From: Bacilli bacterium
GTDB lineage: Bacteria > Bacillota_I > Bacilli_A > RF39 > UBA660
Direction: 5' to 3'
Assembly (NCBI GenBank): GCA_017541325.1
Contig: JAFXZI010000012.1
Location: 1-64,000, forward strand
Length of the DNA stretch: 64,000 nucleotides
Numbering within the stretch: the stretch's first letter is position 1; each line of letters opens with the position of its first letter. Both the position numbers and the translations under genes were made by a program. The notes beneath the pieces are model-generated. The model searched no databases. It was given only the letters and a program-made list of their open reading frames with translations, and was not told the origin of the DNA. Positions 1-64,000 of the stretch are shown here, piece by piece.

Positions 1-51
1 AATGACTCATATTCAGAAAGTTATAGAATAACTGTAACACCTGAAAAGTAA
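1..51 (+). CDS. C-terminal end of a truncated upstream gene
   Basis: Frame 1 is open from the window edge and reads NDSYSESYRITVTPEK before a TAA at 49-51. The next gene starts 22 bp later behind its own ribosome binding site, so this is most simply the tail of an upstream gene in the same direction. The closing ITVTPEK resembles the NVNLTKEPTE ending of the next protein, which suggests, without proving it, two related surface proteins in tandem. Too little is present to name it. Confidence 0.45.
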   Translation, partial: NDSYSESYRITVTPEK

Positions 52-72
52 GAATAGAATTGGGAGGAAAAA

Positions 73-786
73 ATGGAAAATAACGAAAAGAAAAAATCAA
101 ATGTTGGATTAATAATTGTAATAATTATCATAATCCTATTACTATTATTTGCAGTATGGTTCTTCTTATTAAGAGATAAAGGAACTACAAATAATAACAA
201 TACAAACAACAATAACACTTCAGAAAAAACAGATAAGAAAGATGAAAAAACAGATAATAAGACTGGATATGAATATGACTACAGAGATGGAGTATTAACT
301 CAAATTGTAGATGAAGAAGGAAACCCTAAACAAACAGACTTTGTTATCGATGGAATTATCTTAGTTGGTAATAGACACAGCTACGAAGGTGTTGATCCAG
401 AGAGTGAAGGATTTATGAATAAACTTGTTGCTAAAGGTTATAAAAAAGAAGATATTTATTCAGATTTCTATCTAAATGAATGGATTGAATTTTATATTGA
501 TACTAAATATAGTGGTGCTGAAAGTGATGTTAAGATTTTAATTACACCTCATAAAACAGTAGAAGAATTAGAAAAAATGTCTTTATCTAAATTAGAAGAA
601 TTAGCAAATGATAATGGTGGATATGTAATTGATTACAAAACACCAGAAGCTGATAATTATAAGTATGTTGGAAATGGATATGTTAATATGGATTATCCAG
701 AAGGAAAATATGATATCTTATTTACTTACAAAGGTAAATTGGCATATTTCATTAATGTTAACTTAACAAAAGAACCAACTGAATAA
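73..786 (+). CDS. membrane-anchored extracytoplasmic protein, unknown function
   Basis: I do not recognise the family. The 237-aa protein begins with a short charged stretch (MENNEKKKS), then one strongly hydrophobic segment at about residues 12-34. A low-complexity Asn/Thr/Lys linker (about 38-65) follows, then an acidic, Tyr-rich domain of about 170 residues. This layout is typical of a cell-surface protein held by an N-terminal anchor; there is no lipobox. GGGAGG lies 5 bp before the ATG. The gene is followed by a terminator at 792-814 and probably follows a related gene at 1-51. Confidence 0.7.
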   Translation: MENNEKKKSNVGLIIVIIIIILLLLFAVWFFLLRDKGTTNNNNTNNNNTSEKTDKKDEKTDNKTGYEYDYRDGVLTQIVDEEGNPKQTDFVIDGIILVGNRHSYEGVDPESEGFMNKLVAKGYKKEDIYSDFYLNEWIEFYIDTKYSGAESDVKILITPHKTVEELEKMSLSKLEELANDNGGYVIDYKTPEADNYKYVGNGYVNMDYPEGKYDILFTYKGKLAYFINVNLTKEPTE

Positions 787-791
787 CAAAT

Positions 792-814
792 AAGCTCCAG
801 TTTTGGAGCTTTTA
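792..814 (+). terminator. Rho-independent terminator of the 73-786 gene
   Basis: An 8-bp stem (792-799 with 804-811), a GTTT loop and a short T-run, beginning 6 bp after the stop. Confidence 0.75.
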
Positions 815-847
815 AAATGCTCGGAAGATTAAGATATTACGATAAAT

Positions 848-872
848 AAACAGGAGTAAAATCCTGTTTTTA
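848..872 (+). terminator. second hairpin before the recombinase gene
   Basis: An 8-bp stem (AAACAGGA 848-855 with 862-869), loop GTAAAA and a T-run. It lies just upstream of a TATACT box (879-884), so it insulates the recombinase promoter from readthrough. Confidence 0.65.
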
Positions 873-903
873 TTATGATATACTATAGGTGGGAGTTGGA
901 AGT

Positions 904-2136
904 ATGTCAAAGTATAAAGTAGGAGCTTATATAAGATTATCTAGAGATGAAATTTATAGTGATTCTGATAGTATAGACAATCAACTTAAATTAGCTGAAT
1001 TTTATTGTGATAATAATGATTTAAAAATAGTTGGAAAGTATATTGATAATGGTTATAGCGGAACGGATTTTAATAGACCTAGTTTTCAAAAATTGTTAAA
1101 AGATATAGATAGTGGTTTGATCAATACAATAATAGTTAAAGATTTATCAAGATTTGGTAGAAATTATGTTAAGGTTGGTTTTTATCTACACTATTATTTT
1201 CCAGGTAGAAATATACGATTTATTTCTATTAATGATGATTATGACAGTTTAAAGCATGATAACATTATGGAAAGATTAGATGTACCATTAAAAAACATGA
1301 TGCATGATCATATGGCATATGAAACTTCAGTTAAAATTAAAAAGTCATTAAGAATAAATAAAGAAAAGGGTAATTTTGTAGGTTCTTCAGTTATATATGG
1401 ATATAGAAAAAATCCTAAAGATATTCATAAATTAATAATTGATAATAAAGCAGCAGACATAGTTAGAGAGATATTTAATATGTTTTTACTTGGAATGAGT
1501 AAATCTGAGATAGCTGAAAAATTAAATAAAAGAAAAGTTATGACTCCTGCACTTTATAAAAAAACGTATAATCTAGGGTATACTAAACCTAAGAAAGATA
1601 ATAAATGGAATTATGAAATTATTGATAGAATATTAAGAGATGAAAACTATACTGGTACATTGGTACAAGGAAAAAGAAAAAATGAGAGTTATATAACTCA
1701 TAAAGAAGTAAAGAATCCAGAAAAAGAATGGATAAAGTTCGAAAAACATCATGAAGAATTGGTATCTAAAGAAGTATTTGATAAAGTTCAAGAAATGTTA
1801 AAAGTACAAAGAAGAAGTACTAATAAAAATGATTTATTATCTGGTTATTTATTTTGTGCTGATTGTGGTGGAACTATGACTATAGTTAAAGGAAAGAAAA
1901 ACAGTTATTATTACTGTAGAAATAGTATAAACAAAAAAATATGTTCAAAACATAGAATTAGAAAAAACGATTTATATAATAGAATCATTGAGTTAATAAA
2001 TATTAAAAAAATAGATAATAAAATAATAAACGAATTAAATAGAGGTTTGATTATAAGATATATTGATAAGATTGTAGTTTATGAAGAAGAAATAGTAGAT
2101 ATAATCTTAAAATATGAGAGCGAATTAATAAAATAG
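904..2136 (+). CDS. large serine recombinase, shortened C-terminus
   Basis: A site-specific DNA recombinase of the large serine (resolvase/invertase) family. In the 410-aa product the nucleophile motif YIRLSRD puts the catalytic Ser at residue 13. YSGTDFNRPSF and KDLSRFGRN complete the catalytic domain (about 1-145). A recombinase domain follows (about 150-285), then a Cys4 zinc ribbon (FCADCGG to ICSKH, about 318-348). Family members normally carry a long coiled coil after the ribbon; here only about 60 residues remain, running almost directly into the closing IDKIVVYE strand. The first possible start is GTG at 889, but ATG 904 sits behind GGGAG. Neighbours are housekeeping genes and no att repeats were seen. 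Confidence 0.88.
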   Translation: MSKYKVGAYIRLSRDEIYSDSDSIDNQLKLAEFYCDNNDLKIVGKYIDNGYSGTDFNRPSFQKLLKDIDSGLINTIIVKDLSRFGRNYVKVGFYLHYYFPGRNIRFISINDDYDSLKHDNIMERLDVPLKNMMHDHMAYETSVKIKKSLRINKEKGNFVGSSVIYGYRKNPKDIHKLIIDNKAADIVREIFNMFLLGMSKSEIAEKLNKRKVMTPALYKKTYNLGYTKPKKDNKWNYEIIDRILRDENYTGTLVQGKRKNESYITHKEVKNPEKEWIKFEKHHEELVSKEVFDKVQEMLKVQRRSTNKNDLLSGYLFCADCGGTMTIVKGKKNSYYYCRNSINKKICSKHRIRKNDLYNRIIELINIKKIDNKIINELNRGLIIRYIDKIVVYEEEIVDIILKYESELIK

Positions 2137-2175
2137 TATGCTATAATTAATTAGGAAAAAAGGAAGTGATTTCTA

Positions 2176-3066
2176 ATGAATAAAGAAGAAAAAGTGTTTT
2201 CTAATACGGTTATCAATTGGTTCCCAGGACATATGGCTAAAACTCGTCGTGAAATAAAAGAGAATATTAATTTAGTTGATATAGTCTATGAAGTAATTGA
2301 TAGTAGAATGCCTTTAAGTAGTAAGATTATTGATATAGATGAACTTATTGGTAATAAAGATAAAGTTCTTATTATGACTAAATATGATTTATGTGATAAA
2401 ACAGAAACTAATAAATTTATTGACTATTATAAAAGTCTTGGATATAAAGTATTACCTGTTGATTTAATAGGTATGAAAGATATATCTAAACAAGTATTAG
2501 ATATTAGTCAAGATACATATAATAAACTTAATGAATCACGTAAGAACAAAGGTCTTAAACCTCGTAGTTTACGTGCTTTAGTAATAGGAGTTCCTAATGT
2601 AGGTAAATCTACATTAATTAATCGTTTAGTTAATAAAAAGGCTACTAATGTTGGTAACAAACCTGGAGTTACTAAAAGTATTAGTTGGATTAGAATTAAT
2701 AAAGATTTAGAACTTTTGGATACTCCTGGAATACTTTGGCCCAAATTAGAAAATCAAAAATTTGCTCATAATCTTGCAGTTCTTTCATCTATTAAAGAAG
2801 AAATATTAGATCAAGAACAATTAACTAAATATATAATAGAAGTACTATATACACTATATCCTGAAAAGATTAAAGAAAGGTATAAAGTAGAAAGTATTGA
2901 TTTAAATAATTTAGTTGAATTTTATAATCATATAGGTAAAAATAGAGGTGCTTTATTAAAAGGTAATGAAATCGATTATGATAAAGTATTTAGTATTATT
3001 ATTAATGATTTAAAAACTAATAAATTTGAAAATATTACTTTTGATAGGATAGAAGAAGTTGAATAA
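2176..3066 (+). CDS. rbgA: ribosome biogenesis GTPase RbgA (YlqF)
   Basis: A circularly permuted GTPase that acts late in 50S subunit assembly. The G4 motif TKYD (68-71) precedes the P-loop GVPNVGKST (138-146) and the G3 motif DTPG (182-185), the order that defines the YlqF family. The N-terminal INWFPGHMAK is also characteristic. At 296 aa it is near the usual 280-290. AGGAAGTGAT precedes the ATG. In Bacillus, rbgA is next to rnhB; here a membrane protein gene separates the two. The stop codon lies in the loop of its terminator. Confidence 0.95.
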   Translation: MNKEEKVFSNTVINWFPGHMAKTRREIKENINLVDIVYEVIDSRMPLSSKIIDIDELIGNKDKVLIMTKYDLCDKTETNKFIDYYKSLGYKVLPVDLIGMKDISKQVLDISQDTYNKLNESRKNKGLKPRSLRALVIGVPNVGKSTLINRLVNKKATNVGNKPGVTKSISWIRINKDLELLDTPGILWPKLENQKFAHNLAVLSSIKEEILDQEQLTKYIIEVLYTLYPEKIKERYKVESIDLNNLVEFYNHIGKNRGALLKGNEIDYDKVFSIIINDLKTNKFENITFDRIEEVE

Positions 3067-3079
3067 TACTTCTTTTTTT
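3053..3079 (+). terminator. terminator overlapping the rbgA stop
   Basis: Stem AAGAAGT/ACTTCTT (3053-3059 with 3068-3074). The 8-nt loop contains the TAA stop; a T-run to 3079 follows. Confidence 0.8.
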
Positions 3080-3134
3080 ATTTTTATCTTTAAAAAAATA
3101 ATTATAATTGATAGAATATTAATAGGTGATAACA

Positions 3135-4235
3135 ATGAAGGAATTAAAAAATATTTTAGACAAAGGAACTAATGCTATATTTAAATGGTTAAATAAAGTA
3201 TCTGAAGCAGTTACATCTGGAAAATATAGTATTATTATAAAAACAGTTATTAGAATATTATTACTAATACTTATTTATTGGTTAGTTGGAGTATTATTCA
3301 ATGCTATTAAATATTTAGGTATTGTTTTAATATATTTAATTGGAATATCAGGTAGAATGCTTGTATCTACTTTCTGGTCTATTATAGTAGAATTAACATA
3401 TGCCTTATTTGTAATAGTTACTCTATATAAATTAATATTAGATTATAAGAATAATTCTAAAGATAAACTAATATTTAAGAATAAAAAGAAAGATGATATT
3501 GTAAAAGATAAATTCTTTAGTGGTACTGCTATATTTATTAAAGTATTATCAGTTGTTATATTAATTCCTTTATTCATTATAGATATTGGTGCTTTATATG
3601 CTTTTGGCCTTCTATTTGGATTCTTAAATGAAGGTATAAGATTAGTTAGTTTATTTACTGGTATGTTTGGAGTAATTTTATTTGTTACATCTTTAATACT
3701 ATTAATAAAAATACTTTTATCTGAAAATGAAACAAATACTAAAAAATATTACAATACTATTATTATTTCAATAGTAATAATTGCTTTTAGTGGATTATTA
3801 TTCTTATCAGAAACAAGAGATTATAAAAGAGTTGATTCTTTAACTGAAGACTTTAAATTAAATACTATAAGACAACAATATAAATTAGATTCTAAAAAGA
3901 AATATATTATAAATAATAATGGTGGTCTTAGAAAAATTAATGTTATTATTGATGATGACTTAGGTAGTTATATGGAAATTAAAATAACTCATTATACTAC
4001 AAGTTCTATTGATACTAAAGTAGATGAAGGAAATAAAGAAACTGTTATTACATTTGATCAAAATATTGATTTAGAAATTGAAGATTTTGAAAAATTATAT
4101 AATTTAACTGTATCTACTTTAAAAGATAAGAAAATATATAATTATAATTTATTAAAATATGGAGATATAGAAGTAAAAGTATCTAGCGAATATAAGAAAA
4201 ATATTAAAGTAGTAAATAGAGTAGATAATGATTAA
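3135..4235 (+). CDS. polytopic membrane protein, unknown function
   Basis: Not recognised. The 366-aa product has about six hydrophobic segments spread over residues 35-230. A soluble C-terminal half of about 135 residues follows, rich in Asp, Lys and beta-type sequence. A GTG at 3126 lies inside the ribosome binding site AGGTGAT, so ATG 3135 is taken as the start. The last 8 bp overlap rnhB, which suggests coupled translation and one operon with rnhB and priA. Confidence 0.8.
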
Positions 4236-4848
4236 TAATTATGAATTTGAACAAGAATTAATAGATAAAGGTATCTCTTTAATAGCTGGTGTAGATGAAG
4301 TAGGACGTGGTCCTTTAGTAGGTCCAGTTGTAGTTGCAGCGGTTATTCTTCCAGTTGGATATAAATTAGAAGGTCTAACAGATAGTAAAAAATTATCTAT
4401 TAAAAAACGTGAATACTTCTATGATATTATAATGCGTGATGCCATAGCGGTATCAACTTACTCTGTATCTGAAAAAATAATAGATGAGATAAATATATAT
4501 GAAGCTACTAAAGTTGCTATGAAAGAAGCAATTAAGTCTTTAAAAGTTAAACCTGAACACGTACTTATCGATGCTATGAAATTAGATATTGATATTCCTA
4601 GTACTTCTATAATAAAAGGAGATTTAAAAAGTTTAACTATATCTGCGGCTTCTGTAATAGCAAAAGTAACTAGAGATAGAATGATGATAGAACTAGATAA
4701 AAAATATCCTGAATATAATTTTAAAAAGAATATGGGATATGGGACAAAAGAACATCTAAATGCAATAGAAAAATATGGTATTATTCCAGAACATAGAAAA
4801 ACATTTAATCCTATTTCTAAGCATTTAGATCATTTATATAAAAAATAA
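4228..4848 (+). CDS. rnhB: ribonuclease HII
   Basis: Cleaves the RNA strand of RNA-DNA hybrids, including single ribonucleotides embedded in DNA. The signature [14 protein letters not shown] puts the metal-binding Asp and Glu at residues 23-24. VLIDAMKL and [12 protein letters not shown] supply the later acidic residues. At 206 aa it is of normal length. It overlaps the preceding gene by 8 bp, and priA follows after 15 bp with GGGAGGT before it. A second RNase H of type HIII is encoded at 50879. Confidence 0.95.
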
Positions 4849-4863
4849 TATGGGAGGTATAAA

Positions 4864-7020
4864 ATGGTTGTTAATGTTTTAGTAGAATTATCAAATAAAA
4901 ATGTAGATAAGACATTTGACTATTTAGTACCTAAAGATTTAGAAGAAAAAGTAGGGATTGGTAAAAGAGTTACCGTCCCTTTTAATAATTACACTTTAGA
5001 AGGATTTATTCTAGATACTAATAGAAAATATACTGGTGATTTGAAAAGTATTATTTCTGTTTTAGATGATGAAGTAATATTAAATGAGGAATTATTAGAA
5101 TTAGGTAAAGAAATTAGTAAAAAAACATTATCTACATTAATATCTGCATATCAAACAATGCTTCCTAAAGCATATAAAGCATCAATTAAAAGTAATATTA
5201 ATAAAAAACTTGTTAGATATGTAGAATTAAATAATATAAATATTTCTAGTATTAAATCTTTAAAACAAATAGAAGTATTAGAATATTTAAAGAGAAATGG
5301 TAAAACTAAAGTTTCTGATTTAAATAATTACTCAGCATCTAGTATTAAAACATTAATTAATAAAGGAATAATAAAACTTACTTATGAAGAAGAATATCGT
5401 ATAAATAAAACTGTATTGAATACTAAAAAGATTTCTTTAAACGAAGAACAAGAAAAGGTAACAAATACAATTATTAATGACAAAGAATCTAATATTTATT
5501 TAATACATGGAGTAACTGGATCTGGTAAAACAGAAGTATATATGGAAATAATTGCAAATAATATTAAAAATAATAAATCAAGTATTGTTCTAGTACCAGA
5601 AATATCATTAACTCCTCAAATAGTAGAACGTTTTTATAATCGTTTCGGAGATAGAATTGCAATTCTTCATAGTAGATTATCTGATGGAGAAAGATATGAT
5701 GAATATCGTAAGATTACACGTGGTGAAGTAGATATTGTAATTGGTGCTAGAAGTGCAGTTTTTGCACCTCTTAAGAATATTGGTTCAATTATAATAGATG
5801 AAGAACATTCTACAACTTATAAGCAAGAAAATAATCCTAAGTATAATACTATAGATATAGCAGTTTTAAGAGCAAAATATCATAAAGCTAAAGTAATATT
5901 AGGTAGTGCTACTCCTTCGCTAGAATCCTATTCTAAAGCAATTAAAGGGGTATATAAATTACTAGAACTAAAAAAACGTGCAACAGGTATTAAAATGCCT
6001 AAAATTGAAATAGTAGATATGAATAAAGAAAAAAATAAGATTAGTTATTTTTCAAAATTATTACACGATAAAATAGAAGAAAAATTAAATAAAAAAGAAC
6101 AAGTAATCTTATTCTTAAATAGAAGAGGATATGCATCATTTGTTTTATGTAATAATTGTGGATATGTAGAAAAATGTCCTAATTGTGATATTAGTTTAAC
6201 TTATCATAAAACAAGTGGAATGCTTAGATGTCATTACTGTGGTTATGCAAATAAATTAAAAGATACTTGTCCAAATTGTCATGAAAAGAGTTTATCTCCA
6301 CTTGGAGTAGGAACTCAAAAAATAGAAGAAGAAATAGCTAAAGAATTTGATGCTAGAGTAGTTAGAATGGATTTAGATACAACTAGTAGAAAAGGTGCAC
6401 ATGAAAAAATTATTAGTGATTTTGGAGAAGGAAAATATGATATTCTACTTGGAACTCAAATGATAGCAAAAGGATTAGATTTTCCTAATGTAACACTTGT
6501 AGGAATAATAAATAGTGATATTTCATTAATGTTTCCTAATTTTAGAAGTAGTGAATATACTTATCAATTATTATCTCAAGTATCAGGTCGTAGTGGTAGA
6601 GGAGAAAAAGATGGAGAAGTTATAATTCAAACACATAATCCTGATCATTATGCAATTAAATATGCCAAAGATAATAATTATATAGATTTTTTCAAAACAG
6701 AAATGAAAATAAGAAAAGATTTAAAATATTCTCCATATTATTATTTAGTTAGTATTAAAATAATAGGTAAAAATTATGAAACGGCTAAAGATGAAATAAA
6801 TAAAGTATCTAATCTATTACATAAGAGATTAAATAGTTCAATTATATTAGGTCCATCGATTGCAAATGTCTTTAGAATAAATAATAATTATCGTTTTAAT
6901 ATAATAATAAAATATAAATATGAAGATAATTTATATCCTACATTAATAGAATTACAAGAACATTATAAAAGTTTATCAACAGTCAAACTAGACATTGATA
7001 TAGATCCAATTAACGTATAA
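4864..7020 (+). CDS. priA: primosomal replication protein N' (PriA helicase)
   Basis: A superfamily 2 DNA helicase that reloads the replisome at stalled forks. The 718-aa protein has an N-terminal DNA-binding region, then Walker A GVTGSGKT (about 216-223) and the DEEH box (about 312-315). A paired zinc-binding insertion (CNNCG, CPNC, CHYCG, CPNC; about 429-472) follows, then the C-terminal helicase lobe containing QVSGRSGR. All expected motifs are intact. GGGAGGT is 6 bp before the ATG. Confidence 0.96.
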   Translation: MVVNVLVELSNKNVDKTFDYLVPKDLEEKVGIGKRVTVPFNNYTLEGFILDTNRKYTGDLKSIISVLDDEVILNEELLELGKEISKKTLSTLISAYQTMLPKAYKASIKSNINKKLVRYVELNNINISSIKSLKQIEVLEYLKRNGKTKVSDLNNYSASSIKTLINKGIIKLTYEEEYRINKTVLNTKKISLNEEQEKVTNTIINDKESNIYLIHGVTGSGKTEVYMEIIANNIKNNKSSIVLVPEISLTPQIVERFYNRFGDRIAILHSRLSDGERYDEYRKITRGEVDIVIGARSAVFAPLKNIGSIIIDEEHSTTYKQENNPKYNTIDIAVLRAKYHKAKVILGSATPSLESYSKAIKGVYKLLELKKRATGIKMPKIEIVDMNKEKNKISYFSKLLHDKIEEKLNKKEQVILFLNRRGYASFVLCNNCGYVEKCPNCDISLTYHKTSGMLRCHYCGYANKLKDTCPNCHEKSLSPLGVGTQKIEEEIAKEFDARVVRMDLDTTSRKGAHEKIISDFGEGKYDILLGTQMIAKGLDFPNVTLVGIINSDISLMFPNFRSSEYTYQLLSQVSGRSGRGEKDGEVIIQTHNPDHYAIKYAKDNNYIDFFKTEMKIRKDLKYSPYYYLVSIKIIGKNYETAKDEINKVSNLLHKRLNSSIILGPSIANVFRINNNYRFNIIIKYKYEDNLYPTLIELQEHYKSLSTVKLDIDIDPINV

Positions 7021-7055
7021 TAAATAGGTAATTTGTCTTAAAACTTGTAAAACAT

Positions 7056-7084
7056 TTGACATTTTTTACATATTATAGTATAAT
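7056..7084 (+). promoter_or_regulatory. consensus sigma-A promoter
   Basis: TTGACA (7056-7061), a 17-bp spacer and TATAAT (7079-7084), a perfect match in both boxes. The predicted start near 7091 leaves a leader of about 20 nt with AAAGGAGGT. Strong expression of the next gene is expected. Confidence 0.88.
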
Positions 7085-7110
7085 GTAGCGTGAAAAAAGG
7101 AGGTTTGGTT

Positions 7111-7944
7111 ATGGCAGTAAATAGATACAGATTTTTCTTACAAAATAGGTTTGAATATGCTCAAACCGTTGTTACTATTAAAGATGGAGAAGCAGTATTA
7201 ACTAGAGTTCCTCAATTATCATTAATACAAGCGAGTGACTTACGTAAAAAAGCAACTCCACCAGCAACACTAGCATATTTTGATGCAATGACATGTGAAG
7301 CACATGATTTAGCAGAATTTTTAGATGGATTAAAAGTACCTTTATTTAGTTATAAATTAGAAAAAACACATATAGGTTATTTCTATAGTAAAGATTTAAA
7401 AAGATTAAAACCTACTACTAACGATGAAACATTGCAAGGAATTGCATCTAGAGTAGAGGGTGATAAGATTTATGAAAATGATAAAGATGCTTATTCATTT
7501 ATTTATGAATTTTTAGAAAGACTAGAAGCTGATGGATCTAATTTCGTACCTGATTTAATTAAAGCAGCTAAAATTTCAGATGGATATAGTTCATTTGATT
7601 ATTCAATTCCTGAAAGTTTAATTAGTTTTATAGCAGAATATCATAATGGTAAAATAACAAATTCTAGAGGATATTACTTTAGTATGGCCCTTGAAGAAGA
7701 TTTAAGAGATGCTAGAAGTGATATTGTTAAGTCTTTAGAGTCATATAAGAACTTTAGAGAAATATATCGTTTTACAAAAGCATATGATTTAGGAGAAGCA
7801 GTTAAACAACCAAGTATTTATATACCTGCTCAACCAAGAAAAACAACTCCTAAAAAGGTAGAAGAGCCTGCAAGTAAACAAAAGAAACTTGGTACTTTTC
7901 CAGGACAAATGACATTATTTGATTATTTAGAAAGTAAAAAATAA
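7111..7944 (+). CDS. unknown protein with a C-terminal sliding-clamp-type motif
   Basis: I do not recognise the family. The 277-aa soluble protein has no signal peptide. It has a mixed alpha/beta body (1-230), then a Pro/Lys-rich linker (about 235-260) leading to the tail GQMTLFDYLESKK. QMTLF (266-270) fits the QxxLF type of beta-clamp binding motif, which in other proteins sits at such disordered ends. The GTG at 7090 is upstream of AAAGGAGGT, so ATG 7111 is used. The gene has a perfect sigma-A promoter and its own terminator, between priA and nusB. A replication or repair role is inference only. Confidence 0.8.
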   Translation: MAVNRYRFFLQNRFEYAQTVVTIKDGEAVLTRVPQLSLIQASDLRKKATPPATLAYFDAMTCEAHDLAEFLDGLKVPLFSYKLEKTHIGYFYSKDLKRLKPTTNDETLQGIASRVEGDKIYENDKDAYSFIYEFLERLEADGSNFVPDLIKAAKISDGYSSFDYSIPESLISFIAEYHNGKITNSRGYYFSMALEEDLRDARSDIVKSLESYKNFREIYRFTKAYDLGEAVKQPSIYIPAQPRKTTPKKVEEPASKQKKLGTFPGQMTLFDYLESKK

Positions 7945-7967
7945 AGTCTAATGACTTTATTTTTTTT
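7940..7967 (+). terminator. terminator overlapping the stop of the 7111 gene
   Basis: Stem AATAAAGT/ACTTTATT (7940-7947 with 7954-7961), loop CTAATG and a T-run to 7967. The TAA is in the left arm. Confidence 0.82.
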
Positions 7968-7995
7968 ATATGATAAAATTATGTTGGTGATGTTT

Positions 7996-8406
7996 ATGAA
8001 AAACAGGAGTGAATTAAGAGAAATTGCAATGCAAACTCTATATCAAAAATATATCTATGATAATTCTAATATTGAATATGATATTAAAAATATAATTAAA
8101 GAATTATTAGAAGTAGAAAACGACTTTGTCGATACTCTTGTAAATGGTGTAATCGAACATGAAAAAGATATTATAAAACTAGCTAATAAATATTTATTGG
8201 ACTGGAAGATAGATCGTTTATCTAAAGTAGATAAAGCAATTATATCAATTGGAATCTATGAATTAATGTATACTGATACACCACCATTAGTAGTTATTAA
8301 TGAAGCTATTGAACTATCTAAAAAATATAGTGATGAAAAAGTAACATCTATGATTAATGCAACACTTGATAAGATTTATCATGAAGAGGTAGAAAATGGA
8401 AGATAA
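7996..8406 (+). CDS. nusB: transcription antitermination factor NusB
   Basis: An RNA-binding antitermination factor for rRNA operons, all-helical fold. The 136-aa product starts MKNRSELREIAMQTLYQ, and the late block PPLVVINEAIELSKKYS is a close match to the family. An ATG at 7951 sits in the preceding terminator. ATG 7996 follows GGTGATG at 7986 and a TAAAAT box at 7974-7979. It overlaps xseA by 11 bp; nusB-xseA-xseB is the order known from Bacillus. Confidence 0.93.
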   Translation: MKNRSELREIAMQTLYQKYIYDNSNIEYDIKNIIKELLEVENDFVDTLVNGVIEHEKDIIKLANKYLLDWKIDRLSKVDKAIISIGIYELMYTDTPPLVVINEAIELSKKYSDEKVTSMINATLDKIYHEEVENGR

Positions 8407-9715
8407 TTACATAACCGTAACACAGTTAAGTAGATATCTCAAATATAAAATGGATAATGATCCTAATTTAATGAGAGTATGCCTAAAAGGAGAAATATCA
8501 AATTTTAAAGCTCATAGTAGAGGACATTTATATTTTACTATTAAAGATGAAAACTCTAGAATTAATGCAGTTATGTTTCAAGGCAATGCTTCTAAATTAA
8601 AATTTGAACCTGTAGATGGTTCTAAAGTACTAGTTATTGGAAAAATTAGTGTATATGAAGCAACAGGTGGATATCAAATATATGTGTCTGAAATGATCGA
8701 AGATGGAATTGGTAATTTATATATAGAATTTGAAAAATTAAAAAAGAAATTAGAAGCAGAAGGATTATTCTCGGTAGAACATAAAAAAAGAATACCTAAA
8801 ATGCCTAAAAAGATAGGTATTATTACTGCTCCTACTGGTGCCGCTATTAAAGATATATTATCGACAATTAAAAGAAGATGGCCAATTGCTGAAACTCTTT
8901 TATTTCCATCATTAGTTCAAGGAAAAGAAGCAGCAGAAGACATTGTTCGTAACTTAAAAAGAACAGAGGACTTTGATCTTGATGTAATTATTCTTGGTCG
9001 TGGTGGTGGTTCTATCGAAGATATGTGGTGTTTTAATGAAGAAATTGTTGCTCGTGCGATATATGCTTGTAAAACTCCAATTATTTCAGCTGTAGGACAT
9101 GAAATAGATTATACAATATCAGACTTTGTAAGTGACTTACGCGCACCAACTCCAACAGGAGCTGCTGAAATGGCTGTTCCTAATATGACTGATTTTTATA
9201 ATTATTTAAAGCAAATATATATAAGACTTAATAAAAGTACAAATACTATTATCAAGACAAAAAAAGATTATCTTAATAGTTTAAAAGAAAGTTATGTTTT
9301 AAAAAATCCAATGAATATATATGAAATAAAAGAACAAAACTTTGATAATTTATTAGATAGATTAAAATTAAATATACTTAATATATTAAATAATAATAAA
9401 GAAAAACTTAATAATTTAAAAACTAGCTACATATTAAATAATCCAAAGTTAATATATAAAGATAAAGAAATAGAATATTTACACTTAAAAGATAAATTAC
9501 TATTTAATACGAGAAAAGTATTAGATTATAATATAAATAGATATACATTATTAATTAATAAACTAGATATAATAAATCCTTTAGCTACTTTAAAAAGAGG
9601 ATATAGTATTACTAGAATTAATAATGCAGTTATAAGTGACAAAAAGGATATAAAAAAGGGTGATCATCTAGAAATAGAATTTAGAGATGGTAAAATTAAT
9701 ACTCAAGTTTTATAG
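8396..9715 (+). CDS. xseA: exodeoxyribonuclease VII large subunit
   Basis: The catalytic subunit of the metal-independent single-strand exonuclease VII. The 439-aa protein has an N-terminal OB-fold (VCLKGEISNFKAHSRGHLYFTIKD). The catalytic core carries the signatures GIITAPTGAAIKDIL, IILGRGGGSIEDMW and APTPTGAAEMA. A long helical region follows, then the C-terminal strand segment (LKRGYSITR). Translation is coupled to nusB by the overlap, and xseB begins 8 bp downstream behind TAGGAGGAT. Confidence 0.96.
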   Translation: MEDNYITVTQLSRYLKYKMDNDPNLMRVCLKGEISNFKAHSRGHLYFTIKDENSRINAVMFQGNASKLKFEPVDGSKVLVIGKISVYEATGGYQIYVSEMIEDGIGNLYIEFEKLKKKLEAEGLFSVEHKKRIPKMPKKIGIITAPTGAAIKDILSTIKRRWPIAETLLFPSLVQGKEAAEDIVRNLKRTEDFDLDVIILGRGGGSIEDMWCFNEEIVARAIYACKTPIISAVGHEIDYTISDFVSDLRAPTPTGAAEMAVPNMTDFYNYLKQIYIRLNKSTNTIIKTKKDYLNSLKESYVLKNPMNIYEIKEQNFDNLLDRLKLNILNILNNNKEKLNNLKTSYILNNPKLIYKDKEIEYLHLKDKLLFNTRKVLDYNINRYTLLINKLDIINPLATLKRGYSITRINNAVISDKKDIKKGDHLEIEFRDGKINTQVL

Positions 9716-9723
9716 GAGGATAT

Positions 9724-9960
9724 ATGAAAAAAGAAGATACTAAAGAATTAACATTTGAAGAAAATATAATTAATTTAGAGAATATAGTAAAAGAATTAGA
9801 GAGTGGAAATGTTAATTTAGATGATGCAATTGCTAAGTTTACAGAAGCTATTAAAATAGCTAAAGTATGCGATGAAAAACTTAAAAAAGCAGAAGAAAAT
9901 GTAAATAAAATACTTAATGAAGACGGATCAATTTCTAATTTTAAAATAGAGGAGGAATAA
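9724..9960 (+). CDS. xseB: exodeoxyribonuclease VII small subunit
   Basis: The 78-aa helical small subunit, which binds the arms of XseA in several copies. LTFEENIINLENIVKELESG and LDDAIAKFTEAIKIAKVCDEKL match the family's two-helix pattern. Start and length are normal. The stop is followed after 2 bp by the next small gene, whose ribosome binding site GGAGGA overlaps the end of xseB. Confidence 0.94.
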   Translation: MKKEDTKELTFEENIINLENIVKELESGNVNLDDAIAKFTEAIKIAKVCDEKLKKAEENVNKILNEDGSISNFKIEEE

Positions 9961-9962
9961 TT

Positions 9963-10256
9963 ATGTATAATAATAACTTCAATAGTTATGGTAATGCTAA
10001 TCATTTTAGAAATTCATCACAAATAATGAACTCTGGAAATATTGCTGGTATTAATAGAGGGCCATCTAGTGTTGCTGGTATTAAACAAAATCCTAATAAT
10101 GTAGCTGGTATTAGTAATCATAATAGTAGTAATATTGCTGGTATGAAAACAATGGATTCTGTAGTTAATACTAATACAGGACCAGCTAAGCAAGTTATGA
10201 ATACTGATGGAAGCAACATGATTAGAAATGACATGAATAGAAATAATTATAATTAA
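9963..10256 (+). CDS. small Asn-rich protein with AGI repeats, unknown
   Basis: Not recognised. The 97-aa product is unusually rich in Asn, Ser, Gly and Met. It contains four spaced copies of a short unit ending in (I/V)AG(I/M): NIAGINRGP, VAGIKQNP, VAGISNHN and NIAGMKTM. No hydrophobic or signal segment is visible, and the chain looks disordered. GAGGAATAATT precedes the ATG, and translation is probably coupled to xseB (2-bp gap). The hairpin at 10255 begins inside the stop codon, ending the nusB operon here. Confidence 0.72.
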   Translation: MYNNNFNSYGNANHFRNSSQIMNSGNIAGINRGPSSVAGIKQNPNNVAGISNHNSSNIAGMKTMDSVVNTNTGPAKQVMNTDGSNMIRNDMNRNNYN

Positions 10257-10275
10257 ACGACTATGTCGTTTTTTT
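10255..10275 (+). terminator. terminator of the nusB-xseAB operon
   Basis: Stem AAACGAC/GTCGTTT (10255-10261 with 10265-10271), loop TAT and a T-run. The stop codon runs into the left arm. Confidence 0.85.
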
Positions 10276-10307
10276 ATTTTTGTGATATAATTAATTATGG
10301 TGATGAT

Positions 10308-10934
10308 ATGGCATCTGCACTTATACATATTAGTGTTGCAAAAGAAGCTAATAAAATATTACAAAAAAATGAAAAAGAATTTATTCTTGGAAGCATTGCA
10401 CCTGATATCGCAAAACAAATTGGAAAAAAGAAGAAAGATACTCATTTCATAAATGGTGATAATAATGTTCCAGATTTAGAAGCCTTTTTACTTAAATATA
10501 AAGATTCTTTAGATAATAGTTTTAATCTTGGTTATTATTGCCACTTATTTACTGATTTTCTTTGGTATGGTTTTTATGTATTAAAATATCAAATAGGAGA
10601 AACACTATACTATAGAGATGGACATAGTAAAGAAATGCCTTTTGATGAAGTAATAAGTGAAGTATATCAAGAATATACTAATCTAAATATAAAACTAATA
10701 GAAAGATATAACTTAGATTTATCTTTATTTTATGAAGAAGCACCTATTATTAAAAGTAATATAGAAGAAATTCCTATTGATAATATTAAAATAATAATTG
10801 ATCAAATGGGTATTATAATAGAAAATTCTGAAAAAAAAGAAAATGTTTTATATGATATAAATAGTATTGATGAATTTGTTCAATTTACTGTTAAAGCCTT
10901 TATAAAACATTTAAAGGAGATTAAGATATTATGA
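10308..10934 (+). CDS. zinc-dependent phospholipase C-like protein
   Basis: A 208-aa protein resembling the all-helical, zinc-binding phospholipase C / S1-P1 fold. HISVAKEAN near the N-terminus, then GSIAPDI, THFING and GYYCHLFTDFLW, provide the spaced His and Asp residues that coordinate metal in that family. There is no signal peptide, so it appears to be cytoplasmic and its substrate is unknown. An upstream ATG at 10263 lies in the preceding terminator. ATG 10308 follows GGTGATG and a TATAAT at 10286-10291. It overlaps the next gene by 4 bp (ATGA), with UGA as stop. Confidence 0.72.
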   Translation: MASALIHISVAKEANKILQKNEKEFILGSIAPDIAKQIGKKKKDTHFINGDNNVPDLEAFLLKYKDSLDNSFNLGYYCHLFTDFLWYGFYVLKYQIGETLYYRDGHSKEMPFDEVISEVYQEYTNLNIKLIERYNLDLSLFYEEAPIIKSNIEEIPIDNIKIIIDQMGIIIENSEKKENVLYDINSIDEFVQFTVKAFIKHLKEIKIL

Positions 10935-11482
10935 CATATACTGAAATAATAGCTCAAGTATTTGCGTTAATTGCATTTGTTTTATATGTTGCATCTCTTC
11001 AATTTAAAAAGAAAGAGAAGATTCTTAAATTTCAAATGATTGCAAATACATTCTATGCATTAGAATATCTTATGCTTAATGCTTATGCTGGAGTTAATAA
11101 TAGTCTTTTTGGTATATCAAGATCTGTTATATTTTATGTGTGTCATAAAAAGAAAATGAAATTTCCATTATATGGAGCAGTAATATTTATTATATTAATA
11201 TTAATATTTGGATATATGTCATATGTGGATTATTATAGTATTATTCCAGTAGTGATTAGTATTGCTTTTTTCTTAGCATTATTTATAGGAAATATGAAAG
11301 CATATCGTATTATTGCAGCAGTCGCTGCTTTAAGCTGGATTGTATATAACTTACATGTTGAAGCATATGTTGGAGTTGTTGATTCAGCAGTAGAACTAAT
11401 ATCTGCTTTAATTGCAATCTATAGAATAGATATAAGAAAAGCAAAAGTTAAGAAATTTGCTTACTGGGAGTATTATAGGTAG
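10931..11482 (+). CDS. YgjV-like inner membrane protein
   Basis: A 183-aa protein with about six short hydrophobic segments and little loop sequence. The pattern IAQVFALIAFVLYVASLQFK, then a segment with NTFYALEYLMLNAYAG, matches the YgjV family of small membrane proteins, whose function is unknown. It is translationally coupled to the phospholipase-like gene through an ATGA overlap, so the two probably work together at the membrane. Confidence 0.75.
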   Translation: MTYTEIIAQVFALIAFVLYVASLQFKKKEKILKFQMIANTFYALEYLMLNAYAGVNNSLFGISRSVIFYVCHKKKMKFPLYGAVIFIILILIFGYMSYVDYYSIIPVVISIAFFLALFIGNMKAYRIIAAVAALSWIVYNLHVEAYVGVVDSAVELISALIAIYRIDIRKAKVKKFAYWEYYR

Positions 11483-11487
11483 CAAAC

Positions 11488-11516
11488 TTGAAAAAAATGC
11501 TATTTTATGGTATAAT
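11488..11516 (+). promoter_or_regulatory. orphan promoter upstream of a bare terminator
   Basis: TTGAAA (11488-11493), a 17-bp spacer and TATAAT (11511-11516). The next recognisable element is a terminator at 11537-11567, so the predicted transcript is only about 45 nt. Confidence 0.65.
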
Positions 11517-11522
11517 TAAATT

Positions 11523-11567
11523 ATTGAGAGGTAAATAAAGATTCTTATGTATAAGAGTCTTTTTTTT
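11523..11567 (+). ncRNA. candidate short RNA between promoter and terminator
   Basis: If the 11488 promoter is used, RNA would start near 11523 and stop near 11567. It contains GAGAGGT and a seven-codon frame from ATG 11546 (MYKSLFF) lying in the hairpin; the spacing from GAGAGGT is too long for efficient starting. This could be a small RNA, a decoy, or the remains of a lost gene. Evidence is positional only. Confidence 0.3.
11537..11567 (+). terminator. terminator of a very short transcription unit
   Basis: An 11-bp stem with one G-U pair (11537-11547 with 11552-11562), loop TGTA and an 8-T run. It ends readthrough from the YgjV-like gene and any RNA begun at the 11488 promoter. Confidence 0.85.
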
Positions 11568-11572
11568 AATAA

Positions 11573-11601
11573 TTGACATTTTCTTATTATCGTGTTAAAA
11601 T
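11573..11601 (+). promoter_or_regulatory. sigma-A promoter of the 11630 gene
   Basis: TTGACA (11573-11578), a 17-bp spacer and TAAAAT (11596-11601). The leader is about 22 nt and contains AAGGGGGA. Confidence 0.82.
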
Positions 11602-11629
11602 ATGGACGTTTTTGAATTAAGGGGGATAT

Positions 11630-12358
11630 ATGATAAAATTTGATTTAGGAACACTTGTTTTAACACCTGTTAATGATTTTCTTCCAAGAGAAGAAATATT
11701 AGCAAGATATCCAAATTTATATGTATTATTTGCAAAAAGAGATTTAGATGGAAATATTGGAACAATCAATATTGGTAAACCAAGACAAAGATATTATGAT
11801 CCAATTGGTTCTAATTGTTGGGCTTTAGAACAACATGATATAATTAAATATTTTATTCCTGTTGAAGATGGTCCAATAACATATAATACAGATAAACCAA
11901 TATTTAGAATTGAATCTTCAGATTCTATGACTGTTAAAGAAAGTATTACTATTGCTGGAGGAACAAGCTTACAAGACTATATGAATGGTCTAATTAAAAT
12001 TAAAAGACCAAAACTAGTTGCAGAAACTAAGACTGTAGTTCCAATTACTAAAGAAGAAAAAGAAATATATGATTTAGAGGGATGGGAAACTCTTACTTTA
12101 AGTGAACAAAATGGTCTAGTAGATTTTGCAACAAGTGAAAATGATACTAACAGTTGTTACTTTGGTGTAGTAGGAGAAGAAAGAATTAATCTATTTAAAC
12201 AAAGGGATCCAGAAAGACCAATTCTAAGACTATATGTATCAAGCAGTGAAGTGCTTGGAAGTAGTCCTGTATGGAATACAAATTCAATTAACGAAGTAAT
12301 AAATAGTAAATATGGATTTAATAAAACTGAAAAAGCAGATGTTTTAAAAATAGGATAA
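11630..12358 (+). CDS. unknown soluble protein
   Basis: Not recognised. The 242-aa protein has no signal peptide or membrane segment and is mostly beta-type sequence with many Pro and Asp turns. Notable stretches are FLPREEILARYPNLYVLFAK near the start and DSMTVKESITIAGGTSLQDY in the middle. It contains three Cys but no paired zinc motif. It is a single-gene unit with a near-consensus promoter (11573-11601), a strong AAGGGGGA site 4 bp before the ATG, and its own terminator. Confidence 0.75.
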   Translation: MIKFDLGTLVLTPVNDFLPREEILARYPNLYVLFAKRDLDGNIGTINIGKPRQRYYDPIGSNCWALEQHDIIKYFIPVEDGPITYNTDKPIFRIESSDSMTVKESITIAGGTSLQDYMNGLIKIKRPKLVAETKTVVPITKEEKEIYDLEGWETLTLSEQNGLVDFATSENDTNSCYFGVVGEERINLFKQRDPERPILRLYVSSSEVLGSSPVWNTNSINEVINSKYGFNKTEKADVLKIG

Positions 12359-12360
12359 TT

Positions 12361-12384
12361 AAAGACTTGTTATAGTCTTTTTTT
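12361..12384 (+). terminator. terminator of the 11630 gene
   Basis: Stem AAAGACT/AGTCTTT (12361-12367 with 12374-12380), loop TGTTAT and a T-run, directly followed by the next TATAAT box (12391-12396). Confidence 0.85.
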
Positions 12385-12416
12385 ATTTTTTATAATATAA
12401 TTAATATGGTGATGAT

Positions 12417-12983
12417 ATGTATATATATGTTTCAAGAAAAAATAAGTGGAAATTGATTATTTTAATTTTTTTAGTTCCTCTTATTATAACTTTACTAACA
12501 ATGCCACAATGGGATAATTGGAATAAGCAAGCTTTTTCTATAGGAATTCTTGCTATTTGGGTTCTTCCAATTATTTTTTCAAGTACTGTAATAAAAGACA
12601 AAGATAACCCATATCCATTCCATTATCTTATAGATTATGATACTTTATTAAAATATCTTCAAGAAGAAGAGAACTTTTGTAAAGAATATTATTTAGAAAG
12701 TGGATTTAATTTTTATGTATATCAAGATAATACAAAAATAAAAGTTCAAGCATGGCATTATGAATATGGACAAACAAAAGCAAATGAAGAAAAAAAACCA
12801 ATCTATTATTGGAATAATGAAGAAATGTATACATTAGAAGCATTACTAAACAAATTTAATATTGATAATGGTTATATTTTTATAAAATTAATTGATGCAG
12901 ATAATAATATGTTAAATGAATATAAGAAAAAACATCCAGAGTTAAATGTTGTGGAATATGTAAAAAAATATAAAGGCTTATAA
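12417..12983 (+). CDS. two-span membrane protein, unknown function
   Basis: Not recognised. The 188-aa product has two hydrophobic segments (about 12-29 and 41-58) joined by a short loop with MPQWDNWNK. A cytoplasm-like domain of about 125 residues follows, rich in aromatic and charged residues. GGTGATG at 12408 precedes ATG 12417, with TATAAT at 12391-12396, so the leader is very short. The stop codon is in the loop of the terminator at 12972. Confidence 0.75.
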   Translation: MYIYVSRKNKWKLIILIFLVPLIITLLTMPQWDNWNKQAFSIGILAIWVLPIIFSSTVIKDKDNPYPFHYLIDYDTLLKYLQEEENFCKEYYLESGFNFYVYQDNTKIKVQAWHYEYGQTKANEEKKPIYYWNNEEMYTLEALLNKFNIDNGYIFIKLIDADNNMLNEYKKKHPELNVVEYVKKYKGL

Positions 12984-12996
12984 TAGTCTTTTTTTT
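12972..12996 (+). terminator. terminator overlapping the stop of the 12417 gene
   Basis: Stem AAAGGCT/AGTCTTT with one G-U pair (12972-12978 with 12985-12991). Loop TATAAT contains the TAA; a T-run follows. Confidence 0.78.
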
Positions 12997-13023
12997 ATTT
13001 TAAAAAAAAATTAGCAATATATG

Positions 13024-13051
13024 TTGACAAGTGCTAAAAAAATAGTATACT
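13024..13051 (+). promoter_or_regulatory. heat-shock operon promoter
   Basis: TTGACA (13024-13029), a 16-bp spacer and TATACT (13046-13051), giving a start near 13058 within the CIRCE operator. An extra AAGTGCTAA (13029-13037) overlaps the spacer. Confidence 0.85.
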
Positions 13052-13055
13052 TAAA

Positions 13056-13082
13056 TTAGCACTTGTATAGTAGTAGTGCTAG
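13056..13082 (+). promoter_or_regulatory. CIRCE operator (HrcA binding site)
   Basis: Left arm TTAGCACTT (13056-13064), a 9-bp spacer and right arm TAGTGCTAG (13074-13082). This differs from the CIRCE consensus (TTAGCACTC, nine bases, GAGTGCTAA) at three outer or inner bases, with the core exact. It covers the predicted transcription start of hrcA, as expected for HrcA autorepression. Confidence 0.92.
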
Positions 13083-13093
13083 GAGGTAGATGT

Positions 13094-14083
13094 ATGCTTA
13101 CCGATAGACAAAAAGAAGTCTTAAAAATAATAGTACAAGAATATATTGATTCAGCAAGACCAATCAGTTCTAAAGAAATATGTGATAGACTTAAATGTTC
13201 ATCAGCAACAGTAAGAAGTGAAATGGCTAGTCTTGAAGAGTTAGGCCTTCTCGAAAAGACTCATACCTCATCTGGTAGGATTCCATCTGAAGCAGGGTAT
13301 AGATACTATGTTGATAATTTAATGGAACTAAAAAAGATGAGTGCTGAAGATATGTTAAAGTTACAAATTATCTTTAAGAATAATCAATTACAACTAAATG
13401 ATTGTGTTAATGAAAGCTTAAAACTAATTTCAGAAATGACTAATTATACGTCAATGAAATTAGGTGGAGCTTCACATGATAACACACTAAAGGAAATAAG
13501 CGTAGTCCCTATTAATAATGATAACCTAGCAGTTATTGTAGTAACAAATACAGGATATGTAGAACATAAAAATGTTTATATTCCAAATGTTGACTTAGAT
13601 GATGTTAAAAAAACAGTTAATCTAATCAATAATATGATAGTAGGTACACCAATAGATGAAGTAGCATCTAAACTAGAATATGAAATTAAACCTATTATTG
13701 GTAATTATGTAGAAGAACATGAAAAATTATATAATGCTTTCTACAATGTATTTAATAACTTTACTAGTAAAAATGTAGATGTTATGGGAAGAGGAAACTT
13801 ATTAAAACACAAAGAATTTTCTAATCTTGAAAAAGTAAGTAATATATTAGAAAAAATAGATGATAATGAAATTCTTGAAAATGTAAATATTTCTGAATCA
13901 AATAAAGATATTAATATATTTATTGGTAAAGAAAATAATATTGATGAAGATATGACTGTAATTGAGACTAATTATAAGACCCCTACAGAAGAAGGAAAAC
14001 TTGTAGTAATTGGTCCTAAGAGAATGGAATATGATCGTGTAGTAAGTTTACTAGAATATATAAAAGAGCAAATAGAAAGATAG
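13094..14083 (+). CDS. hrcA: heat-inducible transcription repressor HrcA
   Basis: A dimeric repressor that binds CIRCE and senses GroE availability. The 329-aa protein opens MLTDRQKEVLKIIVQEYIDS, then a winged helix with SSATVRSEMASLEELGLLEKTHTSSGR cut across about 40-65. The C-terminal dimer region has an inserted domain. GTG 13076 lies inside the CIRCE site. ATG 13094 follows AGGAGGT and gives the normal N-terminus. It is first in hrcA-grpE-dnaK, with its own operator upstream. Confidence 0.96.
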   Translation: MLTDRQKEVLKIIVQEYIDSARPISSKEICDRLKCSSATVRSEMASLEELGLLEKTHTSSGRIPSEAGYRYYVDNLMELKKMSAEDMLKLQIIFKNNQLQLNDCVNESLKLISEMTNYTSMKLGGASHDNTLKEISVVPINNDNLAVIVVTNTGYVEHKNVYIPNVDLDDVKKTVNLINNMIVGTPIDEVASKLEYEIKPIIGNYVEEHEKLYNAFYNVFNNFTSKNVDVMGRGNLLKHKEFSNLEKVSNILEKIDDNEILENVNISESNKDINIFIGKENNIDEDMTVIETNYKTPTEEGKLVVIGPKRMEYDRVVSLLEYIKEQIER

Positions 14084-14092
14084 GAGAAAGTG

Positions 14093-14635
14093 ATGGAAGA
14101 AAAAGAAGTAAAAGTAGAAGAGACTCCAACAGAAGAAGTAAAAACAGAAGAAGAATTAATTGAAGAATCTGGAGAATCAGAAGAAATACTTATTCTAAAA
14201 AATACAATTGAAACATTAGAAAATAAAGTTAAACAATCTCAAGCAGAGTTAATTAATTATCGTAAAAGAAAAGATGAAGAAGTAATTAATAGATTAAAAT
14301 TTGCTAATCAAGATTTAATACTAGAAATCATTCCAGTACTAGATAACTTTGAAAGAGCAATAAAGCTAGCTAATTCTAAAGATGAAGCTTTATCTAAATT
14401 CTTAGATGGATTTAAATTAACCTATAATAGTTTGCTTGATACATTAAAACGTTATGGAGTTGAAGAAATACCTGCAGAAGGAGTAATCTTTGATCCTAAT
14501 ATGCATCAAGCTATGCTAGTTGAACAAAACAAAGAAAAAGAAAACAATATAGTACTTGAAGTACTAATTAAAGGTTATACATTAAATGGTAGAGTTATAC
14601 GCCCTGCCTCTGTAAAAGTAAATAAATTAGATTAA
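14093..14635 (+). CDS. grpE: nucleotide exchange factor GrpE
   Basis: Releases ADP from DnaK. The 180-aa protein has an acidic N-terminal tail, then a long helix (LENKVKQSQAELINYRKRK). The C-terminal beta domain carries FDPNMHQAM and VLIKGYTLNGRVIRPASV. GTG 14090 is one codon upstream, but ATG 14093 sits 6 bp after GGAGAAAG and is preferred. The gene lies 9 bp after hrcA and 14 bp before dnaK, all in one operon. Confidence 0.96.
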   Translation: MEEKEVKVEETPTEEVKTEEELIEESGESEEILILKNTIETLENKVKQSQAELINYRKRKDEEVINRLKFANQDLILEIIPVLDNFERAIKLANSKDEALSKFLDGFKLTYNSLLDTLKRYGVEEIPAEGVIFDPNMHQAMLVEQNKEKENNIVLEVLIKGYTLNGRVIRPASVKVNKLD

Positions 14636-14646
14636 AGGAGAAATGA

Positions 14647-16464
<1,818 letters not shown>

Positions 16465-16473
16465 TATAATAAA

Positions 16474-16508
16474 AAGATAAGTTCTAGTTTAAGCTAGAAC
16501 TTTATCTT
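16474..16508 (+). terminator. hairpin between dnaK and pepF, without a T-run
   Basis: A 14-bp stem with one bulge: AAGATAAGTTCTAG (16474-16487), loop TTTAAG, and a complementary arm 16494-16508. Sequence after it is GTATAAG, not a T-run. It may slow polymerase, protect the dnaK mRNA 3' end or mark a processing site rather than fully terminate. Confidence 0.55.
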
Positions 16509-16526
16509 GTATAAGAAAGGGCTACT

Positions 16527-18320
16527 ATGAATAAATATAAATCAAGAAAAGATGTACCAGAAAAATATAAATGGGATTTAACAGAATTTTTTAAAAATGA
16601 TCAAGAATGGGAAAAAGAATTTAATCTTGTAAAACAAGAAGTTAATAAATTAAAAGAATATGTAGGTTGTACAAGTGACTCTAATAAACTATATGAATTT
16701 TTAAATAAAGACATTCATATAAATGCTAGATTAGATAATTTATATATTTATGCATATTTAATAAATGACCAAGAACTTGGTATATCTTCTTCAATTGAAA
16801 GAAAAGATAAAATAGAACAACTATTAACTACTTATTCGACTAATGTCTGTTTCTTTGAACCAGAATTATTAAGTTTAAGTGAATCTAAGTATAAAGGTTT
16901 ATTTAAAAGCAATAAAAAACTAGAAGAATATAAAGTAAATCTAGATAAGATATATCGTAACAAAGAACATGTACTATCTGAAAAAGAAGAAGTAATTATT
17001 AATGAAGTAAGTAGTGCAATGGATCATTTTGAAGATATGTCTAGTACTATGTTAAATACTTTAAATAATTATGGAACAGTTATAGTTGATGGTAAAGAAG
17101 AAGTACTTACTACAACAAATTATAGAGTATTTATGAAAAATGAAGATAGGAACTTAAGAAAGAGTGTTAGAAATCAATTCAATCAAGTATTAGATCAATA
17201 TAGTACTATGTCAGCACAATTACTTAATTCTTATGTAAAAGGACAAGTAGCAGTAGATAGAATAAAAAAATATAGTTCTTGTTTTGATCATAAATTATTT
17301 ATGCAAAATATGCCAAAAGAAGCATATAATACTTTAAGAGATACTGTTGAAGAAAATACAAAGGCTTTTCAAAAATATTTAGATTTATTAAAAAATATAA
17401 AAGGATTTGATAAATTATATCCATATGATTTATCTTTAGAATTAACTAAAGATAATAAAAAGTATTCTATAGAAGATGCCCAAGATTTATGTTTAAATGC
17501 AGTTAAACCTTTAGGCGAAGAATACTATAAACATTTTAAAAAGATATTTGATAATAAATATATAGATTATGCAGAGTATAAAGGAAAATGTTCAGGAGCT
17601 TATTCATTTGCAACTTTAGATAAAGATTCTAGAATTTTAATGAGTTATAATTATGATTTAGATTCAGTTTCTACTATTATTCATGAAGGTGGACATAATG
17701 TACATCATCAATTTGTATCAGAAAACAATCCATTACAAAATCGTCATGTTTCATCTTTAGTATGTGAAGTTGCATCTTTAACAAACGAATGTTTATTAAG
17801 TTCTTATTTAGCTAAAAATGGACAAACTAAAGAAGAAAAACTATCTGGTATTAATAATATTATTAATGTAATAAATTCTAATTTATATGGTGCTGTTATG
17901 GAAGGTCATATAGAAGAAGATTTCTATAAATTAGTAGAAAAAGATGGTACAATTACTAAAGATTATATGAATAATATTACTTTGGATGCAGTAAAAAAAT
18001 ATTATGGAAATAAAGTAGAACACGATAATTATTCGTCATTAGGATGGATAAGAAGAAGTCATTACTATATGTTTTTCTATTTATATTCTTATGCATTTTG
18101 TATTGCAGTAGCATCTTCAGTAGCAAAAGAAATATTAGATGGAAATAAAGATATGTTAAATAATTATATTAAATTCCTAAGTACTGGTGGAGATGTTTGG
18201 CCAATTGATGCATTTAAGATACTTGGAATAGATTTAACTAAAAAAGATGTATATTTAAATGCTATTAAATATTATGAAGATATGATTGATTTATATAGAA
18301 AAATAGAAAAGGAGGATTAA
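16527..18320 (+). CDS. pepF: oligoendopeptidase F
   Basis: A cytoplasmic M3-family zinc metallopeptidase that cuts oligopeptides. In the 597-aa product HEGGH (386-390), within [13 protein letters not shown], supplies the two His ligands and the catalytic Glu; [12 protein letters not shown] carries the later Glu ligand. Length is normal. GAAAGGGCT precedes the ATG. The stop is 1 bp before dnaJ, so pepF and dnaJ are co-transcribed. Its position inside the dnaK-dnaJ heat-shock operon is unusual. Confidence 0.95.
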
Positions 18321-18321
18321 T

Positions 18322-19449
18322 ATGGCAGAGAAAAGGGATTATTATGACGTCTTGGGTGTATCTAAAGATGCTTCTCAAGATGAAATAAAAAGTGCTTTTA
18401 GAAAACTAGCTAAGAAATACCATCCAGATATTTCAAAAGAAGAAAATGCTGCAGAAAAATTTAAAGAATGTGAAGAAGCCTATTCAGTACTTTCTGATGA
18501 GACTAAACGTAAACAATATGACCAATATGGGTCTGCTGCATTTGATGGTTCCCAAGGATTTAGTGGAGCTTCTGGATTCTCTGGATTTAATGCTCAAGAT
18601 TTTGATTTTTCTGATATATTTGATAATATTTTTGGAAACAGTTTCGGATTTGGTTCTAGTGGTGGAAGAGGAAGAAATGCTAAAACTAGAGGCGCAGACC
18701 GATTAATTAAAGTTACACTAGACTTTGAGGAAGCTATATTTGGTTGTGATAAAGAATTAAACCTTAATGTAGTAGAAGAATGTGATGAGTGTTCAGGTAA
18801 AGGTGGGTTTGATGAAGAAACATGTTCTAGATGTCATGGAAGTGGTACTATAACATCTCAACAAAGAAGCATATTTGGTAGTTTTATGTCTCAATCTACT
18901 TGTCCAGACTGTGGAGGTAGTGGAAGAACATTTAAAAAAACATGCAAACATTGTAGTGGAACTGGAAGAATATCTAGAAATAAAACTATTACAGTAACAA
19001 TACCAGCAGGAGTTGATTCTGGAAATAGATTAAGACTTACTGGTAAAGGTGAAGCGGGAACTAATGGTGGTCCAAATGGAGACTTATATTTAGAGTTCTA
19101 TGTAAAAGAACATAAGTTCTTCCAAAGAGTAGATGATGATATCTACTTAAAAGTACCATTAACTATCGCAGAAGCTGCACTTGGTTGTAAAAAAACAATA
19201 CCTACTATTTATGGTAATATAAAACTAAATATTCCAGCTGGATCTAATTCTGGAGATAAACAAAGAATAAAAGAAAAAGGAGTAAAAAATGAAACTAATA
19301 GACATAAAGGAGATATGTATATCATATTAGATGTTCAAGCTCCATATTCTCTAGATAGAGAACAAAAGAGAATATTAGAAAAACTAGCTGATACTGATTT
19401 ATCTAATCCAGAAATAAATAAATTTAATAAATTCGTTAAAGAGAACTAG
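18322..19449 (+). CDS. dnaJ: molecular chaperone DnaJ (Hsp40)
   Basis: DnaK co-chaperone. The 375-aa protein has the J domain with HPD ([11 protein letters not shown]), then a Gly/Phe-rich stretch. Four zinc repeats follow ([36 protein letters not shown]), then the C-terminal substrate-binding domains ([14 protein letters not shown] and [13 protein letters not shown]). AAAGGAGGAT lies within the end of pepF. A terminator overlaps its stop codon. Confidence 0.97.
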
Positions 19450-19463
19450 AGATAGTTCTTTTT
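19442..19463 (+). terminator. terminator overlapping the dnaJ stop
   Basis: Stem AGAACT/AGTTCT (19442-19447 with 19454-19459), loop AGAGAT and a short T-run. TAG of dnaJ spans the stem-loop boundary. Confidence 0.75.
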
Positions 19464-19490
19464 GTTTGTTATAATTAGTATGGTGATAAT

Positions 19491-19931
19491 ATGAAAAAGA
19501 AAATATATATATTATTAATAATTTTAAGTGTATTTGTTATTACAGGATGTAATAAGAAAGTAGAGAAACCAAATGATAAAAATTTATTAGTAGAGAATAA
19601 GGATTATTTTATTAGAGGAGATTTTAATGGTAAATATTTAGATACTAAAAAACGAGGATACTATATAGATACTTTAAATGAACCTAATGCACCATATTTC
19701 TATATAATTTGTATGGGAGAACAAAATACTGGTGGATATAGTCTAGAAATTGATAAAGTAAAAAGAATAGATGATAAAACAGAAATAATTGTAAAAGAAA
19801 TAAAACCCAAAAAAGGAGATACTGTTACTATGGCATTTACTTATCCAACAATTATAGTAGAATTTCCTACTTCACAAGAAAACATAATTATTAAAAATAC
19901 AGAAGGAGAAGAGTTCACTAGATTGAATTAG
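19491..19931 (+). CDS. lipoprotein with a PrcB-like C-terminal domain
   Basis: A 146-aa secreted lipoprotein. MKKKIYILLIILSVFVITGC ends in a lipobox with Cys at residue 20. The block MGEQNTGGYSLEIDKVK, followed by a segment with KKGDTVTMAFTYPT and an IIVEF strand, matches the PrcB C-terminal (protease-associated) domain in pattern. GGTGATAAT precedes the ATG, with TATAAT at 19470-19475. It is followed after 8 bp by a short gene in the same unit. Confidence 0.78.
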   Translation: MKKKIYILLIILSVFVITGCNKKVEKPNDKNLLVENKDYFIRGDFNGKYLDTKKRGYYIDTLNEPNAPYFYIICMGEQNTGGYSLEIDKVKRIDDKTEIIVKEIKPKKGDTVTMAFTYPTIIVEFPTSQENIIIKNTEGEEFTRLN

Positions 19932-19939
19932 ATGATATT

Positions 19940-20170
19940 ATGTATGAATTGTGGGCAAGAAAAAGACCAGTTGATGGAGTAGGATCTCAATATGAATTAG
20001 TTAGTACATTTGAAAATGAAAAATCTATCTATTCAGAAGTAGATAAATTAGATAGAAATATATATCAAAAAGCAATAGTATCTGATGATAATCATTCATG
20101 TATTCTATATCGTGAATTTGAATATGTTCCAGTTAAAAAAATAGGTACAATGAATAATAAAAGTAGTTAA
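19940..20170 (+). CDS. small unknown protein
   Basis: Not recognised. The 76-aa product is soluble and highly charged, starting MYELWARKRPVDGVGSQYE. It has two Ile/Tyr-rich strands and a helix with EVDKLDRNIYQKAIV. Start ATG 19940 has only a weak upstream site (TAGATGAT), so translation may be coupled to the lipoprotein. Terminator 20159 begins in the stop codon. Confidence 0.65.
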   Translation: MYELWARKRPVDGVGSQYELVSTFENEKSIYSEVDKLDRNIYQKAIVSDDNHSCILYREFEYVPVKKIGTMNNKSS

Positions 20171-20184
20171 AAACTACTTTTTTT
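20159..20184 (+). terminator. terminator of the lipoprotein unit
   Basis: A stem of 9-10 bp (AAAAGTAGT, 20159-20167, with ACTACTTTT, 20173-20181) and a T-run to 20184. Confidence 0.85.
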
Positions 20185-20287
20185 GTTTACAAATTAATAT
20201 TCATCTGATGTCTAATACATGTAAAAAAGAAAGTTTAAGTGATATAATATAATTATATTAGAGTAGATAATCTAGTTAGGTGATAAT

Positions 20288-21175
20288 ATGAAAAAAGATA
20301 TTGAAGATTTTATTAATTATATTGAATTTGAAAAGAGACTTAGTAAGAATACTAAAATGTCTTATTTAAGAGACTTAGAAAAGTATAGAGAATACTTAGA
20401 AAAAAAGAAAATCTTTACTACTAATGATATATCTAAAGATGATATAGAACATTATATAGAATATTTAAATAAATCTGATACACCTAGTACTATAGCTCGT
20501 AAATTAACGACAATTAAAGCTTTTCACAACTATTTATATCAAACTAAAAAGATAGATGTAGATGTATCAGAAACAATAGAAAGACCTAAACTTCGTAAGA
20601 AATTACCTAATGTTTTATCAGTAGATGAAGTAGATCGTTTACTAGATATCAAGTGCCTTACTCCAATTGACTATAGAAATAAATCCATGTTAGAATTAAT
20701 GTATGCAACTGGACTTAGAGTTACTGAATTACTTGATTTAAAAATAGGTGATTTAGATGTAGAAAACTGTATTGTAAGAGTTCTTGGTAAAGGAAGCAAA
20801 GAACGTATTGTACCAGTTGGTGAGTATACATTAGAGTCTTTAAATAATTATTTAGAAGTAAGAGGACAACTTCTTAAAAATAAGACTTGTGAATATTTAT
20901 ATTTAAATAATCAAGGAACAAGACTTAGTCGTTTTAGTTTCTTTAAAATAATTAAGAAACTTCTGATGGAAAAAGGAATACATAAAGATGTATCTCCTCA
21001 TTCATTAAGACATAGTTTTGCAACTCATATGCTTGATTATGGAGCTGACTTAAGGAGTATACAAGAACTTTTAGGTCACTCTGATATAGCAACTACTAAA
21101 ATATATACTCATATATCAAATAATAAAATTAGAGAAGAATATATAGAATATCATCCTAGAAGTACAAAGGAGTGA
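20288..21175 (+). CDS. xerD: tyrosine recombinase XerD
   Basis: Resolves chromosome dimers at dif. The 295-aa protein has an N-terminal SAM-like core-binding domain (1-100) and a complete catalytic set: R144 (GLRVTEL), K168, H238-x-x-R241 (HSLRHSF), H264 (LLGHSDI) and nucleophile Y273 (TKIYTH). I call it XerD rather than XerC because it is followed directly by deoB, as with ripX/xerD in Bacillus. AGGTGATAAT precedes the ATG. Its stop is UGA. A dif-like site lies 5.8 kb downstream (26957-26984). Confidence 0.92.
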   Translation: MKKDIEDFINYIEFEKRLSKNTKMSYLRDLEKYREYLEKKKIFTTNDISKDDIEHYIEYLNKSDTPSTIARKLTTIKAFHNYLYQTKKIDVDVSETIERPKLRKKLPNVLSVDEVDRLLDIKCLTPIDYRNKSMLELMYATGLRVTELLDLKIGDLDVENCIVRVLGKGSKERIVPVGEYTLESLNNYLEVRGQLLKNKTCEYLYLNNQGTRLSRFSFFKIIKKLLMEKGIHKDVSPHSLRHSFATHMLDYGADLRSIQELLGHSDIATTKIYTHISNNKIREEYIEYHPRSTKE

Positions 21176-21179
21176 TTAG

Positions 21180-22352
21180 GTGAAATTCAAAAGAATATTT
21201 GTGCTTATTTTAGATTCCCTTGGTGTTGGAGAAGCACAAGATGCTGATAAATATGGAGATAATGGCTGTAATACATTAAAACATATAATGGAAAAATATG
21301 ATTTATATATTCCAAATTTAGAAAAATTAGGTTTTTTAAATACATTAACTTTAGAAGATAAAGAAAATGTAGATGCTTATTTTACTATTGCAAAACCTAC
21401 TAATATTGGAAAAGATAGCCTAACAGGTCATTATGAAATAGTTGGTATAAAAAATGAAGTACCATTTAGAACTTTTAGTGAAAGTGGTTTCCCAATTAGT
21501 TTGATTGATAAAATTGAACAAGCTACTGGAAAAAGAGTAATTGGAAATAAAGTTGGTAATGGAGAAGAAATAATTAACGAATTAGGTGACCGTCATATGG
21601 CATATGGATCATTAATTGTTTATACATCAGCCGACTCAACACTTCAAGTAGCTGCTCATGAAGATATAGTACCAATCAGTAAATTACATACATTTTGTGA
21701 AAAAATCAGAAAGATTACTATGGATGAAGACTTACAAATTGCTCGTGTAATTGCTCGTCCATTTAATGGTAAAAATGGTAAATATAAATTTATTAATTCT
21801 GATAGAGTAGACTTTGCTGTTAAACCACCTGCTAAATCTATTTTAAATAGTTTAGAAGATAAAGATTTATCTGTAATATCTATTGGTAAGATTGCATCTA
21901 TATTTGATGGAGAAGGTATTACTAAAATAATTAAAGGATCTAAAAATAATATAGATACTATTAATAAATTAACTGATATTATGGAGAAGAATTTTACTGG
22001 GTTATGTCTTACTAATTTAAGTGATTTTGATACTTTATATGGACATAATAGAGACGTAGAAGGATACGGTAAAGCAATAGAAGATTTAGATGTAGAAATA
22101 CCTATGATTCTTAATAAATTAAATAATGATGACTTATTTATTATTACTGCTGATCATGGAAACGATCCAACTTTCTCTGGAAACGCTCATACAAGAGAAA
22201 ATGTTCCAGTAATAATATATGGAAGGAACTTCAAAGAACCTTCTAAATTAGAACCATTAGAATCAATGGCTGATATTGCTGCAACTATTGCTGAAAATTT
22301 TGAAATAGATGCTCCAGTAATCGGAAAAAGTTTCTTAGAATTATTAAAATAG
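21180..22352 (+). CDS. deoB: phosphopentomutase
   Basis: Interconverts (deoxy)ribose 1-phosphate and 5-phosphate in nucleoside salvage. The 390-aa alkaline-phosphatase-superfamily enzyme starts with VLILDSLGVGEAQDA, contains the phosphorylation-site region GKDSLTGHYEI and ends with the metal-binding ADHGNDP and HTREN. The GTG start at 21180 lies behind AAGGAG, which overlaps the end of xerD, so the two are coupled. Confidence 0.96.
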   Translation: MKFKRIFVLILDSLGVGEAQDADKYGDNGCNTLKHIMEKYDLYIPNLEKLGFLNTLTLEDKENVDAYFTIAKPTNIGKDSLTGHYEIVGIKNEVPFRTFSESGFPISLIDKIEQATGKRVIGNKVGNGEEIINELGDRHMAYGSLIVYTSADSTLQVAAHEDIVPISKLHTFCEKIRKITMDEDLQIARVIARPFNGKNGKYKFINSDRVDFAVKPPAKSILNSLEDKDLSVISIGKIASIFDGEGITKIIKGSKNNIDTINKLTDIMEKNFTGLCLTNLSDFDTLYGHNRDVEGYGKAIEDLDVEIPMILNKLNNDDLFIITADHGNDPTFSGNAHTRENVPVIIYGRNFKEPSKLEPLESMADIAATIAENFEIDAPVIGKSFLELLK

Positions 22353-22361
22353 GAGGTTTTT

Positions 22362-23114
22362 ATGGGACACTTAGATGAAGAAAAGAAACAACAAATAATT
22401 GATTTTATTTTAGATCACAAAGATGCATATAATGATACTCCAATGGGAAGAGATTACTATGCTGATCGTATTGAATGGGAGGATTATTCAAGTCCACCTT
22501 ATATTTCAGATTTCCTTATTGAAGGATTATCATATCGTTTCGAACATCCTGATGTAGATAATACATATTTTAATCAATTATATTCATGGTTTGATTGTTA
22601 TCCAGAAGGAATGGATCCATATGATCAATTGCTTGATAAATATGAAGAGACATATGGTCCATTAAAAGGAAAACATATTGTTGAAATAGGAGGAGGTCCT
22701 GTTCCAGCTCTAGCTCGTAAAATGGCAGAAAGAATGAAAGATGAAAACGGACAAATAGTTGGATCAATAACTGTTTATGATCCTAACTATGTTGAAACAT
22801 ACCCTGGAATTACTTTTATTCCAAGAAAATTTGATGATGATACTGAAATAGATCCAAATTCTGAATTAATTGCAATGATGCCTTGTGAAGGAACAAAACC
22901 AGTTTTAACTAGATTTACTCAACAATTTCAAGGTATGGTTCAATTATGTAGATGTTCAAAATGTCAAACAGCTATTAGAAGAGATAATCCAAAATATATA
23001 GTTACTCGTATGCATAGTAGATTTTCTGATACTTCTGTACAAATTGCATATACTACAAGTGATGATTTTGATTCAGATGAATCGTTTGAAAAAAGTGAAG
23101 GAAGAAGTAGATAA
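22362..23114 (+). CDS. SAM-dependent methyltransferase-like protein
   Basis: A 250-aa protein with a helical N-terminal third, then GKHIVEIGGGPVPALARKMAE (about 106-126). That resembles motif I of class I methyltransferases, and ITVYDPNYV follows as a possible motif II. The last third contains CRCSKC and an acidic tail. I cannot assign a substrate; some residues typical of active enzymes are hard to place, so activity is uncertain. GGAGGT lies 5 bp before the ATG. It may be co-transcribed with xerD-deoB. Confidence 0.62.
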   Translation: MGHLDEEKKQQIIDFILDHKDAYNDTPMGRDYYADRIEWEDYSSPPYISDFLIEGLSYRFEHPDVDNTYFNQLYSWFDCYPEGMDPYDQLLDKYEETYGPLKGKHIVEIGGGPVPALARKMAERMKDENGQIVGSITVYDPNYVETYPGITFIPRKFDDDTEIDPNSELIAMMPCEGTKPVLTRFTQQFQGMVQLCRCSKCQTAIRRDNPKYIVTRMHSRFSDTSVQIAYTTSDDFDSDESFEKSEGRSR

Positions 23115-23127
23115 TACTTCTTTTTTT
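23102..23127 (+). terminator. terminator overlapping the stop of the 22362 gene
   Basis: Stem AAGAAGT/ACTTCTT (23102-23108 with 23116-23122), a loop containing the TAG stop, and a T-run. Confidence 0.8.
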
Positions 23128-23238
23128 GTGGAAAAAAGTATACAGCTATAAAAAAAATATGCTATACTAAATTTGAATAGGTATAAATATGGAATATATT
23201 TCTATTCGCTTAAAAATCTTAAAAACGGAGGTATAAAA

Positions 23239-24441
23239 ATGGGATTTATTAAAGCGTTTGGAGGTGCCCTAAGTGGTACATTTGCAGATCAATGGCTAGA
23301 TTATTACATGCCAAAAGATGGTGTTCCTGCAACTGCAGCATTATATCAAGCTGTACCAAAAGGAACTAACAATGGAAGAGGAGAGAATACTAAAGGTAAC
23401 GAAAATATCATTACTAATAATAGTAAAATTTTAGTGCCAGAAGGAACTGCTCTTATTACATTACAAGACGGACAAATTACTGGTATGATAGCTGAACCAG
23501 GAGGATATGAATTTAAATCAGATGATCCTAATTCTCAATCTTTATTTGCTGGAGATGGTATAGTTTCATCACTTATTAAATCTTCATGGGATAAAGTAAA
23601 ATTTGGTGGACAAGCTGGAAGCCAACAATTAGCATTCTATGTTAATTTAAAAGAAATTCCAAATAACAAATTTGGTACTCAATCAGAAATTTATTGGGAT
23701 GATGCATTCTTTGGTACACAAGTAGGTGCAGTAACTCGTGGTACTTATACATTAAAGATTGTTGATCCATTATTATTTGTTAAGAACTATGTTCCAACAC
23801 AATATTTACAACCAAATGCACCAGTATTTGACTTTGCTGATTTAGATAATGACGCTGCTAGTCAATTATTTAATGAAGTAGTAGGAAGTCTATCTGCTGC
23901 ATTCTCAAATTATACAAATGATCCTTTTAAAGGAAACAGAATGAGTAAGATTCAAGGAGATCAAATTGGATTTGCTCAAAGCTTATCTCAAGCTGTTGAA
24001 GAAGGATATCAATGGGAAAGTGATCGTGGTTTAAAAATCGTTAAAACTGCAATACTTGCCATTGAATACGATGAAGATACTAAGGCTCTAATGAGTGATG
24101 TTAAGAAAGCTGATGCCTTATCTGGTGCTCGTGGAAATTCATTTATGCAACAATCTGTTGCTCGTGGAGTTCAAGCTGCTGGTGAAAACGGTGGTGGAGC
24201 TGGTATGGCATTCATGGGTATGGGTATGAATGCAGCTGGTGGTATGATGGGTGCTATGCAACAACCTAACACTGGTTCATCTTACCAACCTAACTTTGGA
24301 GGAAATGCTGAAGCTACTGGAGAAGCTGCTCCAGGAGAAGATCCAACAACTAAATTATTAGAAATGAAAAAATTATTAGATGCTGGGGCTATTTCTGAAG
24401 AAGAATATAATCAAATTAAAGCAAAATTATTAGGACTATAA
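23239..24441 (+). CDS. SPFH-domain protein with a C-terminal SHOCT motif (YdjI-like)
   Basis: A 400-aa protein like Bacillus YdjI. The N-terminus GFIKAFGGALSGTFADQWLDYY leads into an SPFH (stomatin/prohibitin/flotillin) domain (about 50-290). A Gly/Met-rich linker follows (about 310-365). The final 30 residues (LLEMKKLLDAGAISEEEY onward) form a SHOCT motif. Such proteins scaffold membrane-stress complexes. A GTG-like upstream start is rejected; ATG 23239 follows GGAGGT. The two following genes encode zinc-ribbon membrane proteins that probably form one complex with it. Confidence 0.87.
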   Translation: MGFIKAFGGALSGTFADQWLDYYMPKDGVPATAALYQAVPKGTNNGRGENTKGNENIITNNSKILVPEGTALITLQDGQITGMIAEPGGYEFKSDDPNSQSLFAGDGIVSSLIKSSWDKVKFGGQAGSQQLAFYVNLKEIPNNKFGTQSEIYWDDAFFGTQVGAVTRGTYTLKIVDPLLFVKNYVPTQYLQPNAPVFDFADLDNDAASQLFNEVVGSLSAAFSNYTNDPFKGNRMSKIQGDQIGFAQSLSQAVEEGYQWESDRGLKIVKTAILAIEYDEDTKALMSDVKKADALSGARGNSFMQQSVARGVQAAGENGGGAGMAFMGMGMNAAGGMMGAMQQPNTGSSYQPNFGGNAEATGEAAPGEDPTTKLLEMKKLLDAGAISEEEYNQIKAKLLGL

Positions 24442-24442
24442 T

Positions 24443-26038
24443 ATGAGTGATGAGGCTATAAAGAATGAAAAGCCTACAAATGAAAAGGTGCAAAAAATAG
24501 AAGAAGTTGCACAAAAAGTAGTAGAAGGGGAAACTAAAAAAGAAGCTACTGACAAAAAAATTGTGAAAACTGACGTCGGGAATCAAGATGGACAAAATAA
24601 ATGTCCTAAGTGTGGTTCTACCGACATTTCAACCAATGTCAAAAAGGGTTGCTTAAGATGTAATTTCTGTAGATACGAATTTGATCCACAAAAAATAGAA
24701 GGTCTAGAAACAGATATTTCTAAATTAGAAGGTCAAATTATAGCATCTGGAGCAACCGACATTGTTGCAGATACAAAAGATGTTTTAACATTTAAATGTA
24801 GTAGTTGTGGAGCAGAAGTAGTAATAGATACTAAAGATCAATTACAAGCTAGATGTCACTGGTGTCGTAATACTCTTTCAGTTAATCAACAAATTCCTAA
24901 TGGAGCTGTTCCAGATGTTGTTTTACCTTTTTCTATTACAAAAGAACAAGCTAAAGCTAAAATAGAGGAGTTTGTAGGCAAAAGAAAATTTTTTGCTCAT
25001 CCTGTATTTACTCAAGAATTCAAATCAGATAATGTTATGGGAGTTTATTTTCCATATATGTTAATTGATGTTAATGCCCATGCAAACTTTAGTGGAGAAG
25101 GCGAACATCAAACAAGAATGTATTATGTAAGTCTTGGTGAAAATAGAAGAGAAGCTAGATATGATGCAGATAGATATCATGTAGAAAGAGAATTTGATAT
25201 TGCTATAAACGGATTATCTATTGAATCAAACTCATCTAGACTTGATAATTCAGACAAAACTAAAACAAATAATATTATCAATTCTATAATGCCTTTTGAT
25301 GTTGAGAATTGTGTTAAATATAATGCAAATTACCTAAATGGGTATACATCTGAAAGAAGAGATACAAATGTTGAAGGTCTTAAAGATGTAGTTGATGCTC
25401 AATCTAAAGATGTAGCTAGATTTGCTGCAAACGATTATTTAAAAAATTATGATAGAGGAGTATGTTGGGAAACAGAAGACTTTAAAATAAAAGGTCAACA
25501 ATGGAAAACAGCATATCTTCCTGTATGGTTATATAGTTACTATCAAAAAGATAAGAATCTAATGCACTATGTAGCAGTTAATGCTAGAACATTAGAAACT
25601 ATGGGTAGTGTACCTATTAACTATACAAAGTTATTTCTTATTTCGTTTGTAATTGAAATATTATGTTTCTTTGCATTCATGTCTAATATTTTAGATGATT
25701 ATAGTGTAATCTTCTTAGCCGGTGGATTTATCTATTTCTTTGTTATGAAAGGTAGATATAGAAATGCATCAGCTAGACACGATTATGAGAAATCAACTAA
25801 AAAAGACGTTTCTAATTTGAGAAATGTAGACGATAAGTTAAAGCATTTAACTGGTCTTAAAAACTCAATGATAGATGGATGTAATAATACTAGACTTGAA
25901 GGTGAAAAGAATAAGAATAAAGTAGGTAGTATTGGTAAAAAACTAATAGAATCTGCTATTCCTGATAAAGATCTAGTTGGTTTTGTAGAAGAACTTGATA
26001 AAGAAAAAGAGAATATAGATAAAAAAGATAACACATAA
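24443..26038 (+). CDS. double zinc-ribbon membrane protein (YdjG-like)
   Basis: A 531-aa protein like Bacillus YdjG, part of the membrane-stress module with YdjI. An acidic/Lys-rich N-terminus leads to two zinc ribbons: CPKCG with CLRCNFC (about 53-76) and CSSCG with CHWC (about 115-140). The conserved PDVVLPFSITKEQAK follows, then a beta-rich domain. Two membrane spans (about 393-435) and a helical C-terminal tail end the chain. It starts 1 bp after the SPFH gene, so translation is coupled. Its stop codon sits in the terminator loop at 26023. Confidence 0.83.
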   Translation: MSDEAIKNEKPTNEKVQKIEEVAQKVVEGETKKEATDKKIVKTDVGNQDGQNKCPKCGSTDISTNVKKGCLRCNFCRYEFDPQKIEGLETDISKLEGQIIASGATDIVADTKDVLTFKCSSCGAEVVIDTKDQLQARCHWCRNTLSVNQQIPNGAVPDVVLPFSITKEQAKAKIEEFVGKRKFFAHPVFTQEFKSDNVMGVYFPYMLIDVNAHANFSGEGEHQTRMYYVSLGENRREARYDADRYHVEREFDIAINGLSIESNSSRLDNSDKTKTNNIINSIMPFDVENCVKYNANYLNGYTSERRDTNVEGLKDVVDAQSKDVARFAANDYLKNYDRGVCWETEDFKIKGQQWKTAYLPVWLYSYYQKDKNLMHYVAVNARTLETMGSVPINYTKLFLISFVIEILCFFAFMSNILDDYSVIFLAGGFIYFFVMKGRYRNASARHDYEKSTKKDVSNLRNVDDKLKHLTGLKNSMIDGCNNTRLEGEKNKNKVGSIGKKLIESAIPDKDLVGFVEELDKEKENIDKKDNT

Positions 26039-26049
26039 GTTATCTTTTT
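26023..26049 (+). terminator. terminator overlapping the stop of the YdjG-like gene
   Basis: A 10-bp stem AAAAGATAAC/GTTATCTTTT (26023-26032 with 26039-26048). Loop ACATAA contains the TAA. The T-run is short, so some readthrough into the next gene is likely. Confidence 0.75.
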
Positions 26050-26067
26050 AGTTAATAGAGGAGAAAT

Positions 26068-26619
26068 ATGAATAATAATTTATTTAAAATACTATGTAGT
26101 ATTCCTGTAATACTAATTGTACTCTATTTTTTACCCTTTTTAGGCGTTTGTTTAATGATATTCAGGTATTTTATCAAAAGAGATGAAAAGTCCTTTAAAA
26201 TGCCAATTACGTTAGTTATAACTGGTTTTATTATTTTAATACCTAATATTATTAATTCAGTATTAAAAACATTTAAATTAAAAATAGAAATTCCATATTT
26301 AAATGAAGTAATAAATAGTGAATTATATCCTAATTTAATAAAATATAGTAAGTTATTAATTACATTAGGAATTATTTTCTTAATTCTATCTTATATTATT
26401 AATTATATTCTAAATAGAGTAGGAAATAAGCTAAAGAGTGGTATAGATGAGTATGTAGAAGAAGAACATAAAAGAAGTCAAGAAAACGATCTTAAAATGA
26501 AAGAAAAGCAAGAACGAGCAAAAAATACTCATGTAGTTAAATGTCCACATTGTGGAGCATCAAACATGTTAACTGAAAAAACAGGAGTATGTAAGTTCTG
26601 CCGTAAACCTATTGAATAG
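26068..26619 (+). CDS. membrane protein with a C-terminal zinc ribbon
   Basis: Not a recognised family. The 183-aa product has three hydrophobic segments (about 8-32, 45-65, 92-115). A charged helix follows (about 120-155), then a C-terminal zinc ribbon with CPHCG and CKFC (about 160-180). The shared zinc-ribbon theme and order suggest it belongs with the SPFH and YdjG-like proteins. GAGGAGA lies 6 bp before the ATG. It is the last + strand gene before the strand switch. Confidence 0.75.
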   Translation: MNNNLFKILCSIPVILIVLYFLPFLGVCLMIFRYFIKRDEKSFKMPITLVITGFIILIPNIINSVLKTFKLKIEIPYLNEVINSELYPNLIKYSKLLITLGIIFLILSYIINYILNRVGNKLKSGIDEYVEEEHKRSQENDLKMKEKQERAKNTHVVKCPHCGASNMLTEKTGVCKFCRKPIE

Positions 26620-26634
26620 AGTATTTACTCTTTT
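26618..26634 (+). terminator. terminator of the SPFH/zinc-ribbon module
   Basis: Stem AGAGT/ACTCT (26618-26622 with 26627-26631) and TTTT. It begins in the stop codon and is backed by a second hairpin at 26657. Confidence 0.6.
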
Positions 26635-26656
26635 ACTAAAAATTTAGTAGTACTCC

Positions 26657-26682
26657 ACTACTAACTAAATAGAGTAGTTTTT
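26657..26682 (+). terminator. second hairpin terminator before the strand switch
   Basis: Stem ACTACT/AGTAGT (26657-26662 with 26673-26678), a 10-nt loop and a T-run. Confidence 0.6.
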
Positions 26683-26705
26683 CATATATACGTATACATA
26701 CATAT

Positions 26706-26734
26706 ATACCTTATTTAATATATAATATGGTTAT
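26706..26734. repeat. inverted repeat copy 1 (degenerate)
   Basis: ATACCTTATTTAAT faces ATATGGTTAT across an AT-rich centre. The inner arms ACCTTATT and ACCATATT (from the other strand) agree at seven of eight bases. It is a weaker version of copies 2 and 3. Confidence 0.6.
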
Positions 26735-26740
26735 TATATT

Positions 26741-26771
26741 ATAACCTTATTAAATATATATATAAGGTTAT
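26741..26771. repeat. inverted repeat copy 2 (perfect 10-bp arms)
   Basis: ATAACCTTAT (26741-26750) and ATAAGGTTAT (26762-26771) are exact reverse complements around an 11-bp A/T centre. Confidence 0.85.
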
Positions 26772-26782
26772 AATGCGCGTAT

Positions 26783-26812
26783 TAACCTTATTTAAATAAT
26801 ATAATAAGGTTA
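26783..26812. repeat. inverted repeat copy 3 (perfect 10-bp arms)
   Basis: TAACCTTATT (26783-26792) and AATAAGGTTA (26803-26812) are exact reverse complements around a 10-bp A/T centre. It shares the TAACCTTAT core with copy 2. The 11 bp between the two copies includes GCGCG, a rare run in this sequence. Confidence 0.85.
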
Positions 26813-26956
26813 TATATGTATACATCCAGATACGAATGTGTATTGTCATACATTTCATCATGTAATATGAGACTGAATCCAGTCATAACTCATAAAAAAT
26901 TACTTCTCTAATAGAGATTAGGACTAATTATAATTTCAAAAATAATTATAGCTTAA

Positions 26957-26984
26957 AAGCAACATAATATCAATTATAGGAAGT
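26957..26984 (-). other. dif: dif-like Xer recombination site
   Basis: On the - strand the 28 bp read ACTTCCTATAA / TTGATA / TTATGTTGCTT. Against Bacillus dif as I recall it (ACTTCCTAGAA / TATATA / TTATGTAAACT), the XerC arm matches 10 of 11, the centre 3 of 6 and the XerD arm 7 of 11, with the inner TTATGT exact. It lies in the gap where gene direction reverses, 5.8 kb from xerD, as expected for the dimer-resolution site. Agreement is by eye, not from a scored search. Confidence 0.78.
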
Positions 26985-27000
26985 TAATTTGAGCAAAATA

Positions 27001-27024
27001 AAAGATAGTTTAATAACTATCTTT
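27001..27024 (-). terminator. terminator overlapping the stop of the 27017 gene
   Basis: A 10-bp stem AAAGATAGTT/AACTATCTTT (27001-27010 with 27015-27024), loop of four. The TAG stop (27017-27019) lies in one arm. It could also stop + strand transcripts leaving the terminus region. Confidence 0.82.
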
Positions 27025-27730
27025 TTCTTATCTTTAATACATTAACACCTTTATCTACGCATTCTTCTGTTAAGTAAGAAGACATATATAGAATATGATT
27101 TACTGTTTCTCCAACACTTATTTTATAATCTGATGCTATTTGTATATCATACTCTGGAATACCTTCTGGTACAGTATATATTTCTTCTACATCAGAGTAA
27201 TAGAAAAATGAACCATTTGTATCTTCAAGAGATGAAAATGCAGTAGATGCTGGGTCATACGCTGTAACATCAACTAAATAATCATCATATTGTCTTTTTA
27301 TATAATGATTTAAACCACCTACATTAAATATAACAGCATCTCCACGGCCATTAGATATTGCAAAACCAAGAGACGTTTTATCATCACTTGGATAATGTAT
27401 TGTAGCCATTCTTTTCAAACCATTAACAACATTCATTAAAGTTAAATTAAATTCTCTTGAATTAATATCTGTATTATCCTCTTCTTTAAACCATTCACTT
27501 AATGCTCTAACTAATGAATCACTTTTTTCTTTATTTATTCCTTTAGCTAAGACCATAAGTTTCATATCAGAATCATACATATTCGCTACTCTACTAGAAG
27601 ATAGGAATGATCCATACAGAATATTATCTTCTTCTTTACCTAAAACAATCTTTCCATCAAATTCGGTTCTAACTAATCTAAATTCATCAAGAATACCTTT
27701 ATTTTTTCTTTTAAAATTGAAATTTATCAT
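27017..27730 (-). CDS. degenerate PP2C-like protein (tentative)
   Basis: A 237-aa soluble protein. The order MKLMVLAKGI, LVRALSEWF, KTSLGFAISNGRGDAVIFNVGG and then an acidic SDVEEIY segment recalls the PPM/PP2C phosphatase fold. The metal-binding Asp-Gly residues expected in active enzymes are not apparent (AKGI where DGMG would be). It may be a pseudophosphatase, or the likeness may be superficial. AAAAGGAGGGAT lies 5 bp before the ATG, with a TATAAT upstream. It is the first leftward gene after the switch. Confidence 0.6.
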   Translation of the reverse strand: MINFNFKRKNKGILDEFRLVRTEFDGKIVLGKEEDNILYGSFLSSSRVANMYDSDMKLMVLAKGINKEKSDSLVRALSEWFKEEDNTDINSREFNLTLMNVVNGLKRMATIHYPSDDKTSLGFAISNGRGDAVIFNVGGLNHYIKRQYDDYLVDVTAYDPASTAFSSLEDTNGSFFYYSDVEEIYTVPEGIPEYDIQIASDYKISVGETVNHILYMSSYLTEECVDKGVNVLKIRKR

Positions 27731-27807
27731 ATATTATCCCTCCTTTTGCGCGGAAATACTTGTATATTATATCACAAATATCAAGATATTAAAAGGATAG
27801 ATTACAA

Positions 27808-27831
27808 TAAAAAAGATATCTTTCGATATCT
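27808..27831 (-). terminator. GAAA-tetraloop terminator of the HTH gene
   Basis: On the - strand, stem AGATATC/GATATCT closes a GAAA loop (27814-27831 overall) and is followed by six T. The stop TAG (27830-27832) starts the stem. Confidence 0.85.
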
Positions 27832-28597
27832 AGACTTTTCTTGATTGAATTTCTGCTATTTTCTCTAATACTTCTTTAGCATTTTCTTCATTTATTTCAC
27901 TATATCCTAATTCTCTTAATGCTTGTACTTTAGCAGTATTAAGTTCTTGTGTACGACTTAATTTCTCTTCATTCTTATGTTCTATATCTTGAACAAATCT
28001 TTGATGTGATTCTGCAAGTTTTGATTTAGATGCACCACCATTATTATATAGTGTTAATCCAGAGAATAAGATACTCTCAAAAATAAATTGTTGTTCTTTG
28101 TTAAATGCAAATTCCATTGGATCAGTAAATCCCATTGATTTAGACATATATGCAAGTATATATTTTAATTCTGGATTTGTCTCCATACTTTTTAAATAAT
28201 GATATAAATACAAATATGCATTATACGTTTCTTTAGTTTGATCCTCTTGTAATTTTTCTTTTAATAAATTGATTATGTCACTAAGAAGTTCTTGTTCCTT
28301 TTTATTAAATCCTTTTAAATCAGCAATTATTTCACGATCTCCTGAATCTTTAACTCCATCATTAAGTCTTCCTTCAACTGTCATTATATAACTGCTATCA
28401 ATACTTAGATTTTCAAGGTCACTTTCTTCTTTAATATCTAATAGGCTTAATAATTTTGTAACTTTTTCCTTAGGCCAATCTGCAAGTGATGGTAGTGCTA
28501 AATAATTATATAACATTTGACGAGAAACTCCTAAATATTTAGCAAGTCTTACCTTTGATATACCTAATTCATTTAATATGCTACCTAACTTTTCCAT
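27830..28597 (-). CDS. helix-turn-helix transcriptional regulator
   Basis: A 255-aa protein with an N-terminal HTH of the XRE/Cro type (LGISKVRLAKYLGVSRQMLYNYL, about 11-33). A long helical region without a recognisable ligand domain follows, and the C-terminus is charged (EVLEKIAEIQSRKV). GGAGGGT lies 8 bp before the ATG. The -35 box of its promoter is half of a perfect palindrome (28636-28648), which suggests autoregulation. Its targets are unknown; the PP2C-like gene lies just downstream. Confidence 0.8.
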   Translation of the reverse strand: MEKLGSILNELGISKVRLAKYLGVSRQMLYNYLALPSLADWPKEKVTKLLSLLDIKEESDLENLSIDSSYIMTVEGRLNDGVKDSGDREIIADLKGFNKKEQELLSDIINLLKEKLQEDQTKETYNAYLYLYHYLKSMETNPELKYILAYMSKSMGFTDPMEFAFNKEQQFIFESILFSGLTLYNNGGASKSKLAESHQRFVQDIEHKNEEKLSRTQELNTAKVQALRELGYSEINEENAKEVLEKIAEIQSRKV

Positions 28598-28620
28598 AAT
28601 CTTTTACCCTCCATAATTTA

Positions 28621-28648
28621 ATTTTATCATTTTTGTTGACAATGTCAA
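28621..28648 (-). promoter_or_regulatory. promoter with palindromic operator for the HTH gene
   Basis: On the - strand TTGACA (28648-28643), a 16-bp spacer and TAAAAT (28626-28621). The -35 box is half of the perfect palindrome TTGACA-A-TGTCAA... read as TTGACATTGTCAA (28636-28648), a plausible operator. Confidence 0.7.
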
Positions 28649-28663
28649 GTGTAAAGTAAAATT

Positions 28664-29773
28664 CTATAGTAGATACCAAAGTTTTTCTTGATTTTTTCTA
28701 ACTTCTTTGATAATCCCTCCACCAATACATTGTTCTCCTAAATAGAAGACACATGCTTGTCCAGGAGTAACTGATTTCACATTATCATATTTTACTAAAA
28801 GATTTCCATCTTCTAAATATTCTATTTGTACTGGAACATCTTCTGCTCTATATCTAAATTTAGCAGTACATTCAGTTGGTCTTTTACTACAATTAAAATT
28901 AATATCTTCAACAAGACAACTATCTGATAATAAATATTCATTATCTTCACCTAGTGCAACATATAATATGTTTTTATCTAGATTCTTACCAACTACAAAC
29001 ATTCTATTTTCATATCCGCCTATATCAAGTCCTCTTCTTTGGCCGATAGTATAGTACATCAATCCTATATGTTTACCAATTACTTCATTGTTATTTATAT
29101 TAACTATATCTCCTTCTTTATTAGGAAGATAGTTTTTTAAAAATTCTTTAAAGTTTCTTTCTCCAATAAAACAAATTCCTGTAGAATCTTTCTTCTTAGC
29201 AGTTACTAAATCATACTTATCAGCTATTTTTCTAACTTCTGGTTTTTCTATATCTCCTAAAGGAAATATTACATTTTTTAATTGTTCTCTACTTAGTTGA
29301 GATAAGAAATAAGTTTGATCTTTATTTCTATCTTTACTACGATATAAATCTCCATCAACCATCTTGGCGTAATGACCTGTTGCGATATAGTCAGCTCCAA
29401 GTTTTTCTGCTTCTTTTATAAAACAATCAAATTTAATATATTTATTACACATAATATCAGGATTAGGTGTTCTTCCCTTTTTTAATTCATCCAAAAAATA
29501 AGTAAATACATAATCCCAATATTCCTTAACAAAATCTACTCTATGAAGAGGAATACCAATTTTTTCACATACTTTTATAGCATCATTATAATCTTCTTCT
29601 TGAGGACATATATTATTATTTAGTGTTGGATTACCTAATATATCATTATTAATAGCAGCATCCCAATTACGCATAAATAATCCTTCCACTTCATATCCTT
29701 GTTCTTTTAGAAGAATTGCTGCAACAGAAGAATCTACTCCTCCACTCATTCCAATAATAACTTTCTTTTTCAT
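28664..29773 (-). CDS. mnmA: tRNA-uridine 2-sulfurtransferase MnmA
   Basis: Thiolates U34 of Lys, Glu and Gln tRNAs. The 369-aa protein starts MKKKVIIGMSGGVDSS with the PP-loop (10-16). Catalytic Cys109 is in IMCNKYIKF and Cys201 in STGICFIGERNF, as in the family, and GQRRGLDIGG follows. An in-frame TTG at 29821 would add 16 residues; ATG 29773 follows AAGGAAGTGAT and fits the family start. No terminator is obvious downstream. Confidence 0.96.
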   Translation of the reverse strand: MKKKVIIGMSGGVDSSVAAILLKEQGYEVEGLFMRNWDAAINNDILGNPTLNNNICPQEEDYNDAIKVCEKIGIPLHRVDFVKEYWDYVFTYFLDELKKGRTPNPDIMCNKYIKFDCFIKEAEKLGADYIATGHYAKMVDGDLYRSKDRNKDQTYFLSQLSREQLKNVIFPLGDIEKPEVRKIADKYDLVTAKKKDSTGICFIGERNFKEFLKNYLPNKEGDIVNINNNEVIGKHIGLMYYTIGQRRGLDIGGYENRMFVVGKNLDKNILYVALGEDNEYLLSDSCLVEDINFNCSKRPTECTAKFRYRAEDVPVQIEYLEDGNLLVKYDNVKSVTPGQACVFYLGEQCIGGGIIKEVRKNQEKLWYLL

Positions 29774-29822
29774 TAGAATCACTTCCTTAATAATTATAAC
29801 AAAATACGTACTTTTAAACAAA

Positions 29823-29848
29823 TAAAAAGAGTATTTAGAAATACTCTT
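29823..29848 (-). terminator. terminator of the serpin gene
   Basis: On the - strand AAGAGTATTT/AAATACTCTT with a minimal loop, then a T-run (29848 to 29823). It lies just after the serpin stop at 29854. Confidence 0.75.
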
Positions 29849-29853
29849 ATTTA

Positions 29854-31596
29854 TTATTCTTCATCAAATTTACTAGGATCGTAATTACTAGGATCAACTG
29901 AATAATCAGTAACTTTAGAAGGAGTTGGTTCATATACAGTTCCAGTAAACCATACTTCTCCACTATCTTTATCACGAATAATATACATAAATGGTTTATC
30001 AAATGTTAAATCTATAAATTTAATTGGTACATCAAACAAATAATCATATCCACCTGATAATCCTCCAGCTCCACCGACTTCAGTTGCTGCAGCAGCTTTA
30101 ATTCCTTCATTTGAGAATTCAATAGTTGCTTTTTGTTTAGATATTTTTATATGAGAATTTTGATCCATAATATTAGTTAAATTAGCTTTTGCTTGATCAT
30201 AAACATTAGTAATACCCATTTTATTTAATGAAGGTTTTAAATCAAGCATATAATCAAATTTATATAATGGAACAAATCCATGAATTGCAGTTATTACTCC
30301 TTCTTCAAAATCATCATATTTAATATCTTTTAAATTATTAATAATAGTATTTAATGTAGTAGCATTTACGTTTTTAATATAATCATTTAAAGATACTTTT
30401 TTAGGTAATATTGCAATATATTGTAATGTTACTCCATTATATGTTTTTAAATCTTTTGCAAAGACTTTTACATCATTATCATCATAATATTTAAAATCAG
30501 TTGAAGCTCTATAATATTTATAGTTTGCAGCTATATCTTTCATGTATTGATCTAAATATTCTTTTACTGGTTCTTCAGGAGTAACTCCTCCAGTTTTTTC
30601 CATTTTTTTGATGTCATCTTCAACTGTTTTTCTAATTTTTTCTGCACCTAATTCTTTTACTATGTCATATTTATTAGCAATTACACCAAATCTAACACTA
30701 TCAACATTTTTCTTATTATTAAATTTTAATGGACTATATTCTTCAATATCAAGACTTGAAACACCAAAATATCCAATTTTTTCATGAGCAAAATCTGCAT
30801 CAAACTCTCCAAATTTATCAGGTGATTCTTCAGAGTAAGTTGTTGGTTGAATTTTGTTAATCCATTCCATATCAATAGATAAAGCATTTAATAAAATAAA
30901 ATCTTGTTCTTTAACATCTTCATCACTAGCTAAATCTTTTATTAGTTTATTAGTATTATTATATACCCATGTATTTATATTTTTTGCATCGTTAAATGAA
31001 TCATACATTACTTCTGCATTATATTTTGTCTTTAAAGTATTAGTATAATTTGATTTAATATCATTTTTTAAACTATCTTTAATAAATAAAGCATTAGCGA
31101 ATGACATATTAGCACTATTAGTATATTTCTTTGCTGAATATTCTCCTATAACATTATCAATTTGAGTTTTAGATTCTCCTGTTGCACCTTCACTTAGCAT
31201 TTCTAATGTATACTTAACTGAAAGTGGACTGCATACTTTATTTGTTTGATCATTATTTTCTTTAATAAATAATAAATCAAAATCTGATAATTTATAATCT
31301 GTTATCTTGTATGATGCTTCAACTTCTTTAGTATTTGTTTCTGTCTTCTTTTCAACTTTCTTTTCTTCTTTCTTATCATTTAATAAGAAATATCCAGCTC
31401 CACCAGCACAAATTAATAAAATAAGAATTACTAAAATAAGCCCTGTTTTCTTTTTCTTTGGTTTGTCACCTAAAGTAATTTCTACATTATCATTTTGTAT
31501 ATTATCATCAACTGGTGTTTCAACAACATCAATTATTTCAGTTGCTTCGCTTACTGGTTCTTTTACTTCATTAACGTTATTATTTTCTTCGTTCAT
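29854..31596 (-). CDS. membrane-anchored serpin
   Basis: A serine-protease-inhibitor-family protein of 580 aa. An acidic N-terminus (1-45) leads to one transmembrane segment (51-72) and a charged linker, then the serpin fold (about 95-560). CSPLSVKYTLEMLSEGATGES matches helix B-C of serpins. The hinge FSNEGIKAAAATEV (about 493-507) is of the inhibitory type, and FDKPFMYIIRD with WFTGTV is the C-terminal signature. The loop after the hinge is Gly-rich (VGGAGGLSGG). The fold would face outside the cell. The start is ATG 31596 behind GAGGAGTGAT. Confidence 0.9.
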   Translation of the reverse strand: MNEENNNVNEVKEPVSEATEIIDVVETPVDDNIQNDNVEITLGDKPKKKKTGLILVILILLICAGGAGYFLLNDKKEEKKVEKKTETNTKEVEASYKITDYKLSDFDLLFIKENNDQTNKVCSPLSVKYTLEMLSEGATGESKTQIDNVIGEYSAKKYTNSANMSFANALFIKDSLKNDIKSNYTNTLKTKYNAEVMYDSFNDAKNINTWVYNNTNKLIKDLASDEDVKEQDFILLNALSIDMEWINKIQPTTYSEESPDKFGEFDADFAHEKIGYFGVSSLDIEEYSPLKFNNKKNVDSVRFGVIANKYDIVKELGAEKIRKTVEDDIKKMEKTGGVTPEEPVKEYLDQYMKDIAANYKYYRASTDFKYYDDNDVKVFAKDLKTYNGVTLQYIAILPKKVSLNDYIKNVNATTLNTIINNLKDIKYDDFEEGVITAIHGFVPLYKFDYMLDLKPSLNKMGITNVYDQAKANLTNIMDQNSHIKISKQKATIEFSNEGIKAAAATEVGGAGGLSGGYDYLFDVPIKFIDLTFDKPFMYIIRDKDSGEVWFTGTVYEPTPSKVTDYSVDPSNYDPSKFDEE

Positions 31597-31671
31597 TTTA
31601 TCACTCCTCTATTTTAAATTATAACACTATAAAAAAACATTAATAAGAAAAAAATAATATATTTCTCATTA

Positions 31672-31700
31672 TTTACATTTTATCTACAAAATTATATAAT
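31672..31700 (+). promoter_or_regulatory. promoter of the 30-codon ORF
   Basis: TTTACA (31672-31677), a 17-bp spacer and TATAAT (31695-31700). The predicted start near 31707 is at the ribosome binding site GAGGTG (31708-31713). Confidence 0.75.
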
Positions 31701-31718
31701 TATTACTGAGGTGTTTGT

Positions 31719-31811
31719 ATGAATAAAAAGGTTATTCAAGGAATTACAATTTTTTTAGCAATAGTTATGGTAGCATCTATAATAATACCAATGATTTTAC
31801 CATTATTATAA
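31719..31811 (+). CDS. 30-aa single-span membrane peptide
   Basis: A short gene encoding MNKKVIQGITIFLAIV followed by MVASIIIPMILPLL. Two Lys at the N-terminus precede a hydrophobic stretch filling the rest of the peptide. It has its own promoter (31672-31700), a ribosome binding site GAGGTG 5 bp before the ATG, and a strong terminator starting 2 bp after the stop. It lies on + between two - strand genes. The complete set of signals argues for a real gene. Candidates are a small membrane regulator of the DUF4044-like type or a type I toxin; no assignment is safe. Confidence 0.7.
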   Translation: MNKKVIQGITIFLAIVMVASIIIPMILPLL

Positions 31812-31812
31812 A

Positions 31813-31844
31813 AAAATATCTTTGTGGAAAGATATTTTTTTTTT
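31813..31844. terminator. bidirectional terminator
   Basis: An 11-bp stem AAAATATCTTT/AAAGATATTTT (31813-31823 with 31828-31838), loop GTGG, T-run to 31844 on + and A-run on the left. It ends the 30-codon gene on + and the 31850 gene on -. Confidence 0.87.
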
Positions 31845-31849
31845 GGAAT

Positions 31850-32413
31850 TTATTCTTTTACAAATGATATAGCAAGTTTAATTAGAACCATTACAAAGAA
31901 TAAGTACGTTGCCATATCATAATCAAATTGATAAATTGTATTAAGAATAAAATTATTTTCAAATGTATAATTATTTAAACCTAGTATAGTATAAAAGGAA
32001 TAATATGTTAATATGGAAAATAATGCAAAAATACCAATTGCAATATATCCATCTGTATCTTTCTTATGAGCAAATAACTTACTAGAGAGTACATACGTAT
32101 ATACTGTATATATAAACGTAATTAATAAAAATAGAAAAGATACTATTCCAAGAGTAGTTGTATTATTTATAAATACTTTAGGAAGTCCTCTATCAGTAAT
32201 ATATTTAATACTATCAGAAAAAACATTATACATAATTAGATAGATAATTACATATATTGTCGTAATAATAGCAAATAATGAATAATCTTTAATTATATTA
32301 TTTATCTTTCTTTTTCTAGTTACTTTAGTTAACTTTTTTAAGATAACTGCAGGAGCTAAATAAAATAAAGATAAATATACTATAAAAAACAATGCAAATA
32401 GTATTACACTCAT
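31850..32413 (-). CDS. polytopic membrane protein, unknown
   Basis: Not recognised. The 187-aa protein has about five hydrophobic segments (3-25, 46-66, 90-115, 125-147, 163-184). A basic cluster KKLTKVTRKRKINN lies between the first two, which suggests a cytoplasmic loop. No catalytic or binding motif is visible. It is transcribed divergently from the flavoprotein gene at 32500 and followed by a shared bidirectional terminator. GAGGGGAT precedes its ATG. Confidence 0.72.
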   Translation of the reverse strand: MSVILFALFFIVYLSLFYLAPAVILKKLTKVTRKRKINNIIKDYSLFAIITTIYVIIYLIMYNVFSDSIKYITDRGLPKVFINNTTTLGIVSFLFLLITFIYTVYTYVLSSKLFAHKKDTDGYIAIGIFALFSILTYYSFYTILGLNNYTFENNFILNTIYQFDYDMATYLFFVMVLIKLAISFVKE

Positions 32414-32499
32414 TACTTATCCCCTCTATTCTATTTTATTATACCAACTTTTTATTTTTATTTCCATCATTTTTAATGTATAATTAAATTGGTGATTAT

Positions 32500-33927
32500 A
32501 TGAGAAAAAAATATGATTGTATTATTATAGGTGCAGGTCCTGCTGGACTATTCGCAGCTTATGAACTTGCAACTAAAAATAAAGATTTAAAAATATTATT
32601 ATTAGATCAAGGTAAATTTGCTGATACAAGAGTTTGTCCTATGAATAAATATGGTACTCAATGTAAGAATTGTAAGCCATGTGCTATTTTATCGGGATAT
32701 GGAGGAGCTGGAACATTTTCAGATGGTAAATTAAACTTTATTCCTAAACTTGGTAAAAGTGATTTATTTAAATATATGTCTGAAGAAGAAGCATATAAAA
32801 TAATAGATGATTCTGAAGAAATATTTACTAAATTTGGAATGGATTCTGAAGTATATCCTAAGAATTTAGATATTGCAGATGAAATAAAAAAGAAAGTTGC
32901 TCTAGCTGGTGCAAGATTATTACTTATTAAACAAAAGCACTTAGGAAGTGACCATTTACCTACTTATATAATGAATATTACTAATTTCTTAAAAGAAAAT
33001 GGTGTTGAATTACTTGAACAAGCTAATTGTATTGATTTAAAAAGTGAAAAAGAAAATAAACATATAGTAACTATTAAATACAAAGGTGAAGAACATAATT
33101 TAGAATCTAGATATGTTATAGTTGCTCCTGGTAGAACTGGTGCTAAATGGATTCAAGAAATTGCTGATAAATATGATATTCCATATATTTCTAGAAGTAT
33201 TGAAATTGGAGTACGTGTTGAAGTAAGAAAAGAAATATTACAAGACTTATGTGATGTTATATATGATCCTACTATTTTTATAAAGACAAAAACATATGGA
33301 GATGAAATAAGAACATTCTGTACTAATCCTGGAGGATTTGTTACTAAAGAAAACTATTATGGATATATTTGTGTTAATGGACATAGTCTAAAAGATATTA
33401 AATCTAATAATTCTAACTTTGCTTTTATATCTAAAGTTAATTTAACTGAGCCAGTAACAAATACAAGATTATATGGAGAATCAATTGCAAAAATTGCTAA
33501 TGTTTTAGGAGATGGAAAACCTATTATTCAATCTCTTAAAGACTTGAAAGATGGAAGACGTAGTGAATGGCATAGAATTAATAAAGGATTTATTTCTCCT
33601 ACTCTAAAAGATTGTGTTGCAGGAGATCTTGCTCTTGTACTTCCACATCGTATTATTACAAATATTATAGAAGGATTAGATAAATTAAATGAAATAATTC
33701 CTGGTGTTAATAATGGAGAAACAATTCTATATGGACCAGAAATAAAATTCTTCTCTAATGAAATAGAAACAAATAATAAATTTAAACTAGAAAAGTACGA
33801 TGTATATTTTGTTGGAGATGGTGCTGGTAAGGCAGGAAATATTGTTACTGCAGCAGCTACTGCACTTATTTCTGCAAGAGATATATTAGAGCAAGAAAAA
33901 GAAAAACAAAAGAAAAAGAAGGATTAA
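32500..33927 (+). CDS. FAD-dependent dehydrogenase-like flavoprotein
   Basis: A 475-aa protein of the uncharacterised COG2509-type FAD-dependent dehydrogenases. The Rossmann motif IIIGAGPAGLFAAYEL is at the start. A Cys-rich block follows (CPMNKYGTQCKNCKPCAILSGYGGAGTFSDGK, split at about 46-77). YVIVAPGRTGAKW is central, and VGDGAGKAGNIVTAAATALI completes the FAD site at the end. GGTGATT with TATAAT at 32479-32484 precedes ATG 32500. It opposes the local strand trend. Confidence 0.85.
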   Translation: MRKKYDCIIIGAGPAGLFAAYELATKNKDLKILLLDQGKFADTRVCPMNKYGTQCKNCKPCAILSGYGGAGTFSDGKLNFIPKLGKSDLFKYMSEEEAYKIIDDSEEIFTKFGMDSEVYPKNLDIADEIKKKVALAGARLLLIKQKHLGSDHLPTYIMNITNFLKENGVELLEQANCIDLKSEKENKHIVTIKYKGEEHNLESRYVIVAPGRTGAKWIQEIADKYDIPYISRSIEIGVRVEVRKEILQDLCDVIYDPTIFIKTKTYGDEIRTFCTNPGGFVTKENYYGYICVNGHSLKDIKSNNSNFAFISKVNLTEPVTNTRLYGESIAKIANVLGDGKPIIQSLKDLKDGRRSEWHRINKGFISPTLKDCVAGDLALVLPHRIITNIIEGLDKLNEIIPGVNNGETILYGPEIKFFSNEIETNNKFKLEKYDVYFVGDGAGKAGNIVTAAATALISARDILEQEKEKQKKKKD

Positions 33928-33940
33928 TTCCTTCTTTTTT
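33914..33940. terminator. bidirectional terminator between flavoprotein and pheT
   Basis: A 10-bp stem AAAAGAAGGA/TCCTTCTTTT (33914-33923 with 33929-33938) and T-run. The loop carries the flavoprotein stop codon region; the pheT stop is at 33939 on the other strand. Confidence 0.82.
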
Positions 33941-36317
33941 ATTTGTCTCTAATTGTTGCATTTAATTTTTTAGATACATCTTCAATTATTTTATTAAATA
34001 TAGTCATTACTTCTGCTTCTTCTAGTGTTCTTTCAGGATCACTAAATGTTAATGAATAAGCAATAGACTTTTTATCAGCATCAATATTTTCTCCAACATA
34101 TAAATCAAAGATATCTATATTAGTTAATAATCTTCCACCACTACGTCTAATCTCTTTAACAATTTCATCAGATGTAATATCTTGATTTACTACAAATGCT
34201 ACATCTTTAACAATTTCTGGATATTTTGATGCTTCTTTATATTTTAATTGTTTAATAGTTTTTTCATATAATTTAGCTATAGATAATTCTGAAATATATA
34301 CTTCATCTTTTAAATAATTAGGATGTACTCTACCTATAATACCAATGCATTCTTTATTATCTAGAATAATTTTAGCAGATATTCCAGGATGCATATCAGG
34401 AAGGACAGCACTTTCAAAACTATATCTATTCTTAAATCCTAAATAATCTAGTAAATTTTCTACTAAACCTTTTATTATATAGAAGTCTACTTTTAGATTT
34501 TGATGTTGCCATTCATTTGAAATATAATTTCCTTTCATTAAAATAGCAACTTTCATTTCTTCTTCATAACTCTTATCATATGTTTTAGATATTTCATATA
34601 AAAGCACATCATCTACATGTCTTGCTTTATTATATTGATATGTATTAATTAATGAAGGAATAATAGTTCTTCTAATAACTGATTTATCTACACTCATTGG
34701 GTTAGGTAAAACTAATGCTTCTTTATTACTATAGTTAAATCTATCAGCCATTTCAGGACTAACTAAAGTATAAGTTTTAGCTTCATTTAAACCAAGAGAA
34801 CGAAGTCTTTTGCTTACTTCTTTTCTTATTTTAACATCTCCTACATAAACACCCTTTCTAATTGGTACTACTGGAAGTTTAGAAGATAAGTTTTGATAAC
34901 CATAAAGTCTTCCTATTTCTTCAGCAATATCATTTACATTAGGATCTATATCAAGTCTTCTAGTAGGAATAGTTACTATAAAGATATCTTTCTTTAATGT
35001 ATATGTAAAATCTAATCTTTTTAATTCTGTTTCTACATCATCATTAGTTAAATCTAATCCTAAAATTGTACTTACTTCTTTAGCACTAAACTCTACTACT
35101 TTAGGAGTTTTATCTACTTTATCATGTTTTACAGTTCCTGAAAGAATTTCTGCATCTGCATATTCTTCTAGTAGTGCACATGCTCTTTCAATAGCCATAT
35201 CAGTATATTCATAAGAAAGACCTTTTCCATATCTAATTGATGCTTCGCTTTTTAAATTTAATCTATTAGATGTATTACGAATATTTATAGCATTAAAGAT
35301 TGCACTTTCAATTAATATATCCTTTGTATTTTCATCTACATCAGTATTCTCTCCACCCATTACACCAGCTATACAAACAGGCTTTTTACCATCAGTTATT
35401 ACTATATCGTCTATAGTTAAAACTCTATCTTGTCCATCTAATGTTTTAATTTCTTCTTTTTCTTTTGCTTGTCTTACTAAAATAGTATTTCCAAGTTTAT
35501 CTTTATCAAAGAAATGTAGAGGTTGACCAAATTCAAGCATAACATAGTTAGAAATATCAACTACATTATTAATAGGTCTCATACCAGCTGAAATAAGGCG
35601 TTTTTTGATAAAATCAGGACTTTCCTTTATAGTTACACCTTTTGCCATTTTACATGTGTAATATGGGCATTTATCAGTATCTACAGACAAATTTATATGT
35701 TTAGATACATCATCTTTAATTTCTTTATGAGAAATACTAGGTAAATGTACTTCTTTATTTAAAATACATGCTATTTCATAGGCAAATCCAATATGATAAT
35801 AACAATCATTATTACGATGTTTATGTACATCAAGTTCATATGTGGTATCATCAGTTCCTAAATATATATTAGCATCCATTCCTACTTCTACATCTTCTGG
35901 TAATTCTGTAATACCTTTAGCATATGTTTCATCATTCTTCTCTTCAAGACCAAGTTCAAATAAGGCACATATCATTCCATTAGATTCTTCTCCACGAATT
36001 TTACCCTTTTCTATTTTAAAATCACCTGGAAGAACTGCTCCTGGAAGCGCAACTAATACTTTAATTCCTACTCTTACATTAGGAGCACCACATACTATTT
36101 GAACTATTTTATCTCCAATATTTACTTTACATAAATGAAGATGATCACTATTAGGATGAGGAATACATTCTAATACTTCCCCTACTACTAAATTATCTAT
36201 ATGTTGTGTATTTACTGCTTCAACATTAATACCAGCACTAGTTACTTTAACAGCTAATTCCTTTAAATCTTCATTTTCTATATCAATGTAATCTTTTACC
36301 CAATTAAGACTTATCAT
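33939..36317 (-). CDS. pheT: phenylalanine-tRNA ligase beta subunit
   Basis: The 792-aa large subunit of PheRS. An N-terminal tRNA-binding OB domain (VVGEVLECIPHPNSDHLHLCKV) is followed by the B3/B4 editing region (CPYYTCKMAKGVTIKESPDF, cut at about 217-236). B5 (TIPTRRLDIDPNVNDIAEEIGR) and the C-terminal FDX-ACB domain (YPEIVKDVAFVV and LTFSDPERTLEEAEV) complete it. Length is normal. It starts 2 bp after pheS and belongs to the same T-box-controlled operon. Confidence 0.97.
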   Translation of the reverse strand: MISLNWVKDYIDIENEDLKELAVKVTSAGINVEAVNTQHIDNLVVGEVLECIPHPNSDHLHLCKVNIGDKIVQIVCGAPNVRVGIKVLVALPGAVLPGDFKIEKGKIRGEESNGMICALFELGLEEKNDETYAKGITELPEDVEVGMDANIYLGTDDTTYELDVHKHRNNDCYYHIGFAYEIACILNKEVHLPSISHKEIKDDVSKHINLSVDTDKCPYYTCKMAKGVTIKESPDFIKKRLISAGMRPINNVVDISNYVMLEFGQPLHFFDKDKLGNTILVRQAKEKEEIKTLDGQDRVLTIDDIVITDGKKPVCIAGVMGGENTDVDENTKDILIESAIFNAINIRNTSNRLNLKSEASIRYGKGLSYEYTDMAIERACALLEEYADAEILSGTVKHDKVDKTPKVVEFSAKEVSTILGLDLTNDDVETELKRLDFTYTLKKDIFIVTIPTRRLDIDPNVNDIAEEIGRLYGYQNLSSKLPVVPIRKGVYVGDVKIRKEVSKRLRSLGLNEAKTYTLVSPEMADRFNYSNKEALVLPNPMSVDKSVIRRTIIPSLINTYQYNKARHVDDVLLYEISKTYDKSYEEEMKVAILMKGNYISNEWQHQNLKVDFYIIKGLVENLLDYLGFKNRYSFESAVLPDMHPGISAKIILDNKECIGIIGRVHPNYLKDEVYISELSIAKLYEKTIKQLKYKEASKYPEIVKDVAFVVNQDITSDEIVKEIRRSGGRLLTNIDIFDLYVGENIDADKKSIAYSLTFSDPERTLEEAEVMTIFNKIIEDVSKKLNATIRDK

Positions 36318-36319
36318 TA

Positions 36320-37351
36320 TTACACATCCTTTCTATCGAACGCACGAAGTTCTCTTAAATCTGTTTGATAGAATGTTCTTATATCATTAATACCATATTT
36401 AAGCATTGCACATCTTTCAGCACCAAATCCAAAGGCAAATCCACTCCATATTTTAGGATCAAATCCACATGCACGAAGTACATTAGGATGTACTATTCCT
36501 CCGCCTGCAATAGTAATCCATCCAGTTTGTTTACAAACGTTGCATCCTTTTCCTTTACAATTAAAGCAAGAGATATCCATTTCTACTGAAGGTTCAGTAA
36601 ATTGATAATAACTAGGTCTAAATCTAGTAGTTGTATCTTCACCAAATAACTTTTTAGCTATTTCATCAATTGTACCTTTTAAATCAACTAAAGAAATATT
36701 ATGATCTACTAATAATCCTTCAACTTGCATAAATTGATGAGAATGTGTAGCATCATCTGGATCTCTTCTATATGTTTTACCAGGACAAATCATACGAACT
36801 GGTTCTTTACCACCATTAGCGGTCATAACACGAGCTTGAACAGGAGAAGTATGACTTCTAAGTAGTATTTCATTATCTTCAATATAGAATGTATCTTGAG
36901 CATCCCTTGCTGGATGACCTTTAGGTATATTTAAAAGTTCAAAGTTAAATTTATCTAATTCTATTTCTGGTCCATCTACTACATCGTAACCCATAGACAT
37001 AAATAACTCTTCAAAATCTTCTACTACTTTCTCAAGTATATTAGGTGCACCATTTTCTATTTTTGTTCCTGGAAGAGTAACATCTATTTTTTCTCTTTCT
37101 AATTTTTTATTTAATTCTTCTTCTCTTAATTTAGTTTCTAAAGTATTAATTCTCTCATTTAAATCATTTTTTAATTCATTAGAAACTCTTCCTACTTCTT
37201 TTTTCTCTTCTATAGATAACTCACTCATATTTTTAGTAAGTTCTGTAATTAGTCCTTTTTTACCTAAATATTTAACTTTTAAATCATTTAAATCATTTAA
37301 ATTATTAATAGCATCTAACTCTTTTAAATAACATTCTTTTAAATCTTTCAT
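36320..37351 (-). CDS. pheS: phenylalanine-tRNA ligase alpha subunit
   Basis: The 343-aa catalytic subunit of PheRS. A helical coiled-coil N-terminus (1-90) leads to the class II synthetase core. Motif 2 is around KTYRRDPDDATHSHQFMQVEG, broken at about 196-216. The Cys-rich block CFNCKGKGCNVCKQTGW and the motif 3 region GFAFGFGAERCAML follow. AGGAGGAT precedes the ATG. Expression is controlled by the T-box leader upstream. Confidence 0.97.
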   Translation of the reverse strand: MKDLKECYLKELDAINNLNDLNDLKVKYLGKKGLITELTKNMSELSIEEKKEVGRVSNELKNDLNERINTLETKLREEELNKKLEREKIDVTLPGTKIENGAPNILEKVVEDFEELFMSMGYDVVDGPEIELDKFNFELLNIPKGHPARDAQDTFYIEDNEILLRSHTSPVQARVMTANGGKEPVRMICPGKTYRRDPDDATHSHQFMQVEGLLVDHNISLVDLKGTIDEIAKKLFGEDTTTRFRPSYYQFTEPSVEMDISCFNCKGKGCNVCKQTGWITIAGGGIVHPNVLRACGFDPKIWSGFAFGFGAERCAMLKYGINDIRTFYQTDLRELRAFDRKDV

Positions 37352-37365
37352 ATATCCTCCTAAAA

Positions 37366-37581
37366 ATAAAAAGATGATACCTATAAGGGCGAACTAGTCG
37401 CGGTACCACCTTAATTTTAAACATAAAGTCTCTCAATATCTTAACGCGATAAACGTTTAGTAAAACTAAAAGCTATAGGGTGAATTCATAGGACTTATTA
37501 TTTATCTTTTCACCATACCGATAATTCTCTATCTAATAAGTTTATCTATTACTATTTCCTAATTATTGCCTCTTGCTATAT
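37366..37581 (-). promoter_or_regulatory. T-box riboswitch leader of pheST
   Basis: The - strand leader starts after a TATAAT near 37585. It contains AGTA and GGTATGGTG motifs of stem I and a likely UUC (Phe) specifier at 37484-37482. The conserved T-box sequence AAGGTGGTACCGCG is at 37412-37399. The terminator pairs GGTGGTACC (37410-37402) with GGTATCATC (37381-37373) before a T-rich run. Binding of uncharged tRNA-Phe to the T-box would block this terminator. Confidence 0.92.
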
Positions 37582-37609
37582 ATTATAACAAATTTAAATT
37601 AATTGCAAA

Positions 37610-38734
37610 TTATTTTAAAGATATTACATATGGATTTGCTTGTGATCCATCTCCACTAGTATTAACAGTTAGTTTTGAACTTAAGCAAACAACTAAATAT
37701 AAATTCTTTGCTGTATTATAATCTCCTGTTTCAATTTTAGTGCCATGTATTACATAATACTTATCTAATGAATTTGCTGGAGTTTGAGTCCAAGTTGGGT
37801 CTGATCCTGTAAGTGAATTTATCCAATTTTCTAAATTACATTTATGAGAATTATCACTCAAATTAGTTAATTTAAATTTAGAATATGATGTATTCATTTT
37901 ACAATTGTATTTATTATCATGAGCATTAGCTGATGCTTTTAAATAATCTTCCATTGTAATTGTTCCATAAACGCTACTAAATTTTGATTTTTCTGCATCA
38001 TTATATATTTCAAGTAAAGATTGTGCATTAGTAGGATCTGGTTGAATTAAACCTATATCAAAGGTATAGTCAACCATTTTATTAGTATATTCTAATTTTC
38101 TATATTCTTGATATAGCTTATTATGAGCAACAGATCTTTCCCATCTATATGCTTCGACAGTTTGATTTGGTGAACTAGGAGAAATTCCTGCACCACTTTC
38201 TGTATCAATTTTAGAACTAACAGGATCTAACATAATTACTTTAACAACACCATTAGCTTCAATTGACATTATTCTTCCTGTTTTACTACCAATTCTAATA
38301 TAGTTTTTTGGATTGGCACCTACAAAAACATATCTGCTCTCACCTGTTTTTGATTCATCAAAAACAAGTGTACTATTTCCTTCAGTAATACTATAAACAT
38401 CAGCATAATCTAATACAGCTTCTTTAATTGTTGCAGTAGATGCAGAATAAATACTATTAGCTTCATATCCCATACAAGAAGTATAAGCATCATATTCTTC
38501 AGAACAACTTACAGCAGGTGTAGTATAATTATAAGTCTTATAACACTTCTCTAATGCAACTTGTCTATTAGCACATTTATTTATATATTTTTCTTCATCA
38601 TCTACCATTTGCTTTTTAGTATATAACCCACTATTCAAAATAGATAATATTAAATATAGTATTAATATTATCATAGCAAGTATTCCATATAACATAGTAG
38701 ATATTGCAAACCCCTTATTATTTAGTTTTTTCAT
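37610..38734 (-). CDS. type IV pilin-like surface protein
   Basis: A 374-aa protein starting MKKLNNKGFAISTMLYGI, followed by a long hydrophobic helix. This resembles the class III (prepilin) signal, with cleavage expected after Gly8. Position 5 of the mature chain is Thr rather than the usual Glu. The exterior region (about 45-374) contains several Cys pairs (CANRQVALEKC, CSEEYDAYTSC), suggesting disulfides. GTG 38743 overlaps the ribosome binding site AGGTGAC; ATG 38734 is used. No pilin-assembly gene is in the window. Confidence 0.75.
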   Translation of the reverse strand: MKKLNNKGFAISTMLYGILAMIILILYLILSILNSGLYTKKQMVDDEEKYINKCANRQVALEKCYKTYNYTTPAVSCSEEYDAYTSCMGYEANSIYSASTATIKEAVLDYADVYSITEGNSTLVFDESKTGESRYVFVGANPKNYIRIGSKTGRIMSIEANGVVKVIMLDPVSSKIDTESGAGISPSSPNQTVEAYRWERSVAHNKLYQEYRKLEYTNKMVDYTFDIGLIQPDPTNAQSLLEIYNDAEKSKFSSVYGTITMEDYLKASANAHDNKYNCKMNTSYSKFKLTNLSDNSHKCNLENWINSLTGSDPTWTQTPANSLDKYYVIHGTKIETGDYNTAKNLYLVVCLSSKLTVNTSGDGSQANPYVISLK

Positions 38735-38759
38735 ACTAGTCACCTATTTTAATTATATA

Positions 38760-39302
38760 TTAAAATTCATTATTTTCAAAGATAATAATATATTTATCTC
38801 CATATTTACGTTCTTTTACTCTAATTAGAAAATTAGTATCTTCTAAATATAATTCATCTACTTCACAAATAATTAGAGATTTTCCTTTTAATAATTTATT
38901 TTGATGTAAAAATCTTATTATTTCATTAATACAATGCATTTTATATGGCGGATCTAAAAAAACTATATCAAATTTATCATTACAATTTTTTAAATAATCC
39001 ATATAATCTTTATTATAGATAAACGCTTTATCACTAATATTAAACTTTTTAATATTTTCTTTTAAAGTATCAATACATTTTTTATTTGAGTCAACAAAAT
39101 GGCAGCATTTACTTCCATTACTGATTGCTTCTAAACCTAAGGAACCAGATCCAGCAAATAAATCTAAACAAACAGAATTTTTAATATTATTTTGTATCAT
39201 TCCAAAAAGAGATTCTTTTACTCTATCCATAGTAGGACGAGTACCTTCTATATCATAAGAATTAATTGTTCTTCCTTTTAAAGATCCACTAATTATTTTC
39301 AT
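38760..39302 (-). CDS. rsmD: 16S rRNA (guanine966-N2)-methyltransferase RsmD
   Basis: Methylates G966 of 16S rRNA. In the 180-aa protein MKIISGSLKGRTI at the start, RPTMDRVKESLFGMI, the SAM motif CLDLFAGSGSLGLEA and the catalytic DIVFLDPPYK are all present. It overlaps the preceding ylbF-like gene by 14 bp, matching the ylbF-ylbH neighbourhood in Bacillus. Confidence 0.95.
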   Translation of the reverse strand: MKIISGSLKGRTINSYDIEGTRPTMDRVKESLFGMIQNNIKNSVCLDLFAGSGSLGLEAISNGSKCCHFVDSNKKCIDTLKENIKKFNISDKAFIYNKDYMDYLKNCNDKFDIVFLDPPYKMHCINEIIRFLHQNKLLKGKSLIICEVDELYLEDTNFLIRVKERKYGDKYIIIFENNEF

Positions 39303-39600
39303 GGAAACATCCCTTCTTTCTAACTAAAGTGTTTAGTTTTTTATTAATTGATAATGTAAGTAATATAATATCAGATTCAAGTCTTTTAAATTCTTTAATT
39401 CTAGAATCACTCATAAGATCTTTTTTCAAATTAAGATAATTAGAACTATATTGATCAGTGTTTTTAAGTGTTTCTATTTTTTTACTTAATTCTTTATCTT
39501 TATAAATTTCTTCTTTTAATTCTTCTATTCTTTTTAAATTACTATTTTGATCAAATAAGACTATTAGTTCATCTAATTTTTTAATTAGTTCTAAATCCAT
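39289..39600 (-). CDS. ylbF: YlbF-family regulator
   Basis: A 103-aa all-helical protein of the YlbF/YmcA (Com_YlbF) family. In Bacillus such proteins form a complex that works with RNase Y in mRNA maturation and competence or sporulation control. LIVLFDQNSNLKRIEELKEEI and DSRIKEFKRLESDIILLTL fit that pattern. Upstream in-frame starts (39657) lie in the previous terminator; ATG 39600 follows TTGGTGAAG and TATAAT (39622-39617). The gene order with rsmD supports the call. Confidence 0.8.
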   Translation of the reverse strand: MDLELIKKLDELIVLFDQNSNLKRIEELKEEIYKDKELSKKIETLKNTDQYSSNYLNLKKDLMSDSRIKEFKRLESDIILLTLSINKKLNTLVRKKGCFHENN

Positions 39601-39629
39601 ATTCTTCACCAAGGTAATTATAACAAAAA

Positions 39630-39653
39630 TAAAAGAGATTTCCATCTCTTTTA
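39630..39653 (-). terminator. terminator of the 40554 lipoprotein gene
   Basis: On the - strand TAAAAGAGAT/ATCTCTTTTA with a GGAA loop (39653-39630), then a T-run and, within 10 bp, the TATAAT of ylbF. Confidence 0.85.
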
Positions 39654-39663
39654 TCATTTTATT

Positions 39664-40554
39664 CTATTCAGTTTTTGGTGCTTCAGTAGGTTCAACAGGA
39701 GCAACTGGTTGTGCAGGTGCTTCAGGTTGTACTGGAGCAGTTGGAGCTGTAGCTACTGAAACTGTATCAGTTGTTTTTTTCTTTTTGCTAGTTAATACAA
39801 CAATTATGATAATTAATACTAATACTGCAGCTGCAATAGCACAATACATAATCATGTTATTTCCATTTACTTCAAATTCAAATGTAATATCTTGATTTTG
39901 CATCTTAGTTAAATCCCAAGTTAATTTATTCTTATCAGTTGAAGTTGCATTATTCTTTCCTGCTTTTGGCACTTCTACAGTATACTTAATATCCATCATT
40001 GAATATAAACTAGAATAATCAATTTCATCATCTATAGAATCAAAATAATCATCACCAGCATCTGTTCCATCAGTAGTTAAGTCAATACTATCATCAGTTC
40101 CTGTTGTTGTAGTATCATCTGCTGGTTCAGCATTTGGTGTTGCATCGTTTTCAGTTTGATTTAAATTAAATGTAAATACTGCTTTATAAGTATTTCCCTT
40201 CTTTTGGAAGAAATATTCAGGTTCATCACCTTCTAAGAATTTATTTAAATCAACTTTTACTTCTTTACTAGTACTATACTTATCGATATTCTTATAAGTT
40301 TTAGAAATTTTCCATCCTTCGTAAGTATCGTCTTTGTAATCTTCTACTTTAAATCCTTTCTTCTTTAATTCATTAATTCCGTCTTCATTAGTTGATGTTT
40401 CTCCCCCTTGCATCATGCTTTTTTGCATAGCTACAATTGCTTCAAATTTCATTTTCTTATCATTTGTAATCTTCATATTAATGTTATACTTAACACATCC
40501 AGTTAACATGACAGCTACTAATAATACAGAAAATAATTTTAAAAACTTCTTCAT
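39664..40554 (-). CDS. lipoprotein with C-terminal membrane span (paralog A)
   Basis: A 296-aa protein. MKKFLKLFSVLLVAVMLTGC has a lipobox with Cys at residue 20. A domain resembling LppM-type lipoproteins follows (VKYNINMKITNDKKMKFEAI). An acidic Thr/Asp insert comes next (about 140-170), then a membrane span (about 236-256) and a Pro/Ala/Val-rich cytoplasmic tail (APTAPVQPEAPAQPVAP). It shares VKxNINMK, SMMDxKY and the C-terminal span with the adjacent gene at 40623, so the two arose by tandem duplication. Confidence 0.78.
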   Translation of the reverse strand: MKKFLKLFSVLLVAVMLTGCVKYNINMKITNDKKMKFEAIVAMQKSMMQGGETSTNEDGINELKKKGFKVEDYKDDTYEGWKISKTYKNIDKYSTSKEVKVDLNKFLEGDEPEYFFQKKGNTYKAVFTFNLNQTENDATPNAEPADDTTTTGTDDSIDLTTDGTDAGDDYFDSIDDEIDYSSLYSMMDIKYTVEVPKAGKNNATSTDKNKLTWDLTKMQNQDITFEFEVNGNNMIMYCAIAAAVLVLIIIIVVLTSKKKKTTDTVSVATAPTAPVQPEAPAQPVAPVEPTEAPKTE

Positions 40555-40609
40555 TTTTTTCTCCTCTCTATATTTTATATAAATAATATATCATGTTTAT
40601 GAAAAGAAA

Positions 40610-40638
40610 AAAAGAGAAATAATTATTTTTTCTCTTTT
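40610..40638 (-). terminator. terminator of paralog B
   Basis: Stem AAAAGAGAA/TTCTCTTTT (40610-40618 with 40630-40638) and a T-run on the - strand. Confidence 0.75.
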
Positions 40639-41480
40639 ATTGAATCAGGTGCTTCATAATGAGACCATTTTCTCTTTTTATTTGTCTTCTTAGAAAGCTT
40701 TTTTGATATATTTTTCTTCAAAGAATAATATAGTACTATTACACCAACTAGAACTATAATTCCGAAAAAAGAAGAAAAGATGTTTTCTGCAGTTAATTCT
40801 TTATTTTTAACTTGCGTATTTTTAGTTTTCTTTTTATTTTCTTTCTTATCATATTCTTGTTTTTCTTTTGTAATATTAGCATCATTAATTATAAATGAAA
40901 ACTTAATTTCATTAATTTTTCCAAATTCTAAGTTCCAACTATAAGTATTACCATCAATTTCTGTAGCATTACTCTCTTCTACTGAGACAGGAAGAGTAAT
41001 AGAATATTTTAGATCCATCATTGATTGATAAGCACTTACATCTCCTACATTAGTATTTGAAGCATATGAATTAACGTCATCTGAAGTAAGATTATAAGTA
41101 AAATTAGCAGTATATAATGTACCATTTTCTACTTTTTTAATATTAAATAATTTTATATCAGATGTTTTTTTCTCAAACTCAGTTGTTAAATCAACAACTC
41201 CAACATTACTATCAGATATACTGTTAATATTATCTACATCAAAAATAACTTTAACTCCTGTATAATCATCTTCACTATAATCTTCTAATCTATATCCATT
41301 ATCAATGTACTTTTGTTTATCTTCTTCAGAAAATTTAATAGATTTATCAGTAGTTTGAACACCATTAATAATAGTAATATTAAAACTATTATTGGTTTCT
41401 AACTTCATATTAATATTATTTTTAACACATCCAGTTAAACCAAATAATATAAGTATATAAATAATTATTTTTTTATTCAT
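40623..41480 (-). CDS. lipoprotein with C-terminal membrane span (paralog B)
   Basis: A 285-aa protein starting MNKKIIIYILILFGLTGC with a lipobox Cys at residue 18. The body mirrors paralog A: VKNNINMKLETN, then a segment with YRLEDYSEDDYTGVKV and YQSMMDLKYSITLPV. A membrane span (about 230-250) and a basic tail follow. Starts at 41495 (GTG) and 41489 (ATG) are possible and would overlap the upstream repeat-protein gene. ATG 41480 gives a canonical signal peptide and has AGTGAAG upstream. Confidence 0.75.
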   Translation of the reverse strand: MNKKIIIYILILFGLTGCVKNNINMKLETNNSFNITIINGVQTTDKSIKFSEEDKQKYIDNGYRLEDYSEDDYTGVKVIFDVDNINSISDSNVGVVDLTTEFEKKTSDIKLFNIKKVENGTLYTANFTYNLTSDDVNSYASNTNVGDVSAYQSMMDLKYSITLPVSVEESNATEIDGNTYSWNLEFGKINEIKFSFIINDANITKEKQEYDKKENKKKTKNTQVKNKELTAENIFSSFFGIIVLVGVIVLYYSLKKNISKKLSKKTNKKRKWSHYEAPDSIKEKK

Positions 41481-41481
41481 A

Positions 41482-42588
41482 TTAAACATCTTCACTACCA
41501 GGAACTTCTAATGGATAAGGATTTGCATTAGGATCAACTGAAGTATCATAATTCATTTCTGGTACCGCGTTATCTAATCCAGTATTCATGTCTGGCGTTT
41601 CCATATTTATATCAGTTGGTTGTTCTACTGGAGTATCGTAACTCATTTCTGGTACTACATTATCTAGTCCAGTATTCATGTCTGGCATATCCATATTTAC
41701 ATCAGTTGGTTGATCAATTGGTGCATCATAACTCATCTCTGGTACTGCGTTATCAAGTCCAGTATTCATGTCTGGCATATCCATATTTATATCAGTTGGT
41801 TGATCAATTGGTGCATCATAACTCATTTCTGGTACCGCGTTATCTAATCCAGTATTCATGTCTGGCATATCCATATTTATATCAGTTGGTTGATCAATTG
41901 GTGCATCATAACTCATTTCTGGTACCGCGTTATCTAATCCAGTATTCATATCTGACATACCTATATTCATATTATCTAAATTATTATCTAATGGTTCAAC
42001 AATCTCATCAGGATTACTTCCTAATTCATCTTGCATAGGAAGAGGATCGTTATTAACATCATTAATTATTGCTGGTTGATCTTCTAAACTACCAAAAGAT
42101 GGTTCTCCAACAATACCATTATCATAGTTATTATATTCGTTATTAGTATCAGCCGTTGGTTCATCATAATTCATGTTATTATCTTGAATATTTAATGTAT
42201 CATTCATTTGCATATCCATTAAATTATCACTATCAAATGTTGAATCTTGGTTATAATCCGTTGATGCAGTCATATCTTGATTGTAATCCATTGAAGGTAT
42301 TCCTGAATCCATTGCAGCAATAGCAGTCATATCTTGATTCATACTATTATCATAATTATTATTTAACGAAGCATCAGGAGTAGGTGTTTGCTCTTGATAC
42401 GAAAAATCATATGATGAAGTTGTTGGTGTATTATCAAACATATTCATGGCTTGTTTTCTTGTTTTACTAGCTTTTGCTTTCTTATGTAAATTTGAAAGTA
42501 AAGCTAATAATAGTAATCCTTCTAAAACCCCTGCGACTATAAGAACAATTGTTGTTGCTAGTCCTTTATCAATATTACCTAATAACAT
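41482..42588 (-). CDS. membrane protein with acidic 30-residue repeats
   Basis: A 368-aa protein with a membrane span near the N-terminus (about 12-33), then a basic stretch KKAKASKTRKQ. A long, disordered, Asp/Asn/Met-rich region follows. The last third contains about five near-identical 30-residue units (PDMNTGLDNAVPEMSYD, then APIDQPTDINMDM). The repeats lie at 90-bp spacing in DNA. The domain side is unclear; the basic stretch suggests the repeats are cytoplasmic. It is co-transcribed with the two lipoprotein genes. Confidence 0.75.
   Translation of the reverse strand: MLLGNIDKGLATTIVLIVAGVLEGLLLLALLSNLHKKAKASKTRKQAMNMFDNTPTTSSYDFSYQEQTPTPDASLNNNYDNSMNQDMTAIAAMDSGIPSMDYNQDMTASTDYNQDSTFDSDNLMDMQMNDTLNIQDNNMNYDEPTADTNNEYNNYDNGIVGEPSFGSLEDQPAIINDVNNDPLPMQDELGSNPDEIVEPLDNNLDNMNIGMSDMNTGLDNAVPEMSYDAPIDQPTDINMDMPDMNTGLDNAVPEMSYDAPIDQPTDINMDMPDMNTGLDNAVPEMSYDAPIDQPTDVNMDMPDMNTGLDNVVPEMSYDTPVEQPTDINMETPDMNTGLDNAVPEMNYDTSVDPNANPYPLEVPGSEDV
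41530..41976 (-). repeat. 90-bp tandem coding repeats, about five copies
   Basis: Matching positions recur at 41579, 41669, 41759, 41849 and 41939, an exact 90-bp period. The three central copies are nearly identical at DNA level. Copy number is likely to vary by slippage without shifting the frame. Confidence 0.92.
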
Positions 42589-42645
42589 ATAATCACCTAT
42601 TCTATTTTAACTCTATTATAGTATATCAAAATAAAATAATAAAAA

Positions 42646-42665
42646 AAAGAGTTTTATAACTCTTT
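42646..42665 (-). terminator. terminator of pepE
   Basis: Stem AAAGAGTT/AACTCTTT (42646-42653 with 42658-42665) and eight T on the - strand. Confidence 0.82.
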
Positions 42666-42666
42666 A

Positions 42667-43371
42667 TTAAATAATTGATTCAATACTTAATTCATTAACT
42701 TCAGTATCAATAATTGTATTTGATTTATATTCTCTTAATATAACTTTTTCATCATTAATTGAATAGCTTTTTATTTTATTATTATCTACTTCAATCATAG
42801 TATTTGTAGGTAGTATTAATACTTTATTTATAGATTTATCTAAACTTATATCAGATAATCTCTTTTCATCTTCTCCGTGAGGACAAAGATTAATATTTAT
42901 AAAGGATAATCCATCAACAAAAACGTAATTATTACTAATATTATTTTCTATTTCATAGTCAGATAATCCTTTATTACACAAAACATTAGCACCTGCTGAT
43001 ATTCCAACTATTATAGCTTTACTTTCTTTTAATAATTGATCTAAGTGATATTCTTTAATACTATCTAATAGTTTCTTACTATCGCCACCACCTAGATAAA
43101 TAATATCTGCATCAAAAATCTTCTTTTTTACAATATCAGGATTATTAACTAAATTACTCTTTTTTAAATATGATGTATTACATCCTATTCTTTTATAATT
43201 ATTCTTCATAATATCATAATATGAATCAGCAAAAGATGATGCTAGTCCTATAAAAAGAAAATTTGGATTATCTTTTTTAGTATGTTCAACTATGATTTTA
43301 TCAAATGGTTCAAGTTCATTAATTTGTCCACGTCTACCTATTGAACCATTACCTATTAAGAAATACTTCAT
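42667..43371 (-). CDS. pepE: peptidase E (S51 family)
   Basis: A cytoplasmic serine peptidase family known for Asp-X dipeptide cleavage. In the 234-aa product GISAGAN carries the nucleophile Ser125, IIYLGGGD precedes it, and FININLCPHGEDEKR supplies the late His region. Length is normal. The gene overlaps the obgE stop by 1 bp, so it is co-expressed with obgE. Its exact substrate specificity here is inferred from the family. Confidence 0.85.
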   Translation of the reverse strand: MKYFLIGNGSIGRRGQINELEPFDKIIVEHTKKDNPNFLFIGLASSFADSYYDIMKNNYKRIGCNTSYLKKSNLVNNPDIVKKKIFDADIIYLGGGDSKKLLDSIKEYHLDQLLKESKAIIVGISAGANVLCNKGLSDYEIENNISNNYVFVDGLSFININLCPHGEDEKRLSDISLDKSINKVLILPTNTMIEVDNNKIKSYSINDEKVILREYKSNTIIDTEVNELSIESII

Positions 43372-44648
43372 TATTTGAATTCAAAGTAAAAGTCTAATAT
43401 ACGAACCATATCTCCTTCTACTGCTCCCATTTCTTTTAATTTATCATCTATTCCCATTCTTCTTAATTTCTTAGCAAATCTCATAATAGCTTCATCAGTA
43501 GTAAATTTAGTCATCTTAAATAGCTTTTCTACTTCTTTTCCTTTAATTACCCATTCATCACCTTCACGAGTAATTGTATATGGTTCTTCTTTCTTAAATT
43601 TATATAAAACATGTGATTCAAATTGTTCTTCATCAAATAAATTTTGTTCTGGAATAGTATCTAATAAATCTCCTAAATAATCTACTACTTCTGTAAGTCC
43701 TTCATTACTTATTGCACTTACTTCAAATATTTTTATAGATTTATCTTTTAATTTTTTCTTAAATTCTACTAAGTTGTCTTTAGATGTTTCTACATCCATT
43801 TTATTAGCAATAATTATTTGTGGTTTTTTTAGTAAATTCTTATTAAAATTCTCAAGTTCCTTATTAATAACTACATAGTCATCATATGGATCTCTACCTT
43901 CATAAGCACTCATATCAATTACATGTGCAATTACTCTTGTTCTTTCTACATGTCTTAAGAATTTATCTCCAAGACCTTCACCTAAAGATGCACCTTCAAT
44001 AAGACCTGGAAGATCTGCGATAACGTAACTTTTTCCATTGGTTGTTTTAGTTACTCCTAAATTTGGAGTTAAAGTAGTAAAATGATACATTGCTATTTTA
44101 GGTTTAGCGCGACTTACACAAGATATAATTGTACTTTTACCAACTGAAGGCATTCCAACTAAACCAACATCGGCCATTAATTTTAATTCTACTTTTAAAG
44201 TTCTTTCTTCTCCAGGTTCACCAGATTCTGCAAAATTAGGTGCTGGATTAGATTGAGTCTTAAATGCAGTATTACCTCTTCCACCACGTCCTCCAGTAGC
44301 AACTATAACAGAATCATTTTTTCCTTTTAAATCTGCAAGTATTAAGCCTGTATCTAAATCAGTTACTACAGTTCCTTGAGGTACTTTTATAATAACGTCA
44401 TCGGCATTTTTACCATCTTGATTTTTTCCTTTACCATTTTCTCCTTTAGTACCTTTAATTGTTTTCATATATCTCAAATCAATTAAAGTATGAAGTCCTT
44501 CATCAACAACAAAAACAATGTTAGATCCATGTCCTCCATTACCTCCAAAAGGTCCACCCATTGGTATATATTTTTCACGTCTAAAAGCAAGACATCCATC
44601 TCCACCATTACCTGCTATAACTTTAATTGTAGTTTCATCTATAAACAT
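43371..44648 (-). CDS. obgE: GTPase ObgE/CgtA
   Basis: An essential 50S-associated GTPase. The 425-aa protein has a Gly-rich OBG domain (FIDETTIKVIAGNGGDGCLAF, through about 157). The GTPase domain follows (GMPSVGKSTI, DLPGL, NKMD), then an OCT C-terminal domain (EGDEWVIKGKEVEKLF). GTG 44657 overlaps the ribosome binding site; ATG 44648 follows AGGTGAAG with TAAAAT 6 bp before it. It stands next to rpmA-prp-rplU as in Bacillus but has its own terminator-promoter junction. Confidence 0.97.
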   Translation of the reverse strand: MFIDETTIKVIAGNGGDGCLAFRREKYIPMGGPFGGNGGHGSNIVFVVDEGLHTLIDLRYMKTIKGTKGENGKGKNQDGKNADDVIIKVPQGTVVTDLDTGLILADLKGKNDSVIVATGGRGGRGNTAFKTQSNPAPNFAESGEPGEERTLKVELKLMADVGLVGMPSVGKSTIISCVSRAKPKIAMYHFTTLTPNLGVTKTTNGKSYVIADLPGLIEGASLGEGLGDKFLRHVERTRVIAHVIDMSAYEGRDPYDDYVVINKELENFNKNLLKKPQIIIANKMDVETSKDNLVEFKKKLKDKSIKIFEVSAISNEGLTEVVDYLGDLLDTIPEQNLFDEEQFESHVLYKFKKEEPYTITREGDEWVIKGKEVEKLFKMTKFTTDEAIMRFAKKLRRMGIDDKLKEMGAVEGDMVRILDFYFEFK

Positions 44649-44685
44649 ATTCTTCACCTACTTTATTTTATCATATAAATTAAAA

Positions 44686-44711
44686 AAGTAAGAAAGATAT
44701 CTTTCCTACTT
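44686..44711 (-). terminator. terminator overlapping the rpmA end
   Basis: An 11-bp stem with one wobble (44686-44696 with 44701-44711), loop ATAT and T-run on the - strand. The rpmA stop (44706) lies in the stem. Confidence 0.83.
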
Positions 44712-44996
44712 CTCTACTGGATAGCAACTAGCTTGAGTTTTATTTTTTCCAACTCTTTCATACTTTACAATACCATCAACTGTAGTATATAAAGTATCAT
44801 CATTTCCACGACGTACATTTACTCCTGGAAATATTTTAGTTCCTCTTTGACGATAAATAATAGCTCCAGCTTTAGCTTTTTGTCCATCAGCTAATTTTGC
44901 TCCTAATCTTCTTCCTGCTGAATCACGTCCATTAGAAGTAGAACCTTGTCCTTTATGATGAGCAAATAATTGTATATCTAACTTTAAAAAGTTCAT
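44706..44996 (-). CDS. rpmA: 50S ribosomal protein L27, with cleavable N-extension
   Basis: The 96-aa L27 precursor. [11 protein letters not shown] precedes [15 protein letters not shown], matching the Bacillota-type N-terminal extension that the protease Prp removes after Phe11. The rest is normal L27 ([18 protein letters not shown]). It overlaps prp by 1 bp and ends in its own terminator. Confidence 0.96.
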
Positions 44997-45292
44997 TAGT
45001 ATTCCTCCTCTATCTTAATATTCTTAGGATAATCTTTCTCTAATTCTTTAAATAAAGAAATCATATTTTCTATAAGATTATCTACTATTTCGTTATGTTC
45101 ATTTATAACGATTGAAAATTCATTTTCATTTTTCTTATAAGATATGTATTTATTATTGAATCTTAAGATTCCATTTACTGTAGTAGTCATTATACTAGAT
45201 ACGCTACTGCATACAATATCTTTTCCATACGTACCAAAGTCAGCATGACCTAAAATATTAATTTTATCAGTTGATACGATTACTTTAATCAT
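44996..45292 (-). CDS. prp: ribosomal-processing cysteine protease Prp
   Basis: Removes the N-extension of L27. In the 98-aa YsxB-family protein [18 protein letters not shown] supplies catalytic His16 and Cys28. Its place between rplU and rpmA is the family's usual one, and its substrate L27 in this window carries the matching extension. Confidence 0.92.
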
Positions 45293-45294
45293 AA

Positions 45295-45597
45295 TTAACC
45301 TTTAATCTTTTTGATTTCAACTTTTGTATATGGTTGTCTATGACCCATAGTACGTCTATTACTTCTGTCTTTATTTTTATAAGTGAAAATTCTAATCTTT
45401 TTTGCTTTATCATTTTTAACGATTTCACCTTCTACAGAAGCTCCATCAAGATATGGATTACCTACTTTATCATCTACTAGTAAAACTTCATTGAAAACTA
45501 CTTTATCTCCTGCTTCACCATCAAGTTTTTCTACATAGATTATGTCTCCTTCAGAAACATAGTATTGTTTACCACCAGTTTTTATTACAGCTTTCAT
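45295..45597 (-). CDS. rplU: 50S ribosomal protein L21
   Basis: A 100-aa 23S rRNA-binding protein. IKTGGKQYYVSEGDIIYVEKL at the start and RRTMGHRQPYTKVEIKKI at the end are typical. AAAGGAGGAT precedes the ATG. It is the first gene of rplU-prp-rpmA, behind an L21-type leader. Confidence 0.97.
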   Translation of the reverse strand: MKAVIKTGGKQYYVSEGDIIYVEKLDGEAGDKVVFNEVLLVDDKVGNPYLDGASVEGEIVKNDKAKKIRIFTYKNKDRSNRRTMGHRQPYTKVEIKKIKG

Positions 45598-45690
45598 ATT
45601 ATCCTCCTTTTATAGTATTCTAGACTCGCTCTTAAGGTACATACGTTTTAAAACCTTTTTAATGCGGTTTGAGCTATAAAGGCTACAAAC
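45598..45690 (-). ncRNA. putative L21 (rplU) leader RNA
   Basis: The - strand leader between the promoter and rplU is about 90 nt and has paired segments (for example AGCTCAAACCGC and TTAAAAAGGTTTTAA) of the kind seen in Bacillota L21 leaders, which bind L21 to regulate the operon. I judge this from position and local pairing, not from a model match. Confidence 0.6.
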
Positions 45691-45696
45691 ATATAA

Positions 45697-45725
45697 ATAA
45701 TATCACAAACAAGTCTTTACGTCAA
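45697..45725 (-). promoter_or_regulatory. promoter of rplU-prp-rpmA
   Basis: On the - strand TTGACG (45725-45720), a 17-bp spacer and TATTAT (45702-45697). Confidence 0.8.
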
Positions 45726-45732
45726 ACAATTT

Positions 45733-45942
45733 CTAATTAAACTTATTCATTTGTTTCATTATTTGATTAATTTGTTTTTGATTAGGTTTTCTACCCATTT
45801 GAAGCATAAGTGCTTTTATCATTTCTTCATTAATTGGTGGATTCTTCTTTAAATATGATGTCATTACTTTTCTACATACAAAGAATCCTATAACTGCACC
45901 AATTAATAGTCCTATTACGAACCATAATATATTCATCCACAT
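45733..45942 (-). CDS. yneF: YneF family (UPF0154) small membrane protein
   Basis: A 69-aa protein with one N-terminal span containing [20 protein letters not shown]. The conserved tail has [29 protein letters not shown] (about 29-57). Function is unknown in the family. ATG 45942 follows AGGAGATGAT; an upstream in-frame start at 45978 is ignored. It is next to tkt as in Bacillus. Confidence 0.9.
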
Positions 45943-45985
45943 AAAATCATCTCCTGTTAGTATTTTACTATAAAACAATAAAAAA

Positions 45986-46007
45986 AGGAACTAATTAATT
46001 AATTCCT
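45986..46007 (-). terminator. terminator overlapping the tkt stop
   Basis: Self-complementary AGGAA...TTCCT (45986-46007) around TAATTAATTAA, then a T-run on the - strand. The tkt stop (45991) lies inside. Confidence 0.75.
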
Positions 46008-47973
46008 CTATTTTTTTACTAATATATTCTACATTTAGATTGAATTTGTTTAAAACATCATCTTTTTTACCACTATATCCGAAAGAATCTACCGTAAACA
46101 TATTCTCTCTACTAGTATATCTATCCCAAGAATAAGAACTTCCTGCTTCTATTACAAAAATCTTTTTGTCTTTTGGAAGTATCTTTTCTTTATATTCTAT
46201 ACTTTGTCTTTCAAAGACTTCTATAGATGGCATAGAAACAACTCTTATATCATATCCTCTAGTTTTTAATTCTTCAGATACTTCTAAAGCAAGGGATACT
46301 TCTTCACCAGTACTAATAATACAAGCATCTAAGTTTTTTCTTTCTTCTTCTAAAATATAAGCACCTAATTTTGAATCATTTATATTTGTAAACTCTGATA
46401 TAGGAACTTTATTACGGCTCAATATAACTGCACTTGGTTTTCTAGTCTCAAATATAGAATTATATGCACCAATTACTTCATTAGAATCAGCTGGTCTATA
46501 TACATCAAGATTAGGAATACTTCTAAGTGAAATAAGTTGTTCAACTGCTTCATGAGTTGGTCCGTCTTCTCCAACTGTAATAGAGTCATGTGATAAAACA
46601 TAGATAATTGGTAAATCCATTAAAGCACTCATTCTAACACTTGCTTTTGCATAATCTATAAATGGTAAGAAAGTAGATACAAAAGGAGTAAGTCCAGAAA
46701 GAGCAATTCCGTTACCAATACTTGCCATTGCATGTTCTCTAATACCAAAATTTATGTTTCTTCCTAAAGGAAATTTATTTGAGAAATTACCAGTACTCTT
46801 AATTTTTGCATATGTAGAATTACTTACATCTGCAGAACCACCTATTAAGAATGGATAAACATCACTAATTGAATTAATTACTTTACCAGATGCTACTCTA
46901 GTAGACTCTACCATATCTTCTGGGAGATCATATACTACATCACGAAGTTTTATTGGTTCTTTATTATTTATAATCATGTTTAAGTCGTTTTTACTATTCT
47001 TATTCAAAGAATTATATTTTTTAGTCCATTCTTCGTAATATGCAAGAGATCTTTCTTCAATATCAGCTATCATTAGTTCTCTTGCTTCAGCACTAGGAGA
47101 AAAAGGAATATCTCTTACATCTAATTTATTTTTTACATCTTTTATATCTTCTTCTGATAAAGGAGATCCATGAACTTTAGAAGTCCCAGCAAGTTGAGAA
47201 TACTTTCCAATAGTAGTTTTTACCTCTATTAAAGTAGGCCTGTCACCATTTTTTGCTTTTTCAATAGCAGAATCAATACTTCTTGTATCTTCTCCATCTT
47301 CTACTAATATATAATTCCAGTTTTGACTTTCAAAACGAAGTTTAATATTTTCATCAAACGAATTCTCTAAACTACCATCTAAAGTAACTCCATTAGAATC
47401 CATAAGCACTATTAATTTATTTAGTCCTAATTTACCAGCTAAAGAACAAGCTTCATAGGAAATTCCTTCCATTAAATCTCCTTCTCCACATAGAACATAA
47501 ATATTATAATTAATAATTTCTTCTCCAAAATACTTTTCCAAGTATTTTTCAGCAATTGCCATACCTACAGCATTACCTATACCTTGTCCTAAAGGTCCAG
47601 TTGATGCATCAACTCCAGGAGTAACACCATATTCAGGATGACCAGGAGTTATAGAATCAATTTTTCTAAAATCCTTTAAATCATCTAAACTGATATCAAA
47701 ACCAGCCATAAATAAAGTTGAATACAAAAGACTAGATCCATGTCCTGCACTTAAAACAAATCTATCTCTATTTATCCATTTTGGATCTTTAGGATTGATC
47801 ATCATATGACTATCATATAAAGTTGCAACTATAGGAGCAGCCCCCAAAGCAATTCCTGGATGACCACTATTTGCGTTATCAATCATATCAATTGCAAGAG
47901 ATCTTATATTATCAATTATTTTTTTATCAATTGTACTATTATTATCTCGTTTAAATCCTATCATTTTTTTCAC
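45991..47973 (-). CDS. tkt: transketolase
   Basis: A thiamine diphosphate enzyme of the pentose phosphate pathway. In the 660-aa product the TPP-binding block GEGDLMEGISYEACSLAGKL (about 160-179), TPGHPEYGVTPGVDASTGPLG broken across about 92-112, NFGIREHAMASIGNG and the late GEDGPTHEAVEQL are all as expected. It is followed 3 bp upstream in sequence by the gene at 47977, and the two are co-transcribed. Confidence 0.97.
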   Translation of the reverse strand: MKKMIGFKRDNNSTIDKKIIDNIRSLAIDMIDNANSGHPGIALGAAPIVATLYDSHMMINPKDPKWINRDRFVLSAGHGSSLLYSTLFMAGFDISLDDLKDFRKIDSITPGHPEYGVTPGVDASTGPLGQGIGNAVGMAIAEKYLEKYFGEEIINYNIYVLCGEGDLMEGISYEACSLAGKLGLNKLIVLMDSNGVTLDGSLENSFDENIKLRFESQNWNYILVEDGEDTRSIDSAIEKAKNGDRPTLIEVKTTIGKYSQLAGTSKVHGSPLSEEDIKDVKNKLDVRDIPFSPSAEARELMIADIEERSLAYYEEWTKKYNSLNKNSKNDLNMIINNKEPIKLRDVVYDLPEDMVESTRVASGKVINSISDVYPFLIGGSADVSNSTYAKIKSTGNFSNKFPLGRNINFGIREHAMASIGNGIALSGLTPFVSTFLPFIDYAKASVRMSALMDLPIIYVLSHDSITVGEDGPTHEAVEQLISLRSIPNLDVYRPADSNEVIGAYNSIFETRKPSAVILSRNKVPISEFTNINDSKLGAYILEEERKNLDACIISTGEEVSLALEVSEELKTRGYDIRVVSMPSIEVFERQSIEYKEKILPKDKKIFVIEAGSSYSWDRYTSRENMFTVDSFGYSGKKDDVLNKFNLNVEYISKKIEELIN

Positions 47974-47976
47974 CTA

Positions 47977-48969
47977 CTATTTAAGTAATGTTACATTGTT
48001 TAAATAATATCCATCCTTACTAATTATATAATTAAATCTATAAGTATTTGCATTTTGCATATATGTACTAGCTTTAGCTGCTTTATCATTTGTAATTAAA
48101 TATTTAAAATTAGGGTCTTTAAATACACCTTTTTCTGTAATAAATACAACTTTAACATCTAAGTACAAATTATCTTTATCTTTAGTAGCACTAATTAATT
48201 CTTGTTGTAATGATTTTGCAAGAGTTTTTCCATGATCATAACATTTACCATTATATTTACCATTTTCTAAAGTAAAGTAAATGCTTGTTATATATGAACC
48301 ATTATAATAATAATTATATTTAAAATTATTTAATAGATTAACTGTTGTTCCATATTTCTTTTGAGAAATATTAGCAAGTTCATCACTGTCTATACTGATA
48401 GTTTCTTCACATATATTTGAACTAGTAGATATTTTTTCAAGAATTGAATTAAATTCATTTGTTTTTGATGCTAAAATTATTTTTTCTGCATCAGATAAAG
48501 TATTTAAATTTGTAGTATTATTACGGAATAAGAAATAAGTATCATATTCATAATTATCTACTACATTAAATGTAATTTCACTATATATAGAACTTATATA
48601 TTTATCAGAAAGAACTATTTTTCCATCTTCATAATCATATAAAGTGATTTCTTTTTCTTTAACTTCTTCTTTTATTTCTTTTTCTGGCACCTTCTTTTTC
48701 TTTGGAGCAAAAGGGTCAAAAATAAGAATAAAAATCATTGCTAAGAAAGCTATAAATACAAAAACAAGTAATATACCTATTTTCTTTCTTATTTCAAATA
48801 TTTCTTCTTCTGTAAGAGGTACTGCTTCTTCTACACCTTCCTCTTGTTCAACAAAAGAATCATCTTGTAAATTATTTATTTCATCATAAGATCCGTCATT
48901 AACAATTACATTATTATTGCGTTTTTTAGAAGCAACCCACGCTTTTTCTCTACTTGTTTTATGTTCCAT
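47977..48969 (-). CDS. single-span membrane protein, unknown
   Basis: Not recognised. The 330-aa protein has a basic N-terminus (MEHKTSREKAWVASKKRN), an acidic stretch and one membrane span (about 65-87). A Lys/Glu linker follows, then a mixed alpha/beta exterior domain of about 230 residues with a pair of Cys. The orientation suggests a surface protein anchored by its N-terminal span. GGGAGGCT lies 5 bp before the ATG. It stands first in the unit with tkt. Confidence 0.75.
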   Translation of the reverse strand: MEHKTSREKAWVASKKRNNNVIVNDGSYDEINNLQDDSFVEQEEGVEEAVPLTEEEIFEIRKKIGILLVFVFIAFLAMIFILIFDPFAPKKKKVPEKEIKEEVKEKEITLYDYEDGKIVLSDKYISSIYSEITFNVVDNYEYDTYFLFRNNTTNLNTLSDAEKIILASKTNEFNSILEKISTSSNICEETISIDSDELANISQKKYGTTVNLLNNFKYNYYYNGSYITSIYFTLENGKYNGKCYDHGKTLAKSLQQELISATKDKDNLYLDVKVVFITEKGVFKDPNFKYLITNDKAAKASTYMQNANTYRFNYIISKDGYYLNNVTLLK

Positions 48970-49175
48970 AAACTAGCCTCCCTATTTTCCATTTTAGTAT
49001 AACATCATAATAAAAATAAAACAATAAAATATGTTTATTTATATCATATTAAGTATAATAATATAATTAATAAATATATCTTTAATTGCTTTATAATTGT
49101 ATCATATTATATATATGAAAAAATAAAAATAAATGTTGAATTAATAAAATAAATATGTTATTATTAAGAAGTCAT
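48970..49175. other. AT-rich divergent spacer with two promoters
   Basis: About 200 bp without ORFs between the leftward 48969 gene and the rightward tRNAs. It holds the TATACT promoter box of the leftward gene near 49000 and the tRNA promoter (49136-49164). Nothing else was found. Confidence 0.6.
49136..49164 (+). promoter_or_regulatory. tRNA promoter
   Basis: TTGAAT (49136-49141), a 17-bp spacer and TATTAT (49159-49164). The predicted start is just before the first tRNA base at 49176. Confidence 0.75.
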
Positions 49176-49252
49176 GGACCCTTAGCTCAGTTGGTTAGAG
49201 CATCCGGCTCATAACCGGGCGGTCATAGGTTCGAGTCCTATAGGGTCCACCA
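49176..49252 (+). tRNA. tRNA with CAT anticodon, probably tRNA-Ile2 (lysidine)
   Basis: A complete 77-nt cloverleaf with encoded CCA. The anticodon CAT is at 49210-49212. The acceptor begins GGACCCT, so pairs 4-69 and 5-68 are C-G, the features recognised by TilS. The sequence is also closer to Bacillus tRNA-Ile2 than to its elongator tRNA-Met as I recall them. If so it reads AUA after lysidine modification; Met elongator remains the alternative. Confidence 0.9.
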
Positions 49253-49255
49253 GTC

Positions 49256-49340
49256 GCGGGTATGGCGGAATTGGCAGACGCACTAGACTTAGGATCTAGC
49301 GCCGCAAGGCTTGCAGGTTCAACTCCTGTTACCCGCACCA
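49256..49340 (+). tRNA. tRNA-Leu (TAG)
   Basis: An 85-nt class II tRNA with long variable arm and encoded CCA. Anticodon TAG at 49290-49292 within the loop CTTAGGA reads CUN leucine codons. It lies 3 bp after the CAT tRNA, in one transcript. Confidence 0.95.
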
Positions 49341-49348
49341 TTATAATA

Positions 49349-49378
49349 AGAAAAGGATTCGTTAAGAACCCTTTTTAT
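49349..49378 (+). terminator. terminator of the tRNA pair
   Basis: AAAAGGATTC/GAACCCTTTT with one A-C mismatch, loop GTTAA and a T-run. Confidence 0.72.
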
Positions 49379-49388
49379 TTTTATATAA

Positions 49389-49487
49389 TTATCGACTCAT
49401 ACTTGATGTAGACTCTTCTATAGAAACAGGAGTTGAAGATGACTCGAACGAATTTGTACTAACTTCTCCGGATGCTTGTACTTTTTC
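49389..49487 (-). pseudogene. possible gene remnant (Ser/Thr-rich tail)
   Basis: A 33-codon open stretch on the - strand reads like a Ser/Thr/Glu-rich protein tail (VQASGEVSTNSFESSS, then TPVSIEESTSSMSR) and ends in TAA at 49391-49389. It has no start codon: an in-frame stop (49490-49488) lies immediately upstream. It may be the remains of a deleted surface-protein gene, or chance. Confidence 0.25.
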
Positions 49488-49521
49488 TTATATATACAAT
49501 ATTTTATAATATATTTATAAA

Positions 49522-49547
49522 AAAACGACCTAAGTCGTTTTTATTTT
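49522..49547 (-). terminator. terminator of the 49978 lipoprotein gene
   Basis: AAAACGAC/GTCGTTTT with a four-base loop on the - strand and a T-run. It overlaps the gene end at 49541. Confidence 0.8.
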
Positions 49548-49978
49548 AATCCATTTAAAAAATCTATTAATGCCTCACTGGCTTCATTATAATTATCAGG
49601 CGACATCATGTATCCATGTGCATTTATAACATTACCATTATTGTATTTAACGTTCAAAGAAAAATAAGAGCCATCATAAATATTATCTTGACTTTTATCA
49701 AAACCATTCCATTTATCTATTTCATATTTATCTATTAAATCTGATAACTTCTTCATATTTTTCTTAGAAACATATTTAATTACAACATTTGCATCTTTTA
49801 ATGTTTCTTTATATGTAAATACATATTTATCATCTTTTTGTTTTATTTCATAAGAATAAGTAGTAGACCATCCTCCACCATATTCATATTTAAATTCTGT
49901 AATATATTTATCTTCTTTATTATTACCACAACCAACTAAAAGTAATGCAAAACAAACTGCAAATAAAATCTTTTTCAT
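49541..49978 (-). CDS. small lipoprotein, unknown
   Basis: A 145-aa secreted lipoprotein. MKKILFAVCFALLLVGC has the lipobox VGC with Cys at residue 17. The mature part is a beta-rich domain (FKYEYGGGWSTTYSYEIKQ), ending in a helix (ASEALIDFLNGLK). The order suggests a small beta-sandwich but no family is recognised. AGGAGGAT precedes the ATG. The gene follows 49987 closely and is probably co-transcribed with it. Confidence 0.78.
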   Translation of the reverse strand: MKKILFAVCFALLLVGCGNNKEDKYITEFKYEYGGGWSTTYSYEIKQKDDKYVFTYKETLKDANVVIKYVSKKNMKKLSDLIDKYEIDKWNGFDKSQDNIYDGSYFSLNVKYNNGNVINAHGYMMSPDNYNEASEALIDFLNGLK

Positions 49979-49986
49979 ACATCCTC

Positions 49987-50304
49987 CTAATAAAAACTAA
50001 AATTTTTGTCATTTTCTGGTAAATATGCTTTTTTAGGATTTTTCTCTAAATATCTTACTCTAACCTTGTTTCCAGGACGTGGTTTTGTTCCAGTATTTAT
50101 CTCCATCAAACTTTTTAATTTATAACCAACTCTAATAAATCCTACTTTAATTGGTTCATCTTTTTTCATAATAAGACTTTCGGTAAGATTATAAGTTACA
50201 TTATCAACATCATATTTTACCAAAACTAATGGATTATTTTCTTCACCCATTTCTCTTACTTCAACTATTTCTCCTATACATTCACTATCATATTCTTTAC
50301 TCAT
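49987..50304 (-). CDS. small unknown protein
   Basis: Not recognised with confidence. The 105-aa protein is soluble and beta-rich. IGEIVEVREMGEENNPLVLVKYDVDNVTYN, broken at about 10-39, and the closing GNKVRVRYLEKNPKKAYL resemble the exchanged-strand pattern of DUF3592-type domains, but without that family's membrane spans. Start ATG 50304 has a weak upstream site (GGTAGAT). Confidence 0.6.
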   Translation of the reverse strand: MSKEYDSECIGEIVEVREMGEENNPLVLVKYDVDNVTYNLTESLIMKKDEPIKVGFIRVGYKLKSLMEINTGTKPRPGNKVRVRYLEKNPKKAYLPENDKNFSFY

Positions 50305-50445
50305 AAAATCTACCTTTTTATTTAATAAAATTAAAAAGTACTAAATTGATCATATCATATCTAGTACTTAAAACTGATAAACCATATTTATTATCAAAAG
50401 ACATAAATATAGAGATAAATCTTAACTAAATATGTTTATCTTATA

Positions 50446-50733
50446 TTATTTACTTTTCTTTTTTCTTTTTAGTAATTTTTTCTTACCTTTATCGTCTTCT
50501 ACTTCTCCAACAATCATTAAATATCCTGAAAGAGTAAAAGCTACTACTAAGAAAATAATTGGATATGCAACAAAAATAAATTTAGCAACTACACATTCAG
50601 CACATCCAGTTGAATAAAACATTTCAATTAATTTATACATACTAAATGCCATAACTGTAGAAAATGCTATTGCAAGTACAATTGTTAGAATACATGTTTT
50701 ACTATTAATTTTTACAACTATTTTTTCATTCAT
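50446..50733 (-). CDS. two-span small membrane protein
   Basis: A 95-aa protein with two hydrophobic segments (about 13-37 and 50-75). The loop between them contains STGCAECVV, a Cys-x-x-Cys pair. The C-terminal tail is strongly basic (KGKKKLLKRKKKSK). Function is unknown; the Cys pair in a loop could be redox-active or bind metal. GAGTGGTAT precedes the ATG. Confidence 0.65.
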   Translation of the reverse strand: MNEKIVVKINSKTCILTIVLAIAFSTVMAFSMYKLIEMFYSTGCAECVVAKFIFVAYPIIFLVVAFTLSGYLMIVGEVEDDKGKKKLLKRKKKSK

Positions 50734-50878
50734 AATACCACTCCACTATCTTATAATTTTATATTATCATAAGAATTTTTAATATATATAAAAAAACTCT
50801 TGTTAAAGTGTAAAGTTAGACACAATATAAAAGATATCTATAATTTATGTGGTATTATATTATTATAGAGGTGATAAC

Positions 50879-51793
50879 ATGAACGTTGTTATTAGAGTCA
50901 GTAAAGAAACACAAGAAAAGATGATTAAATACTACAAAGATAAAAAAAGAGATAAAGAAATCCCTTATGTTGTATTCCAAGCAGTTGATGAAGATACTGT
51001 TATTACTATGTATACATCTGGAAAAATAATGTTTCAAGGTACTAGTGCTGATGTAGATGCTAATATGTGGAAAGCAATGGATGGACAAAGTGCTACTGAA
51101 GAAGATGAAAAAGAAAAGAAACAAAAAGAAAATAGATATTATTATTCTACTGCTATAGGATCTGATGAAGTTGGTACTGGTGACTATTTTGGTCCTATTA
51201 TAGTAACTAGTTGTTATGTAAAGAAAGAAGATATACCTAAATTAGAAAAATTAGGTATTAAAGATTCTAAAAAAATTACTGATGATAAAATTAAAAAAAT
51301 AATAAAAGATTTATTACCACTAGTTAAATATAAAAGTATAATTGTATCTAATAAAGAATATAATGAAAAATATGGAAAAGATTACAATATAAATAAAATA
51401 AAAGCTATTATGCATAATAAAGTATTATGGGAAATGGCTCATGAAGAAACAGATTATGATTATATTATTATTGATGAATTTGCAAGAGAAAATAGATACT
51501 ATGAATATATAAAAGATAGTACTAATATTCAAAAAGGTATTACTTTTATGACTAAAGCAGAAGATAAAAATATGGCTGTCGGTGCAGCATCAATAATTAG
51601 TCGTTATATCTTCTTAAAAGAATTTGATAAACTAAGTGATGAATTACATGTTCCTCTTCCTAAAGGAGCTGGAAAAGATGTTGATAAAGTCGGAGAAGAA
51701 ATAGTAGAAAAATATGGAGAAGAAAAATTAAAAGAAGTTGCTAAACTTAATTTTAAAAATACAGAAAGAATTCTTCATACAATGATATTTTAA
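50879..51793 (+). CDS. rnhC: ribonuclease HIII
   Basis: An RNase H that degrades RNA in RNA-DNA hybrids. The 304-aa protein has an N-terminal TBP-like substrate-binding domain (1-85), then AIGSDEVGTGDYFGPI with metal ligands D95 and E96, and YIIIDEFARE and AVGAASIISRY. An upstream GTG at 50849 is not supported; ATG 50879 follows GAGGTGATAAC. It is a single + strand gene among - strand genes. Confidence 0.95.
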   Translation: MNVVIRVSKETQEKMIKYYKDKKRDKEIPYVVFQAVDEDTVITMYTSGKIMFQGTSADVDANMWKAMDGQSATEEDEKEKKQKENRYYYSTAIGSDEVGTGDYFGPIIVTSCYVKKEDIPKLEKLGIKDSKKITDDKIKKIIKDLLPLVKYKSIIVSNKEYNEKYGKDYNINKIKAIMHNKVLWEMAHEETDYDYIIIDEFARENRYYEYIKDSTNIQKGITFMTKAEDKNMAVGAASIISRYIFLKEFDKLSDELHVPLPKGAGKDVDKVGEEIVEKYGEEKLKEVAKLNFKNTERILHTMIF

Positions 51794-51822
51794 AAGATTT
51801 AGTTAATTCTAAATCTTTTTTT
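51792..51822 (+). terminator. terminator overlapping the rnhC stop
   Basis: A 10-bp stem AAAAGATTTA/TAAATCTTTT (51792-51801 with 51810-51819), loop GTTAATTC and T-run. Confidence 0.85.
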
Positions 51823-51830
51823 ATATAAAA

Positions 51831-51858
51831 AAGAACTATTACACAGTTAATAGTTCTT
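51831..51858 (-). terminator. terminator overlapping the frr stop
   Basis: An 11-bp stem AAGAACTATTA/TAATAGTTCTT (51831-51841 with 51848-51858) and T-run on the - strand. The frr stop lies in the stem. Confidence 0.85.
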
Positions 51859-52384
51859 CTTCTTTTTCTTTTAATGCATCTTCAATTAATTTATTATATT
51901 TATTTACTAATTCTTGAATTTGTTTTTCTTTTCCTTTTTCTTCATCTTCTGGAAGTTTTGCTTTTTCTAAATCTTCAATAGCATCATGTCTTACAGTTCT
52001 AATAGATACTTTAGCTTCTTCACTAATTGCTTTTACTTGTTTAACTAACTCTTTTCTTCTTTCTTCTGTAAGATCAGGAATAACTATTCTAATATTTTCT
52101 CCATCATTTCCAGGAGTATATCCTAAATTAGCTTCAAAGATTGCTTTTTCAATTGCACTTAATGCACCTTTATCAAATGGTTTTATTAATAATTGACGAG
52201 CTTCAGGTACTGAAATAGTTGCAAGTTGTTTAAGTGGCATCATACTTCCATAATAATTTACCATAACACCATCTAAACTAGCAGGATTTGCACGCCCAGC
52301 TCTAACTGTTTGAAATTTTTTATCTAAAGCTTCTAATGTCTTTTTCATTAAGTCTTCAGTATTTTTAATAATATCTATATCCAT
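51839..52384 (-). CDS. frr: ribosome recycling factor
   Basis: Splits post-termination ribosomes with EF-G. In the 181-aa product RAGRANPASLDGVMVNYYG, KPFDKGALSAIEKAI and the long closing helix are all typical. An upstream start at 52405 is ignored; ATG 52384 follows AAGGAGATATT. In this lineage it lies next to a VanZ-like gene instead of pyrH. Confidence 0.96.
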   Translation of the reverse strand: MDIDIIKNTEDLMKKTLEALDKKFQTVRAGRANPASLDGVMVNYYGSMMPLKQLATISVPEARQLLIKPFDKGALSAIEKAIFEANLGYTPGNDGENIRIVIPDLTEERRKELVKQVKAISEEAKVSIRTVRHDAIEDLEKAKLPEDEEKGKEKQIQELVNKYNKLIEDALKEKEEELLTV

Positions 52385-52408
52385 AATATCTCCTTCCATG
52401 AACAAATA

Positions 52409-52873
52409 TTATTCAATCACTTTAATTTTAACATAATTTCTTTTTTTTACAAATAATTTAAGATAAAAATAATACATTAATATCATTATACTAGAACCAC
52501 TACCATCTATAATAATATCTCTTATTTCTCCACTTCTTCCTGGAACTAATAATTGATGTATTTCATCACTACATGCATATAATATGCATATTAATAAACT
52601 ATATATAAATATTTCATAAAAAGAAATATTAGTAGTTTTATATAATGCATTTATAACAAAAAATCCTAATAGAAAATATATACCAAAATGAGCTATTTTT
52701 CTAATTAATATATTTAAGTAAAATGGATCAACTTTTTTTAAGTCAAATACTCTAATTATAAAATCTGCAATACCATTACTTTTATAATCTGATGCAGTAC
52801 TTCCATCTTTAGAAAAATAAAAGATAATTATCATTATAATAAATACAGGAACCCAATATATAATTCTTTTCAT
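52409..52873 (-). CDS. VanZ-like membrane protein
   Basis: A 154-aa protein with four hydrophobic segments and the VanZ-family block SDEIHQLLVPGRSGEIRDIIIDGSGS (about 106-131, shown here as adjoining pieces SDEIHQLLVPGRSGE and IRDIIIDGSGS). IRKIAHFGIYFLLGFFV is the other conserved stretch. VanZ proteins give low-level teicoplanin resistance in enterococci, but most chromosomal relatives have unknown roles. It is probably co-transcribed with frr (24-bp gap). Confidence 0.85.
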   Translation of the reverse strand: MKRIIYWVPVFIIMIIIFYFSKDGSTASDYKSNGIADFIIRVFDLKKVDPFYLNILIRKIAHFGIYFLLGFFVINALYKTTNISFYEIFIYSLLICILYACSDEIHQLLVPGRSGEIRDIIIDGSGSSIMILMYYFYLKLFVKKRNYVKIKVIE

Positions 52874-52880
52874 AAATAAA

Positions 52881-52901
52881 AAAGTAGACTATGTCTACTT
52901 T
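52881..52901 (-). terminator. terminator of the 53368 gene
   Basis: A 9-bp stem AAAGTAGAC/GTCTACTTT (52881-52889 with 52893-52901), loop TAT and T-run on the - strand. The stop (52895) is in the stem. Confidence 0.85.
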
Positions 52902-53368
52902 CCTTTCTTTGTACTACTTTTTTTCTTAGTTGTTGTTTTCTTTGTTCCTGTTGTTTTCTTCTTTGTAGTTGTTCCTTTTTTAGTAGTAGTTTTCTTAGTT
53001 GTTGTTTTCTTCTTAGGAGTAGCCTTTTTAGTAGTTGTTTTAGTTTCTTTAACTTCTTTAACTTCTTCTACAACTGGTTCTTCTACTTCAGCTTCAACAA
53101 CATTTTCAACTACATCTTCTACTTTAGTTTTCTTTTCTTGTTCTAATACTTTTTCTTCTCTAGTCTTAGTATCATTATCATTTCCACTCTTATCAAATTT
53201 ATATGTTAGACATAAACCTACAAATTCAACAACAAGACCTAATGCCATAATACCATCAATTAATAATGGATTAACATCACTATTAACTATGCTTATAATA
53301 AATGCTACTGCAAAAATAATTAAACCTAGAAAAAATACTATATCTGCTACTAATTGTTTTTTACTCAT
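52895..53368 (-). CDS. two-span membrane protein with Lys/Thr-rich tail
   Basis: A 157-aa protein. Two hydrophobic segments (about 6-27 and 35-55) are followed by an acidic stretch rich in Glu and Val (about 85-105). A long basic tail of repeated TTKK, TKK and TPKKK units fills the last 50 residues. The tail resembles histone-H1-like or DNA/RNA-binding basic tails, so the protein may tether nucleic acid to the membrane; this is inference. ATG 53368 follows GAGGTGTT; the start at 53383 is inside that site. Confidence 0.72.
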   Translation of the reverse strand: MSKKQLVADIVFFLGLIIFAVAFIISIVNSDVNPLLIDGIMALGLVVEFVGLCLTYKFDKSGNDNDTKTREEKVLEQEKKTKVEDVVENVVEAEVEEPVVEEVKEVKETKTTTKKATPKKKTTTKKTTTKKGTTTKKKTTGTKKTTTKKKSSTKKGK

Positions 53369-53444
53369 ATTAACACCTCTCATAATCTAATTACATTATA
53401 ATATTTATATTGTAAAAAATATACATTTTTTTAAAAAATTGTCA

Positions 53445-54368
53445 TTATTTGTCTATTTCGCCGTTTAAAATAGCAATTTTTGCCATTTTAAGAGCATCTT
53501 CCTTAGTAGAAGCAACGGCTAAAAATAATTCTTTATGGCAAAAAACTGCAGTTTCTACACCACTTACTTTTTGTAATTCTTTATCTACTAATCCACCCCA
53601 TTCTTTAGGGAAATCCATTCTTGTTTCATGAGTAGATTTATCTCTTGGAATAGTATGAATATTATATCCTCCTCTATTTGAAGGAGTAATAGCAAATAAA
53701 ATATCTTTTGCCTGTTCTAATTCACTTGTTATTACAATATCTTTAAAAGGCATATATTTATCAAGTATCATAATATAATCAGAACTATTTATAATAGCTT
53801 CATCAACATATTTTTTAGCTTTTATTTTAGCCAAAGTATGAAGAACTACTCTATCAAAATATGATGATATTATATCTACTACTTGTAAAAAATATAAATC
53901 ATTATCAGTATCATCATCCCAACAGGCATTATAATCATTAATTAATGATTCAATTCCTTTGTAGTTGTATGGAGCAGTTACAATTGGAAATTCACCATTA
54001 TCTACTGCATCTACTCCTTCTACTAAATCATGTTCTATCATTGTATAAGCAGCAAGTGCATTTTCTTTATCTATAGTTTCTAAATATTTAATACCAAACT
54101 CTTTAAATATAAGCCCAAATGATGCATATTTAACACCACTATCATGTCTTAAATCAAAATCCTTCATATGATGATCATATATACCAAAACCAATATCATA
54201 TACTATTTTTTCATCACTTATATTGCTTGGTACTTCATTAACGCGACAAATAGTACTATTTGGATAAATTTTACTTAATAGTGCAGTTGCAAAAACTTCA
54301 TCAGCATGAAATTTACTTGCATGTGTTATTAAATTTGCTTCATCTATATTTTTAGTTATTTTTAACAT
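53445..54368 (-). CDS. MYG1-family (UPF0160) protein
   Basis: A 307-aa protein of the MYG1 family, related to DHH-type phosphoesterases; the eukaryotic relative is a 3'-5' RNA exonuclease. NLITHASKFHADEVFATALL and VYDIGFGIYDHHMKDFD supply the metal-binding His/Asp set. The later DKSTHETRMDFPKEWGGL is the family's signature. ATG 54368 follows TTGGTGAAGGA and TATAAT; the GTG start at 54380 overlaps that site. Bacterial function is not established. Confidence 0.86.
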   Translation of the reverse strand: MLKITKNIDEANLITHASKFHADEVFATALLSKIYPNSTICRVNEVPSNISDEKIVYDIGFGIYDHHMKDFDLRHDSGVKYASFGLIFKEFGIKYLETIDKENALAAYTMIEHDLVEGVDAVDNGEFPIVTAPYNYKGIESLINDYNACWDDDTDNDLYFLQVVDIISSYFDRVVLHTLAKIKAKKYVDEAIINSSDYIMILDKYMPFKDIVITSELEQAKDILFAITPSNRGGYNIHTIPRDKSTHETRMDFPKEWGGLVDKELQKVSGVETAVFCHKELFLAVASTKEDALKMAKIAILNGEIDK

Positions 54369-54417
54369 TTCCTTCACCAAAGTAATTATAACAAAATTTA
54401 TATTTCTATTAAATAAA

Positions 54418-54440
54418 AAAGAGAAAATTATTTTCTCTTT
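54418..54440 (-). terminator. terminator overlapping the end of the lipid cassette
   Basis: A 10-bp stem AAAGAGAAAA/TTTTCTCTTT (54418-54427 with 54431-54440), loop TTA and T-run on the - strand. Confidence 0.82.
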
Positions 54441-55291
54441 TTCTCTCTTAATTTAGGTCCATTTTTTATTAAAGCAGTTATTTCTTTAGCTAGTTTTTCA
54501 TTTGCTTCTTCTAAAGACATTTTACCTACTTTAAATGGTTTACCAATTACAATAGTTAAGTTTTTACTTCTAAATTTATAATCTCCACTTGTGCCAAACG
54601 GAATAATATATGAATCTGTTTTTGATGCCATTGATACGGCCCCAAATTTAAGTGGTATTAACAAAGATTTATCATAATCTTCTTGTTTAATTTTTTTCTC
54701 TTTTAATAATTTTAATAAACTGTTATCTGGATCTAATACATATTCTTTTAATTCTTTTTTAGAAATTACTTTCTTTTTATTAAGATCAATTAAAGCTTCT
54801 ACTTGAGTAAATTTATATCCTTTTCCTTTTAATAAACTAATTAATTCATCTCTTGTATATTCATCTTTTACAATTTCGTAAACTTCATCAATCTTGTCTT
54901 CTTTACAAGTTATTTCGTTTCTAGTTCCTTCACAAAAAATACCGAAAACTCCACCTTGTTTTAAAATAGATAAAGCTTTTTCTTTAGCTTCTTCATCATG
55001 AATAGATCTATTTACAGCAATACAACCTGACCATTTAAAAAACCAAGCAACTTTTTTATTTTTAAAGTACTCATCTTTTGCCATCCAATGAGTCATTCTT
55101 TTTGTTGAAACAATTACACTACATTGATCCATTACATGTTTATGATTTCCTGTAAGTATGATACTTCCATTTTTAGGAATATTTTCTTTACCAATGATTT
55201 TAGGGTGATAATATATTTTAAATATGTTTCCTAGAATAAAACGGCATATCATATAAAATGTTCTTCCTTTATTTTTGTTCATTGTAACCAT
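54428..55291 (-). CDS. PlsC-like acyltransferase with an inserted domain
   Basis: A 287-aa acyltransferase of the lysophosphatidate type. NHKHVMD has the catalytic His50-x4-Asp55. CEGTRN (EGTR 121-124) is the second motif, and GAVSMA (217-222) introduces the third. Between the last two there are about 85 extra residues (125-208), highly charged and helical (DEYTRDELISLLKGKG and onward), absent from normal PlsC. GGAGATT precedes ATG 55291. It is the last gene of a three-gene lipid cassette. Confidence 0.82.
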   Translation of the reverse strand: MVTMNKNKGRTFYMICRFILGNIFKIYYHPKIIGKENIPKNGSIILTGNHKHVMDQCSVIVSTKRMTHWMAKDEYFKNKKVAWFFKWSGCIAVNRSIHDEEAKEKALSILKQGGVFGIFCEGTRNEITCKEDKIDEVYEIVKDEYTRDELISLLKGKGYKFTQVEALIDLNKKKVISKKELKEYVLDPDNSLLKLLKEKKIKQEDYDKSLLIPLKFGAVSMASKTDSYIIPFGTSGDYKFRSKNLTIVIGKPFKVGKMSLEEANEKLAKEITALIKNGPKLREKKRK

Positions 55292-55300
55292 AATAATCTC

Positions 55301-57025
55301 CTATTCTTCATTACTTTCTTCCTCAAGTTTTTTATAATCTACTTTACCCAAAAGTGTATTAGGTAAACTTTCTCTAAATTCAAATTCTTTTGGTACAGAA
55401 TATACTGCTAAATTCTTTTTACATAAATTTTTTATTTCATTTTTTATAGATAATGATTTAGTATATCCATCTTTTAAAACAATATATGCTTTAGCAACTT
55501 CCATTTTATATTTATGAGGTACTCCAATAACAGTACATTTAAGTACTGCTGGATGACGCTCAATTACTTCTTCTATTTGATTTGGATAGATATTATATCC
55601 AGATGAAATAATCATACGTTTTAATCTTTGTTTGTAGAATATTACTCCATCAGAATCAATATAACCAATATCTCCTGTATGTAACCATATAAGTCCATCT
55701 GAATGCATTTGAAGAGTTGAATTATTATCAACTTCATTATCTAGGTATCCTTGCATTACAGTTGGACCATTTATACATATTTCTCCATCTTCACCAGTTG
55801 GTACTTCTTCTTGACTTCCTGGTATAACAATTTTTACGTAGTTTGATGGAAGCGGAATTCCTAAACTACCTTGTTTATTATTCTCTCTATAAGCAAATAC
55901 AGTTGCTCCTAAAGATTCAGTCATTCCATATCCTTGAGATAATTTACATTTTGCGCCTTTAGATGCAATAAACACATTAATCTTTTTTTCTAAAGATGGT
56001 TTTAAGGAATCTCCTCCTGAAATAATCCATTTAAGATTAGATAAATCCAACTTTTTATTATTAGTATTTGTAAGAGCTTCATATAAAGTTGGTACTCCAA
56101 GTATTAATGAAGGTCTTGTTTTAATTAATAATTTATCAAACTTTTTAGCATCAAATGCTGGTCTAATTATTGCTTTAGCTCCAAAACATAATGGTAGATA
56201 AATACATATTTCAAGTCCAAATCCATGGAATATTGGAAGAATTGATAACATAGAGTCGCCGACTCCAACATTATTAAATGCTTCTGCTTCTGCTTGTTCT
56301 ATGACTGAAGTAAAACATCTATTTGGTATTACTATTCCTTTAGGTGTTCCAGTTGTTCCACCACTATGTAGTATTACAGCTTTATCTTCTGCTTTAGTAT
56401 GAATATGATACTTACCACTATAAGAACTACTTCCTTTAATAAAATCTTTCCAAAGGATATATTCAATATCTTTTTTTGGAGTTTTGATTTTTCTACCTTT
56501 AGTAAAAGCATAACCAAGTTTTAATCCTACAGGCATTGAACTTCCAACTGATGCAAAAATAACTTTATAAATATCTGTATCTCCTAAAATATTTTTTATT
56601 TTGTCATAACACATATCAATACTTAGTAATACAACACTATTAGTTGATTCAATATAATACTTAATTTCTTCTTCTCCAGATAATGGATGAACCATATTAG
56701 ATATTGCACCAATTTTATTTAATGCAAAAAATGATGCAATTGATTCTGGAGTATTTGGCATAAGTATAGTTACAACATCTCCTGGGCGAACTCCAATTGA
56801 TTTATATGCTTTAGCTATGTTATCGATTTCTTTTAGAAATTCTCTATATGTTTTTTCTTTTCCAAAATAATCATATGCAACAGCATTTAAATGAGTTAAA
56901 GCTTTTTCTTCAAAATAATCATATAAAGACTTATCAGGAACTTCTATCGTTCCTTTGCCATTATAATATTTAGACCAAGGAGCTTTAGGCTTTTTCATTC
57001 TTTTAATTTTGTCTACTATTCCCAT
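55301..57025 (-). CDS. long-chain acyl-CoA synthetase-like adenylating enzyme
   Basis: A 574-aa member of the AMP-forming acyl-CoA synthetase family. VILHSGGTTGTPKGIVIP is the P-loop-like motif. GYGMTESLG and WLHTGDIGYID are the A5 and A7 motifs, and GYNIYPNQIEEV ends in the mobile C-terminal domain. It activates a carboxylic acid, probably a fatty acid, to an acyl-AMP or acyl-CoA. GGAGATATT precedes the ATG. It lies between two acyltransferase genes with 9-10 bp gaps. Confidence 0.88.
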   Translation of the reverse strand: MGIVDKIKRMKKPKAPWSKYYNGKGTIEVPDKSLYDYFEEKALTHLNAVAYDYFGKEKTYREFLKEIDNIAKAYKSIGVRPGDVVTILMPNTPESIASFFALNKIGAISNMVHPLSGEEEIKYYIESTNSVVLLSIDMCYDKIKNILGDTDIYKVIFASVGSSMPVGLKLGYAFTKGRKIKTPKKDIEYILWKDFIKGSSSYSGKYHIHTKAEDKAVILHSGGTTGTPKGIVIPNRCFTSVIEQAEAEAFNNVGVGDSMLSILPIFHGFGLEICIYLPLCFGAKAIIRPAFDAKKFDKLLIKTRPSLILGVPTLYEALTNTNNKKLDLSNLKWIISGGDSLKPSLEKKINVFIASKGAKCKLSQGYGMTESLGATVFAYRENNKQGSLGIPLPSNYVKIVIPGSQEEVPTGEDGEICINGPTVMQGYLDNEVDNNSTLQMHSDGLIWLHTGDIGYIDSDGVIFYKQRLKRMIISSGYNIYPNQIEEVIERHPAVLKCTVIGVPHKYKMEVAKAYIVLKDGYTKSLSIKNEIKNLCKKNLAVYSVPKEFEFRESLPNTLLGKVDYKKLEEESNEE

Positions 57026-57035
57026 AATATCTCCT

Positions 57036-57602
57036 CTATTCTGTTAACATTTTAGAAATAATCTTCATTAATTTTTCATTTTCTTTATCTAAATCATCAC
57101 TTTTAACATAATAAGGTTTACCATACTTCATAACAAATCTTTTAGGCAATTTATAATCTCCTACAAGTGCTACTGGTATAATTGGAACTTTTGCATCGTG
57201 AGCAATTTTTACTGCACCTATCTTAAAAGGAGCAACTACATTTCCTGTTTTATTAAAAGTTCCTTCTGGAAAGATAATAACCGCTTCTCCCTTATTTAGC
57301 ATATCTACTGCCATAGGTATTGCATTATGATCTTTTTCACGTCTATTAACAGGAATAAGTCCCATTCCTTTAAAAGCCCAACCTAATTTTCCTTTTAATA
57401 ATTCATCTTTTGCCATAAAATGAATAACTCTTCTATTAGTTGAATAAATCGCAGGACTATCCATATTGTTTTTATGATTTGATACTAGTAAAAAAGGTCC
57501 TTTTTTAGGAATGTTTTCCTTTCCATATACTTTAGGTCTATATAAAAGATAGAATAATGGTTTAACGATTGGTGTCATTATTCTATATGTAATTAAACTC
57601 AT
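57036..57602 (-). CDS. plsC: 1-acyl-glycerol-3-phosphate acyltransferase (PlsC)
   Basis: A 188-aa acyltransferase making phosphatidic acid from lysophosphatidic acid. NHKNNMD (His43-x4-Asp48), IPVNRRE and FPEGT (111-115) are the standard motifs. VPIIPVALVGDYKLP is the late block. GAGGTGAGA precedes the ATG. It is first in the cassette with the acyl-CoA synthetase and the second, insert-bearing PlsC. Confidence 0.9.
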   Translation of the reverse strand: MSLITYRIMTPIVKPLFYLLYRPKVYGKENIPKKGPFLLVSNHKNNMDSPAIYSTNRRVIHFMAKDELLKGKLGWAFKGMGLIPVNRREKDHNAIPMAVDMLNKGEAVIIFPEGTFNKTGNVVAPFKIGAVKIAHDAKVPIIPVALVGDYKLPKRFVMKYGKPYYVKSDDLDKENEKLMKIISKMLTE

Positions 57603-57658
57603 CTTCTCACCTCGGATAATATTATTATAGTTTATATTTAAATATAAGTAAACTGATG

Positions 57659-58186
57659 CTATAAATAAAATCTTTTATAAATAGTTTTATCTTTTAATAA
57701 ATCAAGTAATTCTTTTTTTAGATTATTTTTATTAATAATAAGAGATAGATTATTATCTACAAATATATAAATATATTTATTTAATTCATAAGTATATTTT
57801 ATATCTTCATATTTAATTTTATTATTAAAAAAACTAGAATTACTCTCAATATAATCTTTATAAAAATAAATATCTCCTACTCTATCATTAACTCTAAAAT
57901 TATTCTTAAACATTCTTTTTATTTGTCTTTTTAAAGATAAATCTAAAAGTATTGGATAAATTAAAATAAATAAACAAGTAATAATAATTAATAATATATT
58001 CTTTCTATATATTTCAAATAACAAGACTAAAAAAGCTAATATAATTATTATTATTTCTCCTATTATTCCTTTATTAATTATATTTAAAAAGAATTTTTGA
58101 TATTTAATAAAGTCTTTTTCTGTTATAGACATACTTACTTTATATAAATAATTCATATTATGTGCAGATTTCTTATTCTTTTTCAT
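57659..58186 (-). CDS. YcxB-like membrane protein
   Basis: A 175-aa protein with two adjoining hydrophobic segments (about 38-60 and 65-85). The C-terminal domain resembles the YcxB-like fold (VGDIYFYKDYIESNSSFFNN, KIKYEDIKYTYELNKYIYIF, LIINKNNL). Function is unknown. GGTGAAAT precedes the ATG. It is separate from the RNase J gene by a terminator. Confidence 0.72.
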   Translation of the reverse strand: MKKNKKSAHNMNYLYKVSMSITEKDFIKYQKFFLNIINKGIIGEIIIIILAFLVLLFEIYRKNILLIIITCLFILIYPILLDLSLKRQIKRMFKNNFRVNDRVGDIYFYKDYIESNSSFFNNKIKYEDIKYTYELNKYIYIFVDNNLSLIINKNNLKKELLDLLKDKTIYKRFYL

Positions 58187-58235
58187 AATTTCACCATCTT
58201 TATTTTAACAAATATCTATTTAAGATAAAAGAAAA

Positions 58236-58253
58236 AAGAGGGATTTCCCTCTT
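58236..58253 (-). terminator. terminator overlapping the RNase J-like gene end
   Basis: Stem AAGAGGG/CCCTCTT (58236-58242 with 58247-58253), loop AAAT and T-run on the - strand. Confidence 0.82.
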
Positions 58254-59910
58254 ATACTTCTTGAATTACAGTTATAACCATTGGTTTTCCATCTAATTCT
58301 TTATAGTAATGTTTACCTAAAACATTTCTAATTTCATTTTTAATATTATTATAATCTACTGTATTACTACTTCTATCTATATTAGCCTCTATTATTTCTT
58401 GTGATATTTCTTGTGTTTCATGTAGTAATTCTCCATTTTCTTTAACATAGACAAATCCTCTAGTTAGTACTTCTGGTCCACTAAGTATTTGTTTCGTCTT
58501 TTTATCTAAAGTACAACTTATAATAACAATACCATTTGAACCAAGCATTTCACGATCTTTTAGAACTAAATCTCCAATATCTCCTTGACTTTTACCATCA
58601 ATTAATATTTCATCTGTATCAATCTTAGTATTACATTCAACTAATTTTCCATTTTCAAAAAGAACTACATCACCATTTTGTTTAAGAATAATATTTTCTT
58701 TTGGAATACCTAATCTTTCTGCTAGTTCAGCGTTCATAACTTGAGTACGATACTCTCCTCTAACAGGGAAATAATACTTAGGATTCATAAGATTAATCAT
58801 TAACATTAAATCTTCTTGTGAAGCATGATGAGATAAATGAGTTTTGCTTGAACATGAAACAGTATTAACTCCTGCCATAGCAAGTTCATCCATTAAAAGA
58901 GCAAATCTTTTTTCTACTCCATCAGTTGGAGGTTCTGCTATGAAGACTGTATCACTTTCTTTTAACTTAATATATTTGTCAAATCCACGAATAATACGCT
59001 CTAGATTCATATATGGTTTTTCTTTTTCATCACATACTAATACAACTATATTTTTATCATCTAAGTTACTTAAATCTCCAATATATTCCTTATCAAAATC
59101 TATATAACCTAAATCAATTGATTTATTTATTAAATCTTGTAGATTTTTACCCATTATAATAACTTTTTTTCTAGTTTTTACAACAGCGTTTAATACTTCT
59201 TGAATACGATAAATATGACAACTTTCTACTGTACAAATAACTCTATCTTGAGTTTTAGAAAATACTTCTTTAATAAATGAATATACTCTGTTATGTGGAC
59301 TTGTATGTCCTTCTCTTTCAGCATAAATAGATTCTGAAAGCAAACATAAAACACCTTGTTTTCCAACATATGCAAGTTTACCTATATCAGTTTTATAATT
59401 ACCCATCATCGTAGAATCAAATACATAATCTCCAGTATAAACAATTGCTCCGTCTTTTGTATATAAAACAAAAGCAACCGCATCTGGTATTGAATGGGTA
59501 ACACTTATAGGAAATAATATATTTTTACCAAAAGTAATTTTAGAATGAGGTCTAATTTCTTTTAAAGTCTTACATTTAACTCCTGCATCTTCTAAATCTT
59601 TTTTTAATACCTCCAATGTAAATTTAGTTCCATATACATTTATTTTATTCATATCGTTGTCAGCTAGTATATCAGCCATCGCACCCATATTACTATCATG
59701 TCCATGAGTTAAGAAAAATCCTTTAACTCTTTTTTTATTTTCTTTAAGATAAGTATAATCTGGTAATATATAATCTATTCCTAAAGCTCTATCATTTTCA
59801 TATTTTAAACCCGCATCAAAAACAAATATGTCTTTATCTACTTCGACAATGTACATATTTTTACCATTTTCATTTAGTCCACCAAGACTAAATATTTTTA
59901 TTTTACTCAA
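58252..59910 (-). CDS. RNase J-like protein with altered metal site (J2-type)
   Basis: A 552-aa metallo-beta-lactamase/beta-CASP ribonuclease. Normal RNase J has HxHxDH; here the motif is THGHDSNMG, so His69 and His71 remain but the Asp-His pair is Ser73-Asn74. VTHSIPDAVAF, VYTGDYVFD and HLSHHASQED are kept. A changed site is also seen in Bacillus RNase J2, which has little activity and works with J1. A J2-type role is therefore likely. GGAGAATTATTTT precedes the ATG. Confidence 0.85.
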   Translation of the reverse strand: MSKIKIFSLGGLNENGKNMYIVEVDKDIFVFDAGLKYENDRALGIDYILPDYTYLKENKKRVKGFFLTHGHDSNMGAMADILADNDMNKINVYGTKFTLEVLKKDLEDAGVKCKTLKEIRPHSKITFGKNILFPISVTHSIPDAVAFVLYTKDGAIVYTGDYVFDSTMMGNYKTDIGKLAYVGKQGVLCLLSESIYAEREGHTSPHNRVYSFIKEVFSKTQDRVICTVESCHIYRIQEVLNAVVKTRKKVIIMGKNLQDLINKSIDLGYIDFDKEYIGDLSNLDDKNIVVLVCDEKEKPYMNLERIIRGFDKYIKLKESDTVFIAEPPTDGVEKRFALLMDELAMAGVNTVSCSSKTHLSHHASQEDLMLMINLMNPKYYFPVRGEYRTQVMNAELAERLGIPKENIILKQNGDVVLFENGKLVECNTKIDTDEILIDGKSQGDIGDLVLKDREMLGSNGIVIISCTLDKKTKQILSGPEVLTRGFVYVKENGELLHETQEISQEIIEANIDRSSNTVDYNNIKNEIRNVLGKHYYKELDGKPMVITVIQEV

Positions 59911-59997
59911 AATAATTCTCCTTTCTTTAAGTTTTAAGACTAATAAATTGTATCACACTTTTATAAAAAAAGATACACAAAAAAAGTATTGATATAC

Positions 59998-60213
59998 TTA
60001 ATATTTTTTATGATTAAGATCAATACCTTTTAATTGCATCTTTATAATTATATGATTTATTTGTTCACTTGTTAAATTTAACCCTTTTAAATCTTTTCTC
60101 TTTAGTTTCCAAAGTTCATCAATTGTATTTATATCGTTCTCATTTAAAATATTAATAACTGTATCATTTAATCCTAATTTTGCAATTGGATCTTCTAGAT
60201 TTAAATTTTTCAT
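59998..60213 (-). CDS. stand-alone RNA polymerase alpha-CTD-like protein
   Basis: A 71-aa protein. IAKLGLNDTVINILNENDIN, then TIDELWKLKRKDLKGLNLTSEQINHII and KMQLKGIDL, follows the helical layout of the alpha-subunit C-terminal domain (compare LDLSVRAYNCLKRAGINT in RpoA). It is that domain alone, without the N-terminal part of RpoA. It might bind DNA or activators. AGGTAATAAT precedes the ATG. It lies alone between mgtE and the RNase J-like gene. Confidence 0.68.
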   Translation of the reverse strand: MKNLNLEDPIAKLGLNDTVINILNENDINTIDELWKLKRKDLKGLNLTSEQINHIIIKMQLKGIDLNHKKY

Positions 60214-60290
60214 ATTATTACCTACTTATCTCCATTTCAAATGGCTATGAACATATTATAACAAATAATATCAAAAAATGTAAGGAAAAA

Positions 60291-61634
60291 TTAAATACCT
60301 AATGCTGTACAAGCTATTTTAAAATATATTACTAAACTTGAAGCATCGACAATAGTTGTAATTAATGGACTTGCCATAACAGCTGGATCTAGTTTTAATT
60401 TAGCTGCTAGCATTGGTAAAAATGACCCAATTATTTTAGCTATGAAAATAGTAAGAATTAATGTACTAGATACTATAAGAGATATATTAACTGCTATATT
60501 ATTTATTAATATTAATCTAAAGAAATTACATATTCCTAAAGTAATACCACATATACAAGCTACTCTTATTTCTTTCCATATTACTTTAAACAAATCTTTA
60601 AATTCAATCTCATCTAAAGATAAGGCACGAATAATTGTAACTGATGCTTGACTTCCTGCATTACCACCTGTATCCATTATCATAGGAATAAATGATGTAA
60701 GTATTACATATGATGCTAATGCACTTTCATAACTAGTAATAATAGTTCCAGTAAATAAAGAACTTATCATAAGTATTAATAACCAAGGCATTCTGCTCTT
60801 ATATAATTCCCACGTAGTTTTCTTTAAATATGGTGTTGCATCTTTATCCGGAATAATAGCGGCCATTTTAGAGATATCTTCTGAAACCTCTTGTTCTAAG
60901 ATATCAAGTACATCGTCGATTGTAATAACACCAACTAGTAATCCTTCAGAATCAACTACCGGAAGAGTTGTACAGTCATAGTCTTGGAATATTTTAGCAA
61001 CTTCTTCTTGGTCCATCAAAGTATAAATAGGATGGGCTACTTCTTCCATAATATCATCTATTAATTTATAAGGATTATTAACTAATAAATCTTTAATTGA
61101 AACAGATCCTAGTAGTTTTCTTTTCTTATCAACTACGAAACAGTTATCTATTGCAACAACATCTTCTGCTTGTTTTCTAATACGATCTATTGATTCTTTA
61201 ATAGTTAATCCCTTTTTTAAGTCAACGTACTCAACAGCCATTAAAGAACCAGCTGAGTTTTTTGGATATTTTAATAATGCATTTATTTCATCTCTTGTTT
61301 CTTTATCTACTTTTGCAAGTATTTTAGAAACTACTCCAGATGGCATTTCTTCAAAAAGGTCTGCAGCATCATCTGTATACATATCTTCTACTAATTCTTT
61401 TGTTTCTGATGTAGATAAAGCTTTAATAAGTTCTACTTGTAAATCATTATCAAAGTTAGTAAAAACATCTGCTGCTATATCTTTCGGTAATAGACGGAAG
61501 GCCTGCTTTAATTCCTCTTCAGATAAATCACTAAGTAAAACAGAAATATCATATTCTTCCATTTCACTATAAATTTTCTTAATTTCACTGTATTTTTTTG
61601 CATGAATTAATTCTTCAAATTCTTTGAAATTCAT
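60291..61634 (-). CDS. mgtE: magnesium transporter MgtE
   Basis: A Mg2+-gated Mg2+ channel. The 447-aa protein has an N-terminal superhelical domain (about 1-125), a CBS pair (about 130-250) and a five-span membrane domain. GGNAGSQASVTIIRALS (about 328-344) is the conserved membrane sequence. ATG 61634 follows GGAGGTGG; the earlier in-frame ATG (61649) lies in that site. The short upstream gap leaves no room for an M-box leader. Confidence 0.95.
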   Translation of the reverse strand: MNFKEFEELIHAKKYSEIKKIYSEMEEYDISVLLSDLSEEELKQAFRLLPKDIAADVFTNFDNDLQVELIKALSTSETKELVEDMYTDDAADLFEEMPSGVVSKILAKVDKETRDEINALLKYPKNSAGSLMAVEYVDLKKGLTIKESIDRIRKQAEDVVAIDNCFVVDKKRKLLGSVSIKDLLVNNPYKLIDDIMEEVAHPIYTLMDQEEVAKIFQDYDCTTLPVVDSEGLLVGVITIDDVLDILEQEVSEDISKMAAIIPDKDATPYLKKTTWELYKSRMPWLLILMISSLFTGTIITSYESALASYVILTSFIPMIMDTGGNAGSQASVTIIRALSLDEIEFKDLFKVIWKEIRVACICGITLGICNFFRLILINNIAVNISLIVSSTLILTIFIAKIIGSFLPMLAAKLKLDPAVMASPLITTIVDASSLVIYFKIACTALGI

Positions 61635-61699
61635 GTAAACCACCTCCATCTCTTTAATCGTGTAAAGTATACCATAAAAGTGTTTTTTTTACAATAAAA

Positions 61700-61724
61700 A
61701 AAGGATTAAACTAATTAATCCTTT
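61700..61724 (-). terminator. terminator overlapping the gpsA stop
   Basis: A 10-bp stem AAAGGATTAA/TTAATCCTTT (61700-61709 with 61715-61724) and T-run on the - strand. Confidence 0.82.
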
Positions 61725-62689
61725 TCTATTAAGAATGTTGCTAAAGACTTTGGATCTTTTCCTTCATAAATAATATCATATATTAAATCTATAATAGGCA
61801 TTTCTACTTTTTTATCTTTTAATAATTTATAAATAGATTGTAAAGTATAAAGTCCTTCGATTGTAGTATTATTTTCATATTCATTTATTTCTTCTTTAGT
61901 ACCAGTAGCTAAAATAACACCATATTTAAAGTTACGGCTCTTAACACTAGTTGCAGTAAGTAATAAATCTCCAAATCCAGCAAATGATAAAATCGTTTTT
62001 CTATCTCCTCCAAGTGCTGCAATTAAATTCTTAATATCATTTAATGACTCTGTAATAAACATTGCTTGAGTAGATTCAGGAAATCCCATACCATCAAGCA
62101 TACCAGCAGCAATTGCAATTACGTTTTTAATAGAACCACATATTTCTACTCCTACGATATCATGAGTAGTTCTAAGTTTTAAGAAATCATTTTGAAGAGT
62201 CTTCTTCATTATTTCTTCTGTCTTTTCATTAGTAGTTGCAAGAGAAAGTCCAATTGGACATAGACTAGCAATATCTACTGCAAATGATGGACCAGATATA
62301 ACTGCTATTTTATCAGTATCAATATAACGAGCTAGTATATCATATACGAAAGAACAAGTATCTCTTTCTATTCCTTTTGATGCAATACAAATATGTTGAT
62401 TTGGTTTAATACAATATTTAAGTTCACTACTTGTACTATCTACAAATCCAGCAGGAACTGCAACAACAATTAAATCTGCACCTTCTACTGCCTCTTTCAT
62501 ATTAGTTGTATAAGTAATATCTTTTGGCAATTTAACTCCAGGAAGTTTGTTTTTATTTTCATGTTCTTTTTCAAGCATTTCTCTTTCTGGCTCAAATTTA
62601 GCCCACATTTTTATATTACATTTATTTCTGTGAAACATTAAAGCAAGTGATAAACCATATGCCCCTGTTCCTAGTATTGTTACATTCAT
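61715..62689 (-). CDS. gpsA: NAD(P)H-dependent glycerol-3-phosphate dehydrogenase
   Basis: Makes glycerol 3-phosphate for phospholipids. In the 324-aa product the Rossmann motif TILGTGAYGLSLA, GPSFAVDIA (GPSHAxE in most relatives) and the active-site region EICGSIKNVIAIAAGMLDG are present. GFGDLLLTATS follows. AGGAGATAAT precedes the ATG. Confidence 0.95.
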   Translation of the reverse strand: MNVTILGTGAYGLSLALMFHRNKCNIKMWAKFEPEREMLEKEHENKNKLPGVKLPKDITYTTNMKEAVEGADLIVVAVPAGFVDSTSSELKYCIKPNQHICIASKGIERDTCSFVYDILARYIDTDKIAVISGPSFAVDIASLCPIGLSLATTNEKTEEIMKKTLQNDFLKLRTTHDIVGVEICGSIKNVIAIAAGMLDGMGFPESTQAMFITESLNDIKNLIAALGGDRKTILSFAGFGDLLLTATSVKSRNFKYGVILATGTKEEINEYENNTTIEGLYTLQSIYKLLKDKKVEMPIIDLIYDIIYEGKDPKSLATFLIEKD

Positions 62690-62703
62690 TATTATCTCCT
62701 TTT

Positions 62704-63630
62704 TTATATGTTACAAATAAATGAAGTAAAAGCAATATCTGGATCCATTCCAGTTTTAATATTAATTTCTACATCACATATCATTTTTAATAAATCAAAC
62801 AATTCATTAATTGAATAATTAAAACTAGCTTCTATAGCTTTTCTAAAACGAAAAGGATGGAATCCTAATAATTCAGCTACTTCATCATAATTATTATTAT
62901 ATTCTTTTAATAGTAGTCTTCCATTATACATCATACGATATTGATCTTGTAAAAGTGCTACTATTTTATTTATATCTTCTCCATTATTAGTAAGATCTTG
63001 ATATAAAGAATAAACTTTACTTTTATTTCTTTTTGAAAAAGCATCTACTAAAGAAAATACATTATCACTAAAAGATTTCATTACTATAGCATCTATATCT
63101 TCTTTTAAAATTATTTTTTCTTCTAATTTATAACTCTTTAGTTTTTCAAGTTCATTCATTATTTTAGAATTATCATTATTACAATAATTAATTAAATAAC
63201 TAATAGTATAACTATCCATCTTGTATCCATCTAATTTTGTTTTAATTACATCTTCTATTTTTATATCATTACTAATAATTTTAGCTTTTTCATTTAATAA
63301 TTTATTTATTTTCTTCTTATTATCCACCTTCTCTACAACAAGTATTAATATATTATCACTAGGATTATTTAAATATTTTTCTAAAATAGTAGTATCTTGT
63401 TCTATAAAATTTTTTCCTACTTTAGAACTACTTAAAAAATAAGCATTAAATCCTATTACCGCTTTTTTATTAGAAAATAAACTATATGTATCTAAATTTT
63501 CTATTAAATAATTTAAAGATGATTGTTCTAAATCATATTTAATTATTTCTTCTATATTGTTATCTTTAATGATCTTATTAATAGTTTCAGTAATTGTAAT
63601 AGAATCACTTGAAATAATTAAATAATTCAT
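62704..63630 (-). CDS. holA: DNA polymerase III delta subunit
   Basis: The clamp-loader subunit that opens the sliding clamp. The 308-aa protein lacks the Walker motifs, as usual. LFSNKKAVIGFN, a segment with NDNSKIMNELEKL and FSLVDAFSKRN, then ALLQDQYRMMYNGRLL and HPFRFRKAIE, match HolA. GTG 63639 is inside the site AGGTGG; ATG 63630 is used, with TATAAT 6 bp before the site. The gene lies 14 bp from gpsA and is likely co-transcribed. Confidence 0.9.
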   Translation of the reverse strand: MNYLIISSDSITITETINKIIKDNNIEEIIKYDLEQSSLNYLIENLDTYSLFSNKKAVIGFNAYFLSSSKVGKNFIEQDTTILEKYLNNPSDNILILVVEKVDNKKKINKLLNEKAKIISNDIKIEDVIKTKLDGYKMDSYTISYLINYCNNDNSKIMNELEKLKSYKLEEKIILKEDIDAIVMKSFSDNVFSLVDAFSKRNKSKVYSLYQDLTNNGEDINKIVALLQDQYRMMYNGRLLLKEYNNNYDEVAELLGFHPFRFRKAIEASFNYSINELFDLLKMICDVEINIKTGMDPDIAFTSFICNI

Positions 63631-63661
63631 AACTACCACCTAAGAAAATTATAACATAAAA

Positions 63662-63681
63662 AAATAGGCTTAGCCTATTTT
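63662..63681 (-). terminator. terminator of the partial edge gene
   Basis: Stem AAATAGGC/GCCTATTT (63662-63669 with 63673-63680), loop TTA and T-run on the - strand. Confidence 0.83.
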
Positions 63682-63684
63682 TAT

Positions 63685-63999
63685 TTAAATATCTAGATTT
63701 TCTAGTACTTCCATTACTTGTTTTAATAATTTATTATTCGGATCGGTTACTTTAATAGTGTAATAATTATCACGATTATTAATTAAATATAATGATTCTA
63801 TTCTATTATAATAATATTTATTTTTTCCATAATATACTATCGAACTATTTAATAATTTATCCATATAAGTGGATTGATTAATCGCTTTAATTTCAATTAT
63901 GTTAGTCTTATTAGCTTGGAGAATGATAGTATTATGATAGTCTATTCTATCAAACACATTTTTATCATATTTAATATCAATATCTAATTTACTGGTATC
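63685..63999 (-). CDS. 3' part of an unknown gene cut by the window edge
   Basis: The frame ending at 63685 stays open to the window end, reading DTSKLDIDIKYDKN before VFDRIDYHNTIIL, so the GTG at 63957 is probably internal. The visible 105 residues contain a run of beta-type segments with many Tyr and Asn, then a final helix (LLKQVMEVLENLDI). No family is recognised. It is transcribed toward holA but is separated from it by a terminator. Confidence 0.6.
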   Translation of the reverse strand, partial: DTSKLDIDIKYDKNVFDRIDYHNTIILQANKTNIIEIKAINQSTYMDKLLNSSIVYYGKNKYYYNRIESLYLINNRDNYYTIKVTDPNNKLLKQVMEVLENLDI

Positions 64000-64000
64000 A

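Follow-up and report, generated by a model that had tools for sequence, protein, structure and literature searches.

A tandem palindrome array near the chromosomal dif site in a family of Bacilli

Organization of the dif region

The window analyzed here, a stretch of 64,000 nucleotides, is the start of contig C11 (202,688 bp) of a 1.25-Mb draft genome in 15 contigs. Its long ORFs are read from the + strand up to position 26619 and from the - strand from 27017 onwards; the strand switch reported in a first-pass annotation of this DNA is thus present, with two exceptions at 32500-33927 and 50849-51793. Around the switch lie, from left to right, an array of three palindromic units (26707-26811), a spacer (26812..26956), a 28-bp dif site on the - strand (26957..26984), a conserved 13-bp flank adjoining its XerC arm (26985..26997, + strand) and a bidirectional terminator-like hairpin, AAAAGATAGTTTAATAACTATCTTTTT (27000..27026), an inverted repeat placed between dif and the convergent gene. 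A consensus terminator scan missed this hairpin, and its RNA folding gave z values of -3.5 and -4.5. To the left, xerD (20288..21175, + strand) encodes a protein of 295 aa. To the right, the gene that we call HTH255 (27830..28597, - strand) encodes a 255-aa protein with an N-terminal XRE-like helix-turn-helix (HTH) and adjoins dif across the family. Further along, 29854-31596 (- strand) encodes a protein of 580 aa that, judged by eye, has a serpin-like C-terminus.

The dif site and the Xer machinery

The site reads ACTTCCTATAATTGATATTATGTTGCTT, the reverse complement of 26957-26984. It consists of two 11-bp arms and a 6-bp centre, namely the XerC arm ACTTCCTATAA (26984-26974), TTGATA (26973-26968) and the XerD arm TTATGTTGCTT (26967-26957), and it fits the family consensus. 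Compared with ACTTCCTAGAATATATATTATGTAAACT, which we take to be the dif of Bacillus subtilis, it agrees at 21 of 28 positions, including 10 of 11 in the XerC arm and an exact TTATGT, and differs at four of five positions of the outer XerD arm. The Bacillus-like dif that had been placed in this gap was thus exact in sequence and coordinates. The draft genome contains one dif match, that is, a single copy, and a better site elsewhere, the outcome named beforehand as adverse to this reading, was not found: the remaining matches to the 23-mer core in the genome all carry 3 mismatches and are about as frequent as those of a reversed-pattern control. When the window was shuffled 100 times, no dif match appeared even with up to 3 mismatches allowed.

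Alignment with the dif sites of relatives, which had been suggested as a check, showed that the 23-mer core is exact in all eight other genomes of the genus and that a 26-bp core is identical in all nine. The site is ACTTCCTATAA-TTGATA-TTATGTTGC in the nine genomes, with a genus-specific outer XerD arm; family-wide, the XerD arm TTATGTTAACT is kept and the XerC arm is variable. The mean pairwise identity of dif was 0.98 among ten aligned genomes (all nine from the genus, plus the neighbour L073). The 13-bp flank on the XerC side (genus consensus TAATCTTCGGAAA, less exact in the window) reached 0.73 in the same alignment, and the DNA further out 0.39. A promoter-like TTGATA-N17-TATAAT starting in dif, reminiscent of the Pcer promoter of the plasmid site cer, was considered and rejected: it is unconserved in the genus and such matches are fewer here than in shuffled sequences.

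The genome encodes both recombinases expected for a site of the XerCD type. As the first-pass annotation had stated, xerD lies 5.8 kb from dif; its product scored above the TIGR02225 cut-off (337.4 bits against 329.6), and an ortholog was close to dif in 6 related stretches. The XerC candidate is on contig C8 and matched TIGR02224 best, with 327.5 bits, slightly below the cut-off of 335. An FtsK gamma domain (PF09397, 91 bits) was found in a 786-aa open frame of contig C1. XerC- and XerD-like genes are thus separate, and the single-recombinase arrangement of XerS or XerH was not found. There are two more tyrosine recombinase genes, integrase-like (L034:1462-2439 and L035:572-1690), the former adjoining a protein that resembles, by eye, a type I restriction specificity subunit. 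In the sampled stretches of this genome, GAAGAAG was strongly biased to the leading strand (466 to 36). It resembles what we take to be the FtsK-orienting motif of Lactococcus, and codon usage could explain the bias.

The site shares with the dif/XerCD (CodV/RipX) system of B. subtilis and other Firmicutes the 11-6-11 layout, the XerC arm, TTATGT, the position of the terminus at the skew shift and the pair XerC plus XerD, and differs from it in the outer XerD arm (TTGCYT in this genus, TTAACT/TAAACT there). XerS/difSL and XerH/difH likewise have a recombinase gene near dif, whereas here there are two recombinases and a classical 28-bp site. The 28-mer is almost certainly the chromosomal dif for dimer resolution by XerC/XerD and a marker of the replication terminus. 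As a dif it is ordinary.

Position of the replication terminus

GC skew changes at dif from about +0.2 to about -0.25 inside about 1 kb. Cumulative G-C in C11 reaches its maximum at 26,595, 72,000 N-masked bases between about 72 and 144 kb being left uncounted. On contig C15, next to dnaA (45,265-45,762), a cumulative minimum at 46,280 marks the opposite switch. In the 13 other contigs, which were partially sampled, every sampled stretch is single-signed in skew, and C15 shows one short local reversal near 120-125 kb. The sampled stretches thus hold one origin-type and one terminus-type switch, the latter at dif. All five other genus genomes examined flip in skew at dif or within about 5 kb of it. 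The shift point of GC skew is known to correlate strongly with dif (PMC3025954), and the site studied here sits at the shift opposite to that of the origin, in a draft whose 15 contigs give no antipodal distance.

Since dif is single, the skew peak is 362 bp from it, dnaA marks the opposite switch, and the genome has genes for XerD, a candidate XerC and an FtsK gamma domain, the window spans the terminus, in agreement with the earlier proposal and with the cumulative skew suggested for checking it. A terminus-type skew extremum elsewhere, the other outcome named beforehand as adverse, did not appear in the sampled stretches. The further claim that replication forks converge here is likewise supported, as far as skew can indicate it.

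A palindrome array at dif

The first-pass annotation, right about dif, had overlooked two features of this region, a palindrome array near the site and the dif-linked HTH gene. The array units are of the type AACCTTATT-N8..10-AATAAGGTT. Unit 1, TACCTTATTTAATATATAATATGGTT (26707..26732), is degenerate; it is followed by unit 2, AACCTTATTAAATATATATATAAGGTT (26743..26769), and unit 3, AACCTTATTTAAATAATATAATAAGGTT (26784..26811), the last of which is 145 bp from dif. Between units 2 and 3 lies GCGCGT (26775..26780), which is ACGCGT in most relatives; CGCG occurs 11 times in the window. The general consensus is TATAACCTTATT-N8..10-AATAAGGTTATA, a 27-bp palindrome repeated with a pitch of about 42 bp and with the CGCG dyad midway.

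The ten-genome alignment around dif showed two conserved islands amid diverged DNA, dif with its 13-bp flank and the array. Pairwise identity was 0.79 in the block of units 2 and 3 and 0.37 in the DNA between array and dif, so that the spacer is conserved in length and not in sequence. Exact matches to AACCTTAT-N8..14-ATAAGG gave 26 rows, all beside dif and in all nine genomes of the genus; no exact unit was found away from dif in these genomes. The array had no credible match in Rfam as an RNA family.

Distribution, spacing and polarity of the array

A stricter unit pattern matched 24 of 385 family genomes, in 16 genera. Some of these matches are units that have the CGCG spacer and lie near dif; the others are isolated, hairpin-like and located elsewhere (e.g. 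G287, G382, G186, G322, G457 and G464). Among the 385 genomes, the CGCG-spacer units adjoin dif wherever the contig extends far enough, with the lone exception of G454, whose sole candidate dif is weak; in G294 and G292 the unit is at or near a contig end, where no dif is visible. About 173 genomes of other families in the class had no array match. In stretches from 66 genomes, the matches of an array HMM with E < 1e-4 were exclusively at dif; as the HMM was trained on those same arrays, the informative part is that strong matches elsewhere were missing. Contigs L177, L181, L186, L205, L268 and L269 stop no more than about 1.5 kb from HTH255 or near an array unit, as would be seen if assemblies frequently broke around dif.

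The distance from dif to the nearest unit edge is 142-175 bp in all 21 array-bearing genomes, from nine genera (dif located by a weight matrix with a score of at least 15, including some poor XerC arms, and units with up to 2 mismatches). Agreement of this kind among nine genera would arise by chance with a probability of about 6e-12 if distances were uniform within 600 bp, a guide only, as the genera are treated as independent and the range is taken from the data. The distances span 33 bp and follow no clear helical phase. Four genera (g1, g169, g166 and g45) have the array on the XerD side of dif, and five (g8, g73, g185, g172 and g60) have it on the XerC side. An HTH255 tree, which lacks the array-bearing genome of g45, separates XerD-side from XerC-side arrays into different deep halves and shows about five changes of state. 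Wherever a unit has one ATCC half-site, it reads ATCC..GGTT along the XerC-to-XerD direction of dif, whichever side it is on. Because the spacing is fixed on either side and the polarity is fixed relative to dif, the array pattern suggests that it works together with dif.

A sequence-blind search for palindromes near dif in other genera revealed no comparable array. A recognizable array is missing beside dif in most genera of the family, and is therefore inessential in general. In array-less dif stretches (L178-L207 and others), the motifs CCCCTACT and AGTAGGGG, frequently in inverted pairs, have within 600 bp of dif a density about 4.9 times that found elsewhere, and they often lie 240-340 bp from it. 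They are probably terminators that bound a transcription-free island.

The dif-linked HTH255 gene

HTH255 was found in 52 of the 57 family genera sampled, and outside the family there are faint relatives only. The gene and dif were together on one stretch in 64 genomes, and in all of these dif is downstream of HTH255, at no more than 1 kb in 50 and no more than 2.3 kb in 61, and on the same strand in 59; eight further genomes with HTH255 had no dif above threshold, several of them owing to contig ends. Ordinary synteny could account for some of this linkage, because mnmA, deoB and xerD are often close too. The AlphaFold model of the protein is all helical with an N-terminal HTH (mean pLDDT 87, pTM 0.50). 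Foldseek returned nothing at E <= 0.001, with XRE-type HTH domains matching weakly, and a PDB sequence search gave nothing credible; neither search found a solved relative beyond the HTH. No match to RTP or Tus was obtained in a Pfam scan, and no plasmid match was found. The recognition helix looks alike in genera with and without the array, which weakens the case for HTH255 as its ligand; that it is the array-binding protein seems rather doubtful.

Possible roles of the array

The array of 27-bp palindromes, with its pitch of about 42 bp, its CGCG dyad and its position about 160 bp from dif, is very probably a functional companion element of the site, and sets this dif apart from that of B. 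subtilis and other Firmicutes. In the open-access full text, the library covered here (subscription papers and preprints were outside its scope), neither such an array nor a dif-linked HTH protein is reported from these bacteria, and within that literature the companion element is undescribed. Among described arrangements, the accessory region found at plasmid Xer sites comes closest, by analogy. The cer site has a 30-bp core and about 180 bp of accessory sequences bound by PepA and ArgR (PMC5357621). In cer of ColE1 and psi of pSC101 alike, a core is joined to an accessory region of about 160-180 bp, and the array distance in the 21 genomes is consistent with putative accessory DNA of this kind. 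Here, however, the site is chromosomal, the tandem palindromes have another sequence, and the array can be on either side.

Three other readings of the array were considered. It could be a fork trap, with a new terminator protein arresting forks on the palindromes at dif. The ter sites of B. subtilis, too, are imperfect inverted repeats, about 30 bp long and close to dif and rtp (PMC13220808), the skew peak of C11 is close to the array, a DNA-binding gene stands alongside, and the possibility that forks are terminated near dif by an unknown mechanism has been raised for cases in which Tus and RTP are missing (PMC3317982). Yet array-less genera flip in skew at dif at least as sharply, with a median offset of 461 bp (n=16) against 1430 bp (n=9) in array-bearing ones, small samples in which a few stretches of either kind lack a clear flip; this makes a trap less likely. 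A trap does not require a fixed distance to dif, and each genus genome has a single cluster, whereas known traps have opposed sets around the terminus. HTH255, moreover, is larger than RTP and has an XRE-like HTH. We consider this reading improbable, and we give no more weight to a transcription barrier in which hairpins or a bound protein would keep dif free of transcription. The latter would agree with the position of dif between convergent genes, with the good folding of the units as RNA (z -4.7) and with the G+C-rich hairpins about 240-340 bp from dif in array-less genera. But the units have no T run and were negative in a terminator scan, changes of the GGTT to GGAT type break pairing without compensation, separate T-run terminator-like hairpins were seen by eye outside the array in several relatives, and the fixed distance is left unexplained. 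An anchor of the terminus for segregation or chromosome organization, centromere- or MatP-like and without a role in recombination, would account for tandem, regularly pitched palindromes confined to the terminus. MatP-type sites, however, are scattered across a large domain while the array is confined to dif, and the fixed spacing suggests a local partner, so that the anchor seems equally unlikely.

In other bacteria, dif serves as an integration site for Xer-dependent elements, and the patchy distribution in the family could be taken as the trace of such a phage or plasmid. A relic of this kind is nevertheless very unlikely, the least probable of these readings: dif is single, no element separates it from the array, the array is strongly conserved in place across the genus, and no CGCG-spacer array was found in 2.9 million viral contigs, nor any plasmid match for the array DNA. 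A phage or plasmid origin was also considered through the unit-like matches in viral contigs and rejected, as they score far below the chromosomal arrays.

Taken overall, the data are probably best explained by dif plus a companion array, for which an accessory complex is the most likely role. That the array is the binding site of an accessory complex acting with XerCD is, by analogy with the plasmid sites, a serious possibility somewhat short of being probable. Chromosomal dif is usually thought to need XerCD and the FtsK motor only, and as an FtsK gamma domain is encoded here, activation of XerCD may need no accessory complex. The lack of a clear helical phase in the distances and the many array-less genera also speak against this reading. 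In the accessory-complex reading, a multimeric DNA-binding protein would occupy the palindromes, and the spacer of about 160 bp would let this complex fold back onto the XerCD-dif complex. The folded structure would control or orient recombination, in the manner of the accessory sequences of cer and psi. Both the occupancy of the array and its contact with Xer recombination are predicted here from sequence. More tentatively, the spacing-locked array and the dif-adjacent HTH protein might form a dif-coupled nucleoprotein system that controls dimer resolution or the end of replication. If this is true, a large group of gut bacteria would have an extra layer of control over dimer resolution or termination, exerted by a partner element whose distance from dif is fixed across nine genera. 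The array offers a short, testable DNA target, and HTH255 a named candidate for a function at the terminus.
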